In this document: positions 1 through 64,000 of the stretch, piece after piece
How positions within the stretch are numbered: the first letter of the stretch is position 1
How the letters are laid out: each line of letters begins with the position of its first letter
DNA from: Thermithiobacillus tepidarius DSM 3134
GTDB taxonomy: Bacteria; Pseudomonadota; Gammaproteobacteria; Acidithiobacillales; Thermithiobacillaceae
Reading direction: 5' to 3'
NCBI RefSeq assembly: GCF_000423825.1
Contig: NZ_AUIS01000009.1
Coordinates: 1-64,000, forward strand
Length of the DNA stretch: 64,000 bases
Notes under the pieces: model-generated
Database searches by the model: none
Told to the model about the DNA's origin: nothing
What the model saw: only the letters and a program-made list of their open reading frames with translations
Made by a program: the position numbers and the translations under genes

Positions 1-402
1 GTCCTGGCGCATCTCGTCTGGAGCCTGGTCGGCCCGGCGCCGGTACGCTGGAGCACCATGCTGCCCTTGCGGGCGGCGCAATGGCGCGCGCTGAAAGCCG
101 ATCTGCAGTCGCTGCGGCGCCTGCGCCTGCCCTGGCGCGAGGAGCACAGCGGCCTGTCGGCCCTGACCCACGCCTTGGGCCTGCTGGCGGTGCTCGGCTC
201 GGCGCTGACCGGCTTCATCCTCTTCCTGTGGCTGCCGGAGAACGGTAACTTGCCGCCCGCCCTGCACACCGATCGGGAGGCGCACGAGTTCATCGCCACC
301 TTCGTGTGGATCTACTGGGGCGGCCACGTCGCCATCGCCGTCCTGCACCAGCTCATGGGCCACCCCGTCTTCGAACGCATCCGGCCGGGCGGGCGGCACT
401 GA
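1..402 (+). CDS. Cytochrome b561-type membrane protein, C-terminal part
   Basis: The reading frame is open from the first base, so the gene starts outside the window and only its last 133 residues are seen. The visible part opens with AHLVWSLVGP, a segment typical of di-haem cytochrome b561 proteins. It then has two hydrophobic helices, one around GLLAVLGSALTGFILFLWL and one containing HEFIATFVWIYWGGHVAIAV, and ends in a basic tail. His residues in the last helices could be haem ligands. Such proteins pass electrons between quinol and periplasmic cytochromes or serve as the membrane anchor of an oxidoreductase. The partner gene is not visible. Confidence 0.7.
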   Translation, partial: VLAHLVWSLVGPAPVRWSTMLPLRAAQWRALKADLQSLRRLRLPWREEHSGLSALTHALGLLAVLGSALTGFILFLWLPENGNLPPALHTDREAHEFIATFVWIYWGGHVAIAVLHQLMGHPVFERIRPGGRH

Positions 403-545
403 TGCCGGCCGGGTGCCGGGAGGACAGGGCGGTCCGCATCGGCCCGATGGTTGCAGACAGGCACGCGCGGCACGCCATGAGTGAACAAGTGCCGCCCTGC
501 GGCGCTGGTAGCCAGCGGGACGCGCCGGCACGCTGAGGAGCGGGC

Positions 546-1561
546 ATGGACCCACTGCAAAGCTGGCGCGAAGAGCAGAATTCCGCTTATCTCTACCGGG
601 TGCTGGCCCAGCTTGAAAGCGGCGCCCGCGGGCGCTTGTTTGTCAATCTGGCCGAAGCCGCGCTGGACCAGGCGCGCACCTGGGCCGAGCTGGCGCGACA
701 GCAGGGCCTGCAGTTGCCCGCCCATTATCGGCCGCCGCTCAGAACGCGACTCGTGGCCCAACTGTTGCGCCGCGTCGGTCCCCGACGCATGCTGCAGGTC
801 CTGGCCGCCATGAAGGTGCGCGGATTGTCGGTTTATACCCGGCCGCCCGCGCATCCGCACCCCGTTTCGGCGGAGGAGCCGGAAAAGCGGCATGCTGCTC
901 TCACCAGTGGCGGCAATCTGCGTGCCGCCGTGTTCGGGGTCAACGACGGGCTGTTGTCCAATGCCAGCCTGATCCTGGGCATGGCCGGCGCCGCCGTGGA
1001 CAATCGCGTGATCCTGCTGACCGGGCTGGCCGGCGCTTTTTCCATGGCTGCCGGGGAATACGTATCCATGCGCTCGCAACGCGAGATGTTCGAATTTCAG
1101 ATTCGGCTGGAGCGGGAGGAATTGCGGCCTACCCGCAGGAAGAGGCGGAAGAGCTGGCTCTCATCTATCAGGCGCGCGGCCTGCCGGCGGCGGATGCCGA
1201 GCGTATGGCACAGGCGCTGGTGGCCGACCCGCAACATGCCTTGGACAGCCTCGCGCGCGAGGAACTGGGCCTTGATCCCAATGGGCTGGGTTCCCCCTGG
1301 AGTGCGGCCGGATCCTCGTTTCTGGCTTTTGCGGCCGGCGCCGTGCTCCCTCTCCTGCCATTCCTGCTCGGGGCGCACGCGCACGCCCTGGCCGCGACGG
1401 TCGCACTGACCCTGGGTGCGCTCTGCGCGGTCGGGGCAGCCACCAGCCTGTTCACCGGCCGTTCGGCGCTGCGCAGCGGGCTGCGCATGATGTTCATCGG
1501 TGTCTTGGCCGGCACCGCCACTTACGGCGTCGGCCATCTCTTCGGGGTGAGCGTCACCTGA
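546..1561 (+). pseudogene. Ferritin-like/VIT1 (CCC1) iron-manganese transporter, frameshifted
   Basis: The first part (residues 1-193 from 546) has a ferritin-like helical domain (SAYLYRVLAQLE, FVNLAEAALDQARTWAELA) followed by the first membrane half of a VIT1/CCC1 transporter (VFGVNDGLLSNASLILGM, AAGEYVSMRSQREMFE). Homology then jumps to another frame, which supplies YPQEEAEELALIYQARGLP and the remaining membrane helices to 1561. Restoring one G between 1124 and 1125 (ttg-cgg to ttg-gcg-g) joins the halves as EELAAYPQEE. It is therefore a one-base deletion or a sequencing error. The intact family moves Fe(II)/Mn(II) out of the cytoplasm, and the N-terminal ferritin-like domain binds iron. 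A candidate RBS, GAGGAGCGGGC, precedes the ATG. Confidence 0.75.
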
Positions 1562-1612
1562 GCAGCCGCGGAAGAACTCGGATGCCGCGGCACGGCAGAC
1601 GGCATCGACGCA

Positions 1613-1873
1613 TCAGTCCTCCGGCCGGGTCGCCTCTTCCAGCCAAGCCATCCAAGCCAAAGCCGCTTCACGATGGGAGCCGCACATTTCCATGGAAGGC
1701 TGGAGGCCCGAGCAACACTTGGGCCGCTCCGGATGCCCGAAAATGGCGCAGCGGAAATCTTCGGTCAGCTGCGTGCAGCGGACGCCCGCGGGCTTGCCGC
1801 CGGGCATGCCCGGAATCGGGGAGGAAATGGAGAGGGCGATACAGCACGCCCCGCAATGAGGTCTGCATTCCAT
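1613..1873 (-). CDS. YkgJ family cysteine-cluster protein
   Basis: An 86-residue protein with the Cys spacing of the YkgJ/CxxCxxCC family. It has C-x2-H-C-x2-CC at the N terminus (CRPHCGACC), then [19 protein letters not shown] and MCG. The start is set at the ATG directly before ECRPHC because the upstream in-frame sequence has no family similarity. The family is thought to bind zinc or an Fe-S cluster; no reaction is established. It stands alone, convergent with the frameshifted transporter gene and 101 bases downstream of the next minus-strand gene. Confidence 0.75.
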
Positions 1874-1974
1874 GGGGCGGTTACTCGCGCTGGGTGTCTG
1901 TCGGAAGGCGGCAGGGCAGGGGTGAACCCGGCGGGGCACACGCCGGCCGTCGATTGCGGCCGGCCAGCGTCTGC

Positions 1975-2316
1975 TCATGCCAAGCGGTCCAGAAACTCCT
2001 GGCGCGCTTCCCGCAGATGCTGGCGCGCGCGTTCCCACTGCGCGGGAGGTAGTTCGGTGTGCAACTCCGCCAGCGTTTGCAGGCAGCGGTCATGGAAGTT
2101 CTCGAAGGCGGCCAGCACCTGGTCCGCCGGCAGTGCGTCCCGCTTGGAGGCCGCTTTCTCCGGGGCGAAGCCGCCGATTGGCTGCACCAGCGCGGCCCGC
2201 GCCAGGAATTTCTGCTGCCCGGTGCGCTCGTGGCGCGCGGTCAGTGGACCGATCTTCACGTAGCGCTCGCCGGCATGCTCGAACACCTGGCCCACGGCCA
2301 ATTGGCTGAATTTCAT
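1975..2316 (-). CDS. Hypothetical 113-residue protein
   Basis: Starts [16 protein letters not shown] behind GCAGGAGGGGCGCC, a clear RBS, which fixes the start against a longer upstream extension. The N-terminal 50 residues look like a small beta-rich module ([19 protein letters not shown]). The C-terminal half is helical and charged ([37 protein letters not shown]). There is no signal peptide or membrane segment. I do not recognise the family. It lies upstream of the YkgJ gene on the same strand and may be cotranscribed with it. Confidence 0.65.
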
Positions 2317-2391
2317 GGCGCCCCTCCTGCTGCTTGCCTGCATTATGCGCATCCTGGCCGGTCCTGGCCATAGTCCGCGGGGAAGGGGCAC

Positions 2392-2419
2392 AAAAAAGCC
2401 CGACTCGGGTGAGCCGGGC
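2392..2419 (-). terminator. Intrinsic terminator, minus strand
   Basis: Read on the minus strand, an 8-pair stem with one A-C mismatch (GCCCG-CTC with GAG-CGGGC) and a 4-base loop is followed by six T. It lies upstream of the 113-residue gene, so it must end some other minus-strand transcript arising between 2420 and 2650, where no known gene is present. Confidence 0.7.
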
Positions 2420-2444
2420 GACTTGGTCGTCTTTGTCGTTGTTC

Positions 2445-2546
2445 TTAGCTACCCACCACTGGGCATGTATCCAGATAGTCGAATGCGCCGGTTGCGCAAG
2501 GTCGCGGTGGAAGCACGACTGGACCCTTCGGCGGAGCCGACGGCAT
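2445..2546 (-). CDS. Possible 33-residue peptide ahead of the terminator
   Basis: A short open frame begins ATG at 2546 and stops 25 bases before the minus-strand terminator. The peptide is Pro-rich, then has two Cys in CATGAFDYLDTC and ends PVVGS. No convincing RBS precedes the ATG, and the frame could begin further upstream. The only support is its position just before an otherwise orphan terminator, so this is a weak call. Alternatives are a non-coding RNA or the remnant of a longer gene. Confidence 0.2.
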   Translation of the reverse strand: MPSAPPKGPVVLPPRPCATGAFDYLDTCPVVGS

Positions 2547-2587
2547 GACCGGAGGATGAATTGGCGCTATGCTTGAAGCAATCAAGT

Positions 2588-2612
2588 GCCCGGCCGGCGC
2601 GGCCGGCCGGGC
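2588..2612. repeat. Strong GC hairpin upstream of pirin
   Basis: Perfect 10-bp inverted repeat (GCCCGGCCGG / CCGGCCGGGC) with a 5-base loop, located 38 bases before the pirin ATG. It has no T tract on either strand. It may lie in the 5' leader of pirin or separate the two divergent units. Confidence 0.6.
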
Positions 2613-2650
2613 GGGATGACCAGTCGTAGCGCCGATCGGCGGAGGCGAAG

Positions 2651-3541
2651 ATGAGCACACGCGAACTGATGCAACTCATTCCGGCCACCCAGGTCACCGA
2701 AGGGGCGGGCGTGACCGTGCGCCGCAGCATCGGGACCCGGCAGCGTCCGCACCTGGACCCCTTTCTGATGCTGGACCATTTCAGCAGCAACAATCCCGAC
2801 GACTACATCGCCGGTTTCCCGGAGCATCCGCACCGGGGCTTCGTCACGCTTACCTACCTGCTCGACGGCCACATGCTGCACCACGACAGCATGGGCAACC
2901 GCGGGGATCTGCGCGCCGGCGGGGCGCAGTGGATGAAAGCGGCGAGCGGAGTGATCCACTCCGAAATGCCGCAGCAGCGCGAGGGCCGCATGCGCGGCTT
3001 CCAATTATGGATCAACCTGCCGGCCAGCGAGAAGATGAGTGAGCCTGCTTATCAGGATATCGCGCCCGAGGCCATTCCGACCGTCGAGGAGGAGGGGGTG
3101 CTGGTGCGGGTGCTGAGCGGCGAGTGGGGCGGGCAGCGCGGCCCCGTCGCGGATCCGCATACCGGCCTGCGCTATCTCGACGTCACCCTGGCCGCTGGCC
3201 ACGCCTTCAGCGTCCCGGTGGATGCGGACTGGACGGTGTTTCTCTATGTCTTCGAGGGCGAGATCCGGCTGAATGACAAAAGCATCCCGGCGGACCAGTT
3301 AGCCGTGCTGGGGCCCGGCGAGCGGGTCCTCGTGCAGGCGGGCAGCCGGGAGGCCCGCTTCCTGCTGGTCGCCGGGCGCCCTTTGCGCGAGCCCATCGTC
3401 CAGTACGGTCCCTTTGTCATGAACAGCCGAGCGGAGATCGAACAGGCGCTGGCCGACTATCGGGACCACCGGCTCGTGCGGCACAAGGCCCGGGTTGACG
3501 AAATGCACGGTACCCAGGCGCCCGAAGCGGGTGGCGAGTGA
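2651..3541 (+). CDS. Pirin family protein
   Basis: A 296-residue bicupin. The N-terminal cupin carries the metal-site pattern of pirins (EHPHRGFVTLTYLLDG, then MLHHDSMGN, AGGAQWMKAASGVIHSE), with His and Glu residues that normally hold one iron. The C-terminal cupin (FSVPVDADWTVFLYVFEG, LAVLGPGERV) is the degenerate half, followed by the usual GRPLREPIVQYGPFVMN segment. Bacterial pirins act as iron-dependent quercetinases or as redox-sensitive modulators of partner enzymes; the role here cannot be chosen. The ATG follows GGAGGCGAAG. Its stop overlaps the region of the next gene's start, so the two probably form an operon. Confidence 0.88.
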   Translation: MSTRELMQLIPATQVTEGAGVTVRRSIGTRQRPHLDPFLMLDHFSSNNPDDYIAGFPEHPHRGFVTLTYLLDGHMLHHDSMGNRGDLRAGGAQWMKAASGVIHSEMPQQREGRMRGFQLWINLPASEKMSEPAYQDIAPEAIPTVEEEGVLVRVLSGEWGGQRGPVADPHTGLRYLDVTLAAGHAFSVPVDADWTVFLYVFEGEIRLNDKSIPADQLAVLGPGERVLVQAGSREARFLLVAGRPLREPIVQYGPFVMNSRAEIEQALADYRDHRLVRHKARVDEMHGTQAPEAGGE

Positions 3542-3543
3542 AC

Positions 3544-4131
3544 ATGGCGAAGTCTTTCGCTGAGCCGGTCTTGCCCGATTTGCAGGAGGCCGATTACCTG
3601 GTGCGCATCGAAACGGCCCTGGCGGCGCTGGGCACCGACGCCGCCGCGGTGTGGGCGCGCCGACTGCCGGTCTGCCCGGAGGCCCGAGTGCTCACGCTGG
3701 TGGAAGTCGATGCCCACGGCCGGGAGCACCGCCTGACGCCGGTCGCGGGCGCAGCCTGGTGCCGGATGCGGGCGGCCGCGGCTGCCGACGGGGTCAGCTT
3801 GGCGATCCAATCGGGCTTTCGCAGCTTCGAGCGACAGTTCGAGATCATTCGAAGCCATGTGGCCCGGGGGCGGACGCTGGCAGAGGTTTTGGCGGTCTAC
3901 GCGCCGCCCGGCTTCAGCGAGCACCATACCGGCCGCGCCGTGGATGTGACTACCGCCGGCTACCGGCCGTCCGCCAACAGTTTCGATCGCACCCCGGCCT
4001 TCGCCTGGCTGAGCGCCAACGCTCAGCGCTACGGTTTCTTTCTGTCTTACCCGGAAAATAACCCATATGGCTACGGTTATGAGCCGTGGCACTGGTGTTG
4101 TAAACCTCCCCTAAAATCGGGCCATGCATAA
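3544..4131 (+). CDS. VanY-like D-alanyl-D-alanine carboxypeptidase, 3' end replaced by IS
   Basis: A M15-type zinc peptidase without an obvious signal peptide. Motifs in order are SGFRSFERQFEI, the zinc site SEHHTGRAVDV (HxxxxxxD) and the second site EPWHW near the C terminus. Right after that the IS3-type element begins, so the last eight or so codons (KPPLKSGHA) are read from the IS end and the native tail is lost. All visible catalytic residues survive, so the enzyme may still work. The family trims D-Ala or related residues from peptidoglycan precursors. The ATG at 3544 is chosen; a GTG at 3538 overlapping the pirin stop is possible. Confidence 0.8.
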   Translation: MAKSFAEPVLPDLQEADYLVRIETALAALGTDAAAVWARRLPVCPEARVLTLVEVDAHGREHRLTPVAGAAWCRMRAAAAADGVSLAIQSGFRSFERQFEIIRSHVARGRTLAEVLAVYAPPGFSEHHTGRAVDVTTAGYRPSANSFDRTPAFAWLSANAQRYGFFLSYPENNPYGYGYEPWHWCCKPPLKSGHA

Positions 4132-4176
4132 CTGGAGGTCTTGCACCCTATGTTGCCAAGAGGCCAAGATGCCAAG

Positions 4177-4331
4177 ATGCGCAAGAGCAAGTTTAGCGAG
4201 AGTCAGATCCTTGGGACATTGAAAAGCGCCTGAGGGAACGGGAAAAGGAGCACCGCAAGCTCAAGCGGCTGATGGCTGATCTGTGCCTGGAGAACCGGGC
4301 GATCAAGGAAGTTCTGAATGTAAAGCGCTGA
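4177..4331 (+). pseudogene. IS3-type orfA remnant
   Basis: Begins MRKSKFSESQILGT, the normal N terminus of these OrfA proteins. The frame then breaks and resumes as DIEKRLREREKEHRKLKRL and MADLCLENRAIKEVL, the leucine-zipper-like C terminus. The middle part with the helix-turn-helix is missing, so there is an internal deletion of roughly 100 bases plus a frame change. Confidence 0.8.
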
Positions 4332-5086
4332 CCCCCGACGAGAAGCGCTGGATGGTCCAGGAGCTTCGGCAACATGGCTTGAGCCAGCGTGCAGCCTGTC
4401 GGGCGGTTTCCTTGTTCCCGGATCGGGGGTTGGGCAAGGATTACAAGCTCATTCGGCGACGCCGGTTGGGCTGGAACCACAAGCGGGTGCACCGTGTGTA
4501 CTGCGCACTGGGCCTGGATCGGCGACGGCTGGGCAAGAAGCGGTTGCCGCCCCGGGATCCCAAGTCGCTGGCGGTGCCGGCTGAGGCCAACCAAAGCTGG
4601 TCGATGGACTTCATGAGCGATGCGCTGTGGTGCGGACGGCGGTGTCGCACCTTTAACGTGGCCGACGACTTCAACCGCGAAGTGCTGGCCATCGAGGTTG
4701 ACCTGTATCTGCCCGCAGTTCGGGTGGTACGGGTACTGGAAAGCATCGCCGCCTGGCGCGGTTATCCGGCGAGGATACGGATGGACAACGGGCCCGCATT
4801 TATCGCTGGCGTCTTGGTCGACTGGGCGCAGCAGCATGGCGTGGCACTGGAGTTCATCCAGCCCGGGCGGCCTATGCAGAACGGATTCATTGAACGATTG
4901 AACCGCAGTTACCGGGAAGCGGTGCTGGACATGTAGGTGTTCAGGACGCTGGAAGCAGTCCGCGAGCGGACGGCAGCCTGGATCGCGGATGACAACGAGC
5001 TCTTACCGCACGACGCGCTTGACGCTTTGACCCCGTCGAGTAGCACGTGCTCACCCCCCGACACTTCTAGTAATGAGTGGCACTGA
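4313..5086 (+). pseudogene. IS3-type orfB transposase remnant
   Basis: The first part (LTPDEKRWMVQELRQHGLSQ) is OrfB-like. A deletion then joins AVSLFPDRG to GLGKDYKLIRRRRLGWNHKRV. The DDE core remains: SMDFMSDAL, RMDNGPAF and NGFIERLNRSYREAVLD. A TAG at 4934 replaces the usual Tyr after LDM, and the rest (VFRTLEAVRERTAAWI, PHDALDALTP) continues in the same frame to 5086. The catalytic residues are present but the protein is broken, so it should not be active. Confidence 0.82.
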
Positions 5087-5181
5087 TTTGGGGAGGTTTA
5101 CAGAATCACCAGCGGCTCATCCGTATTGTTGCTAACGGCGCAGGCGGGAAGTGGAGGCGTGGCAGATTCGCTAATTTGCCT

Positions 5182-5210
5182 TTGAAATCCGGAAGACCCA
5201 TGTGCATAAT
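5182..5210 (+). promoter_or_regulatory. Sigma70-type promoter for the CNB gene pair
   Basis: TTGAAA, 17-base spacer, CATAAT. Transcription would start near 5217, giving a leader of about 60 bases before the ATG at 5278. This is the best promoter match in the 175 bases between the IS end and the gene. Confidence 0.55.
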
Positions 5211-5277
5211 GGACAGCAAACGGTCCCGCCCGCAGGGCTGCGGTACCCCATTGGCTAACCCGGACAGGAGGAAAAGG

Positions 5278-5838
5278 ATGGCTGGAGCCTTGGAGACTAA
5301 CTTTCCGAGCTTGGCCGAACAACTGGGCCGGGAGGGCGTGCGTGCCTTGCAGGATCTGATGCGCCCCCGGCGTGTGCCGATCGGCACGGTCGTTATTCAG
5401 GATCAGGGACCAGTGGACGCCCTGTATCTCGTTATGGAAGGGGTTTGCTCCGTCGCCATTGAGGAGCGCGGCTGTTCGATCCGTCTGGGGCGCTTCGGGC
5501 CGGGCCAGTGGCTTGGCGAGGTGGCTCTGTTTAGCGGAGAACGGACGGCCAGCGCGACGGTGCTGGCAGAGACCGCGCTTCAGCTTTTGGAGCTGAAGTA
5601 TGACGATTTCGAGCGCCTGAAGCGGGAGCAAGAGGCCGTCGCCGGGGTGCTCACCCACGTCTTGATCGGGGTGATGGCCGAACGCCTGCGTGCTTCCGAT
5701 GAAGCCCTGCGGGAAGCGCCGGACGGGCAATGGGAGCTGCCGGCATGCGCTATCATCGCTCAGGACAGCGGCGATCCGGGCGCCGCATGGTTCAAGCTGG
5801 TGCTGCGCAAGCTCGCCGGCGCGGAGGGGGGACAGTGA
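5278..5838 (+). CDS. Cyclic nucleotide-binding domain protein, first of a pair
   Basis: A 186-residue protein starting MAGALETNF behind CAGGAGGAAAAGG. Residues about 25-150 form a Crp-type beta-roll. The phosphate-binding cassette is well preserved (GEVALFSGERTASATV, with the Glu and Arg that contact the cyclic nucleotide). After it come the helix region (LKREQEAVAGVLTHVLIGVMAERL) and a short tail. There is no DNA-binding HTH, unlike Crp/Fnr regulators, so it is a stand-alone sensor or a subunit acting by protein contact. Its TGA overlaps the ATG of the next, paralogous gene (TGATG), indicating translational coupling. Confidence 0.82.
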   Translation: MAGALETNFPSLAEQLGREGVRALQDLMRPRRVPIGTVVIQDQGPVDALYLVMEGVCSVAIEERGCSIRLGRFGPGQWLGEVALFSGERTASATVLAETALQLLELKYDDFERLKREQEAVAGVLTHVLIGVMAERLRASDEALREAPDGQWELPACAIIAQDSGDPGAAWFKLVLRKLAGAEGGQ

Positions 5839-6290
5839 TGTTTCTCAAGGATTTCATTCGGACGCTGCCGGATTTCAAGGCCTTTTCAGAAAACGAGATC
5901 AACGCTTTGGCCACAGCCATGCGCGTGGATGACTACCCTAACGGTCATGTCTTCATCCAACAATGGGAACCGGGTCAGACGCTTTACCTGCTGCTTGAGG
6001 GAGAAGTGACGGTGTCCCGTTACGACCCGATCAAGCGGGAACGGCAGGATTTGAAAACCCTGCGGCCCGGCGAGCTTTTCGGGTTGCTGTCCCTCATTGA
6101 GGGTATCCCGGCGGTGGCGAGTTGCACGGCTAGCGGTCCCGTGACAGCGGGGGCCCTGCCGCATACGGCTTGGCATCTCCTGTTCAACGCCGCCGCGCCC
6201 ATCGCCCGACACTTTCAATACCTGGTGGCGCTCCAGTTGGCCCATGACCTGCAGGCACGCAACCATGCGCTACGAGCGCTGCTGAAATAG
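5838..6290 (+). CDS. Cyclic nucleotide-binding domain protein, second of a pair
   Basis: A 150-residue protein with the same beta-roll fold (FSENEINALATAMRVDDYP, LYLLLEGEVTVSRYD, LRPGELFGLLSLIEG). The cassette after GELFGLLSLI lacks the Arg found in its neighbour (GIPAVASCTAS), so cyclic-nucleotide binding is doubtful. It again has no HTH. The C-terminal helix (HFQYLVALQLAHDLQARNHALRALL) matches the dimerisation or ACT-like helix seen after many CNB domains. The one-base overlap with the upstream gene and similar size suggest the two products act as a heterodimer; that is inference. Confidence 0.78.
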   Translation: MFLKDFIRTLPDFKAFSENEINALATAMRVDDYPNGHVFIQQWEPGQTLYLLLEGEVTVSRYDPIKRERQDLKTLRPGELFGLLSLIEGIPAVASCTASGPVTAGALPHTAWHLLFNAAAPIARHFQYLVALQLAHDLQARNHALRALLK

Positions 6291-6311
6291 GCCGGGCGTG
6301 GTTTGCCCGGC
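6291..6311. terminator. Hairpin between convergent genes
   Basis: 7-bp perfect stem GCCGGGC / GCCCGGC directly after the stop of the second CNB gene and before the 3' end of the minus-strand SHOCT gene. There is no T tract, so it is a weak or factor-assisted terminator at best. Confidence 0.4.
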
Positions 6312-6343
6312 CCTTGCAGCGGTGGCCGCCACGGCCGTGGTCG

Positions 6344-6604
6344 TCAGAGTAAGTCGCGCTTTTTCTGCTCGAACTCTTCCTGGCCGATCTCGCCCCTGGC
6401 GTACCGCTCCTTGAGAATGTCCAACGCCACCGAAGATCCAGAACGACTCTGGTCAGAACGACCCTGCCGCCTGCTCAGAAGCACGACCAGCCAAACCGCG
6501 AGCCCGATCACCGCAACCCAGAACAGCAACATGAGCAGCCACCCCATGGGCCCCATTCCCCACCCCATTCCCCAACGATCTTCCCAGTCCCAGTAGTGCA
6601 TCAT
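6344..6604 (-). CDS. SHOCT-domain small membrane protein
   Basis: An 86-residue protein. It has a Met/Trp/Gly-rich N terminus (MMHYWDWEDRWGMGWGMG), one membrane helix (LLMLLFWVAVIGLAVWLVVLL), a basic linker and a C-terminal SHOCT motif (LDILKERYARGEIGQEEFEQ). The RBS AAGGAG sits 6 bases before the ATG at 6604, which favours that codon over the ATG at 6610. SHOCT is a short helical module of unclear function, often found in membrane-linked or metal-stress genes. This is the last gene of the long minus-strand metal block and has a frameshifted counterpart at 16.8-17.1 kb. Confidence 0.78.
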   Translation of the reverse strand: MMHYWDWEDRWGMGWGMGPMGWLLMLLFWVAVIGLAVWLVVLLSRRQGRSDQSRSGSSVALDILKERYARGEIGQEEFEQKKRDLL

Positions 6605-6697
6605 AGCCATCTCCTTTCATGGTTTGTCATGCTTGTGCCAACCATCTACCCGAAATTCCCGGGCTGATAGGGGTGCTTCTGCAATTTACATCAGCGC

Positions 6698-7453
6698 TCA
6701 AGTATTCGTTATGCCCAGCTCCAAAAAGAGGAGAAACCCGGCAAAGAACATTGCAGTCAGCCAGGGCGTTTCCGGCACCTCGTGTGCTTCCACGAGCAGC
6801 TCTTCCGTAACCAGGTACAACAGGGCCGAGCTGCCGAAAGCAATGCTGCCAGCCAGAGCCGGGCCCTGCAGGCCCGCCAACAGGGAAAAGCCCGTCACAC
6901 TGCCGATGACCACGAAAAAAGCCATGATGGTGGTGGTCACGATGCTGGTGAGGCGGCCCACACCGCTTTGAGCGAGGGCCGCCGACACGGAAAGCCCGAG
7001 AAAGAGGAGTTCGACAGTGAGTGCGATCATGAGATTTTTTCCCTTTTCTGCACCCGCGGCGAATCCTACGCCAATCAGAAATCCATCGATCATCAAGTCC
7101 ACCGTCACGGTAGCCACGAGACCAATGGGAAAAAATGTTCGCCCTCGACGAGCCCGAGGGGAGACACGTGGCTTCGCGGATGGCTCGGGCCACAGAAATT
7201 CGGTGAGCCACTTGACCCCGAGCATCAGCAGGACGCCGGCCGTGAAACCAACCAATACTTCCAACGGCGCATGCTCGCCCACCAGATCCGGCAGCAGTTC
7301 CAGGCCGATGGCGGCGAACACGACGCCGGCGGCGAAATGCTGGATGGCGCTCGTTAGCTTCGGACCCGGCGCCCGAAAAGCCGCGATGATGCCGCCCAGG
7401 ATGGTGACGGCAAGCGGTAACAGCATATAGCTGAACAAGCTCTGGCCGGACAT
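6698..7453 (-). CDS. ZIP family metal transporter
   Basis: A 251-residue protein with about eight membrane segments. The core ZIP motifs are present: AIQHFAAGVVFAAIGLELLPDL in an early helix, DLMIDGFLIGVGFAAG in TM4 and LLVEAHEVPE in TM5, the HExPE type metal site. The loop between TM3 and TM4 is short and basic (KPRVSPRARRGR). ZIP proteins move Zn, Fe, Mn or Cd into the cytoplasm or, in some bacteria, passively across the inner membrane. It follows the zinc-ribbon gene by 15 bases, so both are probably on one mRNA. Confidence 0.85.
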   Translation of the reverse strand: MSGQSLFSYMLLPLAVTILGGIIAAFRAPGPKLTSAIQHFAAGVVFAAIGLELLPDLVGEHAPLEVLVGFTAGVLLMLGVKWLTEFLWPEPSAKPRVSPRARRGRTFFPIGLVATVTVDLMIDGFLIGVGFAAGAEKGKNLMIALTVELLFLGLSVSAALAQSGVGRLTSIVTTTIMAFFVVIGSVTGFSLLAGLQGPALAGSIAFGSSALLYLVTEELLVEAHEVPETPWLTAMFFAGFLLFLELGITNT

Positions 7454-7468
7454 GGCGCTCTCCTGAAA

Positions 7469-7813
7469 TTATCGCTGCGGCTGGCCGCATTGGCTGCAGA
7501 ACTGGGCGTTCGGTGGTATCCCAGCACCGCAATGGCGGCATGTGATGGCGCTCAGCGGTGTGCCGCACTGGATGCAGAAACGGGCATCGGGTGGATTGAC
7601 GGTCCGGCAATTGGGGCAGACCTGGCCCGTATTAACGCTGGCGCCCGGAGTGGGTCCGCTGCTGGGCGGATTGCCTGGCCAGTCTTGATTGTACCCGCCG
7701 CCATGGCGGCCACCACCGTGATGGCCGCCGCCATAGCCGCCGTATTTGGAGCCACCGTGATGGCCACCGAACTGGCCGCCGAACCTTTCCAATATACGTT
7801 CCAGGAATCCCAT
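7469..7813 (-). CDS. His/Gly-rich double zinc-ribbon protein
   Basis: A 114-residue protein starting MGFLERILERFGGQ behind AAAGGAGACAGTGTC. Residues about 13-40 are almost only Gly, His and Tyr (GGHHGGSKYGGYGGGHHG and continuing), a likely metal-binding stretch. Two zinc ribbons follow, CPNCRTVNPPDARFCIQCG and CRHCGAGIPPNAQFCSQCG, each with four Cys. There is no signal peptide, so it should be cytosolic. It sits between an exporting ATPase and a ZIP transporter, which fits metal buffering or delivery. That role is inferred from composition and context only. Confidence 0.75.
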   Translation of the reverse strand: MGFLERILERFGGQFGGHHGGSKYGGYGGGHHGGGRHGGGYNQDWPGNPPSSGPTPGASVNTGQVCPNCRTVNPPDARFCIQCGTPLSAITCRHCGAGIPPNAQFCSQCGQPQR

Positions 7814-7863
7814 GACACTGTCTCCTTTCGTTGTTTCCAGCCTAAGATTGCCACCTTTCGCTT

Positions 7864-7944
7864 TCAGCCGATCAGTCCGCCGAGGGACGCGGCCAGCAGC
7901 GTGCGCCCGACGAAAAGTAGCTCCAACCGCCAGTCGAAATTCAC
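7864..7944 (-). pseudogene. MgtC/SapB family N-terminal remnant
   Basis: A 26-codon frame starts with GTG overlapping the stop of the upstream ATPase (GTGA) behind GGAGGCGCATC. It encodes NFDWRLELLFVGRTLLAASL then GGLIG, the first helix of MgtC/SapB proteins, normally followed by LERE. A TGA follows GGLIG and nothing recognisable comes after it. The good RBS and coupling suggest a gene that was intact until recently and has lost everything after its first helix. A new small membrane peptide is the alternative. Confidence 0.55.
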
Positions 7945-10295
7945 GATGCGCCTCCGTTTGCCGGCAGGCGGATTTCCTCCCGGTAGGCCAGGAGACGCAA
8001 GGCGTTGACAACCACCAGCACGGTGGACCCCTCATGCACCAGCACCGCCAGGCCGATGCCCGCCCAACCTAACAGGGTCGCGGGAATGAGCAGGGCTACC
8101 ACGCCGAGCGAAACCCAGAGATTCTGGCGGATCACCTGCCGGGCCGCACGGCTCAGCGCCACGGCGAAGGGCAGTTTCGACAGGTCATCGGCCATGAGCG
8201 CGACGTCTGCTGTCTCCAGGGCCACGTCGGTGCCGGCTCCGCCCATGGCGATACCTACGGTCGCGCGGGCCATGGCCGGTGCATCGTTGACGCCGTCGCC
8301 CACCATCGCCACCGGGCCGTAGGCTTGCTCCAGTTCCCCGACGGCCCGGACCTTATCCTCCGGCAAGAGGCCCGCCAGGACCTCATCCAGACCGACCGAC
8401 TGGCTGATAGCCCGCCCGGCGCGCTCGTTGTCGCCGGTAAGCAGGATCGTCCTGCGCATGCCCAGCCCGCGCAATTGCGTCAGCATGTCACGTACGCCAG
8501 GACGCGGCGTGTCCGCCAAACCCAGCACGCCAAGGAAGTTGATGCCGGCGCGCACCAGCATGACGGTTCTGCCGGCCTCTTCCAGACGGGTCACGGTCTG
8601 GTCAACGATCTCGGGCAGAGGCTCTCCCTCAAAGAGCCGCAAATTGCCGACCGCGATTTCCCGCCCCTCGATCCGAGCCCGCAGCCCCTTCCCGGTAACG
8701 GAATCTAGGGCTTCGGGCTCGCGCCAATCCAGGTTTCTCTCGCGCGCGGCCGTTAGCACCGCCTGTGCCAGCGGATGCGCGCTGCGGCTTTCCACCGCTG
8801 CGGCCGTGCGCAGCAGCGAGTCCTCGTCGCCATTGAAGGCCACGACATCGGTGAGGCGGGGTTTGCCTTCGGTGATGGTGCCGGTCTTGTCGAAGGCGAT
8901 GGCGGACAAGGCACCGAGGTTCTCCAGGTGGACGCCGCCCTTGACCAGCACGCCGCCGCGCGCGGCGCGCGCAACGCCGGACAGTACGGCCGAAGGCGTG
9001 GCGATGGCCAGGGCGCAAGGCGAGGCGGCCACCAGCACCGCCATGGCGCGGTAGAATGATGTCGCGAAAGGGATGCCAAACAAGGGTGGCAGCACGATCA
9101 GGAGTCCGGCGCCAACGAGCACGACGGGAACGAAAACACGCTCAAAACGGTCGGTGAAGCGCTGCGTTGGGGACTTTTCCGTCTGCGCAGTGGTCACCAA
9201 CTCGACCATGCGCGACAGCGTGCTCTCGCGCGCGAGCTTGGTGGCCTCGACAACCAGCGCCCCTTCGCCATTGATGGTACCGGAAAAGACGGTGGTCCCT
9301 ACCGACTTGTCGACCGGCATAGACTCGCCGGTGATCGGCGACTGATCCACCGCCGAGCTGCCCGAAACCACGCGGCCGTCGGCAGGAATGCGCTGACCGG
9401 GTTTCACCACCACCCGGTCGCCCCGTTGCAGATCCTCCACCCTTACCTCGATCTCGGCCTCGTCGCGCTGCACGAGGGCGGTTTTGGGGGCGAGCGCCGC
9501 CAACGCCTCGATGGCTTTGCGCGCCCGGTTCATGGCCAAATGTTCGAGGGCGTGGCCCAGGCTGAAGAGGAAAAGCAGCAGGGCGCCCTCCGCCCAGGCG
9601 CCCAGGGCGGCGGCGCCCGCTGCCGCCACGATCATCAGGAGGTCGATGTCGAAGCGGCGGCTCCGCAGGCTCTGCCAAGCGTCGCGCATCGTGTAGAACC
9701 CGCCAGCGGCGTAGGCGACCAGGAACAGGACGAGCGACAGCGGCGGCGGGCCGCCGAAGCGGTCGCCCAACCAGCCGGCAAGAAGAAGGCTACCGGCCAG
9801 CAGACTGAGAATGAGTTCGCGGTGCTCCGCAAGCCAACCGCGCTCGCGGCCTTTCTCGATCACGCTGTAGCCGAGCGCCTCGATGCGCTGGCGGATGGCA
9901 TCCAGGGACACTTTCTCGGTGTCGTATTCCAGGCGCAGGCGTTCGGCGGCATAGCTCACCGAGGCCTCCAGCACGCCGTCCATGCGCCCGAGCGCATGCT
10001 CGATGACGCCAGCACAGTCGGCGCAGTCCATGCCATCGATGCGCAGCATCGCGTGCTGGTACTGCTTACCGATTTGAGCGCCGGCAGCCTGCACGAGCTG
10101 GCGCACCCGCGCGACATCGACATGTGCCGGATCGTAGTGCACGCAGAGGCGGGCGGTGCCGTCCTCGCGGATGAGATGGGCCTGCTCCAGGCCCTCCGCT
10201 TGCAACAGTTGCGTCAAGCGCTGGAAGCAGGCGTCATGTTCATCCGGCAGGTTGGGAAGGATAAGTGACAAATCCAAGGCCAGCTTCGCGGTCAT
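7941..10295 (-). CDS. P1B-type heavy-metal ATPase with SPC/HEGST motifs
   Basis: A 784-residue pump. The N terminus has a degenerate HMA-like domain without Cys (1-75), then a full HMA domain with GMDCADC (Cys91, Cys94). It continues with TGES at 322, SPCALAIATP at 425, the phosphorylated Asp in DKTGT at 469, GDGVNDAPA at 666 and HEGST in the last helix pair at 754. SPC plus HEG(S/T) marks the P1B-4 subgroup (Co, Ni, Fe(II), Zn/Cd) rather than the CPC copper or zinc pumps. An N-terminal HMA domain is unusual for that subgroup. It exports metal from the cytoplasm. It follows the PII gene by 22 bases in the metal cluster. Confidence 0.88.
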   Translation of the reverse strand: MTAKLALDLSLILPNLPDEHDACFQRLTQLLQAEGLEQAHLIREDGTARLCVHYDPAHVDVARVRQLVQAAGAQIGKQYQHAMLRIDGMDCADCAGVIEHALGRMDGVLEASVSYAAERLRLEYDTEKVSLDAIRQRIEALGYSVIEKGRERGWLAEHRELILSLLAGSLLLAGWLGDRFGGPPPLSLVLFLVAYAAGGFYTMRDAWQSLRSRRFDIDLLMIVAAAGAAALGAWAEGALLLFLFSLGHALEHLAMNRARKAIEALAALAPKTALVQRDEAEIEVRVEDLQRGDRVVVKPGQRIPADGRVVSGSSAVDQSPITGESMPVDKSVGTTVFSGTINGEGALVVEATKLARESTLSRMVELVTTAQTEKSPTQRFTDRFERVFVPVVLVGAGLLIVLPPLFGIPFATSFYRAMAVLVAASPCALAIATPSAVLSGVARAARGGVLVKGGVHLENLGALSAIAFDKTGTITEGKPRLTDVVAFNGDEDSLLRTAAAVESRSAHPLAQAVLTAARERNLDWREPEALDSVTGKGLRARIEGREIAVGNLRLFEGEPLPEIVDQTVTRLEEAGRTVMLVRAGINFLGVLGLADTPRPGVRDMLTQLRGLGMRRTILLTGDNERAGRAISQSVGLDEVLAGLLPEDKVRAVGELEQAYGPVAMVGDGVNDAPAMARATVGIAMGGAGTDVALETADVALMADDLSKLPFAVALSRAARQVIRQNLWVSLGVVALLIPATLLGWAGIGLAVLVHEGSTVLVVVNALRLLAYREEIRLPANGGAS

Positions 10296-10317
10296 GTCTG
10301 CATCCCCTTTGCCCGCT

Positions 10318-10641
10318 TTAGGTCCGCTCGCCAGTGATCGGGATCGCCTGCAGCACTTCGGTCACATAAATCATGCCCGCCTTGGCTTGACCCGTCTGCG
10401 CATTGCGCTTGATGATCTCCACCAAGCGTTCGACTTGGTCGTCCTCGCACACGAGTTCCAGCTTGTACTCGAAGATGATGGCCTGGGCCAATTCCACGGA
10501 GTAGTGCTGCTCGCGGGTATCAATGGCTCTCAGAAGGCCTCTGACAACTGCCGCGCAGACGCTCGTGCAATCGGCTTCTTTCAGCGCATCCAAGACATCG
10601 GCAATGCGGTTGCTGTGGATGATGGCATTGATCTCTTTCAT
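10318..10641 (-). CDS. PII-like protein of the metal-efflux type (PII-NG)
   Basis: A 107-residue protein starting MKEINAIIHSNRIADVLDAL, a clear GlnB fold. The T-loop is short and lacks the uridylylated Tyr (REQHYSVELAQAIIFEYKLEL), and the nucleotide-binding loop GKIGDGKIF of GlnB reads GQAKAGMIYV. Canonical nitrogen signalling is therefore unlikely. PII-like proteins of this sort are known to be encoded next to CusA/CzcA pumps, which is the case here: it lies 51 bases after czcA. The start is fixed by AGGAGG before the ATG. Its ligand and target are unknown; control of the pump is an inference from position. Confidence 0.8.
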   Translation of the reverse strand: MKEINAIIHSNRIADVLDALKEADCTSVCAAVVRGLLRAIDTREQHYSVELAQAIIFEYKLELVCEDDQVERLVEIIKRNAQTGQAKAGMIYVTEVLQAIPITGERT

Positions 10642-10692
10642 ACATCCTCCTAGACGAAGGCAGGCGGCCCGCATGGGCCACCCGGCTTGGTG

Positions 10693-13600
10693 TCAATCGA
10701 CTTGCTGCTTGCGCTCCCGGCGGGTCTCCACCCATTCGTACATCAATGGCAGGAGAAGCAGGGTGAGCGCCGTGGATGTGAAAAGTCCGCCGACCACCAC
10801 GGTGGCCAGGGGCCGCTGGGTCTCTGCGCCCACGCCGGTGGACAGCAGCATGGGGATGAGGCCAAGGATGGCCACCGAGGCGGTGATCAGTACCGGCCGT
10901 AGGCGCAACGCTGCGCCTTGGCGCACCGCCTCGCGTACGGAGTAACCCTGCCGCCGCAGGTCGTTGATGAACGATACCAGGACGATGCCGTTCAGCATGG
11001 CGACGCCAAAGACAGCAATGAAGCCGATGGCCGAGGGGACCGAGACGTATTGGCCGGTAATGAAGAGCCCGACCACACCGCCGATGATTGCGAAGGGCAC
11101 ATTGGCGATGATGAGCGTGGCGTAGGTGAGCGAATTGAAGGCCGTGTAGAGTAGGATGAAGATGAGCCCGATGGTCAGCGGCACGATGATGGACAGGGTC
11201 GCCATGGCGCGCTGCTGGTTCTCGAAGGCGCCGCCCCACTCGATCCAGTAACCGGCCGGCAATTTCACCTGCTGCTGGATGGCTTGATTGGCGTCCTGCA
11301 CGAAGCTGTTCACATCACGGCCCTTGACGTCCATCTGGATCACGGCATAGCGCTGCAACTGCTCGCGGCGCACGAAGGAATAACCTTCGTCCATCTCCAC
11401 ACTGGCCACGCGCGACAACGGCACCAGCACCCCACCCTGGGTCCGGATCGGAATGTTTTGGATGGCCGCCACGCTGCTGCGGTCCTTGGCATCGAGCCAA
11501 ACCAGAATGTCGAAGCGCTTGACACCATCGATCAGGGTGCTGACCGTCTTGCCGCCAATGCCCGCTTGCACCACCTCCAGCACGTCGTCGGCGTTGATGC
11601 CGTAACGCGCAGCCGCCTGCCGGTCGAGGCGGATGACGAGTTGCGGCTTGCCCTTGTTGGCCTCCAGGGAAAGATCCGCAACTCCGGGTACCCTCTCCAA
11701 GACCGCCTTGAGCTGCCCCGACAGACGGTCCAGAGTGGCCAGGTCCTCACCATAAAGCTTCAGGGCCAAGGTGGCGCGCACGCCGGAAATGAGTTCCTCC
11801 ACGCGCATCTGGATCGGCTGGGTGGCGGCGATCACTGCGGTGGGCACCTGTTTTTCCAGGCTTTCTTGCATTTGCCGGCTCAGCTCCTGGAAGGACACGT
11901 CCTGCGGCCACTGCTCCCGGGGTTTCAGATCGACCAGGATCTCCATGTAGTTGACGTCCGCCGTCTCGCCCTTTTCCGCGCGGCCGATCATGGCGAGCGC
12001 CGACTGGGTTTGCGGGAAGCGCTTGAGAGCGGTTTCGACGCTTTCCGAGATCCGGATGGATTCATCGAGGTTGGTAGAGGGAATGCTGGTCACCCGGAAC
12101 ATGATGCTGCCTTCCTGCAAGGTCGGCATGAACTCCTTGCCGAGAAAGGGAAAGAGGCCGATGGAGACGAGCAGCAGCGCCAAGGCGCCGCCGATCATGA
12201 CCGGCTTGTGGTCCAGCGCCCAATCCAGGCGCGGCAGATAGAGCTTTTTCGCCCAGCGCACCACGAAGGTGTCCTTTTCCTCCTTGGGCTTGAGGATCAG
12301 CGCCGCCAGCACCGGGATCAGGGTCATGGTCAGGAACAGCGAACCGAGCATGGCGAAGCTGATGGTGAAGGCCATGGGCTTGAAGAGCTTGCCCTCGAGT
12401 CCCGAAAGCGAGAAGAGCGGCAAAAAGACCACGATAATGATCATGATGGCGAAAGCGATGGGGTTCATCACCTCGCGCGCCGCTTCCAGGATCACATGGG
12501 TCTTGTTGACCGTCTTGCCCACTTGATGGCCCAGCAGGCGGAAGCTGTTTTCCACCATCACCACCGCTCCGTCCACCATCATGCCGATGCCGATGGCCAA
12601 ACCGGCGAGCGACATCAGATTGGCCGAGAGCCCCGTCTGCTGCATGAGGATGAAGGCGATCAGCATGGCCAGGGGCAGAGCGATGATCACCACGATGGCG
12701 GAGCGGATCTCCCCAAGGAACAGGAAAAGTACGATGGCCACCAGAATCGAACCTTCGATCAGTGCCCGCTCGGCGGTGCTGACCGCCTTTTCCACCAAGG
12801 CGGTGCGGTCGTAGACGGGATTGACGGTCACGCCGGCGGGCAAGGCCTGTTTGACCTGCGCAAGCTTGGCCTTGACTGCGTCCACTACGTTCTTGGCGTT
12901 TTCACCGATGCGGGCGAGCGCCATGCCAAGCACGACCTCCCTGCCGTCCCTGGTGACGGCGCCAAAGCGCAATGCCGGGGCTTCCGTGACCGACGCCACA
13001 TCGCGCACGTAGACCGGCGTACCCTCGCGCTCGGCGATCACGATGTTGCCGATATCCTGGACGTTGCCCACCAGACCCAAACCGCGTACCAGATACTGTT
13101 CCTGGCCCAGATTGATGTACTGCCCACCCACCTGACGGTTGTTGGTCATGATGGCCTCCATCACTCCCTTGTAGGTCAGGCCGTACTTGATGAGTTGCTG
13201 AGGATTGATCAGCACCTGATACTGCTTCTCTTGGCCGCCCCAGGACATGACGTCGTCCACGCCCGGCGCGGTGCGCAGCACCATGCGTACGGTCCAGTCC
13301 TGCAGGGTGCGCAGATCCATTTCGGAGAGCTTTTGGTCGGCCGCCTCGATGGTGTACCAGAACACCTGGCCCAGGCCTGAGGTATTGGGCCCCAGTTCCG
13401 GTTCGCCATAACCTTCAGGGATGCGGGAACGCACTTCCTGCAACTTCTCCGCTACGCGCTGGCGGGCGAAGTAGATATCGATATTGTCCTCGAAATAGAC
13501 GCTGACGTAGGAGAGACCGAAGAGCGAGACCGAGCGGATCTGGTCCACGCCGGGCAGACCGGCCATGGCGGACTCCACCGGGAAGGTCAGAAGCTTTTCC

Positions 13601-13782
13601 ACGTCTTCGGCGGCCAGCCCGGGGGATTCGGTGTAGATGTTGACCTGTACCGGGGTGACGTCCGGGAAGGCATCCACCGGCACTTCTCGCCAGGCCTTCA
13701 CGCCCAGCCCGACAATGATCAAGAAACCCACCAGTACCAGCACTTTGTAGCGTAGGGAGAGATCGACGATGGTATTCAGCAT
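10693..13782 (-). CDS. czcA: CzcA/CusA family RND metal efflux pump
   Basis: A 1029-residue inner-membrane RND transporter of the heavy-metal (HME) class, the usual length. It opens with one membrane helix (YKVLVLVGFLIIVGLGVKAW), then the periplasmic porter domain (VDAFPDVTPVQVNI, GLPGVDQIRSVSLFGLSYV). The TM4 region with GIGMMVDGAVVMVEN carries the Asp of the proton relay near residue 400. The second half repeats this layout. It takes metal cations from the periplasm or cytoplasm to the outer-membrane channel using the proton gradient. The gene follows the adaptor gene by 12 bases. Zn/Co/Cd versus Cu/Ag specificity cannot be fixed by eye. Confidence 0.92.
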   Translation of the reverse strand: MLNTIVDLSLRYKVLVLVGFLIIVGLGVKAWREVPVDAFPDVTPVQVNIYTESPGLAAEDVEKLLTFPVESAMAGLPGVDQIRSVSLFGLSYVSVYFEDNIDIYFARQRVAEKLQEVRSRIPEGYGEPELGPNTSGLGQVFWYTIEAADQKLSEMDLRTLQDWTVRMVLRTAPGVDDVMSWGGQEKQYQVLINPQQLIKYGLTYKGVMEAIMTNNRQVGGQYINLGQEQYLVRGLGLVGNVQDIGNIVIAEREGTPVYVRDVASVTEAPALRFGAVTRDGREVVLGMALARIGENAKNVVDAVKAKLAQVKQALPAGVTVNPVYDRTALVEKAVSTAERALIEGSILVAIVLFLFLGEIRSAIVVIIALPLAMLIAFILMQQTGLSANLMSLAGLAIGIGMMVDGAVVMVENSFRLLGHQVGKTVNKTHVILEAAREVMNPIAFAIMIIIVVFLPLFSLSGLEGKLFKPMAFTISFAMLGSLFLTMTLIPVLAALILKPKEEKDTFVVRWAKKLYLPRLDWALDHKPVMIGGALALLLVSIGLFPFLGKEFMPTLQEGSIMFRVTSIPSTNLDESIRISESVETALKRFPQTQSALAMIGRAEKGETADVNYMEILVDLKPREQWPQDVSFQELSRQMQESLEKQVPTAVIAATQPIQMRVEELISGVRATLALKLYGEDLATLDRLSGQLKAVLERVPGVADLSLEANKGKPQLVIRLDRQAAARYGINADDVLEVVQAGIGGKTVSTLIDGVKRFDILVWLDAKDRSSVAAIQNIPIRTQGGVLVPLSRVASVEMDEGYSFVRREQLQRYAVIQMDVKGRDVNSFVQDANQAIQQQVKLPAGYWIEWGGAFENQQRAMATLSIIVPLTIGLIFILLYTAFNSLTYATLIIANVPFAIIGGVVGLFITGQYVSVPSAIGFIAVFGVAMLNGIVLVSFINDLRRQGYSVREAVRQGAALRLRPVLITASVAILGLIPMLLSTGVGAETQRPLATVVVGGLFTSTALTLLLLPLMYEWVETRRERKQQVD

Positions 13783-13794
13783 TACATTTTCCCC

Positions 13795-15003
13795 TTAATC
13801 CGCATCGCCGATCTGCGACTTCAATAGACGCGCCTTCAAGGCGTAAGCTCCACTGACCACCACCCGTTCACCCGGTTTCAGTCCCGCCTGAATCAGGGTC
13901 TGGCCGCCGAACTTTTCGCCGGGCCGCACCGCGCGGGGCTGGAAGCCGTCAGCCTCGGCCACAAAGACGGTCGGCTGGCCCTGCAGCAGCACCACGGCAT
14001 CATCGGGCACTTGGAGCACCTGTTTGCGGGCGAGTGTCTCGATGGCGACGGTGGCGAACATGTTGGGCCGTAAGCGGCCTTCCGGATTGGCAACCTCCAC
14101 CCGCGCCTTGATGGTGCGCGTCTCCGGGTCCACGACCGGGCTGAGATAGGTGACCCGGCCTTCGAAGCGTTCACCGGGATAGGCTGCGATAGTGACATCG
14201 GCCGACAGGCCTGGCCGCAGCTTGCCCAGATCCTTTTCAAAGATGTCCGCCTCAATCCACATGTTGGACAGATCCGCCACGGTAAAGAGGGGTTGATCCG
14301 GACCCGCCAGCTCGCCGATAACGGCCTTTTTCTCGATCACCATGCCGGCAATGGGCGCGGTCACAGGCACCACCGAGGGCTCGCCGTCGCTTTTGACGGC
14401 CACGCCATAGGTATGCAGCCGTTCGCGCGCGGCACGCAAGTTGGCTTGGGCTTGCTGCAGTTCGGCCCGGGCCCGCAGGTAATCCTTTTGCGCCACGATC
14501 TGCTGCCGATACAGGCGCTCGGCGCGTTCAAAATTTGCCTGGGCAAGCAAGTGCTCGCTTTGCGCCTGTTGGTAGCTTGCGCGCGCCTGGCCGGCCTCGA
14601 CGCTATTGACCACCGCAAGCACCTGGCCGCGCCGGACCCGGTCTCCGAGATTGGCATCGACGCGGGTCAGGCGGCCGGCGATCAGCGGTGCCACATGCGC
14701 TATCCGGTTCTGGTTTGGCTGGATGGTCGCCGTGACAATCACACGCTCGGCGACATCCTGCAACTGCACCGGCGCGGTACGAAGACCCGCAGTGCGGGCT
14801 TCTTCGGCGCCGAGCTTCAGCAGGCTCTTTTCAGGTGCGCCGGATGCCGGCTGGGCAATGGATTTCTCGGCAGCCGGTACTTCGTCTTGCTTCTGCTGGT
14901 CGCGGCCGCAACCCGGCAGGGCCAGCGTGGCGAGCAACACGACAAAGGCGGTAAGCAGGGCGGCCGGCTGACGCGCGATGCAATCTTTGAGGATTCTTTT
15001 CAT
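13795..15003 (-). CDS. czcB: RND efflux periplasmic adaptor, lipoprotein
   Basis: A 402-residue protein starting MKRILKDC with a lipoprotein signal ending LATLALPGC. Then come a beta-barrel/lipoyl part (IVTATIQPNQNRIAHVAPL, GDRVRRGQVLAVVNS), a coiled-coil hairpin rich in Gln and Ala (RASYQQAQSEHLLAQANFERAE, LRARAELQQAQANLRAARERL) and the membrane-proximal barrel (YLSPVVDPETRTIKARVEV). It bridges the RND pump and the TolC-type channel. There is no His-rich N-terminal metal domain as in some CzcB. Its ATG overlaps the stop of the upstream channel gene (ATGA), so the genes are translationally coupled. Confidence 0.9.
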   Translation of the reverse strand: MKRILKDCIARQPAALLTAFVVLLATLALPGCGRDQQKQDEVPAAEKSIAQPASGAPEKSLLKLGAEEARTAGLRTAPVQLQDVAERVIVTATIQPNQNRIAHVAPLIAGRLTRVDANLGDRVRRGQVLAVVNSVEAGQARASYQQAQSEHLLAQANFERAERLYRQQIVAQKDYLRARAELQQAQANLRAARERLHTYGVAVKSDGEPSVVPVTAPIAGMVIEKKAVIGELAGPDQPLFTVADLSNMWIEADIFEKDLGKLRPGLSADVTIAAYPGERFEGRVTYLSPVVDPETRTIKARVEVANPEGRLRPNMFATVAIETLARKQVLQVPDDAVVLLQGQPTVFVAEADGFQPRAVRPGEKFGGQTLIQAGLKPGERVVVSGAYALKARLLKSQIGDAD

Positions 15004-16361
15004 GGATTCACCATATTCGGGTTTACAGGAGACGGCGCCTCGGCCAGGGGGCCGGATGCACCCGGCCAGCCGGACGTTCCCTCGATCGCCAATTGCGTCA
15101 GGCGCAATTCGGTCTGGGCCTCCAGCAGGTTGCGCCGGCTGTCCAGGACTTGGCGGTTGAGCAGCAGCAACTGCAGCAGTCCGATCTCGCCCTCGCGGTA
15201 AGCGATGCGGGACAGGCGCTGGTTTTCCTCCAGCCGGGGCAGGACCTCGCGCTGCAGCCGCTCGACGCGAGCGACCAGGCTTTCCCACTGGCGCCACAGG
15301 GCCTGAAGCTGGGCGCGGGCGTCGCGGCTCAACGCCCGCTGGTCGATTTCGCGTTGGGTGAGCTCGGTTTGGGCGCGGCCGATGCCGGTGGCGTTGCGGC
15401 GGAAGAGGGGAATGGGCAGGGCGACGTTGACACCCAGCAGGGTGTCGTTACCAAGGGCTGAGCCCTCGCGCCCATAGCTCACCCCGACAGTGACATCCGG
15501 CGAAACGGCGGCGCGCTCCAGGCGAAGCAGGCTCCGGGCCCCGTTCACGCGCAGGGCCGCGGCGCGCAAGTCGGGACGCCGATCCACGCTGGCAAGCAGT
15601 TCCTCCAGGGTGTAGCGGGGCAGGGGGGTGTCCAGCGTGCCGCTGACTTCGGGCAGCGACGGCGGTGGCAATTGCAGCAGCGCCGCCAGGTCCGAACGCG
15701 CCTGGATCAACTGCTCCTGGAGGAGCAGGATCTGGTTGCGCGCCTGCTCGGCCTCGACCTGGGCGAGGTTGTTGTCCAGGCGCGTATCCTCGCCGGCGTT
15801 GAAACGCTTCTGGACGGCTGCTGCCGAGTCCTCGATGAGCCGGAGCGTTTCCCGCTCCATGGCGATGCGCTGCTGTAGCCCCAGCACCCGGAAGAAACGT
15901 TGGGCCACTTCCAGCCGCAGTTGGCGGCGCACATCCAGGATGTCGGCCTGCGTCGCCGCCATGTTGTCCTCGGCAATGCGACGGCGAAGCCCCTGCTGGC
16001 CGGCGGTCTCAAAGGTCTGTGCAAGTCCCGCGCTCCAGTCGCGGGTGTTGGTCACCGCCTGGCCGGGCTCCGGGATCCGGCGCCGCAACCACTCGCCGGA
16101 AACGGTGGGGTTGTTCCACAGCGGTGCCCGGGCATCACGTTGCTGACCGCGGGCGGTGCTCAGATTGGCCTGGACGGCCTGCAAGGCGGGATTGGCGGCT
16201 TCGGCTTGCTGCCAAGCCTGTTCCAACGTGAGCGGCTGCGCCCAAGCGGCGGTGCCGCAAACAAAGTTGAAGACAGTTGCCAGCACCGCAAGACGGAGCC
16301 GGCGATAGGCACGAGCCGGCGCGGAGCGCACGGCAGCGTGCAAGACATGACGAGATTCCAC
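15000..16361 (-). CDS. czcC: TolC-type outer-membrane channel of the RND pump
   Basis: A 453-residue outer-membrane factor. The start is taken as GTG (VESRHVLHAAV) because AAGGAG lies 5 bases before it. The signal peptide ends around CGTAAWAQ. The mature part shows the two outer-membrane-efflux repeats (LEQAWQQAEAANPALQAVQ; LEELLASVDRRPDLRAAALR) and long helical coiled-coil stretches. It forms the exit duct for CzcAB. It is the first of the three pump genes, 80 bases after the small Cys/His protein gene, with a hairpin between them. Confidence 0.9.
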   Translation of the reverse strand: MESRHVLHAAVRSAPARAYRRLRLAVLATVFNFVCGTAAWAQPLTLEQAWQQAEAANPALQAVQANLSTARGQQRDARAPLWNNPTVSGEWLRRRIPEPGQAVTNTRDWSAGLAQTFETAGQQGLRRRIAEDNMAATQADILDVRRQLRLEVAQRFFRVLGLQQRIAMERETLRLIEDSAAAVQKRFNAGEDTRLDNNLAQVEAEQARNQILLLQEQLIQARSDLAALLQLPPPSLPEVSGTLDTPLPRYTLEELLASVDRRPDLRAAALRVNGARSLLRLERAAVSPDVTVGVSYGREGSALGNDTLLGVNVALPIPLFRRNATGIGRAQTELTQREIDQRALSRDARAQLQALWRQWESLVARVERLQREVLPRLEENQRLSRIAYREGEIGLLQLLLLNRQVLDSRRNLLEAQTELRLTQLAIEGTSGWPGASGPLAEAPSPVNPNMVNP

Positions 16362-16416
16362 GATTACTCCTTCGCGTGTGAGCGCTGCGCCCGTTCGGCA
16401 CGGACGCAAGCACTCG

Positions 16417-16449
16417 GGATTTAACCGCTAATCAGACGGGCTTAAATCC
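16417..16449 (-). repeat. Hairpin between the CzcI-like gene and czcC
   Basis: Inverted repeat GGATTTAA / TTAAATCC extended by a CCG/CGG pair, overlapping the stop of the upstream small gene. There is no T tract. It could cause partial termination or mRNA processing before czcC. Confidence 0.4.
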
Positions 16450-16813
16450 AGGCGAGGAGGCGCGGAGGACGCAGTGGAGTAGTGGGGGAGTAGCTGCTTG
16501 GCGTGGAGCGGGTGTGAGCGATCCGTTCTTGGGGCATAGCGGCGACAGACCACTGGAAATCCTGGCTGATTTCACCTTGAAAGTGGGTAAGGAAGTGACA
16601 GCCGTGATTGCAGACATTTTGCGTCTTGCCGTCGTGCTCCGCGGACGCGTTCGTACTACCCAGGTCAAGATAGTGGCTATCCGCCGAGACACTGGTACGC
16701 TGCGCCTCGAAGACTATGTCCTCAAGAATCGCGCGATCGAACGTCCAGCCGCCCGTGTTGACCAGAAAGGCCAAGAGGAGGAACAGAGCGGCATTGTGGG
16801 CTATGCGTGTCAT
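16442..16813 (-). CDS. Small secreted Cys/His protein upstream of czcCBA (CzcI-like)
   Basis: A 123-residue protein with an N-terminal hydrophobic segment (IAHNAALFLLLAFLVNTGGW) that can be a signal peptide. A motif NVCNHGCHFLTHFQG follows in the middle, and the C terminus is Pro/Thr-rich. A small periplasmic protein with Cys/His clusters commonly precedes czcCBA (CzcI type) and is thought to sense or bind metal; this one fits in position and composition, but I cannot confirm homology. Its ATG overlaps the stop of the preceding SHOCT frame (ATGA). Confidence 0.6.
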   Translation of the reverse strand: MTRIAHNAALFLLLAFLVNTGGWTFDRAILEDIVFEAQRTSVSADSHYLDLGSTNASAEHDGKTQNVCNHGCHFLTHFQGEISQDFQWSVAAMPQERIAHTRSTPSSYSPTTPLRPPRLLAWI

Positions 16814-17071
16814 TTGTTTAGCTTACCGTGACACGTTTTCATTTGTACAGTTTTTTCGTCTATTTCCAAGGTGGAAATGCCGGTACTGCTGGATATGCCC
16901 GCACGCATGAGGACTCCGCTCTTTTTCCAGTCTTGAAACAGGTCGGCGCGCTTTTGCAAAAGCCCCTCCCGGTCCAACTCGCCCCGGGCATATCGCTCTT
17001 CCCGGATAGTCAATGCCTTTTCCAAGCGGCACCAGAAACAAGAGGACCAGCAGGAGCAACAACATGCCCAT
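16810..17071 (-). pseudogene. SHOCT-domain small membrane protein, frameshifted
   Basis: Starts ATG at 17071 behind ACGGAGGAGATATTC and encodes MGMLLLLLVLLFLVPL. The frame then reads on as nonsense (GKGIDYPGRAIC), while the +1 frame holds LEKALTIREERYARGEL and DREGLLQKRADLFQ, a normal SHOCT motif. One extra base around the CTTGGAAAAGG run explains it. It is a mutation, a sequencing error in an A run, or programmed slippage. The second frame stops exactly over the next gene's ATG, which argues it was coding until recently. Confidence 0.65.
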
Positions 17072-17151
17072 GAATATCTCCTCCGTTTCAACGTGTAAGC
17101 TCGCACAGTACACGGGCTCGTCAGCATGAGCCAGTGTACTGGTTCTCTCAA

Positions 17152-17631
17152 TCACCCACCTTGGCCAGCATGCCGCTGCAAGTACTCCACTATGCTTCTG
17201 AACTCTGCTGCATTTGGCGCCTTGATCGGCATGCGGCTATTGCGGCTCATCCATTGCATGCGGGCGTTCATGCGCTCGACAACCGGTGGCCAGCCGGCGG
17301 CACTGTGCAATGCCGGCGTGGGCAGGCCGTGGCACTGGGTGCAATATTGATTCAACAGCCGGGCGCCTGGCGCCTGGGGGTTCGGCAACTGGGCAGGGTC
17401 AGTGCCACGCGGCATCTGGCCGCCCATCATCATGCCCTCCATCCAGCCGTCGCACATGCCGTCTCGCATGCCCCAGCCGTTCCCCCACATTTGTGCCAGC
17501 ATCCAGTCAGCTGGAGCCGTGCGACCGCTCTGAGGTGTGGGCTGATCCGCGGCGCTAAGCGCGGATGTGGTCAGCAGCCCGGCCAGCAGGCTTGCAACAG
17601 AAAAAGCCGCAACCCCATTGTGACTGTTCAT
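17152..17631 (-). CDS. Met-rich single-haem c-type cytochrome
   Basis: A 159-residue exported protein. The signal peptide ends near SALSAADQ. Next is an unusual Met/Gly/Trp/Asp region (MWGNGWGMRDGMCDGWMEG), then a cytochrome c domain with one CTQCH haem site and a likely Met ligand in SRMPIKAPN, ending IVEYLQRHAGQ. Met-rich stretches of this kind can bind Cu(I) or Ag(I), but that is inference. It lies inside the metal cluster between the thioredoxin-like and SHOCT genes, on the same strand. Confidence 0.78.
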   Translation of the reverse strand: MNSHNGVAAFSVASLLAGLLTTSALSAADQPTPQSGRTAPADWMLAQMWGNGWGMRDGMCDGWMEGMMMGGQMPRGTDPAQLPNPQAPGARLLNQYCTQCHGLPTPALHSAAGWPPVVERMNARMQWMSRNSRMPIKAPNAAEFRSIVEYLQRHAGQGG

Positions 17632-17707
17632 GGATCACCTCCAGGTTGAAATACTGCGGGTTTGACATGAACCAGCGGCGCTCCCGATCAAGCCGGGCGT
17701 GCCGTTA

Positions 17708-17932
17708 CTACAACTGCAACAGGGCTCTGAGCTGCCCCTCGCTCTGACCATCCACCGGAATGACATGCATGTCATCGATGATCAGCATGGGGCAGTGGCG
17801 AATGGCGAAGCGCGCCACCAATTCCGGCTGCTCTTCGGCGTAAAGGAATTCGTAGTCGAGACCCAAGTCCCGCAGTTCCTGCTCGATGGCGTTACAATGG
17901 CAGCTGCGGGTAGTTACTAGTTTAATGTTCAT
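17708..17932 (-). CDS. Glutaredoxin/thioredoxin-like small protein
   Basis: A 74-residue protein, MNIKLVTTRSCHCNAIEQEL, with a CHC motif (Cys11, Cys13) at the position of the thioredoxin CxxC. It also has the cis-Pro stretch RHCPMLIIDD with a further Cys. There is no signal peptide, so it is cytosolic. The RBS GGAG is 7 bases before the ATG. It may hold or reduce a metal-thiolate or protein disulfide. It is close to the P450 gene (13 bases), so the two are cotranscribed. Confidence 0.7.
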   Translation of the reverse strand: MNIKLVTTRSCHCNAIEQELRDLGLDYEFLYAEEQPELVARFAIRHCPMLIIDDMHVIPVDGQSEGQLRALLQL

Positions 17933-17945
17933 AGAGTATCTCCGA

Positions 17946-19214
17946 TTACCTTGGCTTAGGCACTTGCACGCCTCCTCTGGTCTCCCCGACGTGCTGAATG
18001 ACAAAACCGCTTTTCGGCGCTGTGGGCATGCGCATGAGGCTGACGCGCAAATCCTGTGTCGGTACGTCGTAATCCAGCCGGATTAGCAGCATGATTGCCG
18101 CTTTCATGAGCGCAATGGTGATCCACTCACCCGGACAGCGATGCTGCCGATAGTGATCGCCTCCGCCCTGCGGAATGAAGTTGAATGCACCTCCATCCCA
18201 GTGACGGAAGCGCTCCGGCCGAAACTGCTCCGGGTGGTCCCACTGCCTGGGATCGTGGTTGGTGCCGTAGAGGTCAAGCAGTACCCGCACTCCTTTGGGA
18301 AAGGGGTAGCCACGCCACTCGAAGTCGTGGCGCACGCGCGCCGCCACTACGGGAAAGAAGGGATAAAATCGGCGCACTTCCTGCACGAACAGTTCAAGAT
18401 AGCCATCTGTGTCGAGCTCTCGCCGACATTCCGGGTGCTGATGCAACGCCAATGCCGCGAAGGTGGTGTACCAAGCCACTGCCACGGTCGGGCGCAGGAC
18501 GTTGATGAGTTCCACGGCGGCCACCTGCTTGTCGAGTAGCTCCCCGTTCATGTCGCGGTGTAGGGCGACAACGGCAAGTGCGTTGTCCGCCTCGGCCGGC
18601 ATCTCTTGGCGGCGCACCTTCTCGATGAGATCGCCAAGCCAGTGTTCCGCCCGGTTGCGCGCACGCCGTCCGCGCCAGTGCCGCGGACCGATTGCGCCGC
18701 CCCCCTCGATCATGGCGACAAAGTCCTTGGTTCTTTGTTCGACCTCCGCTTCCGCGAGTGGCACGCCAGCCCAGGCGCACACGGTGCGGCACAGGATTTC
18801 CTGTGTCTCGCTCAGCAGCACCACCGTGTCCATCCGCCGCCACTTTTCGGTATGGACACGCCACTGCTCGACGCTCAGCTCGGCCAGCCGCTGGATGCTG
18901 GCAGGACTCATGAGCTCCATGAACATCGCCTTCCGGTGTCGATGGGCTGTGCCATCCATTCCCTGCACGCCACCACGGCCGAACAGGGTTTCCTGCACTC
19001 GCCGGGGAGCGGCGCCGCTGCGTTCAAACCGGTCGGTATCGTAAAAGAGCTCGGCCGCCTCCGCGCCGAGCATGCAAATGGTCCTCTGGAATAGCAGACG
19101 TGTCTGGAAGATGTCCGCGCGATATCGTTGGCAGCGTCTGCGGATGAAGGTGTAGCCCTCCAGTGCGAAGGCTAGCGTGCTGTCGGGCATGGTGTCGCGC
19201 GGGATAATGGCCAT
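17946..19214 (-). CDS. CYP152-type cytochrome P450 (fatty acid peroxygenase-like)
   Basis: A 422-residue P450. The haem loop IPQGGGDHYRQHRCPGEW places the thiolate Cys at 360 and has the insertion typical of CYP152 (P450 BSbeta, SPalpha, OleT). In helix I the usual acid-alcohol pair is replaced by Arg241-Pro242 (INVLRPTVAVAW), the hallmark of this class, where Arg holds the fatty-acid carboxylate. Such enzymes use H2O2 directly to hydroxylate or decarboxylate fatty acids and need no reductase. No ferredoxin or reductase gene is nearby, in agreement. Its presence in a metal-resistance operon is unusual. Confidence 0.88.
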   Translation of the reverse strand: MAIIPRDTMPDSTLAFALEGYTFIRRRCQRYRADIFQTRLLFQRTICMLGAEAAELFYDTDRFERSGAAPRRVQETLFGRGGVQGMDGTAHRHRKAMFMELMSPASIQRLAELSVEQWRVHTEKWRRMDTVVLLSETQEILCRTVCAWAGVPLAEAEVEQRTKDFVAMIEGGGAIGPRHWRGRRARNRAEHWLGDLIEKVRRQEMPAEADNALAVVALHRDMNGELLDKQVAAVELINVLRPTVAVAWYTTFAALALHQHPECRRELDTDGYLELFVQEVRRFYPFFPVVAARVRHDFEWRGYPFPKGVRVLLDLYGTNHDPRQWDHPEQFRPERFRHWDGGAFNFIPQGGGDHYRQHRCPGEWITIALMKAAIMLLIRLDYDVPTQDLRVSLMRMPTAPKSGFVIQHVGETRGGVQVPKPR

Positions 19215-19266
19215 GGGAGCGTCCTCGCGGTCGAAACAGGGCAGAAGAACTCACACGTGCAATGTC

Positions 19267-19887
19267 CTAACGGCCGCAGCACATGCATTTGCCTTGCATG
19301 CTGCTACCCATCATGCCATGCATTGTGCGCATGCTCTCACGCATGGCCTGCATGTGTTCCTGCATGAGGCGTTGGCGCTCCGTGGGATCCTGGGCTTGGC
19401 GGATTCTTTCCATTTGTGCCTGCATCCGCTGCATGCGCGCCTGCATTTGGGTCATCGGCTCATCCGCCGTCGGCCCCGTCTCAGGCGCCGCGCCGCCCAG
19501 GGTGGTCAGCACCCGCTCCAGCTTCTGACGCACCTCGCCGGCGAGTTCGGCAATCTCGGGTTTGTCCACCAGCGTCAGCACAACCTGGGGATCCATGAAT
19601 TCCACATGCACCTTGCCCGCTGCGTCCTCACGCACGACCACGTTGCAGGGCAGCAAGAGGCCAATGGACGGTTCTACTTCCAGGGCCCGGTGGGCCAATG
19701 AGGGATTGCAGGCGCCCAGAATGCGGTAGGGCGGCATCATCTGGTTGAGTTTCTTCTGCAGGGTCGCGGCTACGTCGATGTCCGCGAGCACACCGAAGCC
19801 TTCGACCTGCAAGGCCTGCGTGACGCGCTCGACGGCTACCGCAAAGGACATTTCGAGTTCGGTGCCGAATCCGTATTTGCTCTGCAT
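19267..19887 (-). CDS. DUF302 protein with Met/Gln-rich coiled tail
   Basis: A 206-residue protein starting MQSKYGFGTELEMSFAVAVE behind AAGGAGGCTGTACC. Residues 1-130 are a DUF302 domain (GFGVLADIDVAATLQKKL, PYRILGACNPSLAHRAL, GLLLPCNVVVRED). The tail (140-206) is a helical stretch full of Met, Gln and Arg (MTQMQARMQRMQAQMERI) ending in SSMQGKCMCCGR, a possible soft-metal site. DUF302 proteins often accompany copper or sulfur genes, but their activity is not known. It lies between the P1B ATPase and the P450. Confidence 0.8.
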   Translation of the reverse strand: MQSKYGFGTELEMSFAVAVERVTQALQVEGFGVLADIDVAATLQKKLNQMMPPYRILGACNPSLAHRALEVEPSIGLLLPCNVVVREDAAGKVHVEFMDPQVVLTLVDKPEIAELAGEVRQKLERVLTTLGGAAPETGPTADEPMTQMQARMQRMQAQMERIRQAQDPTERQRLMQEHMQAMRESMRTMHGMMGSSMQGKCMCCGR

Positions 19888-19983
19888 GGTACAGCCTCCT
19901 TGTCGGTGCGATATCAACGGAAGTGCTTCCGCCACAAGAACAGCGGCGTGCTCACGAGAGGGTCGGACCCGTCAGTCCGGGAC

Positions 19984-21894
19984 CTAAGCCCGCAGCATGC
20001 GCAGCCCGCTCGCGATCACTGCAAACTCACTCAGCTCGTGGGCCAACACGGCGGTCGGCAGGGTGAAGACGCCGCTCACCGCGCCCGCTACCAGTGTGCC
20101 GATCACCAAGGCCGACAGGGCTAGATTCTGCCGAATCACGCCCCAGTTGCGCCGGCTGAAGCGTACCAGATAGGGTAGGCGGGACAGGTCGTCGGCCATG
20201 AGCGCGACGTCTGCCGTTTCCAGGGCCACGTCGGTGCCAGCCGCGCCCATGGCGATGCCGACGTGGGCGGCGGCCAGCGCCGGCGCGTCGTTGACGCCGT
20301 CGCCCACCATGGCGACCTTGCCATAGCGGGCCTCCAGGTCGGCCACAGCCCGGGTCTTGTCCTCCGGACTGAGCTCCGCCAGTACCTCATCGACCCCCGC
20401 TTGGGCGGCGATGGCCTGCGCGGCCAGATTGTTGTCGCCGGTCAACATCACGACGCGCTCAATGCCCGAGGCCTTGAGCGCCGCCACCGCCTCGGCGGCT
20501 CCGGGCCGCAGCGGATCGGCGATAGCGATCAAACCGTAGAGACGTTGCACAGAGCCGAGGAGCACCACCGTCTTGCCTTCCTGCTGCAATTGGCGCACGA
20601 GTGTCCGTGCAGGCTCCGGGTCAACCCCCAGCTCCTGGAACAACCTGGGGCTGCCGATATAGAGCTGCTCTCCCGCCACTTGGCCGTAACCGCCCAAACC
20701 GGGTAGGGATTGGAATTCCTCGGCCGGCTGTGGCGCCACGCCTTCGGCTTGGGCACGCTGGAGAATGGCCAGGGCCAGGGGATGCTGCGAGCGCGCCTCC
20801 AACGCCGCGGCCTGTTCCAGCACACGCTGTGGGCTTTGGCCGCAGAGCGGGATGAGATTGGTGACGCTGGGCCGACCCATGGTCAGGGTGCCAGTCTTGT
20901 CCAACGCCACGACCCGGATCTTGGCGAGGTTTTCCAGATGCACGCCGCCCTTGATCAGAATACCGTGACGGCCGGCGGTGCCGAGCGCGGCGACCAGGGT
21001 GATGGGCACAGAGATGACAAGGGCGCAGGGTGCGGCGGCAACCACGAAAACGGTGGCGCGGGCCATCCACTCACCCCAGGGCTGGCCGAAGAGGGGCGGC
21101 AGGAGTGCGAGCAATATCCCGGTACCCAGCACCGTCGGGCTATAGCGGCGGCCGAAGTGTTCGATGAAGCGCTGGCTGCGTCCTTTGCTGGCCTGTGCGG
21201 CCTCCACCAGATGGATGATGCGGGCGAGGGTGTTGTCGGCGGAGGTCTTGGTTGCCCGCACGGTGAGGGCTCCTTCGCCGTTGAGGCTGGCGGCAAAGAC
21301 TTTGGTACCCGGCATTTTCTCCACGGGCACGGACTCGCCGGTCACTGGTGCCTGATTGACGCTGGATTGTCCGGCGATCACCTCGCCGTCGGTCGGTACG
21401 GCCTCACCGGGGCGCACGATGAAGATATCGCCGACCCGCAACGCTTCCACAGGCACGCGGATCTCGCCGCCATCCCGCTGTACCAGGGCGGTTTTCGGCG
21501 ATAGGTCCATGAGTGCACGAATAGCGTGGCGGGCGCGCTCGCCGGTGTAGCCCTCGGCTGCCTCGGAGATGGAATAGAGGAACACCAGCGTTGCCGCCTC
21601 CGCCCATTCGCCCAGCAGTCCGGCTACAATGGCCGCCGTGGCCATCAGGAGTTCGATCCCGATCTCCCGTTCCTTGATGAGTTCCTCCAGGGCCTCGCGT
21701 CCGAAGAAATAGCCACCGACGGCAATCGCAGTGACATACAGGAATGTCGCCTGCGGCTCCGGCAAACCGACCCGGCTGCCGGAAAACCCGATGGCGAGCA
21801 GCAGGCCTGACGTGATGGATGTCAATACTTTGGCATTGCGCCACGGTCGTGGCGGCGGAGTACCGGGTGTACCGCAGCTATCCGTGCAAGCCAT
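19984..21894 (-). CDS. P1B-type heavy-metal ATPase with APC motif
   Basis: A 636-residue pump without an HMA domain; only a short Cys pair (MACTDSCGTPG) precedes the first helices. Motifs are TGES at 186, APCALVIS at 288-293 in place of CPC, DKTGT with Asp332, GDGVNDAPA and HELSEFAV at 619 in the last helix. The HE(L/G)S type end resembles the P1B-4 subgroup. Loss of the first Cys of CPC should change metal choice. It is the first structural gene of the block: its start overlaps the arsR 3' end by 17 bases, so its level is probably set by ArsR. Confidence 0.85.
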   Translation of the reverse strand: MACTDSCGTPGTPPPRPWRNAKVLTSITSGLLLAIGFSGSRVGLPEPQATFLYVTAIAVGGYFFGREALEELIKEREIGIELLMATAAIVAGLLGEWAEAATLVFLYSISEAAEGYTGERARHAIRALMDLSPKTALVQRDGGEIRVPVEALRVGDIFIVRPGEAVPTDGEVIAGQSSVNQAPVTGESVPVEKMPGTKVFAASLNGEGALTVRATKTSADNTLARIIHLVEAAQASKGRSQRFIEHFGRRYSPTVLGTGILLALLPPLFGQPWGEWMARATVFVVAAAPCALVISVPITLVAALGTAGRHGILIKGGVHLENLAKIRVVALDKTGTLTMGRPSVTNLIPLCGQSPQRVLEQAAALEARSQHPLALAILQRAQAEGVAPQPAEEFQSLPGLGGYGQVAGEQLYIGSPRLFQELGVDPEPARTLVRQLQQEGKTVVLLGSVQRLYGLIAIADPLRPGAAEAVAALKASGIERVVMLTGDNNLAAQAIAAQAGVDEVLAELSPEDKTRAVADLEARYGKVAMVGDGVNDAPALAAAHVGIAMGAAGTDVALETADVALMADDLSRLPYLVRFSRRNWGVIRQNLALSALVIGTLVAGAVSGVFTLPTAVLAHELSEFAVIASGLRMLRA

Positions 21895-22294
21895 CTACGG
21901 TCTCCTCCGCCAAATGCGGTGTCTGGATGCCGACTCGGCAACGGCCATTCTCGCGCAGGCACAATCGCTCTTGGAAGCGTTGTAGATCCTGTGCATAGAT
22001 ACCGCTGGCGTCTGGTAGGCGAAGCAGCATCTCGTACAGCGCCTCCAGATGCGGCAGGTCTCTCACCAGCCGATGATAGACCCAACGTCCGTCCTTGGTA
22101 GACGTCAGCAGACCCGCCTGACGCAGGGTTTTTACATGGCGCGACAGCTTGTACTGGGGCTCCTGCAGACTGTCGACCAGTTCACACAAGCAGGCTTCCT
22201 CACCAGTCACCACCATCAGGCGCATGACGCGCAGGCGGGTTGGATCGGCCAATGCCTGGAATAACTCTTCGGGAGGAATACTAATTAAATGCAT
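21878..22294 (-). CDS. ArsR/SmtB family metal-responsive repressor
   Basis: A 138-residue winged-helix regulator: FQALADPTRLRVMRLM, then ACLCELVDSLQEPQYKLSRHVKTL with Cys35 and Cys37 in the recognition-helix region, the alpha3 metal or arsenite site of ArsR/CadC types, and the wing TSTKDGRWVYHRL. The C terminus has further Cys and His (RLCLRENGRCRV, TPHL). The ATG at 22294 is chosen because a -10 box ends 6 bases upstream, making the mRNA leaderless; an in-frame ATG at 22312 is less likely as it lies inside the promoter. Metal binding should release it from the palindrome at 22298-22311 and derepress the whole block. Confidence 0.82.
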   Translation of the reverse strand: MHLISIPPEELFQALADPTRLRVMRLMVVTGEEACLCELVDSLQEPQYKLSRHVKTLRQAGLLTSTKDGRWVYHRLVRDLPHLEALYEMLLRLPDASGIYAQDLQRFQERLCLRENGRCRVGIQTPHLAEETVDGLHG

Positions 22295-22297
22295 AGT

Positions 22298-22329
22298 TGC
22301 ATTATAATGCATGTACGTAACGTTTGCAA
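22298..22329 (-). promoter_or_regulatory. arsR promoter with palindromic operator
   Basis: On the minus strand, TTGCAA (22329-22324), a 17-base spacer, then a perfect TATAAT (22306-22301), with arsR ATG 6 bases later. The 14-base perfect palindrome TGCATTATAATGCA (22298-22311) covers the -10, a natural place for ArsR to block RNA polymerase. Confidence 0.7.
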
Positions 22330-22786
22330 TACAGAGCACCACGTTGCTCAATTGGGTCTAAACACCGTAGAGCTAAGCGACGGCGACTGTGCGTGGATTA
22401 GCTTTCATGACATAGCAGCGGGGTAGAGCTCATGCGGTGCAATCTCAAAATGACGGGCACGCTGGTTAGCTTGGGCTTGGGCGCTGAACTCTTGCTCGTG
22501 GCCGGCCTGCTGCGCGTGGACATTGGCGAACGGGTCATTTGTGGTCTGTATCGGCCGGGCTGCTTCCAGCCCGATTGCTGGTGGACCTGGTGCGTACCAT
22601 ACAGCCGGAACGGCAGGTGAGGTGGAGCATCGCGTCCCATGTCCGAGTGCGCGGTGATCCCTGATTGTCCTGGAAAACTGATCGGTAGGGAATGGGACGG
22701 AGTGGTAATAAATTTAACATAATATACATTATACGAAATCGAGAATCAGACGAAGGTTGCGCCGACTGCGCAGCGGCCGCCGTGCT
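22330..22786. other. Intergenic stretch without a supported gene
   Basis: About 460 bases between arsR and the HTH gene. A 62-codon plus-strand frame (22432-22620, MRCNLKMTGTLVSLGLG, Cys/Trp-rich end) has no good RBS and no recognisable family. Around 22703-22740 the sequence becomes very AT-rich and holds a dyad ATAAT-ATAC-ATTAT, which looks like a promoter or operator region for the terminator-led transcript that follows. I see no tRNA or known RNA fold. Confidence 0.4.
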
Positions 22787-22811
22787 AAAACCCCCTCTCC
22801 GGGGGTTTTTT
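22787..22811 (+). terminator. Terminator in the leader of the HTH gene
   Basis: AAAACCCCC-TCTCC-GGGGGTTTT followed by further T. The 9-bp stem and T tract make it a strong intrinsic terminator, near-symmetrical and so usable from both sides. It lies only 4 bases before the RBS GGAGG of the gene starting at 22831, so it may be an attenuator. Confidence 0.8.
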
Positions 22812-22830
22812 ATTGGAGGCAAGCACGACA

Positions 22831-23415
22831 ATGAGAAGAACGCCCTTGCTTCAATGGAGACTATATGGCAATTGCCCGCGGGTATCCGTGGACATTCCCT
22901 TCAGCGCCGTCGAGGAGCTGACCACACTACAGGCGCTGGCACAGGCCGCCCTGGCGGAGATCGAGCGCCGGCGAACGGTCCGGGCGCTGGCTGAAGCAGA
23001 AGCCGTTTTGGCGCGCGCGGACTTGGCGGCCCGCTACGCGCAGGCCTGGGAGATTTTCCAGGAAACCGGCTCGATCCGCGAGACCGCCCGACGCACCCGG
23101 CTTTTGTGCGAGGACGTGCGCCAGGAGGTCCGCCTCCGCCAGGTCGCGGCCAACCAGGCACGCCGGCTGCAGCAGCGTCGGCAAGCCGTGGCGCTGCTGC
23201 AGGCCGGCCACAGCCTGGAGGCCGTGGCCGCGCACTTCGGGCGGCATCCCGTCACCATCAAACGATGGGTGCGACAGGCCGAAACGACGGGGGCACGCCA
23301 GGTTCGCCCGCGCACCCCTACGGGCTGCCCCACGCGGGTCGCCGGTGTCGGCGCCTGGCTGCCGGACACAGCGCCTGCGGCCCCACGCGGGTCCGCCGGC
23401 TCACGGTCGGGATAG
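22831..23415 (+). CDS. Putative HTH DNA-binding protein
   Basis: A 194-residue basic protein. The middle is a long helical Arg/Ala/Gln region (LAEAEAVLARADLAARYAQA) with a first HTH-like part (WEIFQETGSIRETARRTRL). A clearer homeodomain-like HTH follows at about 127-155 (AVALLQAGHSLEAVAAHFGRH, VTIKRWVRQ). The C terminus is Pro/Arg/Gly-rich and low in complexity, coded partly by two copies of GCCCCACGCGGGT 53 bases apart. The RBS GGAGG is 11 bases before the ATG. The family is not recognised; transposon- or phage-type regulators have similar helices. It converges on hicB. Confidence 0.5.
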   Translation: MRRTPLLQWRLYGNCPRVSVDIPFSAVEELTTLQALAQAALAEIERRRTVRALAEAEAVLARADLAARYAQAWEIFQETGSIRETARRTRLLCEDVRQEVRLRQVAANQARRLQQRRQAVALLQAGHSLEAVAAHFGRHPVTIKRWVRQAETTGARQVRPRTPTGCPTRVAGVGAWLPDTAPAAPRGSAGSRSG

Positions 23416-23428
23416 GCGGAGTTGTGCT

Positions 23429-23749
23429 TTAAAGGGCCTTGTCCACTTGCTCGGTCAACCAGGCATTAAGACTTTTACCCGCCAGCCGGGCTTTGATCGA
23501 GGCGTTACGGTGGCGCTCCGGGCCAAGGCGCAGCAAAAACTGGCCGGAAAATGGTTTATCCGGGGCTTCGCCGCGTTGGGCGCAGAAGTCCAGGTAATCG
23601 TCCACGGAGTCGCGAAACGCCTGGCGCAGCTCGTCTACGGTGCGACCCTGAAAGGTAATGACATCCCGAGTGTTGATGACCTCGCCAGAGAAGATCCCGG
23701 CCTCATCATCGAAGCCCACAGTACCGATATAGCCTTTGTATTCCATCAT
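23429..23749 (-). CDS. hicB: HicB family antitoxin
   Basis: A 106-residue protein beginning MMEYKGYIGTVGFDDEAGIFS, the partial RNase H-like fold of HicB (GEVINTRDVITFQGRTVDEL, FRDSVDDYLDFCAQRG). A C-terminal ribbon-helix-helix follows (ASIKARLAGKSLNAWLTEQV) that binds DNA and represses the operon. Its start overlaps the hicA stop by 4 bases, the usual hicA-hicB order. It neutralises HicA by covering its active site. Confidence 0.85.
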   Translation of the reverse strand: MMEYKGYIGTVGFDDEAGIFSGEVINTRDVITFQGRTVDELRQAFRDSVDDYLDFCAQRGEAPDKPFSGQFLLRLGPERHRNASIKARLAGKSLNAWLTEQVDKAL

Positions 23750-24000
23750 GGCGTGACCCCTGCTTCTTCGAGAAAGCGGCGCATGGAGACCAAAGCGCCC
23801 TTGTCGGCTTCCTTGTGCGGATGGGGGCGATGAAAGACAGCGCGCACCCCATGCAGCGCAATTCTGACCCGAGATCCATTCCCTTCGGTGATTTCTGCCC
23901 CACACGCCCGCAGCAAGGCTTCAATGTCGGACCAGGCCACGTTGGCGCGTACCGGTTGATCGAAAATCGCCTGAAGGGTTTTTTGGTGTCGGGCATTCAC
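23746..24000 (-). CDS. hicA: HicA family mRNA interferase toxin
   Basis: An 84-residue protein starting with GTG (MNARHQKTLQAIFDQPVRAN). It has the dsRNA-binding-like HicA pattern: IEALLRACGAEITEGNGSRV, then the catalytic His in FHRPHPHKEADKGAL and the closing helix VSMRRFLEEAGV. HicA cleaves mRNA when free of HicB. The GTG lies 7 bases after a -10 box, so the mRNA would be essentially leaderless and the toxin weakly translated, which fits a toxin-first operon. Confidence 0.85.
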   Translation of the reverse strand: MNARHQKTLQAIFDQPVRANVAWSDIEALLRACGAEITEGNGSRVRIALHGVRAVFHRPHPHKEADKGALVSMRRFLEEAGVTP

Positions 24001-24035
24001 ACTGTGAATGATATCAGATTTTGATACTATGTCAA
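23994..24035 (-). promoter_or_regulatory. hicAB promoter and operator dyads
   Basis: On the minus strand, TTGACA (24035-24030), a 16-base spacer, TATCAT (24013-24008), then the GTG of hicA at 24000. A 17-base perfect dyad CATTCACA-C-TGTGAATG (23994-24010) spans the start codon, and TATCA-N5-TGATA lies in the spacer. Both are good HicB operator candidates. Confidence 0.65.
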
Positions 24036-24244
24036 TCGTTACCGGATACGTTATTGAGGGAAAGCATGGCGAAACAGGAGGCGGATCGCTTCACCGGAAG
24101 GACCGCCAAAAAAGCAGTCTGGAGCGTACCTCCTCAGACGGACTACGCCTCCATGCTGCCCTCCTCGCTCTCGATCAGTAGTGTCTACTGCAGAAGGGTG
24201 ATGAGCGAGCAAAAAGTGCATACTCCGGGGAAGAAGGTCGCACT

Positions 24245-24709
24245 TCACTTCCACAGGCGCGGATCGAAGGTGAAAGGCCGCGTCGCGGCCGGGCGGACAG
24301 CATGGAACTCGGGATGACAGGGGTTGATGAGGTAGTTGTTTTCTTCCGGGATGACGGCCGAAGGCACGGCCAGCAGGAGCGAGGCCCCGCCCTGCGCCCA
24401 CTGGTCGCCCAGGCGGCGCAGGGCTTCGGGAGCGGGAAAGCTGCGCCAGTCGGCGGGCAGGTCCTGCGGGGAGACGGACTGCGGCGACAGGTCGTCTGAG
24501 AGGTCCAGCGCCCCCAGCAGCAGACCGTCCGGGACTTCCTCCGGATCCAGATGCACGAAGACCTCCAGCGCCGCCAGGGAGGGGCTGGCGGCCGTGTACA
24601 CCATGCTGACGCCGGGGCTGTTCCAGCGGCCGCCATACAGCCGGGCGCCCTCGCCGTCGTACGCGCTGGCGGCGTAGCGACGGTCGTAGATGCGCCAGAC
24701 CCGCATCAA
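24245..24709 (-). CDS. RES-domain toxin
   Basis: A 154-residue protein matching the RES family named after its Arg, Glu and Ser: YGGRWNSPGVSMVYTAASP, then LAALEVFVHLD, and ILLAVPSAVIPEENNYLINP near the C terminus (LLLAVPSAVI here). Known members degrade NAD+ by phosphorolysis or glycohydrolysis and arrest growth. It overlaps the upstream antitoxin gene by 4 bases, the standard layout. It is the second toxin-antitoxin module in 1.5 kb. Confidence 0.85.
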   Translation of the reverse strand: MMRVWRIYDRRYAASAYDGEGARLYGGRWNSPGVSMVYTAASPSLAALEVFVHLDPEEVPDGLLLGALDLSDDLSPQSVSPQDLPADWRSFPAPEALRRLGDQWAQGGASLLLAVPSAVIPEENNYLINPCHPEFHAVRPAATRPFTFDPRLWK

Positions 24710-25140
24710 CTATGGACGCCGTGGGCGATGCGGCCGAGCACGTTGCGGATTTCTGCGGTGCCGAGATCGGTGTCCAGGAGGTCAAGCGGCACCTGCCCGC
24801 CCAATGCCCGGTTGGGCTTGCGTAGCCAGTGGTGCGCCTTGTCCAGGTCGCCGAAAACATCCTCGGCGAAGGCGGTGATCTGCGCCAGGCGGTAGATGCG
24901 GTTCGACTCCTCGGGCTTGAGCTTTTCCTCGCGCTGGCGCCGCGCCAGGGTGCGCAGCGGGATGCCGGCGACGGCGGACACCTCGTCCCGGGACAGATCC
25001 AGGCGCGCCATGATGACGTCCAGCACCCGGGTCGGCAGACCGTCGCGGACCAGTTCGATGGCCTCGGTGGTGCGTTCGATCTCGCGGCCCAGGACCCGCG
25101 GCCCGCCCAGCACGTCTGCGATACGGCGCGTATCCAGCAT
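24706..25140 (-). CDS. Xre/MbcA/ParS family antitoxin
   Basis: A 144-residue protein starting MLDTRRIADVLGGPRVLGRE behind GGCAGGAGCATTCC. The N-terminal half is an Xre-like HTH (LPTRVLDVIMARLDLSRDEV, AGIPLRTLARRQREEKL). The C-terminal half is the toxin-binding domain (RIYRLAQITAFAEDVFGDL, HHWLRKPNRALGGQVPLDLL). Such proteins cap the RES active site and repress their own promoter. Confidence 0.85.
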   Translation of the reverse strand: MLDTRRIADVLGGPRVLGREIERTTEAIELVRDGLPTRVLDVIMARLDLSRDEVSAVAGIPLRTLARRQREEKLKPEESNRIYRLAQITAFAEDVFGDLDKAHHWLRKPNRALGGQVPLDLLDTDLGTAEIRNVLGRIAHGVHS

Positions 25141-25181
25141 GGAATGCTCCTGCCATTCGCCACGCCGGCGGCGCGGCTTCA

Positions 25182-25222
25182 ATTTGGCATCAATCATAGC
25201 GCCAAATGGCAAAGGTCGGCAA
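25182..25222 (-). promoter_or_regulatory. Promoter and operator of the Xre/RES module
   Basis: Minus strand: TTGCCG (25222-25217), 18-base spacer, TATGAT (25198-25193). An inverted repeat ATTTGGC-N12-GCCAAAT (25182-25207) surrounds the -10, consistent with autorepression by the antitoxin. Confidence 0.55.
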
Positions 25223-25313
25223 GGCTGCGCCGGTGAGTCGCGCCGAGCGAGCTGGAGGCCCGCCTGCAACCGGGCCCTCCCCTGCCATCGAGCAAGCAGC
25301 GGACAGGGCTGTC

Positions 25314-26333
25314 CTAAGGCCGGCGCCCCACTACCACTGCCTCGGTGCCATCCCGGAAGCGGTAGGTCTGCGCTTTCATGCCGACTTCCGCGAAGGCCGC
25401 CTCGATCTCCTCGGGGCACAGGAAGTGATTGCCCTGCACGTATTCGAAAAGATTCTGCATGGCCATGTTGCGGTAGCCGGGACCCCGCAGCGCCGCGCGT
25501 TCGGCGGGCCAGGCGGGTTCCCAGATGACCGCCGCGCCGCCCGGGCGCAGATGTTCCCGCAGGATGCGGAAGACCTCGTTCCGGCCCGCCTCCCAGACAT
25601 GGTGCAGCGCACGGTTCATGGCGATCAGGTCCACCGGTTCGGCGACGTTGAATTGGCGCAGATCCCCTTCGCGGAAGTCCAGACGCTCCGCCAATCCCTC
25701 CGCCGCGGCCAGGCGGCCGGCCTGCTCGATATTTTCGCGAAAGCCGTCCAGGCCGATGCCGCGCAGCCTGGGGTAGTGCTTGGCCAAGCGGCGCAGGTAC
25801 CAGCCGTTGCCGCAGCCGAGGTCCACCGCCACCCCGCCCTGGCGGTCCAGCTCCGCGAAAACCGGCACCTGCGCCAGGATCTCGCGCTCGAAGAGCGGCC
25901 CGAAGTTCTGCTCCAGCATGGGACCGAAGAGCGGCAACAGGGTTTCGCGTTCGGCCAGCACCTGCTCGCCGGGGCGCTCGCCGCTGGCACTGTAGTGGGC
26001 GGCGCGCTCCGCCATGTGCGCGCCGAGCACCGCCCCCACCGCCGCCGGAAAAAGGGAGTCCGGCTCGCGCCGGGCGAAGGCGCGGCCCAGGGGAGTCAGG
26101 CTGAAGCGGCCGTCAATCTCGTCCAGGTAGCCGAAGGCATAGGCGGCATCGCACCAGGCGGCGCAGTAGCCGGCGTCAAGCCCGGCCTGGGCGGCCAGGG
26201 TGCTGCTGCCCAACGCCGTTTCCCAGAGCCGGTCGAAGAGCCCCCGGGACACGCCCAGGTAAGCCACCTGCAGGGCGGCCGCGCCCTGCGCCTGCTGCAA
26301 CACCGTTTGTTTTATCGCATCCTCGACTGCCAT
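25314..26333 (-). CDS. SAM-dependent methyltransferase with winged-helix N terminus
   Basis: A 339-residue protein. The first 100 residues resemble the dimerisation/winged-helix part of O-methyltransferases (VSRGLFDRLWETALGSSTLA, FSLTPLGRAFARREPDSLF). The class I methyltransferase core follows: AVDLGCGNGWYLRRLAKHYP (motif I), GIGLDGFRENIEQA, FREGDLRQFN, DLIAMNRALHHVWE and LRPGGAAVIWEPAW. Substrate unknown; this layout is common in methylation of small phenolics or natural products. The gene stands alone, 101 bases after malQ on the same strand. Confidence 0.8.
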   Translation of the reverse strand: MAVEDAIKQTVLQQAQGAAALQVAYLGVSRGLFDRLWETALGSSTLAAQAGLDAGYCAAWCDAAYAFGYLDEIDGRFSLTPLGRAFARREPDSLFPAAVGAVLGAHMAERAAHYSASGERPGEQVLAERETLLPLFGPMLEQNFGPLFEREILAQVPVFAELDRQGGVAVDLGCGNGWYLRRLAKHYPRLRGIGLDGFRENIEQAGRLAAAEGLAERLDFREGDLRQFNVAEPVDLIAMNRALHHVWEAGRNEVFRILREHLRPGGAAVIWEPAWPAERAALRGPGYRNMAMQNLFEYVQGNHFLCPEEIEAAFAEVGMKAQTYRFRDGTEAVVVGRRP

Positions 26334-26434
26334 CGACGTTTTCCTTTTTGCTTATCGGGTGGGAGCCCATCGTGCCGGGCAGGCTGGGCCTGGCGTCCAA
26401 GATAGCACTGACCGCGCAGCGGGCATAGCATGGC

Positions 26435-28666
26435 TCAACAGCTGTTCTGCGGCTCGCCGGCGGCCGGGCTGCGCTCGCGGCGCAAGGCTTCCGCCAGCGC
26501 CGCCAGGCGTCCGTCCTGGGCCCACTGCTCGAGGCCGACGGTCAGCTTGCGCCGCCAGTTGGGATGCTGGTCCGTGGTGCCGGGCAGGTTGACCTGCTCC
26601 GATTGCCCGAAGACGTCCTCGAGCTGGACCAGCATCACCTGGGCCGGCGAGCGCGCCAGATAGACGTGCACCGCCCGCGCAAACTCCGGCGTGACGGCGG
26701 GAACACTGCGCGGATCGGTGCTCAGCCCCTCGGGCAGCAGGCCCTCGCGCTGCAACGCCGCGAGCAGTTGCGCCCGGTCCTGCTCGCGCAAGGCGTATTG
26801 CTCGCGCCCCGCCTCCGCCGAGGGGAAGAGGTGCAGCGCACTGCGCAGCTCCAGGTCCACGCCCTGCCAGTAGCCCGCCAGGGTGGGCAGGTCGTGAGTG
26901 CTGACCGCCACCAGCGCCTGCCTGGGGTACTCGCCCGGCGCCTTGAAGCTGCCGTCGTCGTGGCGCTCGAAGATGAGCAGGCGGTAGGACAACACGCCGA
27001 GCGGGCCCAAGGCATCGCGCACGGCATCCGGCACGGTGCCCAGGTCCTCGCCGATCACCAAGCAGCGGTTGCGCTGGCTTTCCAGCGCCAGGATACCGAG
27101 CAGATCGGCCAAGGGATAGTTGACATAGGTACCCTCGGCCGCCGAATTGCCGGGCGGCACCCAGAAGAGCCGCATCAGGGCCATGACGTGATCGATGCGC
27201 AACGCCCCGGCGTGGCGCATGTTTTCGCGCAGGGTGGCGATGAAGGGCGCGTAGGCGGCCTCGCGCAGGCGCTCCGGGATCAGGGGCGGCAGGCCCCAGT
27301 CCTGGCCTTTCATGTTGAAGGCGTCCGGCGGCGCGCCGACGCTGGCGTCCACGGCGTAGAGATCCTGGTTGGCCCAGGCCTCGGCGCCGCCGCGGTCGAC
27401 GCTGACCGCCAGGTCCTGATAGAGACCGACGCCCAATCCCAGCTCCAGGCAGCGGCGGCCGGCGGCGCCCAGCTGCAGATCCGCCTGCCACTGCAGATAT
27501 TCGAAGAATTCCACCCGCGCCTCGTGGGCGGCGGCGAACTCGCGGACCTCGGCCGAGCCGGGGTGGCGGTAGGCCGGCGGCCAGACGGGCCAGCCCCAGA
27601 TCTCCGGGTTCTCCTGATGGAAATGTTCCTGCAGGGCCTCGAAGAGGGCCTGCATGCGCAGCATCTCGCCGCCCTCCGCCTGGAAGCGGCGGAAGGCCCT
27701 GCCCCGCTCGCTGTCCTGCTGCAGATGATGCTCGCGGAAATGGCTGTAGGCGGCGCTCAGCACCCGCAACTTGGCTTCGCCGACCGCTGCGTAGTCCACC
27801 AGCTCGCCGGCTCGCTGCGCTTGCAGCAGCTCCTGAAACACCGGCGACCGGACCAGGGCGCGCGCGCTCTCGCTCTCGGCGAAGTCGGGCACGGCCTCCA
27901 CGTCCAGATAGAGCACGTTGAGAAAGAGCCGGCTCGAAGGGCTGTACGGGCTGGCGTGCACAAGATTGTGCGGGAACAGGGCATGGAGTGGATTGAGGCC
28001 GACCAGGCTGGCGCCCAGCTCGGCGGAGAGCTCCACCACCCGCTGCAGGTCGCTGAAGTCGCCGATGCCCCAGTTGCGGCCCGAACGCAGGGTGTAGAGC
28101 TGGACGGCCGGGCCCCAGACCCGGCCCGCGCCCGCCACCGCGGGCGGCTGATAGCAGGCGTCCGGGGCGATGATCAGGCTCATGGCGGCGCAGTGGCTCG
28201 GGTCCTCGACCTCCTCTAGCTCGAAGCGGTGATAGCCGTCCGCCGGCAGAAAGGGCAATGGCAGCGCGTAGCGCACGCAGTCGCCGGCGCCGGTCTGTCG
28301 CCTTTCCAGCACCTCGAGCTCGGCCGGCCGGCACTCGCCGCCGTGACGCTGACCGCCCTCCTCCAGCAAGGCCCAACGGAACGCCCGCTCTGCCCGCTCG
28401 GCTGGCACCGTCAACGGGATCCGCGGCGCGGGCTCACTGCGGCGCAGCACCAGCACCGGCGGCAGCAGGCGCCGCCAGGCCTTCGATTCGAGCTCTTCCA
28501 GGGACTGGCGCAGCTCGGCCTCGCTGCCGGCCGGGACGTGCATCGCCGCCAGGAGGGCGCGCTTGGTCTGATCCGACGCGGGATGGGTCTTGCCCCAGAT
28601 ATCGGTGTACGCGAGATCGATGCCGCACAGGGCGCACAGCCGGTCCAGCGCCTCCTGTTCATTCAT
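26435..28666 (-). CDS. malQ: 4-alpha-glucanotransferase (amylomaltase)
   Basis: A 743-residue GH77 enzyme of the long bacterial type. An N-terminal extension is followed by the catalytic barrel with WGIGDFSDLQRVVELS, VGLNPLHALFPH, ASPYSPSSRLFLNVLYLDVE, ALRIDHVMALMRLFW (nucleophile Asp), CLVIGEDLGTVPDAVRDAL (acid/base Glu) and STHDLPTLAGYWQG. It transfers glucan chains between maltodextrins, acting in glycogen or maltose metabolism. The ATG at 28666 is set by AGAGGAG 9 bases upstream. No glycogen genes are next to it. Confidence 0.92.
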   Translation of the reverse strand: MNEQEALDRLCALCGIDLAYTDIWGKTHPASDQTKRALLAAMHVPAGSEAELRQSLEELESKAWRRLLPPVLVLRRSEPAPRIPLTVPAERAERAFRWALLEEGGQRHGGECRPAELEVLERRQTGAGDCVRYALPLPFLPADGYHRFELEEVEDPSHCAAMSLIIAPDACYQPPAVAGAGRVWGPAVQLYTLRSGRNWGIGDFSDLQRVVELSAELGASLVGLNPLHALFPHNLVHASPYSPSSRLFLNVLYLDVEAVPDFAESESARALVRSPVFQELLQAQRAGELVDYAAVGEAKLRVLSAAYSHFREHHLQQDSERGRAFRRFQAEGGEMLRMQALFEALQEHFHQENPEIWGWPVWPPAYRHPGSAEVREFAAAHEARVEFFEYLQWQADLQLGAAGRRCLELGLGVGLYQDLAVSVDRGGAEAWANQDLYAVDASVGAPPDAFNMKGQDWGLPPLIPERLREAAYAPFIATLRENMRHAGALRIDHVMALMRLFWVPPGNSAAEGTYVNYPLADLLGILALESQRNRCLVIGEDLGTVPDAVRDALGPLGVLSYRLLIFERHDDGSFKAPGEYPRQALVAVSTHDLPTLAGYWQGVDLELRSALHLFPSAEAGREQYALREQDRAQLLAALQREGLLPEGLSTDPRSVPAVTPEFARAVHVYLARSPAQVMLVQLEDVFGQSEQVNLPGTTDQHPNWRRKLTVGLEQWAQDGRLAALAEALRRERSPAAGEPQNSC

Positions 28667-28723
28667 GCATGGACTCCTCTTCAGATTGACTTCCACTCAG
28701 GGCAAGATTGCCGCGGCTTGTCG

Positions 28724-29590
28724 TCATTGGCCGTCGCGCTCGCCGCCGGCCGCGCCGCTCTCCGGGACGCCGGCCATGCGCCGGCCGCTCGCGCCAATGG
28801 AAACGGAGCGCCGCCGCTCGGGCGTGCCAAAGGCCCGGCCCATTTCAGTGGGCATGGTGACGGTGTGCACGTGGAAAAAGGCGTCCGGATTGCGTTGGCG
28901 CAACAGGGGCAGCGCCACGTTGAACACCGGCACCCCGCCGGTGGTCCGGCCGGCGAAGCTGCCGTGGTGGGCGTGGCCGTGGAAGCAGGCCGCCACCTGG
29001 AAGTTGTCCAGCGGTTGCGCCAGGCGCGAGGTGCCCAGATAGGGATAGATTTCGATGGGTTCGCCGCGCACCGTATCCGCCACCGGAGCATAATGCAGGA
29101 GCGCGATGCGGACCGGAGTGGCCAGCTTGCGCAGCGCCACCTCCAGCTTGGCGGCTTCGTCCAGCGCCTCCTTGACGAAGGTTTTGATCATGGGTTCGCC
29201 GAAGGCGGACAAGGCGCCCGGCCCATAGCCGCCGCAGAAGCCCTTGACCCCGGCGAAGCCCAGCCATTCATTGAATTCGAAGCTGTCCCCGTCATCCAGC
29301 AGATGGATGCCGCGCTCGCACAGGATATGGGAGAACTGCTCGTGCAGCCCGGCTTCGTGGTCGTGGTTGCCGAGCACGGCCACGATGGGAATGTTCACCT
29401 CGGCCAGCTCGCCCAGCAGCACCTCCGCTTCCTCCGGCGTGCCGAAGTTGGTGAGATCGCCGCACAGCGCCAGGACGTCGGCCTCGTGGTTGACGCGGCT
29501 CAAGCCGCCCCGGTACAGGCCGCGCGCGTTGCGGCCCACGTGCAGGTCGCCTACGGCGGCGATGCGCACTTCACGCAGGATGTCCGTCAC
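28724..29590 (-). CDS. Calcineurin-like metallophosphoesterase
   Basis: A 288-residue protein with all metal-binding motifs of the family: GDLHVGRN, GDLTNFG, GNHDHE and HGHAHHGS. The active site holds two metal ions, and the domain ends before a basic, disordered-looking C terminus (GTPERRRSVSIGASGRRMAG). The substrate is unknown; no signal peptide is seen. GTG is the likely start, and the gene overlaps the 3' end of the nucleotidyltransferase gene by 20 bases, so they are coupled. Confidence 0.82.
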   Translation of the reverse strand: MTDILREVRIAAVGDLHVGRNARGLYRGGLSRVNHEADVLALCGDLTNFGTPEEAEVLLGELAEVNIPIVAVLGNHDHEAGLHEQFSHILCERGIHLLDDGDSFEFNEWLGFAGVKGFCGGYGPGALSAFGEPMIKTFVKEALDEAAKLEVALRKLATPVRIALLHYAPVADTVRGEPIEIYPYLGTSRLAQPLDNFQVAACFHGHAHHGSFAGRTTGGVPVFNVALPLLRQRNPDAFFHVHTVTMPTEMGRAFGTPERRRSVSIGASGRRMAGVPESGAAGGERDGQ

Positions 29591-30467
29591 CTTCTGCTTG
29601 CTCCTTTTCCCAGACCGGGCTCCTGACGATGCTCTGCACCATCGGATCTTGCAGGGCGCGCGCCACCGCCGCCTGGCGCAGGTCGCGAAAACCCCACTCC
29701 TTCACGTCGATGCGAAACGAAAAGAGCGAAATCAAGGGGCCGCGGGTCACCAGTTCGCGGCTCCCCTGCCGGCCCAGGTCCGCCGCCTGGCGCTGCAGCA
29801 ACTCCTGCATGAGAGCGCCCGGCACGTAGTCGGCGAACTCGGGATAGACGTAGCGGAACAGAATCAGATGCGTGAGCAGGAGCGGCCAGTGCTCGCCCGT
29901 CTTGCGCAGCAACCGGTCCCAGTCCAGCTGTCCATCGGACGCCAGGATCAGGTGCACCGTGTCGCCCAGGTCGTAACGGTGGCGTTCGGAAATGAAAAGG
30001 CGATGCCAGATCATTTCTTCCGGCGGCGACACGCGGATCGGCTCACCCGCCAGGGTAGCGGCACGGCTGTGGCGATGCCAGTCCTCGTCGATGAAGGCCA
30101 AGCCGTTGGCGATGCCGAAGATGAGATCCACGAAATGCGGGTCGGACTTGGCCTTGGCGATCCAGTGCGGCTGCTCCAGCGTCATGCGAAAGCCCGCCTG
30201 CTTCAGCGCCTTCGCGGCCGGCACCACGTGGCGGGGTTCGAGCAGCAGGTCCAGATCTTTGGTTTCGCGGTAGATGCCCGTGTAGTGATAGATGGCGAAC
30301 GCGCCGGACACCACATAGGGCACGCCGGCCGCATTGAGGGTGCGCAGGGCGCGTTGATAGAGTTCGCGCGGCTCTTCGCCGATCCAGAATTCGCTCTGGG
30401 TGCGGGAGCGCCGCTCCTGGTCGGTGAGGTCCATCCTGTCCACATCGGGCGGTCTGAGCGGGGTCAC
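29571..30467 (-). CDS. Nucleotidyltransferase-fold protein
   Basis: A 298-residue protein. The first half shows the minimal nucleotidyltransferase pattern (YVVSGAFAIYHYTGIYRETK then DLDLLLEP) used by MNT-like and substrate-tagging enzymes. Later parts (FVDLIFGIANGLAFIDEDWH, SPPEEMIWHRLFISERHRYD) resemble the helical cap of these proteins. The role is not known. Start: GTG at 30467 with GAGAGGA 6 bases upstream; ATG at 30434 is an alternative. Overlap with the metallophosphoesterase gene suggests a functional pair, perhaps adding and removing a nucleotide or phosphate group; that is inference. Confidence 0.68.
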   Translation of the reverse strand: MTPLRPPDVDRMDLTDQERRSRTQSEFWIGEEPRELYQRALRTLNAAGVPYVVSGAFAIYHYTGIYRETKDLDLLLEPRHVVPAAKALKQAGFRMTLEQPHWIAKAKSDPHFVDLIFGIANGLAFIDEDWHRHSRAATLAGEPIRVSPPEEMIWHRLFISERHRYDLGDTVHLILASDGQLDWDRLLRKTGEHWPLLLTHLILFRYVYPEFADYVPGALMQELLQRQAADLGRQGSRELVTRGPLISLFSFRIDVKEWGFRDLRQAAVARALQDPMVQSIVRSPVWEKEQAEGDGHPA

Positions 30468-30607
30468 GGCGCGTCCTCTCGGCTGGGGAACGGCGGTTGC
30501 TTGATGGTCGCTTTGCCTGTCGCTGCCTGGGATTGTATACCCCTGCCCTCGGGGAAGTATGAAGCTAAAGTTCTAGGGCATTGCTGCCAAGCCGGCCGAG
30601 CCCCCGC

Positions 30608-31354
30608 CTAGACCGGGTTGGGCAGATCGACGAACTGGTGGCGCAGTCCGAAAGTGGCAGCCAGATGCTGTCCCAACGCCTCGATACCGAAGCGTTCGGT
30701 GGCGTGGTGGCCGGCGGCGGCGAAGGCCACCCCCGATTCCTGGGCCAGGTGAAAGCTCGGTTCGGCGGCCTCGCCGGTGATGTAGGCATCCGCGCCCAGG
30801 GCGATCGCCTCCTCGAAGTAGCCCTGGGCGCCGCCCGTGCACCAGGCCACCCGACGGATGGGGCGGCCGTCGCCGGGCAGCAGGCGCACGGGGTAACCCA
30901 GGCGGTCGTGCAGATAGTCGGAAAATTCCAGCGGGGTGAAGGGGCTGGCTGCGCGACCCAGGGCGATGAGCCCCTGCTCGCCGTGCCAGGATTCGATGGC
31001 AAAGTCCAGCCGCACCCCGAGCCGGGCGTTGTTGCCCAGCTCGGGGTGCGCGTCCAGGGGCAGATGGTAGGCCAGCAGGCTGATCTCATGCCTGATGAGC
31101 TGCGCCAGGCGCCGTTGCTTGAAACCGACGATGCGCGGGTCTTCGTTGCGCCAGAAGTAGCCGTGATGCACGAGGATGGCATCCGCCTGCAGGGCAATGG
31201 CCTGCTCGATCAAGGCCAACGAGGCGGTCACGCCGGTGACGATGGTGTTCACCGTGGCGCGCCCCTCCACCTGCAGGCCGTTGGGGCAGTAGTCGCGGAA
31301 GCGCTCCACGCCGAGCAGCTGGTCGGTGTAGGCGGTCAGTTCGTGCAGATGCAT
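30608..31354 (-). CDS. Nif3-like dinuclear metal-centre protein
   Basis: A 248-residue protein of the Nif3/DUF34 family, with the metal-binding stretches YCPNGLQVEG, ILVHHGYFW and LPLDAHPELGNNARLG at the N terminus, and GGAQGYFEEAIALGADAYIT plus AAGHHATERFG at the C terminus. It forms hexamers. In some bacteria it has GTP cyclohydrolase-like or metal-insertion roles, but its real reaction is unsettled. GAGGAGG precedes the ATG. It lies 9 bases after the LOG-family gene, so the two form an operon. Confidence 0.88.
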   Translation of the reverse strand: MHLHELTAYTDQLLGVERFRDYCPNGLQVEGRATVNTIVTGVTASLALIEQAIALQADAILVHHGYFWRNEDPRIVGFKQRRLAQLIRHEISLLAYHLPLDAHPELGNNARLGVRLDFAIESWHGEQGLIALGRAASPFTPLEFSDYLHDRLGYPVRLLPGDGRPIRRVAWCTGGAQGYFEEAIALGADAYITGEAAEPSFHLAQESGVAFAAAGHHATERFGIEALGQHLAATFGLRHQFVDLPNPV

Positions 31355-31363
31355 GCGGCCTCC

Positions 31364-31945
31364 TCAGGTGCTTTGCCGATCCAGCCACTTGGCCACCGCC
31401 GGCGCCTGGTAGCGCTCGAAGCGGTCCAGCAGGGCCGCCGGATCACGATCTTCCAGCACCAAGGCACGATGCCGGTCCTGCAGGAAGCCCTGCGCGACCG
31501 TGTGGTCGAGGAAGGCAATCAGGTGATCGAAGTAGCCGGCCACGTTCAAGAGGCCCACCGGCTTGCGGTGCAGGCCGAGCTGCGCCCAGGTCCACACCTC
31601 GAAGAACTCCTCCAGGGTGCCGATGCCGCCCGGCAGGGCGATGAAGCCGTCGCTCAGCTCGGCCATGCGCGCCTTGCGCTCGTGCATGGAGCCGACCACG
31701 TGCAGCTCCGTGAGGCCGTGGTGGCCCACCTCGCGTTCCATCAAAACTTCGGGAATGACGCCGACGGCCTCGCCGCCTGCCGCCAGCACGGCATCGGCCA
31801 GGATGCCCATGAGGCCCACATGGCCGCCGCCGTAGACCAGTCCCAGCCGACGCTCCGCCAGCGTCCCGCCCAGTGTCCGGGCGGCTTGCGCGTGGCGCGG
31901 ATCGAACCCCGTGCTCGCGCCGCAAAAGACGCATATCCGCTTCAT
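31364..31945 (-). CDS. LOG family protein (nucleotide 5'-monophosphate phosphoribohydrolase)
   Basis: A 193-residue Rossmann-like protein starting MKRICVFCGASTGFDPRHA behind AAGGAG. It holds the family signatures YGGGHVGLMG, MHERKARM and PGGIGTLEEFFEVWTW. Members split AMP or cytokinin-riboside monophosphates into base and ribose 5-phosphate. Cytosolic. It is upstream of nif3 on the same mRNA. Confidence 0.88.
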   Translation of the reverse strand: MKRICVFCGASTGFDPRHAQAARTLGGTLAERRLGLVYGGGHVGLMGILADAVLAAGGEAVGVIPEVLMEREVGHHGLTELHVVGSMHERKARMAELSDGFIALPGGIGTLEEFFEVWTWAQLGLHRKPVGLLNVAGYFDHLIAFLDHTVAQGFLQDRHRALVLEDRDPAALLDRFERYQAPAVAKWLDRQST

Positions 31946-31971
31946 TCACTCTCCTTGGCTATTCGGCGCGC

Positions 31972-32901
31972 TCACAGCGGCACGCGCATGCGCGCCGATA
32001 CCGCCGCGAAGCCCTCCTGAAACCAGGCATGCGGCATGGCGCTGGTGGCGTGTCCCACGCCGAGCTGCCCAGTGGCATCGACGGCGATGAGTCCCACGTC
32101 CCGGCCCAGATCCGCGGTCATGCGCGCCAGGATCGCTTCCACCGCATCCTGGGGATGGTAGCCTTGCGTCACCAGATCGCAGAGGCCCTTGGTGGTCAGG
32201 AAGCGCAGCATCAGCTCACCCTGGCCGGTGGCCGAGGCGGCCGCCGCCGGGGTGGCATAGTTGCCGGCGCCGGGAACGGGACTGTCGCCGATGCGTCCGG
32301 CCAGCTTCAGGGAAACGCCGCCGGTCGAGGTGGCCGCGGCCAGGTTGCCGGCGCTGTCGCAGGCGACCGCCCCGACCGTGTCCCCCGCCAGCCCGGGGTG
32401 CGCCTGCAGGAGCGCGTGCAGGCGCGGCAGCTTGGCATTGGGCAGGCGGGCCAAGGCCTCGCGCTGGCGCCGGTAGGCGGCCAAGCGCTCCGGCGTGCGC
32501 GGATCGTGCTCGGCAAAGCCCATGGCACGGGCGAAGCGCTCGGCGCCGGTCCCGGCCAGCAGCACGTGGTCGGTCTCTTCCAGCACCTTGCGCGCCACCA
32601 GCACCGGATTGCGCACCCGCCGCAGGGCGGCGACGTTGCCGCTGCGCAACCCCTGCCCCACCATCACGCCGGCATCCATTTCCGCCTCGCCGTCGAGGTT
32701 GAGGGTGGAGCCGGTGCCGGCATTGAAAAGCGGATCGTCCTCCAGCACCACCACCGCCGCCACCGCGGCGTCCAACGCCGTGCCGCCCGGGGCCAGAATG
32801 GCCACGCCGGCCTCGGCGGCGCGCCGGACCCCGGCCAGCAACTGCGCTTCCAGCTCGTTCTGCCAGTCGCCGGCACCGCCATGAACCACGATCGCGTACA
32901 T
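31972..32901 (-). CDS. Isoaspartyl peptidase / plant-type L-asparaginase
   Basis: A 309-residue Ntn hydrolase precursor: VVHGGAG at the N terminus, NAGTGSTLNLDGEAEMDAG, and the self-cleavage site GDTVGAVACD, where Thr becomes the N-terminal nucleophile. TSTGGVSLKLAGRIGDSPV and GAGNYATPAAAASATGQGE line the active site. It removes isoaspartyl residues from damaged peptides and hydrolyses asparagine. AGGAGGCGATCC precedes the ATG at 32901. It is divergent from the polyamine-synthase-like gene. Confidence 0.88.
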   Translation of the reverse strand: MYAIVVHGGAGDWQNELEAQLLAGVRRAAEAGVAILAPGGTALDAAVAAVVVLEDDPLFNAGTGSTLNLDGEAEMDAGVMVGQGLRSGNVAALRRVRNPVLVARKVLEETDHVLLAGTGAERFARAMGFAEHDPRTPERLAAYRRQREALARLPNAKLPRLHALLQAHPGLAGDTVGAVACDSAGNLAAATSTGGVSLKLAGRIGDSPVPGAGNYATPAAAASATGQGELMLRFLTTKGLCDLVTQGYHPQDAVEAILARMTADLGRDVGLIAVDATGQLGVGHATSAMPHAWFQEGFAAVSARMRVPL

Positions 32902-32941
32902 GGATCGCCTCCTGGATCCGCCGGATGCGTGAGGATTGCGG

Positions 32942-32947
32942 TACAAT
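32942..32947 (+). promoter_or_regulatory. -10 box just before the spermidine-synthase-like gene
   Basis: TACAAT with exactly 6 bases to the ATG at 32954, so the transcript would be leaderless. There is no RBS in front of this ATG, in agreement. A convincing -35 is lacking. Confidence 0.45.
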
Positions 32948-32953
32948 GGGCCG

Positions 32954-33730
32954 ATGCGCATCTATCCAGGCACCATCATCCACCGGACCCAGGACGAATT
33001 CGGCATCATCGACGTGGTGCAAGAAGCCCGCACCCGCTCCCTCTACTTCGGCGCTCCGCCTCAGCAAAGCAGCATGCTGCTCCGTGACCCGGTGCAGCTG
33101 GTCTTCGCCTATACCCGTGCCATGATGGCCTGTCTCCTCTTCAACGACAAGCCCCGCTCGGCCCTGCTCATCGGCCTGGGCGGCGGCTCCCTGGCAAAAT
33201 TTCTGCTGCACCACTTCCCCGACTGCCGCGTGGATGCGGTGGAGAATCGGGCCAGCGTGGCGGATCTGGCGCACCGTTTCTTTCACCTGCCCGAAGACCC
33301 GCGGCTGCGCATCCACATCGGCGACGGCGGCGAGTTCGTGCGCGCTGTCAGCACGGCGCAGGACGGCTACGACTTCCTGCTGGTCGACGCCTACGATGCC
33401 GCCGGCATGGTGTCTTCAGTAAGCGGCCTGGCCTTCTTCGACGCCTGCCGCGCCCGCCTGGCGCGGCACGGCATCCTGTCCATCAACCTCTGGAGCGGCG
33501 ATCGCGACGGCCTGGACGGCACCTTGCAAGCCTTGCAGCGCAGCTTCGATGGCTTCCTGCTGCAGCTGCCCGTGGAGGCGAAAGGCAACGTCATCGCGCT
33601 CGCCGGCAATCGCCCGTTTCCGGTCTCTTATCAGAAAATGGCGCGGGAGCCGCTGAAAGCCATGGAAGCGCGCTTCGGCATCGAGTTTTCCCATTTTTTG
33701 TCTCGGCTCCGCCCTGCCGAGCTCGCATGA
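32954..33730 (+). CDS. Spermidine-synthase-like methyltransferase-fold protein
   Basis: A 258-residue protein of the polyamine-synthase fold: LIGLGGGSLAKFLLHHFP (the co-substrate motif), VDAVENRASVADLAHRFF, IHIGDGGEFVR and DFLLVDAYDAAG. It lacks the N-terminal beta-domain of true SpeE, and the DxxD-type residues that hold putrescine are only partly seen (LVDAYDAAG). It may be an orphan member of the family with another substrate. The start MRIYPGTIIHRTQ follows a -10 box rather than an RBS. Confidence 0.75.
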   Translation: MRIYPGTIIHRTQDEFGIIDVVQEARTRSLYFGAPPQQSSMLLRDPVQLVFAYTRAMMACLLFNDKPRSALLIGLGGGSLAKFLLHHFPDCRVDAVENRASVADLAHRFFHLPEDPRLRIHIGDGGEFVRAVSTAQDGYDFLLVDAYDAAGMVSSVSGLAFFDACRARLARHGILSINLWSGDRDGLDGTLQALQRSFDGFLLQLPVEAKGNVIALAGNRPFPVSYQKMAREPLKAMEARFGIEFSHFLSRLRPAELA

Positions 33731-33818
33731 GCCGCAGCGGCCGGAACCAGAAGCCGGAGCTGTGGGCCTAAATGGATGCGACGGCTGCTTTTCATCCCAG
33801 CTGCAGCCAGGAGGGCTT

Positions 33819-34247
33819 ATGAAACGCAACAAAGCTTCCGCCGTCTGGCGAGGCGGCTTGCAGAACGGACAGGGCGCGATCTCCACGGCCAGCGGAGTCC
33901 TGTCACAAGTCCAGTACTCTTTCGGCACCCGCTTCGAGGAGCAACCCGGCACCAACCCCGAAGAACTCATCGCCGCCGCCCACGCCGCCTGCTTCTCCAT
34001 GGCGCTGGCGGGAGAGCTCGGCAACGCTGGGCTGGCGCCCGACAGCATTCACGCCACCGCCACCGTGACTTTGGAGAAGCTCGATGCAGGCTGGACGATC
34101 ACCGCATCCCACCTGAGCGTCGACGCCAAAGTGCCGGGCGCCGATCCGGCTGCCTTCCAGCAGGCGGCCGCAGCCGCCAAGAGCGGCTGCCCCATCTCCC
34201 GTCTGCTCAACGCCCAGATCAGCATGGAAGCAACGTTGAGCAACTGA
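33819..34247 (+). CDS. OsmC family peroxiredoxin
   Basis: A 142-residue protein starting MKRNKASAVWRGGLQNGQG behind GGAGGGCTT. The family motifs are NPEELIAAAHAACFSMALAG with the first active Cys, and AAKSGCPISRLLNA with the second. OsmC reduces organic hydroperoxides with two Cys and is usually stress-induced. Substrate preference between OsmC and Ohr types cannot be fixed, but SGCPISRLL favours OsmC. A GC-rich hairpin follows the stop at about 34276-34300, a possible terminator. Confidence 0.88.
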   Translation: MKRNKASAVWRGGLQNGQGAISTASGVLSQVQYSFGTRFEEQPGTNPEELIAAAHAACFSMALAGELGNAGLAPDSIHATATVTLEKLDAGWTITASHLSVDAKVPGADPAAFQQAAAAAKSGCPISRLLNAQISMEATLSN

Positions 34248-34379
34248 CACCGCAACAGCGCAACTGACCACCTGCCGCGGCCGGCCCCAGCGGCCGGCAC
34301 CTCTCTTTGTGTCCGTGCCATTTCTCTGCAATCCGGGCGCCCGGCACAAGCGACCTCGGCCTTGGGCGCAGTGACCTAC

Positions 34380-34516
34380 CATATTATACCTCCTGCTTAC
34401 TGTGACGCTTCAAATCCGCTTCGTGAAACTTTGAGACAGAAGGATCGACAGTGCTTAATCATCTGATTCTCTAGGCATTTAGTCGGATGGGATCAAAATG
34501 GAGGAGGTATAATATG
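34380..34516. repeat. 15-bp inverted repeat flanking 107 bases, upstream of the Tus-like gene
   Basis: Perfect inverted copies: CATATTATACCTCCT (34380-34394) and AGGAGGTATAATATG (34502-34516). The right copy contains the likely -10 (TATAAT) of the tus-like gene. The 107 bases between hold no gene. Either it is a small TIR element (no target duplication seen) or two oppositely oriented protein-binding sites. In E. coli a Ter site overlaps the tus promoter, so Tus binding is a specific possibility. Confidence 0.75.
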
Positions 34517-34546
34517 CATTGAAACAGCCAGACACGGAGATGGCGC

Positions 34547-35437
34547 ATGTCATCGCAGGACACCATGTTGCGCATCCAGCTGGAACAGGCCATGCGACAG
34601 TTGGAAGGGGCACTCGGACGGCTGCTGCAGTCGGTCTATGCCGACCGTGAGCTGGCCGCCTGGGCTTGGCGGGCGCCGGCGGCGGAAGCCCGCCGCCGGA
34701 TGGCGCTGGTCATCGGCCAGATCGAGTATGAGGACGGCCAAGCGCCCAATGAGGCGGTCACCTTGCCTGGGCTGCTCGGCGCTTCCGCGGATACCCTGAT
34801 GCTGGCCCAGGAACTCAACCAGGCCAAGGATCATCTGCGCTACGCGCTCAAGAGCATGGACGGGCGCAAAGTGGCGGTCCGGGATGCCAGGACCGGGAAA
34901 AGCGTGGACGAGCCCCTGAGCGCCGTCGCCCTGCGCGCAATGGGCCGGGCTCGCCTGCATCGCCTGCAGGCATGGCGGCATTTGGTGGTCTTCGAGCAAC
35001 GACCCGAGCGGCTGGGCTTTACTTGGGCGCATACCCGCAAGGTTTCGCGCCTCCTGCCGGCGCAGGCCGGCGAGCGCCTGCGCAAGCTGGGCGATGGCCC
35101 GCACATCCAGGCCCAGCTGCGCAGGCTGGCGCAGATACCACCGGACGAAGCGCTGGCGGAAGTCCTCGACGCCAGTACCCATGTACGGGCCAACGTGGTC
35201 TGGAGGCAGCAAGGGCAGATCACGCGCAGGCAAGTGCGGGTCGCCCTGCCCCTCCTTTATCCGGCCCGGCGCGGCGAACCCTTGCCCGTCTTCTCGGGCC
35301 TGCCCGAGGAACGCGGGCCGGACCCGGACCGCCTGCGGCGCATGGACGTGCGTTTGGAGGACGAACCGTTGCTGCCCTCCATCCACGTGCATCGCTACCT
35401 GCCGGAATTCAGGCAAGGCAGCGACAACGGACACTAG
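34547..35437 (+). CDS. Tus-like DNA replication terminus site-binding protein
   Basis: A 296-residue protein, near the 309 residues of E. coli Tus. Colinear similarity runs through the middle and end: LPGLLG at 73 matches LPGVLC of Tus; LHRLQAWRHLVVFEQRPERL then GFTWAHTRKVSRLL (137-170) match LITLNAYRTLTVL and FGWANKHIIKNL; and EPLLPSIHVHRYL near the C terminus matches PLRLIIPRLHLYV. Tus binds Ter sites and blocks forks from one side by holding the helicase. Homologues outside enterics and plasmids are uncommon. The ATG follows CACGGAGATGGCGC. A TATAAT lies 33 bases upstream, inside one arm of an inverted repeat. Confidence 0.72.
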   Translation: MSSQDTMLRIQLEQAMRQLEGALGRLLQSVYADRELAAWAWRAPAAEARRRMALVIGQIEYEDGQAPNEAVTLPGLLGASADTLMLAQELNQAKDHLRYALKSMDGRKVAVRDARTGKSVDEPLSAVALRAMGRARLHRLQAWRHLVVFEQRPERLGFTWAHTRKVSRLLPAQAGERLRKLGDGPHIQAQLRRLAQIPPDEALAEVLDASTHVRANVVWRQQGQITRRQVRVALPLLYPARRGEPLPVFSGLPEERGPDPDRLRRMDVRLEDEPLLPSIHVHRYLPEFRQGSDNGH

Positions 35438-35498
35438 CAGCATTCCATGGCATACCGGCACAACAACGAGAAGGAGCCGGCCGCAACAGGGGGGAAAC

Positions 35499-36968
35499 AT
35501 GCACAATCATTCATGCCGCCGCTATCGGCGCCCGGCCGTCCTGCTCTTCCTCTCCTTCTTCGCTGCCGCGGCGCATGCCGGCCCCTGGGCCGATCCCGGC
35601 GATTTGGCGTTGCGGCATGATCTGCAGCTGCTGGCTGACCACGGCCTGCTCGATGCCCCGCTGACTACCTGGCCATTGGCCTGGGCCGATATCGACCAGG
35701 GTCTCAGGCGCGGCCTCAACCCGATATCGAAACCGGAAGTGGCCGCCGCCTTGAGCCGGGTACGCCAGCGCCTGAGCCGGGCGGCGCGCAATGGCCGGCT
35801 CATCCCGCGGGTGGAAGCCGCCGCCGCCCACAACCCGGTCCAGTTTCGCACCTTCACCAACACGCCGCGCGAATCCCTGGAGGGCGGCCTGGGCGTGGAG
35901 TATACGGGCGACTGGTTCGCCTACCGCCTGCAGGCCCAGGCGGTGAGTGACCCGGAGGACAAGCGCGAGATCCGCGCCGACGGCTCCTACGTCGGCGCCA
36001 AGCTGGGCAACTGGTCGCTGCGCGCCGACACGCTGGAGCGCTGGTGGGGACCGGGCTGGGACGGCAGTCTCATCCTGTCCAACAACGCCCGCCCCATTCC
36101 CGCCGTCACCCTGCAGCGCGAACAGTCCACGCCTTTCTCCTGGCGGCCATTGCGCTGGCTGGGACCGTGGCAGTTCAATTTCATGCTCGGCCAGCTCGAA
36201 GGCAATCGCGACGTGCCGCACGCCAAGTTCCTCGGCATGCGCGTCAACTTCAAGCCGACCCCGAAGCTGGAGATCGGCCTGTCGCGCACGGCGCAATGGG
36301 GCGGCGATGGCCGGCCACAAGGCCTGGGCACCTTGGCCGATGTGCTGCTCGGCCGGGACAACACGGGCCAGGCCGGCATCACCGCCACCAACGAGCCCGG
36401 CAACCAGCTGGCCGGCTACGACATCCGCTGGACCTCGCCGCTCTTCGACCTGCCCTACGCCCTTTACGCCCAGCTCATCGGCGAGGACGAAGCCGGCGGC
36501 CTGCCCAGCCGCTTCATCTTCCTGGGCGGCGCCGAAGTTTGGGGCGGCCTCGGTGACGATGGGCAATCCTACCGCCTGCACCTGGAGTATGCCGACACCA
36601 CGGCCGGCGTCTTCGGATCCTACCTGCCCAACTATGCCTACGAGCACCACATCTACCGGGATGGCTACCGTTACTACGGGCGCCCGATCGGCCACAGCAT
36701 CGACCGGGACGCGCGCAGCCTGTCCTTGGGCGGCGTCCTGGTGCGGCCCAGCGGGGCGTCCTGGGAGGCGCTGGCGCGCGGCATCCGCACCGACCGCTAC
36801 TCGCCGGCCTCCCGGGACATCCTGAGCCTGGAGCTGCGTCACGGCTTCACTTGGGCGGCGAACCGCTTCCTGCTGGGTGCGGGCGTGCTGCGCGACAAGA
36901 CACGGGACGGCGGCCAGACCAATACCGAAGGCCAGGCCTTCCTCCGCTGGTCGCGGGAATTCCGATGA
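35499..36968 (+). CDS. Wzi-family capsule assembly outer-membrane protein
   Basis: A 489-residue protein with a signal peptide (PAVLLFLSFFAAAAHA). After it come LRHDLQLLADHGLLDAPLTT, an N-terminal helical region common in the family, and an 18-stranded-type barrel with alternating aromatic strands. Wzi landmarks are RWWGPGWDGSLILSNNARPIP, LGMRVNFKPTPKLEIGLSR and the C-terminal strand ending in Phe-Arg. It is thought to anchor surface polysaccharide on the outer membrane. The ATG follows CAGGGGGGAAAC. No capsule genes are nearby, so it is an orphan copy. Confidence 0.85.
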   Translation: MHNHSCRRYRRPAVLLFLSFFAAAAHAGPWADPGDLALRHDLQLLADHGLLDAPLTTWPLAWADIDQGLRRGLNPISKPEVAAALSRVRQRLSRAARNGRLIPRVEAAAAHNPVQFRTFTNTPRESLEGGLGVEYTGDWFAYRLQAQAVSDPEDKREIRADGSYVGAKLGNWSLRADTLERWWGPGWDGSLILSNNARPIPAVTLQREQSTPFSWRPLRWLGPWQFNFMLGQLEGNRDVPHAKFLGMRVNFKPTPKLEIGLSRTAQWGGDGRPQGLGTLADVLLGRDNTGQAGITATNEPGNQLAGYDIRWTSPLFDLPYALYAQLIGEDEAGGLPSRFIFLGGAEVWGGLGDDGQSYRLHLEYADTTAGVFGSYLPNYAYEHHIYRDGYRYYGRPIGHSIDRDARSLSLGGVLVRPSGASWEALARGIRTDRYSPASRDILSLELRHGFTWAANRFLLGAGVLRDKTRDGGQTNTEGQAFLRWSREFR

Positions 36969-37010
36969 GGCACAATGGATCATTTTCCGGTTGACGCGGA
37001 GGCTGCCACC

Positions 37011-38132
37011 ATGGACAACAGCTTCAGCTATGGGCATGCCAGCGCGCCGCAGTGGATCACGGCGGCGCAGGACTGCCTGGCGCAGCTCGGCGGCAAGCCG
37101 GCCGGAGCCAATCTGGGCTTCCTCTATGTCACCGACGATTTCGCCGATGATCTAGAAGACATTCTCGACTTCTTCAAGGCCCGTACGGCGGTGGCGCACT
37201 GGGTCGGCGGCGTGGGCGTAGGCATCTGCGCCACGGGGCAGGAATACCTCGACGAAGCGGCCATGGCGGTCATGCTGGCGGCATTGCCGGCGGACGCCTT
37301 CCGGGTCCTGCCCGGCCTGACCCTCAGCTCGCCCGGGCTCACGGCGCCTGATCTCGCCCATGTCCACGGCCGCCCGGCCCAGTCCGGCATCGTCCATGGC
37401 GATCCATACACCGCCGGCATTCCCGAGCTCATCGAACTGCTCGCCGGGCGCGTGGCGAGCGGCTTCCTGGTCGGCGGCCTGACCAGCTCGCGCAGGCGCA
37501 ACCTGCAGATCGCCGACACAGTCGGCAGCGGCTGTCTGTCGGGCGTGCTCCTGGCCGACACCGTGCCCATCGTCAGCCGCCTGACCCAGGGCGTGTCGCC
37601 GCTCGGTCCCCAGCACGAGGTCACCGACTGTCAGCGCAACATCCTCATCAGCCTGGATGGCCGCCCGGCCCTGGACGTGTTCTACGAGGAAATCGGCGAG
37701 ATCCTGGCGCGTGATCTCAACCGGGCGGCGGGCTACATCTTTGCCGGCCTGCCCATTCCGGGCTCCGACACCGGCGACTACCTGGTGCGCAATCTGATCG
37801 GCATCGACACCGGCCAGAAGCTCATCGCCATCGGCGAGATGCTGGAACCGGGCATGCCGCTCATGTTCTGCCGCCGCGACGGCATGAGCGCCCATCAGGA
37901 CATGCTGCGCATGCTGGCGGAGCTGAAGCGCGAGCTGCGGGCGCCGCCGCGCGGCGGCGTCTACTACTCGTGCCTGGGCCGCGGCGCCGGCCTCTTCGGT
38001 CCCGACTCCGTCGAGCTGAAGCTCATCCGCGAGCAGCTCGGCGACTTTCCGCTGGTGGGTTTTTTCGCCAACGGCGAAATCTCCCACGACCGCCTCTACG
38101 GCTATACCGGCGTGCTGACCCTCTTCACCTGA
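37011..38132 (+). CDS. FIST domain sensory protein
   Basis: A 373-residue protein with FIST_N (AQWITAAQDCLAQLGG in the form APQWITAAQDCLAQLGG; HWVGGVGVGICATG; LPGLTLSSPG) and FIST_C (LDVFYEEIGEILARDLNR; MLRMLAELKRELR; YYSCLGRGAGLFG; PLVGFFANGEISHDRLYGYT). FIST modules are predicted to bind small ligands, often amino acids, and feed signalling proteins. Here the protein stands alone with no output domain. The ATG at 37011 follows GGAGGCTGCCACC; an upstream ATG at 36975 lacks an RBS. Confidence 0.88.
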   Translation: MDNSFSYGHASAPQWITAAQDCLAQLGGKPAGANLGFLYVTDDFADDLEDILDFFKARTAVAHWVGGVGVGICATGQEYLDEAAMAVMLAALPADAFRVLPGLTLSSPGLTAPDLAHVHGRPAQSGIVHGDPYTAGIPELIELLAGRVASGFLVGGLTSSRRRNLQIADTVGSGCLSGVLLADTVPIVSRLTQGVSPLGPQHEVTDCQRNILISLDGRPALDVFYEEIGEILARDLNRAAGYIFAGLPIPGSDTGDYLVRNLIGIDTGQKLIAIGEMLEPGMPLMFCRRDGMSAHQDMLRMLAELKRELRAPPRGGVYYSCLGRGAGLFGPDSVELKLIREQLGDFPLVGFFANGEISHDRLYGYTGVLTLFT

Positions 38133-38240
38133 GCGGCGCCGGCTGTCGCCCTCTCCTACCTTCGTTCCATGATACGCGCCGAACTATCCGGGCTTTCCGG
38201 CCTCAAGAAGGAGTGATCCAAGCCAAACAAGGAGACACCG

Positions 38241-38795
38241 ATGAGAACGGAAACGTTGAAAGGCAAGAAGATCGCCATGCTGCTGACCGACGGCGTGGAG
38301 GAAGTGGAATATCTGAAACCGCGCCAGTTCCTGGAGGAACAGGGCGCCACGGTCGAACTGCTGTCCCCCAAGGGAAAGGGCGAACAGATCCAGGGCTTCA
38401 ATCACCTGACGCCGGATCAGAGCTTCCGGGTCGAGGTCAGCGTCAAGGACGCCAGTCCCGCCGATTATGATGCGCTGGTGCTGCCGGGCGGGGTGGCCAA
38501 TCCCGACATGCTGCGCCTGAGCCGCGAGGCGGTGAACTTCGTGCGCGAGATGGGGCAAGCCGGCAAGCCCATCGCCGCCATCTGCCACGGCCCCTGGATG
38601 CTGGTGGAGGCCGGCCTGGCCAAGGGCAAGCACCTGACCAGTTGGCCCAGCCTGCAGACCGACCTGAAAAACGCCGGCGCCGACTGGCGCGACGAGCCGG
38701 TGGTGGTGGACGGGGTGCTGGTGACGAGCCGCAAGCCGGACGACATCCCGGCCTTCAACGAACAGATGCTGAAGGTGTTCAGCACCGTGCACTGA
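38241..38795 (+). CDS. DJ-1/PfpI family protein
   Basis: A 184-residue protein with the PfpI layout: KIAMLLTDGVEEVEYLKPRQ including the conserved Glu, ALVLPGGVANPDMLR, and the nucleophile elbow AAICHGPWMLVEAG with Cys followed by His. Related proteins act as deglycases, chaperones or cysteine peptidases, and the exact role is disputed. The ATG follows AAGGAGACACCG. It belongs to a series of stress-type genes (OsmC, TerB). Confidence 0.87.
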   Translation: MRTETLKGKKIAMLLTDGVEEVEYLKPRQFLEEQGATVELLSPKGKGEQIQGFNHLTPDQSFRVEVSVKDASPADYDALVLPGGVANPDMLRLSREAVNFVREMGQAGKPIAAICHGPWMLVEAGLAKGKHLTSWPSLQTDLKNAGADWRDEPVVVDGVLVTSRKPDDIPAFNEQMLKVFSTVH

Positions 38796-38877
38796 GCGCG
38801 CCGCCGGCGGGTTCTCCTCCGGAAACGGCTGTGGAATACTGAAGGCCAGCAGCCGGATCCGGAGGAACAGCCCCGCC

Positions 38878-39345
38878 ATGATCGACGCCATCAAGCAGTT
38901 CTTCGACAAATACCTGGCCGGGTCCGCCGACGCGCGGACTCCGGCCGGCGAGCACGCCCTGCAACTGGCGACCGCGGCCCTGCTCATCGAGCTGACCCGC
39001 CTGGATGACACGGTGCACGACGAGGAGCGCCAAGCGGTAAGCGCCGCGGTGCAACGGAAGTTCGGGCTCTCGGCGGCGGAAACGGCGGAACTGGTCCGCT
39101 TGGCCGAGGCCGAGGCACGGCAGGCCACGTCCTACTATCAGTTCACCTCGCTCATCAACAAGGCTTTCACCCTCGCGCAGAAAATCCAGGTCGTCGAGCA
39201 CCTGTGGGAGATCGCTCTGGCCGACGCGGAACTGCACCGCTACGAGGAGCACATGATCCGCAGGATCGCCGATCTCCTCTACGTGCCACATCCGGACTTC
39301 ATCGCCGCCAAGCACCGGGTGCAGGCGCGCCTGGGCGGCGCTTAG
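38878..39345 (+). CDS. TerB family protein
   Basis: A 155-residue all-helical TerB domain: AALLIELTRLDDTVHDEER, LAEAEARQATSYYQFTSLIN, and VEHLWEIALADAELHRYEEH then MIRRIADLLYVPHPDFI. Acidic residues in the paired helices bind metal in related proteins. TerB-like proteins are linked to tellurite resistance and membrane stress, although no other ter gene is present here. The RBS GGAGGAACAGCCCC precedes the ATG. It converges on the M23 peptidase gene, with the stops overlapping. Confidence 0.85.
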   Translation: MIDAIKQFFDKYLAGSADARTPAGEHALQLATAALLIELTRLDDTVHDEERQAVSAAVQRKFGLSAAETAELVRLAEAEARQATSYYQFTSLINKAFTLAQKIQVVEHLWEIALADAELHRYEEHMIRRIADLLYVPHPDFIAAKHRVQARLGGA

Positions 39346-39875
39346 CCCGTCGGGCGCAGCAGCGGGTAGGGATCGATGGCGCCGCCGCCGGGCTGATAGA
39401 TGCCGTAGTGCAGGTGCGGCGGCGTGGCCTGCGCATTGCCCGAATTGCCGACGTAGCCCAGCACCAGGCCGGGCTCCACCCAGGCGCCCAGCGGCAGTTC
39501 ACTGAACGCCTCCAAATGGGCGTAGTAGTGCAACTGCCCGCCCGGCCCGAGCACCATCACCACGCGCCCGCCCAGCCGATTGTCGCCCCGTCGCACGATC
39601 ACGCCGCGCGTGGTGCTGAGCACCGGCGTGTGGCGCGGCGCGAAGATGTCGATGCCCTCGTGGCGGCGCCCGCCGCTGCGGGGCGCGCCATAGGTGTCGA
39701 CCAGCCGCGCCGGCCGGGCGCCGGCAACGGGCAGCGGCAACTGCGCCGGCGGCGGCTCGCGCAGCAGGGCGATGATCCTGAAGGTGTGCTGCAGCGGCGG
39801 GAAAAGCCAGCGCAAGCCGCCGGCCAGCACGGCAACGGCGATCAGAGTCCAGACGATGCGGCGCAACATGGGCAT
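39342..39875 (-). CDS. M23 family metallopeptidase, membrane-anchored
   Basis: A 177-residue protein with one N-terminal membrane helix (IVWTLIAVAVLAGGLRWLF), a short linker and a LytM domain: GGRRHEGIDIFAP with the first zinc His and Asp, HYYAHLEAF, and TPPHLHYGIYQ with the HxH pair. It cuts peptide cross-links in the cell wall or, if inactive, activates amidases; the zinc ligands look intact. The start at 39875 (MPMLRRI) is uncertain by two codons. Confidence 0.82.
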   Translation of the reverse strand: MPMLRRIVWTLIAVAVLAGGLRWLFPPLQHTFRIIALLREPPPAQLPLPVAGARPARLVDTYGAPRSGGRRHEGIDIFAPRHTPVLSTTRGVIVRRGDNRLGGRVVMVLGPGGQLHYYAHLEAFSELPLGAWVEPGLVLGYVGNSGNAQATPPHLHYGIYQPGGGAIDPYPLLRPTG

Positions 39876-39996
39876 CCCCGTATGGTGGCGCTTGTCGAGC
39901 AAGCGTTTGCCACGGCCGCTGGGCGGCGGCACGACGCCAACGCTGACCCCGGACCATGCCGGGCCGATAAACCGCCGCCTTGAAAAATGGACTGGC

Positions 39997-40103
39997 TTAT
40001 CGCGGGCAAGCCCGCTCCTACGCCGGACACCGCACCTTGCTCTGCCGCCCGCGACGGTGTCGTGGTCGCCATACGTGCCCCGGACGCCGCATCTTGCCCG
40101 CGA
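39997..40103. repeat. REP-like palindromic element pair
   Basis: TTATCGCGGGCAAGCCCGCT with CCTAC (39997-40021) holds the palindrome GCGGGC-AA-GCCCGC and looks like the REP sequences of Pseudomonas and relatives. An inverted partial copy CTTGCCCGCGA lies at 40093-40103. The two sit between the M23 peptidase and ABC permease genes, where no gene is present. Confidence 0.6.
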
Positions 40104-40148
40104 TTGCCCTCCCCTGCCATCGGCATCGCCGGGAGGCAGAGGCCCGCC

Positions 40149-40961
40149 CTATTCGCCCACGTGCAGGAGCAGGCCGCGCCGCCGCGCCGTGTGGAAGGCG
40201 GCCAGGAAGACGGCGATGCCGATGGCCAGGTAGAGCGCATTCAGGGCCACTGCGTTGAAGAACAGCTCCGTGCGGAAGACGTGTTCGAGCATGACCGCGC
40301 GCATGCCCTCGAAGACGTGGCTGGACGGCAGCAGCCAAGCCAGCGGCTGCAGCCAGTCCGGCAGCACGCGGATGGGATAGTAGACGCCGCTCACCGGCGC
40401 CACGGCGAAGATGAGCGCCCAGGCCAGGCTCTCGGCGCCCAGGCCGTAGCGCATCACCAGCGCCGCCACCAGGAGGCCGATGGCCCAGCCCATCACCAGC
40501 AAATTGCTGAAAAAGGCCAGCAGGGGCAGCCCCATGCCGAAGATGGAGTAGTGATAGAGCAGGATGGCGAGCACGGCGGCCCCGCCCACGCCGATCACGG
40601 TGCGGATGAAGCTCACCACCAGCAGCGCCGTCACCAACTCATAGGGGCGCAACGGGCTCACGAAGAGGTGGCCCAGGTTGCGCGAGTACATCTCCTCGAA
40701 GAAGGCCAGCGAGACGCCGAGCTGACCGCGAAAGAGGATGTCCCAGAGCAGCACGGCGGCCAGCAGCAGGCCCGGCGCCTGCGCCACCCAGGAGCTGGTG
40801 CTGACCAGGAATTGGCTGATGAAGCCCCACAGGATCATCTGCATGGTGGGCCAGTAGACGAGCTCCAGCACCCGCGGCCAGGAGTTGCGCAGCAGATAGA
40901 CATGGCGCAGCACCATGGCGTGGATGCGACGCGGGGAAAAGACCGAGGCGGGCGCGCTCAT
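40149..40961 (-). CDS. ABC-2 type transporter permease
   Basis: A 270-residue protein with six membrane helices of the ABC-2 type: ELVYWPTMQMILWGFISQF, LLLAAVLLWDILFRGQL, LSLAFFEEMYSRNLGHLFV in the form SLAFFEEMYSRNLGHLFV, then YELVTALLVVSFIRTVIGV, LAWALIFAVAPVSGVYYPI and LYLAIGIAVFLAAFHTARR. It forms an exporter with the ATPase encoded upstream, whose stop overlaps its start by 4 bases. Substrate unknown; such pairs export drugs, lipids or polysaccharides. Confidence 0.85.
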   Translation of the reverse strand: MSAPASVFSPRRIHAMVLRHVYLLRNSWPRVLELVYWPTMQMILWGFISQFLVSTSSWVAQAPGLLLAAVLLWDILFRGQLGVSLAFFEEMYSRNLGHLFVSPLRPYELVTALLVVSFIRTVIGVGGAAVLAILLYHYSIFGMGLPLLAFFSNLLVMGWAIGLLVAALVMRYGLGAESLAWALIFAVAPVSGVYYPIRVLPDWLQPLAWLLPSSHVFEGMRAVMLEHVFRTELFFNAVALNALYLAIGIAVFLAAFHTARRRGLLLHVGE

Positions 40962-41728
40962 TCCGCCTTCCTGCGCAGCGCCGGCGCTTCTTCCGGTTCC
41001 GTGCGCCGGCGCGCCACGTCCAGGAACACCTCTTCCAGGTTGCTGCGTCCGTAGCGCTGGATGAGGGCCGGCGGCGGGCCGCGGTCGACGATGCGGCCGT
41101 CGCGCATCATGATCACGTCGTCGCCCATGCGTTCCACCTCCGGCATGTTGTGGGAAGCCAGCAGCAAAGTCGCCCCGCTGCGGCGCTGGTAGTCCATGAG
41201 ATAGCCGCGGATGCGATCAGCGGTGTCCGGATCGAGGGATGCGGTGGGCTCGTCCAGGAGCAGCAATTCCGGCTCGTTGAGCAGCGCCTTGGCCAGCGCC
41301 ACCCGGGTCTTCTGGCCCGCCGACAGGGTGCCGTAGGGCCGCTGCATGAAGGCGCCGAGGTCCAGCTCATCCGCGAGCTGGCCGATGCGCACCTGGATCC
41401 GTCGCAGGCCGTAAAGGCGCGCGTAGATGCCGAGGTTTTCCGCCACGCTCAGGCGATGCGGCAGGTCCACATAGGGCGAATCGAAATTCATGCGCGGCAG
41501 CACCCGGTAGCGGTGGCGCAGCATGTCCTCGCCGAAGATGTGGATGCGCCCGGAGGTGGGCAGCAAAAGCCCCAGCAGCATGGCCAGCGTGGTGGTCTTG
41601 CCGGCGCCGTTGCCGCCCAGGAGCGCGCAGATGCTGCTGCGGCGCACGGTGAAGCTGATACCGTCTACGGCGCGGACCTCGCCGTAGCGCTTGCAAAGCG
41701 CCTCCACCTGGATGGCGATATCGTTCAC
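40958..41728 (-). CDS. ABC transporter ATP-binding protein
   Basis: A 256-residue nucleotide-binding subunit. Walker A LLGGNGAGKTTTL, signature TLSAGQKTRVALAKALLNEP, Walker B LLLLDEPTASLDP and the switch LLLASHNMPEVERMGD are intact. Its GTG start follows GGGAGCGGGACC. It powers the neighbouring ABC-2 permease. It starts 13 bases after the pepN stop, so pepN and the exporter share a transcript. Confidence 0.9.
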   Translation of the reverse strand: MNDIAIQVEALCKRYGEVRAVDGISFTVRRSSICALLGGNGAGKTTTLAMLLGLLLPTSGRIHIFGEDMLRHRYRVLPRMNFDSPYVDLPHRLSVAENLGIYARLYGLRRIQVRIGQLADELDLGAFMQRPYGTLSAGQKTRVALAKALLNEPELLLLDEPTASLDPDTADRIRGYLMDYQRRSGATLLLASHNMPEVERMGDDVIMMRDGRIVDRGPPPALIQRYGRSNLEEVFLDVARRRTEPEEAPALRRKAE

Positions 41729-41741
41729 GGTCCCGCTCCCC

Positions 41742-44393
41742 TCAGGCGTCGGCCAGGCTCTTGGCGATGATCTCGTAGACGTCCTTGGACAGGCTCGGGG
41801 CCGCCAGGATGCGCTCGAGCTGGGCCCGCATCAGGGCCTGGCGCCCGGCATCGAAGCGGCGCCAGCGGCTCAGGGCGGCGACCAGGCGCGCCGCCACCTG
41901 CGGGTTGAGGGGATCGAGCCGCAGCACCTGCTCGGCCACGAAGGCATAGCCCGCCCCGCCGGCGTCGTGGAAGTGCGCCGGGTTGCCGTGGGCGAAGGCG
42001 CCGATCAGCGCCCGCACCTTATTGGGATTTTTCAGCTCGAAGGCCGGATGCTGCAGGAGCCGCTTGACCTCGTCCAGGGTGCCGGGCAGCTTGGCGGTGG
42101 CCTGGATCGTGAACCACTTGTCCACCACCAGGGCGTCATGGCGCCAGCGCTCGTAGAAGGCGGCCAGCGCCTCGACGCGTTCGGCGCTGTCGCTGTTGGC
42201 CAGCAGGCCCAGGGCGCCGATGGCGTCGGTCATGTTGCCGGCGCTGCGGAACTGCGCCATGCAGCGCGCGCGCGGATCCGGCTCGTCCAGGCTCATGAGA
42301 TAGCCGAGGCACAGATTTTTCAGGCTGCGCCGGCCGATGGCGGCGCCGTCGATGCGATAGGGCCCTTCGTCCCGGTGGGCTTCGTAGGCGCGGAGCCAGT
42401 CGTCGCGCAACGCCTCGGCCAGAGCCCGGCGCAGGAACTCGCGCACAACGTGGATGGCCTGCGGATCGACCACCTCCATGAGCTCGGCAACATAGCTTTC
42501 CGCCGGCAGGGTCAGCGCCAGTGCCTTGAAGGCCGGGTCCAGATCGGCGCTTTGCAAGGTCCTGGCATAGGCGTTCGCCAGGGCCGGATCGAGGGCGAGC
42601 GGCCGGCCGGCCCGATGCTCGTCGATCAGGCGCAGCATCAGATTGCCGGCGAGCTGCTGGCCCGCCTCCCAGCGGCTGAAGGGATCGGTGTCGTGCGCCA
42701 GGAGGAAGGCGAGTTCGGCGTCGCCGTAGGCCATGCGCAGTTTGACCGGCGCCGAGAAGCCGCGCAGCAGGGACGGCACCGGCGCGCTCGGCACGTTGAC
42801 GAAGCAAAAGCTTTCCTCGGTTTGGCGCAGATTCAGCACCCGGCTGGTGCCGACGGGCGCCGCCTCTCCCGCCAGTTGCAGCGGGATTTCGCGGCCGTCG
42901 GCGTCCAGCAGGCCCAGAGCCAGCGGAATGTGCATGGGCGCCTTCTCCGGCTGCCCGGGCGTGGGCGGGCAGGACTGCCGCACGCGCAGAGTGTAGGCGC
43001 GCTCCGCGGCGTCATGGCTGCCCGCCACCTCCAGCACCGGCGTGCCCGCCTGGCTGTACCACAGGCGAAACTGACCGAGATCGGCACCGTTGGCATCTTC
43101 CATGCACTTGACGAAGTCCTCGGTGGTGACCGCCTGGCCGTCGTGGCGCTCGAAATAGAGGTCCATGCCCTGGCGGAAGCCGGCCGGGCCCAGCAGGGTG
43201 TGCATCATGCGGATGACTTCGGCGCCCTTTTCGTAGACGGTGGCGGTGTAGAAGTTGCTGATCTCGATGTAGGACTCGGGCCGCACCGGATGCGCCATGG
43301 GGCCGGCGTCCTCGGGGAACTGGGCGCTGCGCAGGCGCTTGACGTCGTTGATGCGCTTGACGGCGCGCGAACCCATGTCGGCCGAGAATTCCTGATCGCG
43401 GAAGACGGTGAGCCCCTCCTTGAGGCTCAACTGGAACCAGTCGCGGCAGGTGATGCGGTTGCCGGTCCAGTTGTGGAAATACTCGTGGCCGATGACCGCC
43501 TCGATGCCCTCGTAATCGCTGTCGGTGGCCGTGTCCGGCCGGGCCAGCACGTACTTGGAGTTGAAGATGTTGAGGCCCTTGTTCTCCATGGCGCCCATGT
43601 TGAAGTCGTCCACGGCGACGATCATGTAGACGTCCAGGTCGTACTCACGCCCGTAGACATCCTCGTCCCACTGCATGGCCTGCTTGAGGGAACGCATGGC
43701 GTGCTCGCACTTGTCGGCATTCTGCCGTTGCACATAGAGGTGCAGGGCCACCGGCCGGCCCGAGCGGGTGGTGAAGCTGTCCTCGATGCGCACCAGATCG
43801 CCGGCCACGAGAGCGAAGAGATAGGACGGCTTGGGAAAAGGGTCCTGCCAGCGAGCCCAGTGGCGGCCGTCGTCCAGCACCCCGCTTTCCACCAGGTTGC
43901 CGTTCGACAGCAACACCGGATAGCGGGCCTGCTCCGCCACGATGGTAGTGCTGTAACGGGCCATCACGTCCGGGCGATCGGGGAAATAAGTGATGCGGCG
44001 AAAACCCTGCGCCTCGCATTGGGTGCAGAAGTTGCCGCCGGATTTGTAGAGGCCCTCCAGGGCGGTGTTTTCCTGCGGATTGAGGCGGGTGACGATTTCC
44101 AGGGTGCAGGCGGCGGGCGGCGCGGCGATGACGAGCCGTTCGCTGTCCACCGCGTACGCGTCCGGCGCGAGCTGCCGGCCGTCCATGGCCACCGATACCA
44201 GCTCCAGCGCCTGGCCGTCCAGCACCAGCGGCGGCGCGCCCGCCCCGCCGTCCGGGTTGCACCGCAGGCCCAGGCGCGATCTGACCGTGCTGACCGCCTC
44301 GCCCAGTTCGAAATGCAGATCCACCGTATCGACCAGATAGGCCGGCGGCATGTAATCCTTCAGATAGATGACTTGCGGGGCATCCTTTGACAT
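41742..44393 (-). CDS. pepN: Aminopeptidase N
   Basis: An 883-residue M1 peptidase, close to E. coli PepN (870). The exopeptidase motif GAMENKGLNIFNS and the zinc site VIGHEYFHNWTGNRI plus the third ligand in LSLKEGLTVFRDQEF are complete. The C-terminal helical region follows the PepN type (DUF3458). It removes N-terminal residues from peptides in the cytosol. The ATG at 44393 (MSKDAPQVIYLKDY) follows AGGAAGAATGGTC. Confidence 0.93.
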   Translation of the reverse strand: MSKDAPQVIYLKDYMPPAYLVDTVDLHFELGEAVSTVRSRLGLRCNPDGGAGAPPLVLDGQALELVSVAMDGRQLAPDAYAVDSERLVIAAPPAACTLEIVTRLNPQENTALEGLYKSGGNFCTQCEAQGFRRITYFPDRPDVMARYSTTIVAEQARYPVLLSNGNLVESGVLDDGRHWARWQDPFPKPSYLFALVAGDLVRIEDSFTTRSGRPVALHLYVQRQNADKCEHAMRSLKQAMQWDEDVYGREYDLDVYMIVAVDDFNMGAMENKGLNIFNSKYVLARPDTATDSDYEGIEAVIGHEYFHNWTGNRITCRDWFQLSLKEGLTVFRDQEFSADMGSRAVKRINDVKRLRSAQFPEDAGPMAHPVRPESYIEISNFYTATVYEKGAEVIRMMHTLLGPAGFRQGMDLYFERHDGQAVTTEDFVKCMEDANGADLGQFRLWYSQAGTPVLEVAGSHDAAERAYTLRVRQSCPPTPGQPEKAPMHIPLALGLLDADGREIPLQLAGEAAPVGTSRVLNLRQTEESFCFVNVPSAPVPSLLRGFSAPVKLRMAYGDAELAFLLAHDTDPFSRWEAGQQLAGNLMLRLIDEHRAGRPLALDPALANAYARTLQSADLDPAFKALALTLPAESYVAELMEVVDPQAIHVVREFLRRALAEALRDDWLRAYEAHRDEGPYRIDGAAIGRRSLKNLCLGYLMSLDEPDPRARCMAQFRSAGNMTDAIGALGLLANSDSAERVEALAAFYERWRHDALVVDKWFTIQATAKLPGTLDEVKRLLQHPAFELKNPNKVRALIGAFAHGNPAHFHDAGGAGYAFVAEQVLRLDPLNPQVAARLVAALSRWRRFDAGRQALMRAQLERILAAPSLSKDVYEIIAKSLADA

Positions 44394-44468
44394 GACCATT
44401 CTTCCTGGCAAAACGAAGGATACGGGCCGCGCGCCGCGGCCCGAGGAAAGGCAACAGGGAAGCGGGCT

Positions 44469-44696
44469 TCAGAGCTTGCGTTTTTCCCGCTGCTTGGCCG
44501 TCAGCGTAAGCAGCGGCGCCAGCATCTGCTTTTCCGTGGCCGTGACCTGCCCATCCTGCTCGATGGCGTGGCGCCCCAGGCGCTCCAGTTCCAGCAGCTC
44601 CTCGTCGCTGAGGGCGTCGAAGTTGAACTGACCGCCATACTTGGCTTCCAGCTCATCGAAAAAGAAGGCCACGGCGGGCTTGTAGTCGTCCATCAT
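44469..44696 (-). CDS. Hypothetical 75-residue protein downstream of trx
   Basis: A small acidic then basic protein: MMDDYKPAVAFFFDELEAKY, FNFDALSDEELLELERLGRH, ending LTLTAKQREKRKL. It is helical, with no Cys, signal or membrane segment. It is not recognised. It follows the thioredoxin gene by 12 bases, so both come from one mRNA. Confidence 0.65.
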   Translation of the reverse strand: MMDDYKPAVAFFFDELEAKYGGQFNFDALSDEELLELERLGRHAIEQDGQVTATEKQMLAPLLTLTAKQREKRKL

Positions 44697-44708
44697 GTCG
44701 CGTGCCGC

Positions 44709-45095
44709 CTAGGGATTGGGCTGCTGACCCTGCTGGGCCTGCTGCTCGGCGATGTCCTTGTGCACCTGGGCCATGTCGAGCTCCCTGGCCTGGGTGATCA
44801 CCTGCTCCAGGGCCGAGGCCGGCAAGGCGCCGGGCTGGGAAAACAGGATCACCTTCTCCCGGAAGATCATCAGGGTCGGAATGGAACGGATCTGGAAGTA
44901 GCCGGCCAGTTCCTGCTCCTCTTCCGTGTTGACCTTGGCGAAGACCACATCCGGAAACTTCTCGGAAGCGGCCTCGTAGGTGGGGGCGAAGGACCGGCAG
45001 GGGGCGCACCAGGGGGCCCAGAAATCGACGATTATCATGTCGTTGCCGGTGATCACCTCTTCGAAGTTGTCCTTGGTCAGCTCTACTGTGGCCAT
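44709..45095 (-). CDS. Thioredoxin family protein
   Basis: A 128-residue protein, MATVELTKDNFEEVITGND, with active site FWAPWCAPC (Cys30, Cys33) and cis-Pro in RSIPTLMIF. It extends about 20 residues past a normal thioredoxin with a Gln-rich tail (DIAEQQAQQGQQPNP). It acts as a cytosolic disulfide reductase. On the minus strand TACAAT lies about 28 bases before the ATG as a likely -10. Confidence 0.9.
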   Translation of the reverse strand: MATVELTKDNFEEVITGNDMIIVDFWAPWCAPCRSFAPTYEAASEKFPDVVFAKVNTEEEQELAGYFQIRSIPTLMIFREKVILFSQPGALPASALEQVITQARELDMAQVHKDIAEQQAQQGQQPNP

Positions 45096-45296
45096 GATTC
45101 GGGTCCTTGGTCCGGTAAATGAGGGGATATTGTAACACCGGTGCGCATCCAGGGACGAGCCGAAGGGCTTAGAGCCCTGAGCTGGCGAGCAGGAACTTAA
45201 ATAAGATGTTCTTGTCCCATTACCCGTGCGCCTGCAGCGCGCACCGCCCCGGCTCCCGCCGGGACGCGTTACCAACAGCATCGAGAGAGGAAGCTT

Positions 45297-45572
45297 GTGA
45301 AAAAGAGAGCCCTGCTTATTGGCGCCCTGCTGACCCTGGGCACCGCCCTGCCCGCTCTGGCCGATCACAACAGCAAGTTCGGCGAGGGCACCGCCCTGGA
45401 TCCGCTCGGCATCCACGAAGCCCGCTTCGACAGCCTGTCCAGCGGCACCGACGATCCCTTCATGGGCGGCCAATTGATCACCACCGATCCGGGTACCGTC
45501 GATCCCAGCCGCGCGGCGCCGGACACGGTGACGCCGCTCGGCATCCTGGATGCGCTCGGCCTCGGGCGCTAG
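45297..45572 (+). CDS. Small secreted protein, unknown
   Basis: A 91-residue protein. The start is GTG behind GAGAGAGGAAGCTT. The signal peptide is KKRALLIGALLTLGTALPAL then ADHN. The mature part is acidic and Gly/Asp/Pro-rich (EGTALDPLGIHEARFD, MGGQLITTDPGTVDPS, TVTPLGILDALGLGR) with the repeated phrase (D/T)PLGI. No family recognised. A strong terminator follows. Confidence 0.65.
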   Translation: MKKRALLIGALLTLGTALPALADHNSKFGEGTALDPLGIHEARFDSLSSGTDDPFMGGQLITTDPGTVDPSRAAPDTVTPLGILDALGLGR

Positions 45573-45596
45573 CCCTCCTTCCTCCCGCCATCCTTG

Positions 45597-45623
45597 CGGC
45601 CGCCTCCGGGCGGCCGTTTCTTT
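45597..45623 (+). terminator. Intrinsic terminator
   Basis: Stem CGGCCGCC / GGCGGCCG with loop TCCG followed by TTTCTTT, 25 bases after the small secreted protein's stop. Confidence 0.8.
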
Positions 45624-45698
45624 GGCGGTGCCCAGCACCTGTCATCTGCCAGGCTGCCTGCTTCGTTGATACAGCATGGAGCCAAGCAGGAGCCCGCC

Positions 45699-46139
45699 AT
45701 GAACATCCTTTTCTTGCGTCGCACCCTCATCCTTGCGCCCGTGTTCGGGCTCGGTTTTTTGCCCGCCTGCGCGGTCTCGCCCCCACCGCCGCCGGCCTAT
45801 GGTCCGCCGCCGGCCGTAGCCTATGCCGGCCCACCCGTCATGGTGTGGGTGCCGGAAGCCAACGCTTACGTGGCCTACCGCTCGCCTTACCGGATCTTCT
45901 TCCGGAGCGGCAACTACTACCATTACAACCGCGGCCAGTGGTACGCCGGCCCCGGCTACAGCGGCCCCTGGAGCCATGTGGGTCCCGATCGGCTGCCGCC
46001 GAGCCTGCTCCGCTTCCGTGAAGAGCACTGGAACCGCTACCAGCTGGAAGCGGAGCGCGGTTACCGGCGCGGCGGCTGGGAGCCGGGTCATCGGCCCTTC
46101 CGTGCCCATCCCGGCCGCGGAGGCGGCCGGAGCCGCTGA
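45699..46139 (+). CDS. Pro/Tyr-rich lipoprotein
   Basis: A 146-residue protein with a lipoprotein signal ending GLGFLPACAV. The mature part has a Pro/Tyr stretch (PPPPPAYGPPPAVAYAGPP), then a compact Tyr/Trp/Arg-rich region (RIFFRSGNYYHYNRGQWYAG) and a basic Gly/Arg C terminus. Similar YHY/RGQWY proteins are common as envelope proteins of unknown role. The ATG at 45699 follows CAGGAGCCCGCC. Confidence 0.68.
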   Translation: MNILFLRRTLILAPVFGLGFLPACAVSPPPPPAYGPPPAVAYAGPPVMVWVPEANAYVAYRSPYRIFFRSGNYYHYNRGQWYAGPGYSGPWSHVGPDRLPPSLLRFREEHWNRYQLEAERGYRRGGWEPGHRPFRAHPGRGGGRSR

Positions 46140-46268
46140 ACGCTTGCGGCAGAAAACCGGGTTTGACCGGGGAGGCAGACGGGCGGCGTCAGAAATCGTA
46201 TAATTTTTGACTCAGCCTGCCTCTCATCCGCCCGGCGCACCCGCTCGCGCCCGCAACCTTGAGCACCC

Positions 46269-47738
46269 ATGCGTCCACTCGAAGACCTGGATTTCGACAA
46301 CAGTTTCGCCCGCCTGCCGGAGCCTTTTTACAGCCGGGTCATGCCCACGCCGGTGCCCGCGCCCGAGCTGCTGAGCTACAACGAAACCGCCGCTGCCCTG
46401 CTCGATCTCGATCCGCGCGAAGCGCAGCGGCCCGAGTTCGTGGAGTATTTCAGCGGCAACCGGCCGCTGCCCGGCAGCGAACCGCTGGCCGCGCTCTATG
46501 CCGGCCATCAGTTCGGCCATTACGTGCCGCAGCTCGGCGACGGGCGCGCCATCCTGTTGGGCGAAGTGCGCAACCGCGCCGGCGAGCGCTGGGAACTGCA
46601 ATTGAAGGGCGCCGGGCGTACGCCCTATTCCCGCGGCGGCGACGGCCGCGCGGTGCTGCGTTCCACCATCCGCGAGTACCTGTGCAGCGAGGCCATGCAC
46701 GGGCTTGGCATCCCGAGCACGCGCGCCCTGTGCATCGTCGGCAGCGAGCTGGAGGTCTATCGGGAAAGCGTGGAGCGCGGCGCCGTGCTGCTGCGCCTGG
46801 CGCCCTCGCACGTGCGCTTCGGCTCCTTCGAAGTCTTCTTCTACCGCGACCAGCACGCGGAGCTGAAGCTATTGGCCGACTACGTGATCGAGCGCCACTA
46901 CCCTGAACTGGTCGACAGAGATGACAAATACGTCCGCTTCTTCCAGGAGGTGGTGCTGCGCACGGCGCGGCTGCTGGCCCAGTGGCAGGCGGTGGGCTTT
47001 GCCCACGGCGTCATGAACACGGACAACATGTCCATCCTCGGCCTCACCCTGGACTACGGCCCCTTCGGCTTCCTGGACCGCTACGATCCGGGCTTCATCT
47101 GCAACCACTCCGACCATGCCGGCCGCTATGCCTTCGACCGCCAGCCGCAGATCGGCCTGTGGAACCTCACCGCGCTGGCCCAGGCGCTCTCGCCGCTGGT
47201 GCCGGTGGAAGCGGCGCGGGAAGCCTTGGGCCGCTACGGGCCGGCTTATGCGACGCACTATGTGGAGCTCATGTGCGCCAAGCTCGGCTTGCGCGATCAC
47301 ACCCGCGAGGACATCCCGCTGGTGACCGACCTGCTGCAGCTCCTGCACGCCAGCCAAGTGGATTACACCGGCTTTTTCCGCGCCTTGGGCGGCTTCAGCA
47401 CCGAAACGGCCGCGGCCAACGCGCCCCTGCGCGATCTCTTCATCGACCGCGTCGCCTTCGACGCCTGGGCGGCGCGCTACCGCACCCGCCTGCTGGCCGA
47501 CGGCAGCCCGGATGGTGAGCGCAAGGCGCGCATGGCGCGCGTCAACCCCAAGTACGTGCTGCGCAATTACCTGGCCCAGATCGCCATCGACCGCGCAGTG
47601 GAGGCGCGCGATTACTCTGAGATCGATCGCCTGCTGGCATTGTTGCGCCGCCCCTACGACGAGCAGCCGGACATGCAGGCCTACGCCGCCCCGCCCCCGG
47701 ACTGGGCACAGCACATCCAGGTAAGCTGCTCGTCCTGA
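46269..47738 (+). CDS. selO: Protein adenylyltransferase SelO
   Basis: A 489-residue pseudokinase-fold AMPylase. Family landmarks are GHQFGHYVPQLGDGRAILLG, ELQLKGAGRTPYSRGGDGRA, FAHGVMNTDNMSILGLTLDY (metal-binding Asn and Asp), FICNHSDHAGRYAFDRQP and the conserved C terminus SCSS with a Cys near the end. It transfers AMP to Ser, Thr or Tyr of target proteins during oxidative stress. A TATAAT at 46199 gives a leader of about 60 bases. Confidence 0.92.
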   Translation: MRPLEDLDFDNSFARLPEPFYSRVMPTPVPAPELLSYNETAAALLDLDPREAQRPEFVEYFSGNRPLPGSEPLAALYAGHQFGHYVPQLGDGRAILLGEVRNRAGERWELQLKGAGRTPYSRGGDGRAVLRSTIREYLCSEAMHGLGIPSTRALCIVGSELEVYRESVERGAVLLRLAPSHVRFGSFEVFFYRDQHAELKLLADYVIERHYPELVDRDDKYVRFFQEVVLRTARLLAQWQAVGFAHGVMNTDNMSILGLTLDYGPFGFLDRYDPGFICNHSDHAGRYAFDRQPQIGLWNLTALAQALSPLVPVEAAREALGRYGPAYATHYVELMCAKLGLRDHTREDIPLVTDLLQLLHASQVDYTGFFRALGGFSTETAAANAPLRDLFIDRVAFDAWAARYRTRLLADGSPDGERKARMARVNPKYVLRNYLAQIAIDRAVEARDYSEIDRLLALLRRPYDEQPDMQAYAAPPPDWAQHIQVSCSS

Positions 47739-48153
47739 CAGGCAGGATGAGTGCCCGGACCGGCCCCGCTGTCCCCCGCTTGTAAGGTTTCCCTTACAAA
47801 AAAATCAGGATTTCCCGATACTCGACATCTCGAGCATCGGCGAAGATTGAGCGCTTGAGAAAGCAGCCATGCTGCACCGGCTCTGCCCAGGTTGCCGGTG
47901 AAAGCCGGCAGGCAGGGCGTGGCACCGGGCAAGGCAAAAAAAAACAAATCACCACAACGTCCGTCAGCCGGCAACCGCGGTTTTGCACATCGCAATATTG
48001 TAATATTGTTACATTCTGTGCATACTCCCCGCCCCAAGCTGCATTCTCGACGGCGCCTGTCTCCAGGCCGCCGTTTGCCAAACTTTTCTCAATACAATCA
48101 AAGCTAAACCGTGCAAACGGTAACAGTATCCTGACACTGTAAAGGAAGTGGGT
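47739..48153 (+). promoter_or_regulatory. Control region of tsdBA with several dyads
   Basis: No gene is present in these 415 bases. Dyads: TTGTAAGG-TTTC-CCTTACAA (47780-47799) and the overlapping CAATATT-GT-AATATTG (47993-48008) and TGTAA-N5-TTACA (47999-48013). The first and last share the half-site TGTAA/TTACA, suggesting a common regulator. TACAAT at 48094 may be a -10. The RBS AAGGAAG before tsdB is clear. Confidence 0.45.
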
Positions 48154-48819
48154 ATGCGCAAGATCAAAAGCACCGCATTGTTGATGGGTCTGCTGGCTGC
48201 GGGATCGGTGTATGCGGACAACGAGAACGGCCGCAACATCGTGATGCAGGGCAACGGCAAGGGCGCCACCGCCTGCATGTCCTGCCATCAGGCCGACGGC
48301 GCCGGCATGGCCGCCGCCGGATTCCCGCGTCTGTCCGGCTTGAGCGCCGAATACCTGGCGCAGCAGCTCAAGAGCTTCAAGGATGGCAGCCGCGACAACC
48401 CCATGATGAAGCCCATTGCCGCCGCCATGAGCGATGCGGAGATCAAGGACGTGGCGGAATACTATGCCGCCCAGAAAGCCCCCTTCCAAGCACCCGCCCC
48501 GGTCGCCGCCGACCTGCTGAAAGCGGGTGAGCGCCTGGCCAAGCACGGCAACTGGAGCAAGGATGTCCCCGCCTGCATCCAGTGCCACGGCGCCGACGGC
48601 ACCGGTGTCGGTCAGTTCCCGGGCATCGCCGGCCAGCACGCCAGCTACATCAGCAACCAGATCCAGGCCTGGAAGGCCGGCACGCGCCGCAACGATCCCG
48701 TCGGCCTGATGAAATCCGTCTCCGGCAAGTTGAGCGCGAAGGAAATCGAGGCGGTTGCCGCCTACTTCGCCAGCTTGCCGGCAGTGGATGCAGGCCAGGA
48801 CAAGACGGCGGCCAAATAA
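48154..48819 (+). CDS. tsdB: Di-haem cytochrome c4 type, TsdB
   Basis: A 221-residue exported protein (signal peptide ends GSVYA). It has two cytochrome c domains with haem sites CMSCH (41-45) and CIQCH (141-145), and likely Met ligands in NPMMKPIAAAM and VGLMKSVSG, the c4 type. Because it lies 43 bases before tsdA, it is best read as TsdB, the electron acceptor partner of thiosulfate dehydrogenase in the periplasm. ATG at 48154 is set by AAGGAAG 6 bases upstream; a GTG at 48148 is possible. Confidence 0.87.
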   Translation: MRKIKSTALLMGLLAAGSVYADNENGRNIVMQGNGKGATACMSCHQADGAGMAAAGFPRLSGLSAEYLAQQLKSFKDGSRDNPMMKPIAAAMSDAEIKDVAEYYAAQKAPFQAPAPVAADLLKAGERLAKHGNWSKDVPACIQCHGADGTGVGQFPGIAGQHASYISNQIQAWKAGTRRNDPVGLMKSVSGKLSAKEIEAVAAYFASLPAVDAGQDKTAAK

Positions 48820-48862
48820 GCCCGCCGGCGTGCGTGTTTTTTACCAGTTTTAGGAGCTTTAC

Positions 48863-49783
48863 ATGAAGAACCAACATCTGTTCCGTGTACTGGCGGTCTT
48901 GGGGACGGCCGGTTTGCTGCTCGGCGCCCAGCCCGCTGCGGCCGAAACGAAGGCTACGGGCAAGCCCGCCCAGGTCAACGCCGCCCAGAGCAAGAAGGCG
49001 CAATCCGCTTCGGCCAAGGTGCAGTATTTCGTCTCGCCCTCCCTGGACGATCTGCCCAATGATGCTTACGGCGAGATGGTGCGCAAGGGGGAAGCGATTT
49101 TTTACAACACCGGCAAGCTGGCCAAGCCGTACGCCGGCAACAACCTGAACTGCGTCAACTGCCACCTGGACGGTGGGCGCAAGGCCAATTCCGCGCCCAT
49201 GTGGGCCGCCTACGTGCACTACCCCGCCTACCGCGCCAAGAACAACAAAGTCAACACGCTCGCCGAGCGGCTGCAAGGCTGCTTCCGCTTCAGCATGAAC
49301 GGCACGCCGCCGGCTGCTGACAGCGACGTGATGACCGCCCTGGTTACTTACATGGCTTACCTATCCAAGGGTGCGCCGGTCGGTGAAAAGATGGCCGGTG
49401 CAGGTTACATCAAGATGCAGAAGCCGGCGCAGGCGCCCAGCGCCGAACGCGGCGCCAAGGTCTATGCCGCCAACTGCGCCGTCTGCCACGGCGCCAACGG
49501 CGAAGGCACCAAGGGCAAGGACGGCCAGTGGGCCTTCCCGCCCTTGTGGGGTCCGGATTCCTTCAACTGGGGTGCCGGCATGCACCGCATCGACACCGCC
49601 GCCGCCTTCATCAAGGTCAATATGCCTCTGGGCAAGGGCGGCAGCCTGAGCGACCAGGAGGCCTGGGACGTGGCTTACTTCATGAACGGCCACGATCGGC
49701 CCAAGGACCCGCGCGTCAAGGGCGACATCGCCGAAGGCAAGAAGCAGTACCACGAGGAAAACTGCCGCTACGGCGAAAACTGA
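48863..49783 (+). CDS. tsdA: Thiosulfate dehydrogenase TsdA
   Basis: A 306-residue periplasmic di-haem enzyme (signal ends PAAAE). The first haem site is CVNCH (97-101), followed by HLDGGRKANSAPMWAAYVHY. Cys140 in ERLQGCFRFSMNG is placed where TsdA uses Cys as the distal haem ligand, the diagnostic feature. The second haem site is CAVCH (205-209). TsdA oxidises two thiosulfate to tetrathionate, or reduces tetrathionate in some species. With tsdB just upstream, electrons would pass to the c4 cytochrome and on to an oxidase. Confidence 0.9.
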   Translation: MKNQHLFRVLAVLGTAGLLLGAQPAAAETKATGKPAQVNAAQSKKAQSASAKVQYFVSPSLDDLPNDAYGEMVRKGEAIFYNTGKLAKPYAGNNLNCVNCHLDGGRKANSAPMWAAYVHYPAYRAKNNKVNTLAERLQGCFRFSMNGTPPAADSDVMTALVTYMAYLSKGAPVGEKMAGAGYIKMQKPAQAPSAERGAKVYAANCAVCHGANGEGTKGKDGQWAFPPLWGPDSFNWGAGMHRIDTAAAFIKVNMPLGKGGSLSDQEAWDVAYFMNGHDRPKDPRVKGDIAEGKKQYHEENCRYGEN

Positions 49784-49802
49784 AATACTGCCATGCAGCA
49801 AA

Positions 49803-49826
49803 AACGCCGCCCTCCTGGGCGGCGTT
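49803..49826 (+). terminator. Terminator of tsdBA
   Basis: Perfect 10-bp stem AACGCCGCCC / GGGCGGCGTT with loop TCCT, then CTTGCTTT, 20 bases after the tsdA stop. Confidence 0.8.
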
Positions 49827-49893
49827 CTTGCTTTCCGGGTGCGCTGGCGAAGCGTCCGCCAACCGCCCTTGCAAGCGGTGAGGACGCGCTGGC

Positions 49894-50211
49894 CTACTGC
49901 TGTCCTTCCGCGCGCTTTTCGTCGGGCGTCTTCACGTCCACATCCGGCACCTTGACCGTCTTCTCCTCCGTGCCGACCACGGGCACCTCCACGGTCTTCT
50001 TTTCGGTGCCCACCACCGGCGCCTGGATCTCCTTCTCCTTGGTCTTCACGTCCACGTCCGGCGTCTCGACATCGTATTTGGGCATCTGGCCCTCTTTCAC
50101 ATCCACGTCCACCTTGGGCGCTTCGCCTTCCTGGGTCTTCTTCACGTCGCAGGCGGCCAGCCCCATGGCAAACAACGGAGTCAACGCCAAAACCAGTAGC
50201 TTGGAACGCAT
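49894..50211 (-). CDS. Repetitive lipoprotein
   Basis: A 105-residue protein with a lipoprotein signal (LTPLFAMGLAAC at the lipobox). The mature part is built from repeats: VVGTEKKTVEVP then VVGTEEKTVKVP, and three DVDVK units, making an acidic/basic beta-like string. RBS AGGAGGTAAT. No family recognised. It is convergent with tsdA. Confidence 0.7.
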   Translation of the reverse strand: MRSKLLVLALTPLFAMGLAACDVKKTQEGEAPKVDVDVKEGQMPKYDVETPDVDVKTKEKEIQAPVVGTEKKTVEVPVVGTEEKTVKVPDVDVKTPDEKRAEGQQ

Positions 50212-50563
50212 ATTACCTCCTGGGTATTTAGGATGTTATGGAAGGGGAACTGCAGACTGCCTCCGCTACTCCGGGCGATAGCTGCCAGGGCAACATGCAC
50301 TGACTGCCCGCCCCATTTGCGACGTACCATGCTTACCATAACGCCATGCGCAACGGCGCCAAAGGGACGTAGGTCCTAGCTGCCAGACGGAAGACGGGCC
50401 GAGAACCGCCAAGCCTGGACTGGCGCCCGTATAGTGGATGGTTTGAACCACGATGCGCCCATGGCGGATCAGGAATGCACTGGCACTGGCACCGGCGCAG
50501 ATGCTCCTCGAAAACTTCGCGCACGCTCCGCTGCATGGCGCTCTCCGCCGGGCTGCGCCCGCT
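50212..50563. other. Intergenic stretch, no gene seen
   Basis: About 350 bases between the lipoprotein start and the carboxymuconolactone-decarboxylase-like gene. Short frames here have no RBS or family resemblance, and I see no strong terminator, RNA fold or repeat. It should contain the promoter of the lipoprotein gene. Confidence 0.4.
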
Positions 50564-50896
50564 TCAGGCGTCGGTGCTGCGCCCCTGGAAGACGTCCTCC
50601 GCCCAGCTCAGGGCGGCGGACACGTTGGGAAAGCCCACGGTGCTGGTCAGCAGGATGATGGCGTGGACGATCTCCTCGGCAGTGGCGCCGCTGGCCATGG
50701 CCCGGCGGACGTGGCTGTGCACGGCCCCTTCCGAACGGATCGCCACGGCCGCGGCCAACTGGATCAGGTGGGCGGTCTTCTCGTCGACCGGCCCCTCCTG
50801 CCGCACGGCGTCGCCGAGCGCCTCCAGGGCATTGATGAACCTGCCGTGCTTTTCCTTGGTCAGCAGATAATGTCCCGGCATCCTGTCCTGCATCAT
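50564..50896 (-). CDS. Carboxymuconolactone decarboxylase (AhpD-like) family protein without CxxC
   Basis: A 110-residue all-helical protein starting MMQDRMPGHYLLTKEKHGRF behind GATGGAGGATTT. The family core is clear (KTAHLIQLAAAVAIRSEGAV, HSHVRRAMASGATAEEIVHA, ALSWAEDVF). The place of the AhpD active CxxC reads SEGAVHSH, so both redox Cys are missing although the His remains. It can hardly act as a peroxidase and may have a decarboxylase-like or binding role. Confidence 0.82.
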   Translation of the reverse strand: MMQDRMPGHYLLTKEKHGRFINALEALGDAVRQEGPVDEKTAHLIQLAAAVAIRSEGAVHSHVRRAMASGATAEEIVHAIILLTSTVGFPNVSAALSWAEDVFQGRSTDA

Positions 50897-50993
50897 AAAT
50901 CCTCCATCGGATAGGCCGATTCGTGAACAGACCGTTACAGGAGCTAAGATGCGCCGCGCCGCCGGAAGTTCGACACGGCGGCAGGCCGTTCCG

Positions 50994-52031
50994 TCAGGGC
51001 GCCGGATTGGGATAGCGGGCGTGGATGGCGTCGATGGCCGCCAGGGTTTCCGCATCCAGGGTGACGCGAACGCTGTCCAGATTGGCGGCGAGCTGGTCCA
51101 GGCAGGTGGCGCCGATGATGGTGCTGCTGACGAACCAGCGGCTGCGCACAAAGGACAGGGCCAGGGCGGCGGGAGCCAGGCCGAGCCGCTCCGCCAGCGC
51201 CGCGTAGGCCGCCACCGCTTCGTCCACGTTGGGCTTGCGGTAGCGGCCGCCGAACTCGGGAAAGCAGGTCAGGCGCGCGCTGGCGGGCGGCTCGCGCAGG
51301 TACTTGCCCGACAGCAGCCCGAAGGCCAACGGGCTGTAGGCCAGGAGACCCAGGCCCTCGTGACGGCAGGTCTCCGCCAGGCCGCTCTCGAAGCTGCGGT
51401 TGATCAGGTTGTAGGCGTTCTGGATCGAGATCACTCGCGGCAGGTCCATCTGCTCGGCTACCTTGACGAACGCGGACACGCCCCACGGGGTTTCATTGCT
51501 GAGGCCGACATAGCGGATTTTGCCGGCCCGGATGAGATCCGCCATAGTCTCGAGCTGCTCCTGGATCGGCGTGCAGGGCCGCTCCAGGGCCGCATCATAA
51601 GCACTCTGGCCGAACATGGGCACGTAGCGGTCCGGCCAGTGGATCTGGTAGAGGTCGATATAGTCGGTGCCCAAGCGCCGCAGGCTGCCGTGCACGGCCT
51701 CCTCGATGTTGCGCCGGTCCACCGCGCGCGGCCCGCCGCGGATCCAGTCGAAGCCGCGCGCCGGACCGGTCACCTTGCTGGCGATGATCAAGCGGTCGCG
51801 CGGTTGGCCCTTGAGCCAGTCGCCCACGTACTCCTCCGTCCGCCCCTGGGTCTCCGGGCGCCCCGGCACCGGGTACATTTCCGCGGCATCGATGAAGTTG
51901 ACCCCCTGGGCCACGGCATGATCGAGCTGCCGGCGGGCCTCGTCGAGGCTGTTCTGCTCGCCGAAGGTCATGGTGCCCAGGCCGATTTCCGAAACGGCCA
52001 GGTCGCTGCTCCCAAGCTTGCGATATTGCAT
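50994..52031 (-). CDS. Aldo/keto reductase, Tas type
   Basis: A 345-residue TIM-barrel reductase. The catalytic set is visible: Asp and Tyr in FIDAAEMYPVPGRPET, Lys in IIASKVTGPARGFD, His in DLYQIHWPDRYVP. The family pattern GKIRYVGLSNETPWGV and the NADPH-binding end STIIGATCLDQLAANL are present. Close to E. coli Tas in motif spelling. It reduces carbonyls in the cytosol with NADPH; substrate unknown. Confidence 0.9.
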   Translation of the reverse strand: MQYRKLGSSDLAVSEIGLGTMTFGEQNSLDEARRQLDHAVAQGVNFIDAAEMYPVPGRPETQGRTEEYVGDWLKGQPRDRLIIASKVTGPARGFDWIRGGPRAVDRRNIEEAVHGSLRRLGTDYIDLYQIHWPDRYVPMFGQSAYDAALERPCTPIQEQLETMADLIRAGKIRYVGLSNETPWGVSAFVKVAEQMDLPRVISIQNAYNLINRSFESGLAETCRHEGLGLLAYSPLAFGLLSGKYLREPPASARLTCFPEFGGRYRKPNVDEAVAAYAALAERLGLAPAALALSFVRSRWFVSSTIIGATCLDQLAANLDSVRVTLDAETLAAIDAIHARYPNPAP

Positions 52032-52073
52032 ACTGTTTTCTCGGTCCAGATTTCTTGGGGAAAGAGTTTTCGT

Positions 52074-52412
52074 CTAACGATGCGCGAATTCGAAGCGGGC
52101 GGCGTCCAGCGCCAGATCGGCGGCCTGGCGCGAGGAGCCGGCGACGAAATCCTGCACGTAGTGGCGCGAGTAGCCCGGCTTGCGCGTCATCAGCGCTTGC
52201 AGGCGCTCCTCATAGTAGCGGCAATTGTCGTCCGCGGTCATCGCCAGCTGCACGATGTTTTGCGCGCGCGGCGCGAAGCGCCGGGTCTCCGCGACGACGC
52301 AGGCGTGCCAGGCCCTGACCACGCTTTGGGGATCCTCGGACGCTTGCGGCGGCGTCCTCGCGCAAGCGCCGCAGAACAGGCACAGCAGCGGCAGCGTGAT
52401 CCATGCGCGCAT
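52074..52412 (-). CDS. Small lipoprotein, unknown
   Basis: A 112-residue protein with a lipobox-type signal (ITLPLLCLFCGAC). The mature part is helical (SVVRAWHACVVAETRRFAP, DNCRYYEERLQALMTRKPG) with two further Cys that could pair. No family recognised. It lies between the aldo/keto reductase and the universal stress gene on the same strand. Confidence 0.65.
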   Translation of the reverse strand: MRAWITLPLLCLFCGACARTPPQASEDPQSVVRAWHACVVAETRRFAPRAQNIVQLAMTADDNCRYYEERLQALMTRKPGYSRHYVQDFVAGSSRQAADLALDAARFEFAHR

Positions 52413-52438
52413 GGCGGCCCTTCCCTTTTGCTCCCTCG

Positions 52439-52855
52439 TCATGGCACGGCGCGCACCGCCAGCACGTCGCAGGGGGCGCTGTGCAGCACCGCATTGGCCG
52501 TGGAGCCCAGCAGCAGGGCGTGGCCGCGCTGGCCGTGGGAGCCCAGCACGATGAGATCCATCTGCTGCTCCTGAGCCACGCGCAGGATCTCCGTGCGGGG
52601 GGACCCCCACTCCACCAGCATGCGGGCCTCCTGCAGGCCGAGGCGCTCGGCGAAGCGGGTCAGCGCTTCCTGGGCACGATTGGTCAGAAAAGCGCTGCTC
52701 TCCGCGCCCCGCAGCTGCGCCGTCAACTCCTCGATGACGTGGATCAGGCTCAGATGCGCGCCGTAGCGCCGGGTCAGGTCGAGTGCACGCTGGGCGGCGG
52801 CCTCGCTGTGGGGGGAGAAATCCGTGGCCAGCAAGACGTGGCGATAGTCCCGCAT
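52439..52855 (-). CDS. Universal stress protein, UspA family
   Basis: A 138-residue protein: RHVLLATDFSPHSEAAAQRA at the N terminus, and the ATP-binding end LIVLGSHGQRGHALLLGSTA then NAVLHSAPCDVLAV, close to the Gx2Gx9G(S/T) pattern. It is the ATP-binding type of Usp. It acts as a cytosolic stress protein of unknown partner. Stress-type neighbours are the Pmp3 and AKR genes. Confidence 0.9.
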   Translation of the reverse strand: MRDYRHVLLATDFSPHSEAAAQRALDLTRRYGAHLSLIHVIEELTAQLRGAESSAFLTNRAQEALTRFAERLGLQEARMLVEWGSPRTEILRVAQEQQMDLIVLGSHGQRGHALLLGSTANAVLHSAPCDVLAVRAVP

Positions 52856-52991
52856 GGATGGCTCCTGTGCAGTAGTCTTCTTGCAAATGGGTCGAGGGAT
52901 ACTTGCAGTATAGGCGCGCGCACGGCGCCATGTTATCCCCAGAAGGGCCCGCCCGGGCGCCGCGCCATGCCGGACGCGCGGGAAACGGCCG

Positions 52992-53600
52992 CTAGCCCGG
53001 CATCAGGCGCAGCAGCGCTGCGTACAGGTCGCGAAAGTACGCGGCCTGCCGGGCGGCGGGCAGCGTCGAGATCCGGTTCGCCGCCGCGTAGTAGATGCCG
53101 GGCAGTTCCGCCGCCGCCAGGCTTTCGCCGACCTGGCGCGGCGTGACCGGCGACCGCTCCCAGCTCCGCGCCCCCAGCACCCGGTCGAAGACGCCGCGCG
53201 TCAGCGCCGTGCTGTAGAGGGCCGCAGCTGTGGTCTCCACGCCGGCATAGGCGTTCATGGCGTCGAGCTGGGCGTAGGCGGCGCACCAGAAGCGGATGCG
53301 CTGGAAAGTTCGCTGCGCATTCGGTTCCTGCATCTGCCCGGCCACGCGCGCCAGCAGCGCCTCCTGGCCCGCCGGCCCGAGCCGGCGAGCGATCTCGGGC
53401 GGCAACAGCGTGCCCCAGTCGCCCGGCCCGGCCACGGCGTGAAAGGCCGGCTGGGTGTCCGGCAGGGCGTAGAGGGCACCGTACAAGGCCGCCCCGCACT
53501 GCGCCGCCAAGCTGTCCAGCAGCTCCCGCCCGGGATCATGATGGGCGCGGGCGCCGACGGCGAAGAACAGAAGCCAGCACAGCGCCCAAACGCGAACCAT
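52992..53600 (-). CDS. Hypothetical secreted protein
   Basis: A 202-residue protein with a signal peptide (VRVWALCWLLFFAVGARA) followed by HHDPGREL and a helical body with two Cys (AAQCGAALYGALYALP; RIRFWCAAYAQLDAMNAY). The ending SLAAAELPGIYYAAANRIST and FRDLYAALLRLMPG is helical too. No family recognised. The ATG at 53600 is preferred because it starts the signal peptide. Confidence 0.62.
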   Translation of the reverse strand: MVRVWALCWLLFFAVGARAHHDPGRELLDSLAAQCGAALYGALYALPDTQPAFHAVAGPGDWGTLLPPEIARRLGPAGQEALLARVAGQMQEPNAQRTFQRIRFWCAAYAQLDAMNAYAGVETTAAALYSTALTRGVFDRVLGARSWERSPVTPRQVGESLAAAELPGIYYAAANRISTLPAARQAAYFRDLYAALLRLMPG

Positions 53601-53619
53601 CCCGCCGGCCACGCGAGTC

Positions 53620-53778
53620 CTAGCGCCGGGCGATGATCCAGATGGCATGCACCAGACCCGGGATGTAGCCGAGCAGGGTCAGCAGGACGTTCAGCCAGAA
53701 CTGGCCGCCCAGGCCGACCTGCAGAAAGACGCCCAGCGGCGGGATGAGCACTGAAAGCAGAATGCGGAGCAGATCCAT
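53620..53778 (-). CDS. Pmp3/YqaE (UPF0057) membrane protein
   Basis: A 52-residue protein with two membrane helices (LLRILLSVLIPPLGVFLQVG; FWLNVLLTLLGYIPGLVHAI) in the exact family pattern, ending WIIARR. The family is linked to membrane potential and salt stress. The ATG follows AGAAGGAGAACAGCAA. Confidence 0.9.
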   Translation of the reverse strand: MDLLRILLSVLIPPLGVFLQVGLGGQFWLNVLLTLLGYIPGLVHAIWIIARR

Positions 53779-53835
53779 TTGCTGTTCTCCTTCTGAGGAA
53801 TCCATCCAGCTTGCCTGTCGATGAAAGCTCTCTTG

Positions 53836-55116
53836 CTAGGAGGGCCGCGTGGCGGTCAAAATTCCCGTCTCCCCCTCCGAACGGCCGATGATCACCGCGC
53901 CGCAGCTGTCGCTGAAGACGTTGACGGCGGTGCGGCACATGTCCAGGATGCGGTCCACCGCCAGGATGAGGCCGATGCCTTCGGCCGGCAGCCCCACCGC
54001 GCCCAGGATGATGACGATGGCGACCAAGCTCGCCGCCGGGATGCCGGCCACGCCGATGGAGGTGAGCAGGGCCAGCAGCACCACGGTGAACTGCATGCCC
54101 AGGCTGAGCTCGACACCATAAGCCTGGGCGATGAAAAGCACCGCCACGCACTCATAGAGCGCGGTGCCGTCCATGTTCACCGTGGCGCCCAGCGGCAGGA
54201 CGAAGCTGCTCACCCGGTTGGACACGCCGGCGTTCTTCTCCAGGCACTCCATGGTGAGCGGCAGGGTCGCCGAGGACGACGCCGTGGAAAAGGCGGTCAA
54301 CAGGGCCGGCGCCATGGCCTGGTAGTGGCGCAACGGATCGACCCGGCCCAGCAGGCGCAGCAGCAAAGGCAGCACCAGAAAAAAGTGGACGGCGAGCCCC
54401 AGCAGCACGGTCAGCAGAAAGAGCAGCAAAGGCTGCAGCGCGGCCAGCCCGGTGCCGGCGGCGACCTTGGCCACCAGGGCGAAGACGCCGACGGGCGCGA
54501 AGCGCATCACCCAGTCGGTCATCCGCATCATGACCTCGAACACGCCCTGCCAGAATGCCAGCAGGACTTCACCGCCGCGGCCCTGCACCTGAGTGAGAAA
54601 GTAGCCGAAGAGCAGACTGAAAAAGATCAGCCCGAGCATCTCGCCCCGGGCCGCGGCCTCCACCACGTTGGTGGGCACCATGCGCAGGAAGATCCCCAGC
54701 AGATCCGCGCTTCCCCGCCCCTGCACCGCCTCGGCGACCGAAGCCGTTTCGGCGTCCAGACCGATCAGCTGCCGCGCCGGCTGGCCATCGACGATGCCCG
54801 GTGCAATCAGGTTGGCCATACCCAGCCCCACCAGCACCGCCAGCAGCGTGGTGCTCAGATAGTAGAGCAGGGTCTTGCCGCCCAGCCGGCCGAGGGAGGC
54901 ACCGGAGCCGATGGAGGCGACGCCGGTGATCAGCGAGGCGACGATGAGCGGCACCACCAGCATCTTCAGCGCGTTCAGGAACAGCGTGCCGACGAAGTCG
55001 TAGATGGCGTAGGCGCTCACGCCCATCAGCGTGGCATCCGGGCCCGTCCAGGAACCCACGGCCACGGCGAGGGCCAGGGCGATGAGAATCTGCCAGTGCA
55101 GCTTTATTTTTGTCAT
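53836..55116 (-). CDS. Dicarboxylate/amino acid:cation symporter (DAACS)
   Basis: A 426-residue membrane transporter of the GltP/DctA family. Signatures are LFLNALKMLVVPLIVASLIT in TM2-3, the serine-rich loop AFSTASSSATLPLTMECLEK in HP1, GATVNMDGTALYECVAVLFI in TM7 and SIGVAGIPAASLVAIVIIL in HP2. It takes up glutamate/aspartate or C4-dicarboxylates with H+ or Na+. Start MTKIKLHWQ. Upstream (minus strand) TATACA near 55170 may be a -10. Confidence 0.9.
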   Translation of the reverse strand: MTKIKLHWQILIALALAVAVGSWTGPDATLMGVSAYAIYDFVGTLFLNALKMLVVPLIVASLITGVASIGSGASLGRLGGKTLLYYLSTTLLAVLVGLGMANLIAPGIVDGQPARQLIGLDAETASVAEAVQGRGSADLLGIFLRMVPTNVVEAAARGEMLGLIFFSLLFGYFLTQVQGRGGEVLLAFWQGVFEVMMRMTDWVMRFAPVGVFALVAKVAAGTGLAALQPLLLFLLTVLLGLAVHFFLVLPLLLRLLGRVDPLRHYQAMAPALLTAFSTASSSATLPLTMECLEKNAGVSNRVSSFVLPLGATVNMDGTALYECVAVLFIAQAYGVELSLGMQFTVVLLALLTSIGVAGIPAASLVAIVIILGAVGLPAEGIGLILAVDRILDMCRTAVNVFSDSCGAVIIGRSEGETGILTATRPS

Positions 55117-55258
55117 GGCGCGTGAAATCCGGGCGATCGGCGGCTTGCATCTCGGCGTGTCGGGCTCTGTATAAACCGCCTGGCCCGTCAAGTGCAAGTC
55201 GGGATGGCACGGCAGCCGGCGTCGCGGCCGCATGGATCCCGACTGGCCAGCGCGCGAG

Positions 55259-55776
55259 TCAGCCCTTGAAACGCCGCACCACGGCGTTCAGCTCCATCGC
55301 CATGCGCAGCAGTCCGTCGCTGGCCGCCGCCATGCACTGCCCCCGACTGAAGTTGCTTTCCGCCACCACATTGATGTTGCTGATGTTGCGGCTGACCTCT
55401 GCGGCGACTGCGGATTGTTCCTCCACGGCGGCGGCGATGTGGCCGTTCATGTCGTTGATCCGGGCCACACCCTGCACAGCGAGGCACTGGCCTTGGCCGC
55501 GTGCGTGACGCTCTCCTGTGCCTGAGCGCGTACCCCCAGCCAGAATTGTCCCCGCTTCAGGGTATCCCACAGATCGGCGAACGCCTCGGGCGGCATGTCC
55601 GGATGGCGGACCAGATTGTGGCTCTTGTGCAGCAGCTCATCGGCGCTGAAGCCGCTGACGTCGATGAAGTCCTGGTTGGCGTAGGTGATGCAGCCCTTGA
55701 GGTCGGTGGTGGAGATCAGCTGGACGTGTTCGGGATAGCTCTGCTCGTGCCGGGTCACCGACAGGTTGACCTTCAT
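55259..55776 (-). pseudogene. PAS-type chemoreceptor (Aer-like) with large internal deletion
   Basis: The 5' part (MKVNLSVTRHEQSYPEHVQL, TYANQDFIDVSGFSADELLH, VRHPDMPPEAFADLWDTLK) is the N-terminal PAS domain of energy-taxis receptors. After about 100 residues it runs into AQESVTHAAKASASL, then in the next frame VARINDMNGHIAAAVEEQSA and NISNINVVAES, which belong to the C-terminal half of the signalling hairpin. The membrane, HAMP and most of the signalling region (several hundred codons) are missing and a frame change is present. It cannot work as a receptor. Confidence 0.8.
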
Positions 55777-56001
55777 TGACATCCCCCCTTTGCATTCTGC
55801 TTTAGCGTTGTTATGGAACCTTGAAGGCGCTCGGTTTTTCACTATGCGGAAAAGACAAGGCCACAATACGGTCAGCAGAATGCTTTCCCTATCCCACCAA
55901 GGTCCGATGGCGGAGGGGCGGGCAGGATTGCGGGGTCAGCAGGAGGGAGACAGAAGCAGGTCGGCAGCCGCGCGACAGCGTTGCCAAATGCCGGCTGTAA
56001 G

Positions 56002-56760
56002 CTACAGCTGCACGCGCAGGCCGTCGTAAGCCAGCTGCACGCCGGACGGCAGCCGGGAGTTCAGGTCGTCGTAGTCGATTTCGTGGGTCATGTGGGTGAA
56101 GTAGGTCCGCTCGGCACCGATGCGCTCGGCCAGCGCGAGCGCTTCTTCCACGTTCAGATGGGTCGGGTGCTCCCGGTAGCGCAGGCAGTCCAGGATCAGC
56201 ACCTCCAGGCCGCGCAGCAGGTCCAGGGAGCTGTCGGGCAGGGTCTTGAGATCGGTCAGATAGGCCACATCGTTGAGGCGATAGGCGAAAATGGGCAGCT
56301 TGCCGTGCATGACCGGGACCGGGATGACCCGCAGTGCGTCCCAGGCAAGGGGCCCGTCGAGGACGTGGCCGGACAGGGAGGGCTTGCTCCAGCTTGGATC
56401 CGGCGGGGTGAAGCAGTAGGAGAAGCGTTCCTGCACGTTGGCCATGGTGTAGCGATCGCCGTAGCACGGGATGACCTGCCGCTGCAGGTAGTTGAAGCTG
56501 CGCAGGTCGTCGATGCCGTTGACGTGATCGGCGTGCATGTGGGTCAGCAGGACCGCATCCAGGTGCCGGATGTCCTCGCGCAGCATCTGGCTGCGCATGT
56601 CCGGGCCGGGATCGATCAGGATGTGCCGGCCGCCCGCGCGCACCAGGATGCTGGCGCGGCTGCGGCGGTTGCGCGGGTCCGTGCTGGTGCACACCGGGCA
56701 GTCGCAGCCGATGGCCGGCGTGCCCATGCTCGATCCGGTGCCCAAAAAGATGATGTCCAC
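56002..56760 (-). CDS. MBL-fold metal hydrolase (PhnP-like)
   Basis: A 252-residue protein starting MDIIFLGTGSSMGTPAIGCD with the small Cys pair CDCPVC. The metal motif is LTHMHADHVNGIDDLR, later PVMHGKLPIFAYR, AYLTDLKTLP and THMTHEIDYDDLNSRL. The layout is that of PhnP-type cyclic phosphodiesterases and RNase Z relatives. Likely a phosphodiesterase; substrate unknown. GTG start behind AAGAGGACATC, 15 bases after tatD. Confidence 0.87.
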   Translation of the reverse strand: MDIIFLGTGSSMGTPAIGCDCPVCTSTDPRNRRSRASILVRAGGRHILIDPGPDMRSQMLREDIRHLDAVLLTHMHADHVNGIDDLRSFNYLQRQVIPCYGDRYTMANVQERFSYCFTPPDPSWSKPSLSGHVLDGPLAWDALRVIPVPVMHGKLPIFAYRLNDVAYLTDLKTLPDSSLDLLRGLEVLILDCLRYREHPTHLNVEEALALAERIGAERTYFTHMTHEIDYDDLNSRLPSGVQLAYDGLRVQL

Positions 56761-56775
56761 GATGTCCTCTTCCCG

Positions 56776-57573
56776 TCAGTCTGCCTGCTGGGTCGGGATT
56801 TTAAACAGTTCCAGGAAATTTTGCGTGGTCCGTTCCGCCACCTCTTCCACGGCAATGCCGCGCAGTTCGGCGATCTTGCGGGCCACTTCCAGCACGTAGG
56901 CGGGCTGATTGACCTTGCCCCGGTAGGGCACCGGCGCCAGGAACGGTGAATCGGTCTCGATCAGCATGCGCTCCAAGGGCACCCGCCGCGCCACCTCCTG
57001 CAGCTCCAAAGCATTCTTGAAAGTGACGATGCCCGAGAAGGAGATGTAAAAATCCATGTCCAGGGCCGCCTCGGCCACCGCCCAGCTCTCCGCGAAGCAG
57101 TGCATGACGCCGCCCGCCTGCCCGGCCTCCTCCTCGGCCATGACGGCCAGGGTGTCCGCCGCCGCGGCGCGGGTGTGGATGATGAGCGGCTTGCCGATCC
57201 GCCGTGCCGCGCGGATATGGGTGCGGAAACGCTGCTGCTGCCCCGCCGCCGCCTCGACCGGCGTGCGGTAGTAATCCAGCCCCGTTTCGCCGATGGCCAC
57301 CACCTTGGGTCGTTGCGCCATGGCCACCAGCCGCTCCACGTCGGGTTCGGTGGCCGGATCGTGGGCCTCGTTCGGGTGCACGCCCACGGAGGCGTAGATG
57401 TGCAGATCATCGGCGGCCACCCGCAGCACCCGCTCCCAGTGCGCAACGTCCACGCTGACGTCCAGCAGGTAGCGCACGCCGACGGCGCGGGCCGCGGCGA
57501 TGACGCCCGCGCGGCCCTCGGCATAGTCGTCGAAATCGATGTGACAGTGTGAATCAGCGAGAATCATGGACAT
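56776..57573 (-). CDS. tatD: TatD family metal-dependent DNase
   Basis: A 265-residue TIM-barrel nuclease: LADSHCHIDFDDYAEG, ASVGVHPNEAHD, IGETGLDYYR, IIHTRAAAADTLAVM, GGVMHCFAESWAVAEAAL, FYISFSGIVTFKNALELQEV and ETDSPFLAPVPYRGKVNQPA. All metal ligands are in place. It has 3'-5' DNase activity and sometimes removes D-amino acids from tRNA. In this position, after pilZ, it is usual in Gammaproteobacteria. The exact start (57573 or 57567) is uncertain. Confidence 0.9.
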   Translation of the reverse strand: MSMILADSHCHIDFDDYAEGRAGVIAAARAVGVRYLLDVSVDVAHWERVLRVAADDLHIYASVGVHPNEAHDPATEPDVERLVAMAQRPKVVAIGETGLDYYRTPVEAAAGQQQRFRTHIRAARRIGKPLIIHTRAAAADTLAVMAEEEAGQAGGVMHCFAESWAVAEAALDMDFYISFSGIVTFKNALELQEVARRVPLERMLIETDSPFLAPVPYRGKVNQPAYVLEVARKIAELRGIAVEEVAERTTQNFLELFKIPTQQAD

Positions 57574-57620
57574 TGGATGCGTGAGACGGGGCCCGGCCGC
57601 TGGCCGGGCCGTGGGCAATC

Positions 57621-57977
57621 TTAAAAGGTGCAGGTGAGGCGATCGGCGGTGGGCGCCGTCAGGAGCAGGTTCTGGATGCGGACCGTCAGGCTGCTCTGAT
57701 CGCCGGTGAACTGGATGCCGACACCCGCCGGCCGACCGTCGCGGCTGCCCTCGGGCGTGATCCACACCACCTTGCCGGCCACCGGCACGCGCGGCCCGTC
57801 ATCCGGCAGGGTGAGCAGAATGAAGAGCTCGTCACCCAGCGCATAGGGGCGGCTGGTCTCGATGAAGATGCCGCCGCCCTTGATCTGCGGCATGAAATGC
57901 TCGTACAGGCTCAAGGCATCCTTGAACTGGACGGAAATGACGGCGGATTTGGCCGCCGCGGGGTTTTTCGGATCCAT
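57621..57977 (-). CDS. PilZ domain protein
   Basis: A 118-residue protein, the single-domain PilZ type found after holB. The core is present (GGIFIETSRPYALGDELFIL, PVAGKVVWITPEG, PAGVGIQFTGD). The N-terminal RxxxR c-di-GMP motif of other PilZ proteins is absent. In Pseudomonas and Xanthomonas the protein in this place is needed for type IV pilus function through PilB/FimX contact rather than c-di-GMP binding. Start MDPKNPAAAKSA. Confidence 0.87.
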   Translation of the reverse strand: MDPKNPAAAKSAVISVQFKDALSLYEHFMPQIKGGGIFIETSRPYALGDELFILLTLPDDGPRVPVAGKVVWITPEGSRDGRPAGVGIQFTGDQSSLTVRIQNLLLTAPTADRLTCTF

Positions 57978-58012
57978 GCGTTAACCCTCTTCGTTGTGCC
58001 GCAAGACGCCGC

Positions 58013-59038
58013 TCAGCCCGGCCGCGCCCACAGTCGCCGGTCCTGCCAGCGCAGGAGCAGATCCTCCAGCACCAGCGTCAGATTCAGGTTCTGCGCTTCG
58101 GCCAGGTAGGCCTGGCGCCACGCACCTTCCAGCTCCAGCAGGGCAGGCACCTGCACGCGCCTCGCCAGCGCCTCCAGCGCCGCCCGGCAATCGCTGTTAA
58201 TAATAGGCGCATCCCGCAGCAGCCGCAAACGCAGCAGATCGGCGAAGACCGTATGCAGCACCGGCAGCAGCTCCGCCGCCTCCCCCTGCTTGGCCCACTC
58301 GGCCGCCGTCTTCAGGCTCGCGGCCGCCTCTTCGCCCGGGAGCGCCAGAAAACGCTGCAGCCAGGCACGGCGCTGCTCCAGGGTGCCCTGCCGCCACCAG
58401 GTCAGCGCCTTTTGCGGGCGGCCGAAGCAGAAGCGCGCCAGCGCCGCCGCGTCGGCGGGCGGGACGCCGGCCGCCTCCTGCAGCCAGCGCTCCAGCGCGG
58501 CAGTCTCCGCCGGCACGAAGGCGAGCTGCTGGCAGCGGCTGCGGATGGTGGGCAGCAGCCGGTTGGGCTCGTGGCTGAGCAGGAGGATCTGGGCATGCAT
58601 GCCCGGCTCCTCCAGGGTCTTCAGGAAGGCATTGGCGGCGTGGTGATGCATGGCTTCGGCCGGCTCCACGAGCAGCACGCGCCGGCTGGCGATCTGCGGC
58701 GTCAGCTGCAGGAAGGCGCTGGCCTCGCGCACCGCCTGCACCGGGATCTGCTTGCCTTCGCCCTCGGGCACGAGATGGAGGAAATCGGGGTGGCTGTCGA
58801 CAGCCAGCAGATGGCAGGAGCGGCACTGTCCGCAGGCGTCCAGCGTGTCTGCCGATGTCTGTTCGCAGAGCAGATGAGCGACGAGTGCGCGGGCAAAGAC
58901 CCCTTTGCCCAGTCCCTGGCCGCCGCCGAGCAGGAGCGCCTGGGCCAGGCGCGATTGGGACAGCGCCTGCTCCACGTGCGCCACGGCCCGAGCCAGGCCC
59001 GGATGGCGGCGCAGGTCCTGCTTCGGGCTGCCGCTCAC
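58013..59038 (-). CDS. holB: DNA polymerase III subunit delta'
   Basis: A 341-residue clamp-loader subunit: LLLGGGQGLGKGVFARALVA (modified Walker A), zinc module CGQCRSCHLLAVDSHPDF, and the SRC-type motif TIRSRCQQLAFVP. The start is GTG overlapping the tmk stop (GTGA), chosen because longer frames run back into tmk. It opens the beta clamp together with gamma/tau and delta. Confidence 0.9.
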   Translation of the reverse strand: MSGSPKQDLRRHPGLARAVAHVEQALSQSRLAQALLLGGGQGLGKGVFARALVAHLLCEQTSADTLDACGQCRSCHLLAVDSHPDFLHLVPEGEGKQIPVQAVREASAFLQLTPQIASRRVLLVEPAEAMHHHAANAFLKTLEEPGMHAQILLLSHEPNRLLPTIRSRCQQLAFVPAETAALERWLQEAAGVPPADAAALARFCFGRPQKALTWWRQGTLEQRRAWLQRFLALPGEEAAASLKTAAEWAKQGEAAELLPVLHTVFADLLRLRLLRDAPIINSDCRAALEALARRVQVPALLELEGAWRQAYLAEAQNLNLTLVLEDLLLRWQDRRLWARPG

Positions 59039-59670
59039 AGCCGCAGGCGCTCCTGGACGGCGGCGAGCAGCTGCCGGCTCACCTGCTCCCGGTCCGCGTC
59101 GGCATCGATGCGCACGATGCGCGCCGGCGAAGCCGCCGCCCGCGCGGCGAATACGGCGCGGGCCCGCGTGAAGAACGCCACGGTCTCCTGCTCCAGGCGG
59201 TCCTGTGTCGAGCGCCTGCATGCCCGTGCCAGACCCAGCTCGGGCTCCACGTCCAGCCACAGAGTCAGGTCCGGCTGCAGACCCTGCAGCAGCCAGTTCG
59301 ACAGCACCTCGATGCGCGCCGCGGGCACCCCGCGGCCGCCGCCCTGGTAAGCATAGGTGGAGTCCTCGAAGCGATCGCAGAGCACCACCGCGCCGCGGGC
59401 GAGACTGGGCAGGATCAGCTCATGCAGGTGCTGGGCGCGGGCGGCGTAGATGAGCAGCAGCTCGCTGTCGGCCCCGGTGTCCGGCAGGGCCGGATCCAGG
59501 AAGATGGCACGCACCCGTTCGCCCAGGGCGGTACCGCCGGGCTCGCGGGTCACCACCACCTCCCGACCGCGCGCGCGCAGGTAATCGGCCAGATAGGTCT
59601 GCTGCGTGCTCTTGCCCGCGCCCTCTATGCCTTCGAGAGTGATGAAGCAACCCCGCCCGCCGCGGCTCAT
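59035..59670 (-). CDS. tmk: Thymidylate kinase
   Basis: A 211-residue kinase: FITLEGIEGAGKSTQQTYLA with the P-loop, TREPGGTALGERVRAIFL, CDRFEDSTYAYQGGGRG (the DR-(Y/F) motif), and the lid ACRRSTQDRLEQE. It makes dTDP from dTMP. The ATG lies inside the end of mltG (overlap of 4) and its stop overlaps holB, so the group is coupled. Confidence 0.93.
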   Translation of the reverse strand: MSRGGRGCFITLEGIEGAGKSTQQTYLADYLRARGREVVVTREPGGTALGERVRAIFLDPALPDTGADSELLLIYAARAQHLHELILPSLARGAVVLCDRFEDSTYAYQGGGRGVPAARIEVLSNWLLQGLQPDLTLWLDVEPELGLARACRRSTQDRLEQETVAFFTRARAVFAARAAASPARIVRIDADADREQVSRQLLAAVQERLRL

Positions 59671-60716
59671 GGCTTGCGCCCAAGCAGATAGCGCTGCACC
59701 GCCGCCTCGTGTTCGGCGTAGGTGCTGGTAAAGACGTGGCCGCCCTGCCCGTTGGCCACGAAAAACAAGGCGTCGCTGTCCGCCGGATGCAGGGCGGCGT
59801 GAATGGAAGCCCGGCTGGGCAGGGCGATGGGCGTCGGCGGCAGTCCGGTGATGGTATAGGTGTTGTACGGCGTGGGCTGACGCAGATCCTGGGTGCGGAT
59901 GTTGCCCTTGTATGCCTCGCCCATGCCGTAGATCACCGTGGGATCGGTCTGCAGGCGCATGCCCAGGCGCAGCCGGTTGATGAAGACCGCGGCCACCAGC
60001 GGCCTCTCATCCGCGCGTCCGGTTTCCTTCTCGATGATGGAGGCGAGGATCAGCGCCTCATAAGGGGAAGCCAGGGGCAGATCGGGCGCCCGCCCGCTCC
60101 ACTCCTCGTCCAGCACCTGTCGCATCTTGGCATAGGCCCGTCCCAGCAGGGCCAGGGCATTGGTTCCGCGCTCGAAGCGGTAGGTATCCGGATACAGCCA
60201 GCCCTCGGCGAATTCATTGGACGCCTGCATGCGCGCCAACAGGTCCTGGGCCTGGTTCGGCGGCGGCAGGCCGCTCAGGTCCAGCATGTGGCCATAGCCT
60301 TGCAGCGCCTGGATCACGTCGCGCACCCGCCAACCGGGCAGGATGGTGAACTGGCGGGGCAGCACCTCGCCGCGCACCAGCTTTTGCAGCACCTCGGCGG
60401 GCGTCAGCTGGCGGACGAAGAGATAATCGCCGGTCTTGATCTGGCGGGTCTTGCCGCTCAGACGCAAATGCAGGTAGAAAAGGCGCCAGTCCTTGATCAC
60501 CCCGGCCCGGGCCAGTTCCCTCGCCACCCGCTGGGCCGGCATGCCGCTCGGGATGGTGACCACCACGCCGTCGGCGGGCATGGCCACCGGCGTGCGCAGG
60601 AAATCGCGGTACTGCATCCCCAAGGTGATCAGTCCGGCCACGACGACGAGCAGCGCAGCCAGCAGCATGAGCCGCACGCTGTTCAGGAAATGGCGAAAGG
60701 CGGACTTTCTAGGCAA
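59667..60716 (-). CDS. mltG: Endolytic transglycosylase MltG
   Basis: A protein of about 349 residues with one N-terminal membrane helix (LMLLAALLVVVAGLITLG), a LysM-like part (VVTIPSGMPAQRVARELARA) and the YceG catalytic domain: EGWLYPDTYRF, SIIEKETGRADERPLVAAVF with the catalytic Glu, NRLRLGMRLQTDPTVIYGMG and NTYTITGLPPTPIALPSRAS. It cuts nascent glycan strands at the inner membrane. The start is not firm: TTG at 60716 or at 60740; both overlap the end of pabC. Confidence 0.9.
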   Translation of the reverse strand: MPRKSAFRHFLNSVRLMLLAALLVVVAGLITLGMQYRDFLRTPVAMPADGVVVTIPSGMPAQRVARELARAGVIKDWRLFYLHLRLSGKTRQIKTGDYLFVRQLTPAEVLQKLVRGEVLPRQFTILPGWRVRDVIQALQGYGHMLDLSGLPPPNQAQDLLARMQASNEFAEGWLYPDTYRFERGTNALALLGRAYAKMRQVLDEEWSGRAPDLPLASPYEALILASIIEKETGRADERPLVAAVFINRLRLGMRLQTDPTVIYGMGEAYKGNIRTQDLRQPTPYNTYTITGLPPTPIALPSRASIHAALHPADSDALFFVANGQGGHVFTSTYAEHEAAVQRYLLGRKP

Positions 60717-61548
60717 GTGACAGCGTCTCCAACCAAGCAAGCAGATGGCGGCTCACCGGGCCCGGCGCATCGGGCCAAGCCTTGTCTCCCACGGCCCGCA
60801 CCGGCCAGATGCCGATCAGGCTGTTGGATACGAAACACTCCGAGGCTTCGTCGAGGACGGCGGCGGTGGCATCCACCTCCACGACTCGCTGGCCGCGCTG
60901 CCGCAGCCAGGCAATGATCTCGCCCCGCATAATGCCGGGAATCCCGGCGAAATCCAAGCGCGGTGTTTCCACCTGCCCGGCCCGCACCCAAAAGAGATTG
61001 GTGAAGGTGCCCTCGCGCAGATGGCCGCCGGTGTCCGTCATCAGGCCTTCATCGGCCCCGCTGCCCGTCAGCTCCTGGCGCGCAAGCACCTGGTTGAGGC
61101 GGTTCAGGGTCTTCAGCGTGGCGAAGGCCGCCCCGCCCAGGAGCGGCGTGCGGCAGTGGCGCGCGACGATGCCGCGGCGCCAATGACTCTCCAGATAGCC
61201 GGGCCAGGGACTGGTGTAAACGACCCGGGTCGCCGTTTCCTGGCCGCTCGGTCCATAGCCGCGGCTGCCCACGCCGCGGCTCAGCATCAGCTTGAGCACC
61301 TGGCGCGGCACGGCGGGATCGATGGCCGCCTCCGCCTCTTGCCGCCACAGGGCCTCCGCCGCCATGGGCAAGCCGAGCAGCCGGGCGGAGCGTTGCAGGC
61401 GCGCGAAATGGGCCTCCCAGAACAAGGGGCGGCCGGCGACCACGGCAAGGGTCTCGAAGAGCCCGTCCCCGTACTGGAAGCCGCGGTCGAAGAGGGAGAC
61501 CCGTGCCGCGGCCTCCTCCAGCCGCACGCCGTCAAGCAGAACGGTCAT
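60709..61548 (-). CDS. pabC: Aminodeoxychorismate lyase
   Basis: A 279-residue fold-type IV PLP enzyme: VSLFDRGFQYGDGLFETLAV, TLKTLNRLNQVLARQELTG with the PLP-binding Lys, REGTFTNLFWVRAGQVETPR and PGIMRGEIIAWLR. It turns 4-amino-4-deoxychorismate into p-aminobenzoate for folate. ATG at 61548, inside the end of pabB (17-base overlap). Confidence 0.9.
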   Translation of the reverse strand: MTVLLDGVRLEEAAARVSLFDRGFQYGDGLFETLAVVAGRPLFWEAHFARLQRSARLLGLPMAAEALWRQEAEAAIDPAVPRQVLKLMLSRGVGSRGYGPSGQETATRVVYTSPWPGYLESHWRRGIVARHCRTPLLGGAAFATLKTLNRLNQVLARQELTGSGADEGLMTDTGGHLREGTFTNLFWVRAGQVETPRLDFAGIPGIMRGEIIAWLRQRGQRVVEVDATAAVLDEASECFVSNSLIGIWPVRAVGDKAWPDAPGPVSRHLLAWLETLSLA

Positions 61549-62887
61549 GCCCAGCACCCAGTGCGCGCAGCAGACCCGCTGCCTTGGCACGCGTCTCCTC
61601 CAGCTCGCGCGCCGGCACCGAATCCGCCACGATGCCGGCCCCGGCGCGCAAGCGCAGGGTGTCCTGATGATACTGCATGCTGCGAATCAGGATGTTGAAA
61701 TCCATTTTGCCGTCGACGCTGACGTAGCCCATGCTGCCGGTATAAGGACCGCGTCCCACCCGCTCCAACTCGCCGATGATCTCCATGCAGCGCACCTTGG
61801 GGCAGCCGGTGATGGTGCCGCCGGGAAAGAGGGCCGCCAGCATCTGTCCGGGCGTCGCCTCGGCGCGCGGCGCGCCGCACACGTTGGAAACGATGTGATG
61901 GACGTGACGGTAGCTTTCGATGACCATGAGCTCATCCACGGCGATGCTGCCCGGGCGGCATACCCGGCCCAGGTCGTTGCGGATCAGATCGATGAGCATG
62001 ATGTGCTCGGCCCGTTCCTTGGGATGCGCCAGCAGCTCCCGCGTCGTGGCCGCATCCTGATGCGGATGCCGCGGGCGGGTGCCGGCGATGGGCCGACTCT
62101 GCAGCAGCCCGCCGTCGCGCTGCAGCAGCCGCTCGGGTGAGGAACTGAGCACGTAACTGTCCCGCCACTGAAAGAAGCCGGCAAAAGGCGCCGGATTGTG
62201 CAGGCGCAGCTGCTGGTACAATGCCAGCGGCGCGCGCTCGCCCGCCACCCGCGCCTGCCAGGCGCGCGACAGGTTCACCTGAAAGACGTCGCCGGCGCGG
62301 ATGTACTCCTGGATGCGCTGCACACCGTCCAAAAACCAGGCCTCCGGGTCCTCCTGGAGTTCGAGCAGGCGGACGGGCGCGTAGCCAGGCATCCGCTCCA
62401 GCGCCGCTAGGTCCGCGGCCATCTGCTCGAGCAGCGCGGCGGCGTCCGGGCCGCTGGCCACCAAATGGCCCTGCCCGGCCACGTGATCGAGCACGATGGC
62501 GCCGCGCACCGGCAGGGCGAAGGCGACCGGCAGTGCGCCGTCCGCCGGCGGAATGCGGATGTCTTCGATCTGCTGCAGGAATTCGTAGCCGAGATAGACG
62601 AAGTGACCGCCGCAGAAAGGCAGCGGACAGGGCTCGGCTGGCGCCGGGGCGAGCAGTTGGCGGTCCAGCTCGTCCAGGAAGCGGGCCGTGTCCGGCAGCA
62701 GCGCATCGCCGCGCCAGCTGCGCCCCTGCCGATCCAGCCAGAGGGCCGCTTCCGGGAAAGCGAAGAGAATGCTGTAGCGGCCGGTGCGCGCGTTGTGGGC
62801 GACGCTTTCCAGACAGGCGGGATAGCGCTGCGGATGGCGGCCATGCAGGGACGCCAGGTCGATGCGCGTGTGGGAGAGCGGCCGCAT
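61532..62887 (-). CDS. pabB: Aminodeoxychorismate synthase component I
   Basis: A 451-residue chorismate-binding enzyme: IQEYIRAGDVFQVNLSRAW, SYVLSSSPERLLQRDGG, RPIAGTRPRHPH, KERAEHIMLIDLIRNDLGRV, ALFPGGTITGCPKVRCMEII and GYVSVDGKMDFNILIRSM. It aminates chorismate with ammonia from PabA. The ATG at 62887 (MRPLSHTRIDL) follows GGGGGGAGTGGCTG. Its place between fabF and pabC, rather than with pabA, joins both halves of PABA synthesis to the fatty acid gene. Confidence 0.92.
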   Translation of the reverse strand: MRPLSHTRIDLASLHGRHPQRYPACLESVAHNARTGRYSILFAFPEAALWLDRQGRSWRGDALLPDTARFLDELDRQLLAPAPAEPCPLPFCGGHFVYLGYEFLQQIEDIRIPPADGALPVAFALPVRGAIVLDHVAGQGHLVASGPDAAALLEQMAADLAALERMPGYAPVRLLELQEDPEAWFLDGVQRIQEYIRAGDVFQVNLSRAWQARVAGERAPLALYQQLRLHNPAPFAGFFQWRDSYVLSSSPERLLQRDGGLLQSRPIAGTRPRHPHQDAATTRELLAHPKERAEHIMLIDLIRNDLGRVCRPGSIAVDELMVIESYRHVHHIVSNVCGAPRAEATPGQMLAALFPGGTITGCPKVRCMEIIGELERVGRGPYTGSMGYVSVDGKMDFNILIRSMQYHQDTLRLRAGAGIVADSVPARELEETRAKAAGLLRALGAGHDRSA

Positions 62888-62918
62888 CAGCCACTCCCCC
62901 CTGCCCCGGTGCATGGAG

Positions 62919-64000
62919 CTAGTCTTTGCGGAAGACCAGCGTGCCGTTGGTGCCGCCGAAGCCGAAGGAGTTGCTGAGGGCGACGCGCAGGGAGCGCTGG
63001 CGGGCGACGTTGGGCACGTAGTCCAGATCACAGCCCTCGTCCGGGCTGTCCAGGTTGATGGTGGGCGGAATGACCCCATGATGCAGCGACAGGACCGTGA
63101 ACACGGCCTCCACGCCGCCGGCCGCGCCCAGCAGGTGGCCAATCATGGACTTGGTGGAGCTGACCGCCAGCTTGTAGGCATGCTCCCCGAACACGGCCTT
63201 CATCGCCTCGGTCTCCTGGACGTCGCCCAAGGGCGTGGAGGTGCCGTGGGCGTTGATGTAATCGACCTCTTCCGGCCGGATGCCGGCATTGCGCAGGGCG
63301 GCGCGCATGCAACGGGCGGCGCCCTCGCCGCTCGGCGCGGGCTGGGTCATGTGGTAAGCATCGCCACTCATGCCGAAGCCGGCCAGCTCCGCATAAATGC
63401 GCGCGCCGCGCGCCAGCGCGAACTCCCGTTCCTCGAGCACCACGATGCCGGCCCCCTCGCCGAGCACGAAACCATCGCGGTCCTTGTCCCATGGACGGCT
63501 GGCGCGGGCCGGCTCGTCATTGCGGGTGGACAGGGCCCGGGCCGCGGAAAAGCCGCCCAGACCCAGGGCGCTGATGGCAGCTTCGGCACCGCCGGCGATC
63601 ATCACGTCGGCGTCGCCGTATTCGATGAGCCGCGCCGCATCGCCGATGGAATGGGCACCGGTGCTGCACGCCGTCGCCATGGCCAGATTGGGGCCCTTGG
63701 CGCCGTACATGATCGACACATGGCCGCTGACCATGTTGACGATGCAGCTCGGAATGAAGAAGGGGGAAATCTTGCGGGGGCCGCCGCGCAGGTAATCCTC
63801 GTAGCCGCCCTCGATGCCTGGCAGGCCGCCGATGCCCGAACCGATGGACACCCCGACCCGCTCGGCGATCTCGGGCGTGACCTTCAGCCCGGCGTCCTCG
63901 ATGGCCTCCACGGCGGCCGCCAGCCCGTAATGGATGAAAAGATCCATTTTGCGGGCGTCCTTGGCGCTGATGTACCGGGTGATATCGAAATCCTTCACCT
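62919..64000 (-). CDS. fabF: Beta-ketoacyl-ACP synthase II, C-terminal part
   Basis: The frame runs off the right edge, so the N terminus is missing; 360 residues are visible. The catalytic triad is present: Cys in [17 protein letters not shown], His in [16 protein letters not shown] and His in [16 protein letters not shown], preceded by Lys in STKSMIGH. The C terminus [17 protein letters not shown] is typical. It elongates acyl-ACP in fatty acid synthesis. It is the first of the gene run fabF-pabB-pabC-mltG-tmk-holB. Confidence 0.95.

Follow-up and report, generated by a model that had tools for sequence, protein, structure and literature searches.

Opposed Ter-like sites upstream of a divergent tus-like gene: a candidate fork trap near the chromosome terminus of Thermithiobacillus tepidarius

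A perfect inverted repeat directly before a tus-like gene in Thermithiobacillus tepidarius raises the question of whether it is a pair of replication terminator sites, a regulatory element or a small mobile element. The window, meaning the whole 64-kb stretch of DNA that was analyzed, contains the arms CATATTATACCTCCT and AGGAGGTATAATATG (34380-34516), which are complementary at 15 of 15 positions and separated by 107 nt, just as the original prediction had described. The distal arm, a predicted Ter-like site, occupies 34380..34394 on the minus strand, where it reads AGGAGGTATAATATG, the exact inverse of the proximal arm. The proximal arm, also a predicted Ter-like site, occupies 34502..34516 on the plus strand, and the non-coding spacer (34395..34501, no strand assigned) lies between them. 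TATAAT is found within both arms, and the right-arm copy (34508-34513) is 33 nt 5' of the ATG at 34547. This fits the proposal that the right copy holds the likely -10 of the gene, but no good -35 was seen for it and, therefore, a promoter at the proximal arm is only likely and has not been shown.

Exact inverted repeats of at least 15 nt, spaced 25-360 nt, were expected 0.017 times per window in dinucleotide shuffles of the whole 64 kb, and no A+T-rich repeats of such length arose in the window shuffles. The window also holds a second exact inverted repeat, a G+C-rich pair of 16 nt (40116-40131 and 40211-40226, 79 nt apart); thus, the case for the pair does not rest on repeat length only but also on its A+T-richness, its intergenic, promoter-proximal position and its conservation. 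The 137-bp element occurs once, and the 15-mer twice, in the 2,958,498-base genome, all at this locus. Ten genome-wide matches to the 15-mer were found at 3 mismatches, which was not above the reversed-pattern control, and Ter-like copies of the window motif were not enriched genome-wide over that control. A search for copies facing the terminus, proposed as a check on the Ter reading, yielded none beyond the control. No further close copies of the sites were found on the window contig, scans of genome_contigs and viral_contigs gave no close relatives, and there were none in phages. Inverted repeats at both ends of a non-coding spacer could mean that a 137-bp element (MITE) has inserted 5' of the gene. 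Such an element should be present in dispersed copies, whereas this one has no other copy in the genome, which argues that the pair is not a MITE. The flanks, GTGACCTAC and CATTGAAAC, differ, confirming that there is no target-site duplication.

The ORF that begins 30 bp 3' of the pair (34547..35437, plus strand, 296 aa) was assigned as a divergent member of the Tus family (PF05472) using Pfam Ter, plasmid Tus proteins and a profile comparison with the PDB. Its Pfam Ter score was 20.1 bits (E 3.5e-4), below the curated cut-off of 22, and the Pfam model also fails on many divergent relatives. A family profile of 14 relatives matched E. coli Tus in the PDB (1ecr/2i05) with an E of 7.9e-8 over profile positions 10-277 of 285, which upheld the naming of the gene as Tus-like. 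Plasmid homologues, many of them annotated 'DNA replication terminus site-binding protein', showed ~24-37% identity. Judged from these sequence comparisons, ORF 34547-35437 is a genuine homologue of Tus, although a divergent one. The residues of the C(6) pocket (E. coli F140, H144, G149 and L150) could not be matched because the alignment is ambiguous there, and single-sequence structure prediction of the protein gave an unusable model (pLDDT 38). Among 369 Gammaproteobacteria genomes, tus-like genes were detected in 25 with the divergent-member profile (E <= 1e-5) and in 9 with the Pfam Ter model and, therefore, the Tus family is under-annotated. Within its own order (31 sampled genomes, two families), the gene was found only in the window genome and in G001.

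G001 is the sole other sampled genome of the family and belongs to another genus; its Tus-like protein is 44% identical to that of the window. Directly 5' of its tus-like gene is a pair, TTATACCTACTCATAAT and ATTAGGAGTAGGTATAA, with 89 nt between the arms, including a counterpart of the distal site. AGKAGGTATAA is common to the window and G001 arms in the same orientation, and in the G001 genome the exact motif occurs only within the pair. The alignment of the two spacers did not exceed the best score among 200 shuffles. Arms that are conserved across genera around unrelated spacers also speak against a MITE, and we consider that explanation virtually ruled out. The window genome (G000) has one extra exact AGKAGGTATAA beyond the pair, in coding sequence on another contig. 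This third exact AGGAGGTATAA (contig C43) was rejected as a Ter site, since a one-mismatch copy in apparently the same gene of G001 explains it by coding conservation. Also, a tyrosine-recombinase fragment and an Xre-type antitoxin gene come after the tus-like gene in G001 (L015 2325-3337), which suggests that it arrived on a mobile element.

Next, 48 distinct tus and tus-like loci (37 first, then 11 new), located on plasmids, chromids and chromosomes, were surveyed. An opposed inverted pair was present upstream in 20 of them: the window, G001, two Methylophaga, Flagellatimonas, Thioalkalivibrio, Azotobacter, four Pseudomonas (frederiksbergensis, aeruginosa P8W, pCAR1.3 and p4782_002), two Pseudoalteromonas, G127, G373, G207, G158 and, from a single genus, G203, G309 and G059. 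In the 37-locus set, the observed length of most pairs was reached by 0-1 of 300 dinucleotide shuffles; judged only by exact length, the pairs of G001 and the two Methylophaga were less well supported (5, 9 and 37 of 300 shuffles). The P. frederiksbergensis pair covers the annotated start codon. No upstream pair was found at the remaining 28 loci, which include E. coli, Aeromonas and several Vibrio and Halomonas plasmids, and at several of these the tus-like gene abuts or overlaps the upstream gene. When three plasmids were scanned whole, no close match was found outside their own pair. Since the pair is the sole close match on these plasmids, and since two-site traps are known, as in Edwardsiella tarda (PMC8707476), the lack of further copies in T. 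tepidarius does not refute a Ter function. The pair of the Thioalkalivibrio plasmid is not at a skew switch. On the 147-kb Flagellatimonas plasmid (NZ_CP092105.1; L087-L094), GC skew is positive throughout and drops to approximately half close to the Ter-like pair at 89.5 kb, a pattern resembling replication in one direction. A Neptuniibacter plasmid (L073 2616-2707) carries a 13-nt inverted pair, GAGTACGCTGTAT, upstream of its tus-like gene, with no recognizable Ter core.

The gene-proximal arms were aligned without gaps on G(6), using 16 non-window arms including E. coli TerB and leaving out L153 and L154. G(6) and T(10) were present in all 16, with T(8) at 88% and A(9) at 62% of the weight. 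The window and G001 arms have GGTATAA(T/G) in the same register, and the window core shares G(6), T(8), T(10), A(11) and A(12) with E. coli Ter but differs at positions 3-5. It reads GGTATAAT, as does that of L152 (G373), and does not meet the enterobacterial core, GTTGTAAC. In each of the 18 pairs with an alignable core (18/18), the proximal arm is sense and the distal arm antisense, and E. coli TerB before tus, AATAAGTATGTTGTAACTAAAGT, is sense as well, in the same orientation as the proximal arms. A Ter site should have a G(6)/T(10) core in fixed orientation to tus, and this was the case with a register that we chose by eye. With a pooled position weight matrix, the window arms did not rank first in their contig (7.6 vs 10.8). 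The G(6) side of E. coli Ter is the non-permissive face. By that rule, the non-permissive faces of the pairs would look inward, which is the polarity of a trap, and that of the distal window site is predicted to face rightward. Assuming that the E. coli face rule holds, the locus has the opposed terminus sites with inward non-permissive faces that a fork trap needs.

TATAAT is also a -10 hexamer and the core could, therefore, reflect a promoter. With a perfect TATAAT in each arm, the repeat could be two divergent promoters or the site of another regulator, and its likeness to Ter would be due to the hexamer. The identity of 15-23 nt is longer than a -10 element, though, and there is no divergent gene upstream of the window pair for a leftward promoter to serve. 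Also, the site sequence varies with the tus-like lineage around an unchanged layout and an invariant G(6)/T(10), which is what a protein paired with its cognate site would produce. These points make the promoter explanation improbable.

The position of the pair on the chromosome was inferred from dif and KOPS. GC skew in this region is weak and gives no useful signal. A near-consensus dif site, ATTTCGTATAATGTATATTATGTTAAAT (22712..22739, minus strand), was the sole match in a dif search of the genome. KOPS polarity switches around it, with motif ratios of 6:1 to the left of dif and 4:21 to the right; the switch falls within 20.7-25.3 kb of the contig. The sole dif match and the KOPS flip place the chromosome terminus within the window. 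The pair lies 11.7 kb away from dif; by chance, ~0.8% of positions would be this near. Both Ter-like sites are right of dif, and so sites flanking dif were not found. On contig 1 of G001, KOPS polarity switches at 264-272 kb, ~80-87 kb from the pair at 351 kb. No canonical dif was found in G001, and there was no clear canonical site in the other chromosomal tus carriers. The tus-like gene is directed away from the KOPS switch in both the window genome and G001, and E. coli tus is likewise directed away from dif.

The Pseudoalteromonas chromids carry additional copies of their site. The repeat upstream of the chromid tus is GTAWGATGTGTTC, and 17 matches with at most one mismatch, 14 of them exact, were found on three chromids of 0.86-1.32 Mb (W05-W07; L127, L128 and L129). 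Every exact copy lies no more than ~11 kb from tus, and two one-mismatch matches are farther out, both on W05. The copies less than 11 kb upstream of tus are antisense (4, 2 and 6), except for one sense copy in each of the first two chromids, which sits directly 5' of the tus start codon. In P. piscicida, a sense copy is just 3' of tus and the proximal copy is antisense, which breaks the promoter layout and keeps the inward-facing order. In two of the three chromids, repA is just past tus and, thus, the antisense copies face a fork that leaves ori2 one way. In a published study, replication of these chromids was mostly unidirectional, and a Ter search with the E. coli consensus had failed (PMC7858055). 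The GTAWGATGTGTTC clusters are strong candidates for Ter sites, and their polarity would fit unidirectional replication from the neighboring repA/ori2.

These copies also bear on whether the pair could be an operator only, with two Tus-like sites that regulate the gene, and on some replicons a divergent neighbor too, without fork arrest here. The pairs are at the tus-like gene and overlap its likely -10, the upstream gene is divergent on several plasmids carrying the pair, and the pair is unique per replicon. All this suits an operator, whereas the centre-to-centre spacing of about 90-330 bp gives no fixed looping geometry, the window lacks a divergent gene and its pair is placed beside dif. 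In addition, the extra Pseudoalteromonas copies are kilobases from the tus promoter and mostly of one polarity, suggesting that such sites have a role beyond tus regulation; fork arrest accounts for them better than regulation of the gene by itself. A purely regulatory pair remains possible, but we think it unlikely.

Close relatives of this layout are known. R6K terR consists of two inverted Ter sites tens of bp apart that stop both forks, and R6K carries no adjacent tus and uses the host Tus. The window pair is a close inverted site pair like terR, but with an adjoining tus-like gene. In Bacillus subtilis, opposed TerI and TerII are upstream of rtp. This gene is autoregulated (PMC10331603), giving the same combination of an opposed terminator pair 5' of a terminator-protein gene with autoregulation, though RTP is an unrelated dimeric protein and the likeness is convergent. 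In E. coli, a type II trap, TerB is directly 5' of tus, in the same orientation and over the promoter (PMC8707476), and both loci are terminus-proximal. At E. coli tus there is only one site, with other Ter sites spread round the terminus, in contrast to two opposed sites and no others found in the window. Type I traps likewise have only two innermost opposed sites, one adjoining tus. These flank the terminus tens of kb apart (56 kb in Edwardsiella tarda; 18 kb between the innermost sites of Dickeya paradisiaca, the narrowest cited), unlike the window sites, which are 107 bp apart on one side of dif (PMC8707476). 'Mobile' plasmid tus genes are known in Gammaproteobacteria, and the window protein groups with these divergent plasmid Tus proteins; the part of that source available does not mention paired sites, and Acidithiobacillales are outside its resident clades (PMC6549158). 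Tus, Ter, TerB autorepression, two-site traps (PMC8707476), the opposed terR of R6K and plasmid tus (PMC6549158) are already known. In passages of open-licence papers (PMC8707476, PMC10331603, PMC6549158 and PMC7858055), no prior description was found of Tus-Ter in Acidithiobacillales or of opposed Ter sites as a frequent feature of the region 5' of tus, and earlier ones are not excluded.

We consider it likely that the arms are opposed Ter sites for the Tus-like protein that provide both autorepression and two-way fork arrest, with binding, repression and polar arrest all inferred. Pairs built alike precede its relatives on many plasmids and some chromosomes, suggesting that this one is probably a fork trap and an off-switch. 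The evidence in favor is the exact, unique pair, the Tus homology, the G001 pair, the survey, the constant orientation, the invariant G(6)/T(10), the three plasmids without other close matches, the extra Pseudoalteromonas copies and the dif/KOPS position. Against it, there are no binding or arrest data, 28 of 48 loci are pairless, both sites are on one side of dif, the window arms are not top in the pooled matrix, the C(6)-pocket residues are unmatched and the Thioalkalivibrio pair is off the skew switch. The original prediction of an opposed Ter-like pair over the tus-like promoter has, thus, gained comparative support from G001, 18 further loci, the core register and the distance to dif; this is support by comparison and not proof. 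On the proximal site, the Tus-like protein would cover the -10 region and limit its own synthesis, by analogy with E. coli TerB (PMC8707476). A fork from either side would pass the first complex through its permissive face and halt at the second. The pair would then be a barrier that either fork can enter and not leave, a miniature two-way trap of ~0.14 kb. With dif ~12 kb from the pair, forks would meet and fuse there or nearby, not far from the dimer resolution site. If only the proximal site arrests, forks already past dif would be stopped, which is the polarity of E. coli TerB.

More broadly, it may be, with the balance of evidence tipping neither way, that tus with an opposed Ter pair is a widespread, perhaps ancestral, module that represses its gene, stops both forks and travels on Gammaproteobacteria plasmids. 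It would have been captured at the Thermithiobacillus terminus beyond the three published domestications, as the narrowest chromosomal trap known, and its multiplied Pseudoalteromonas version beside ori2 would account for unidirectional replication. Outside Enterobacterales, most Tus proteins have no known Ter sites, and the rule that an opposed repeat 5' of tus is likely the cognate site may give that of each lineage from sequence alone. The paired sites also bear on whether chromosomal fork traps arose from plasmids (PMC6549158). The locus offers a candidate Tus-Ter pair from a moderate thermophile and suggests that two unrelated proteins, Tus and Bacillus RTP, arrived at one paired arrangement by convergence.
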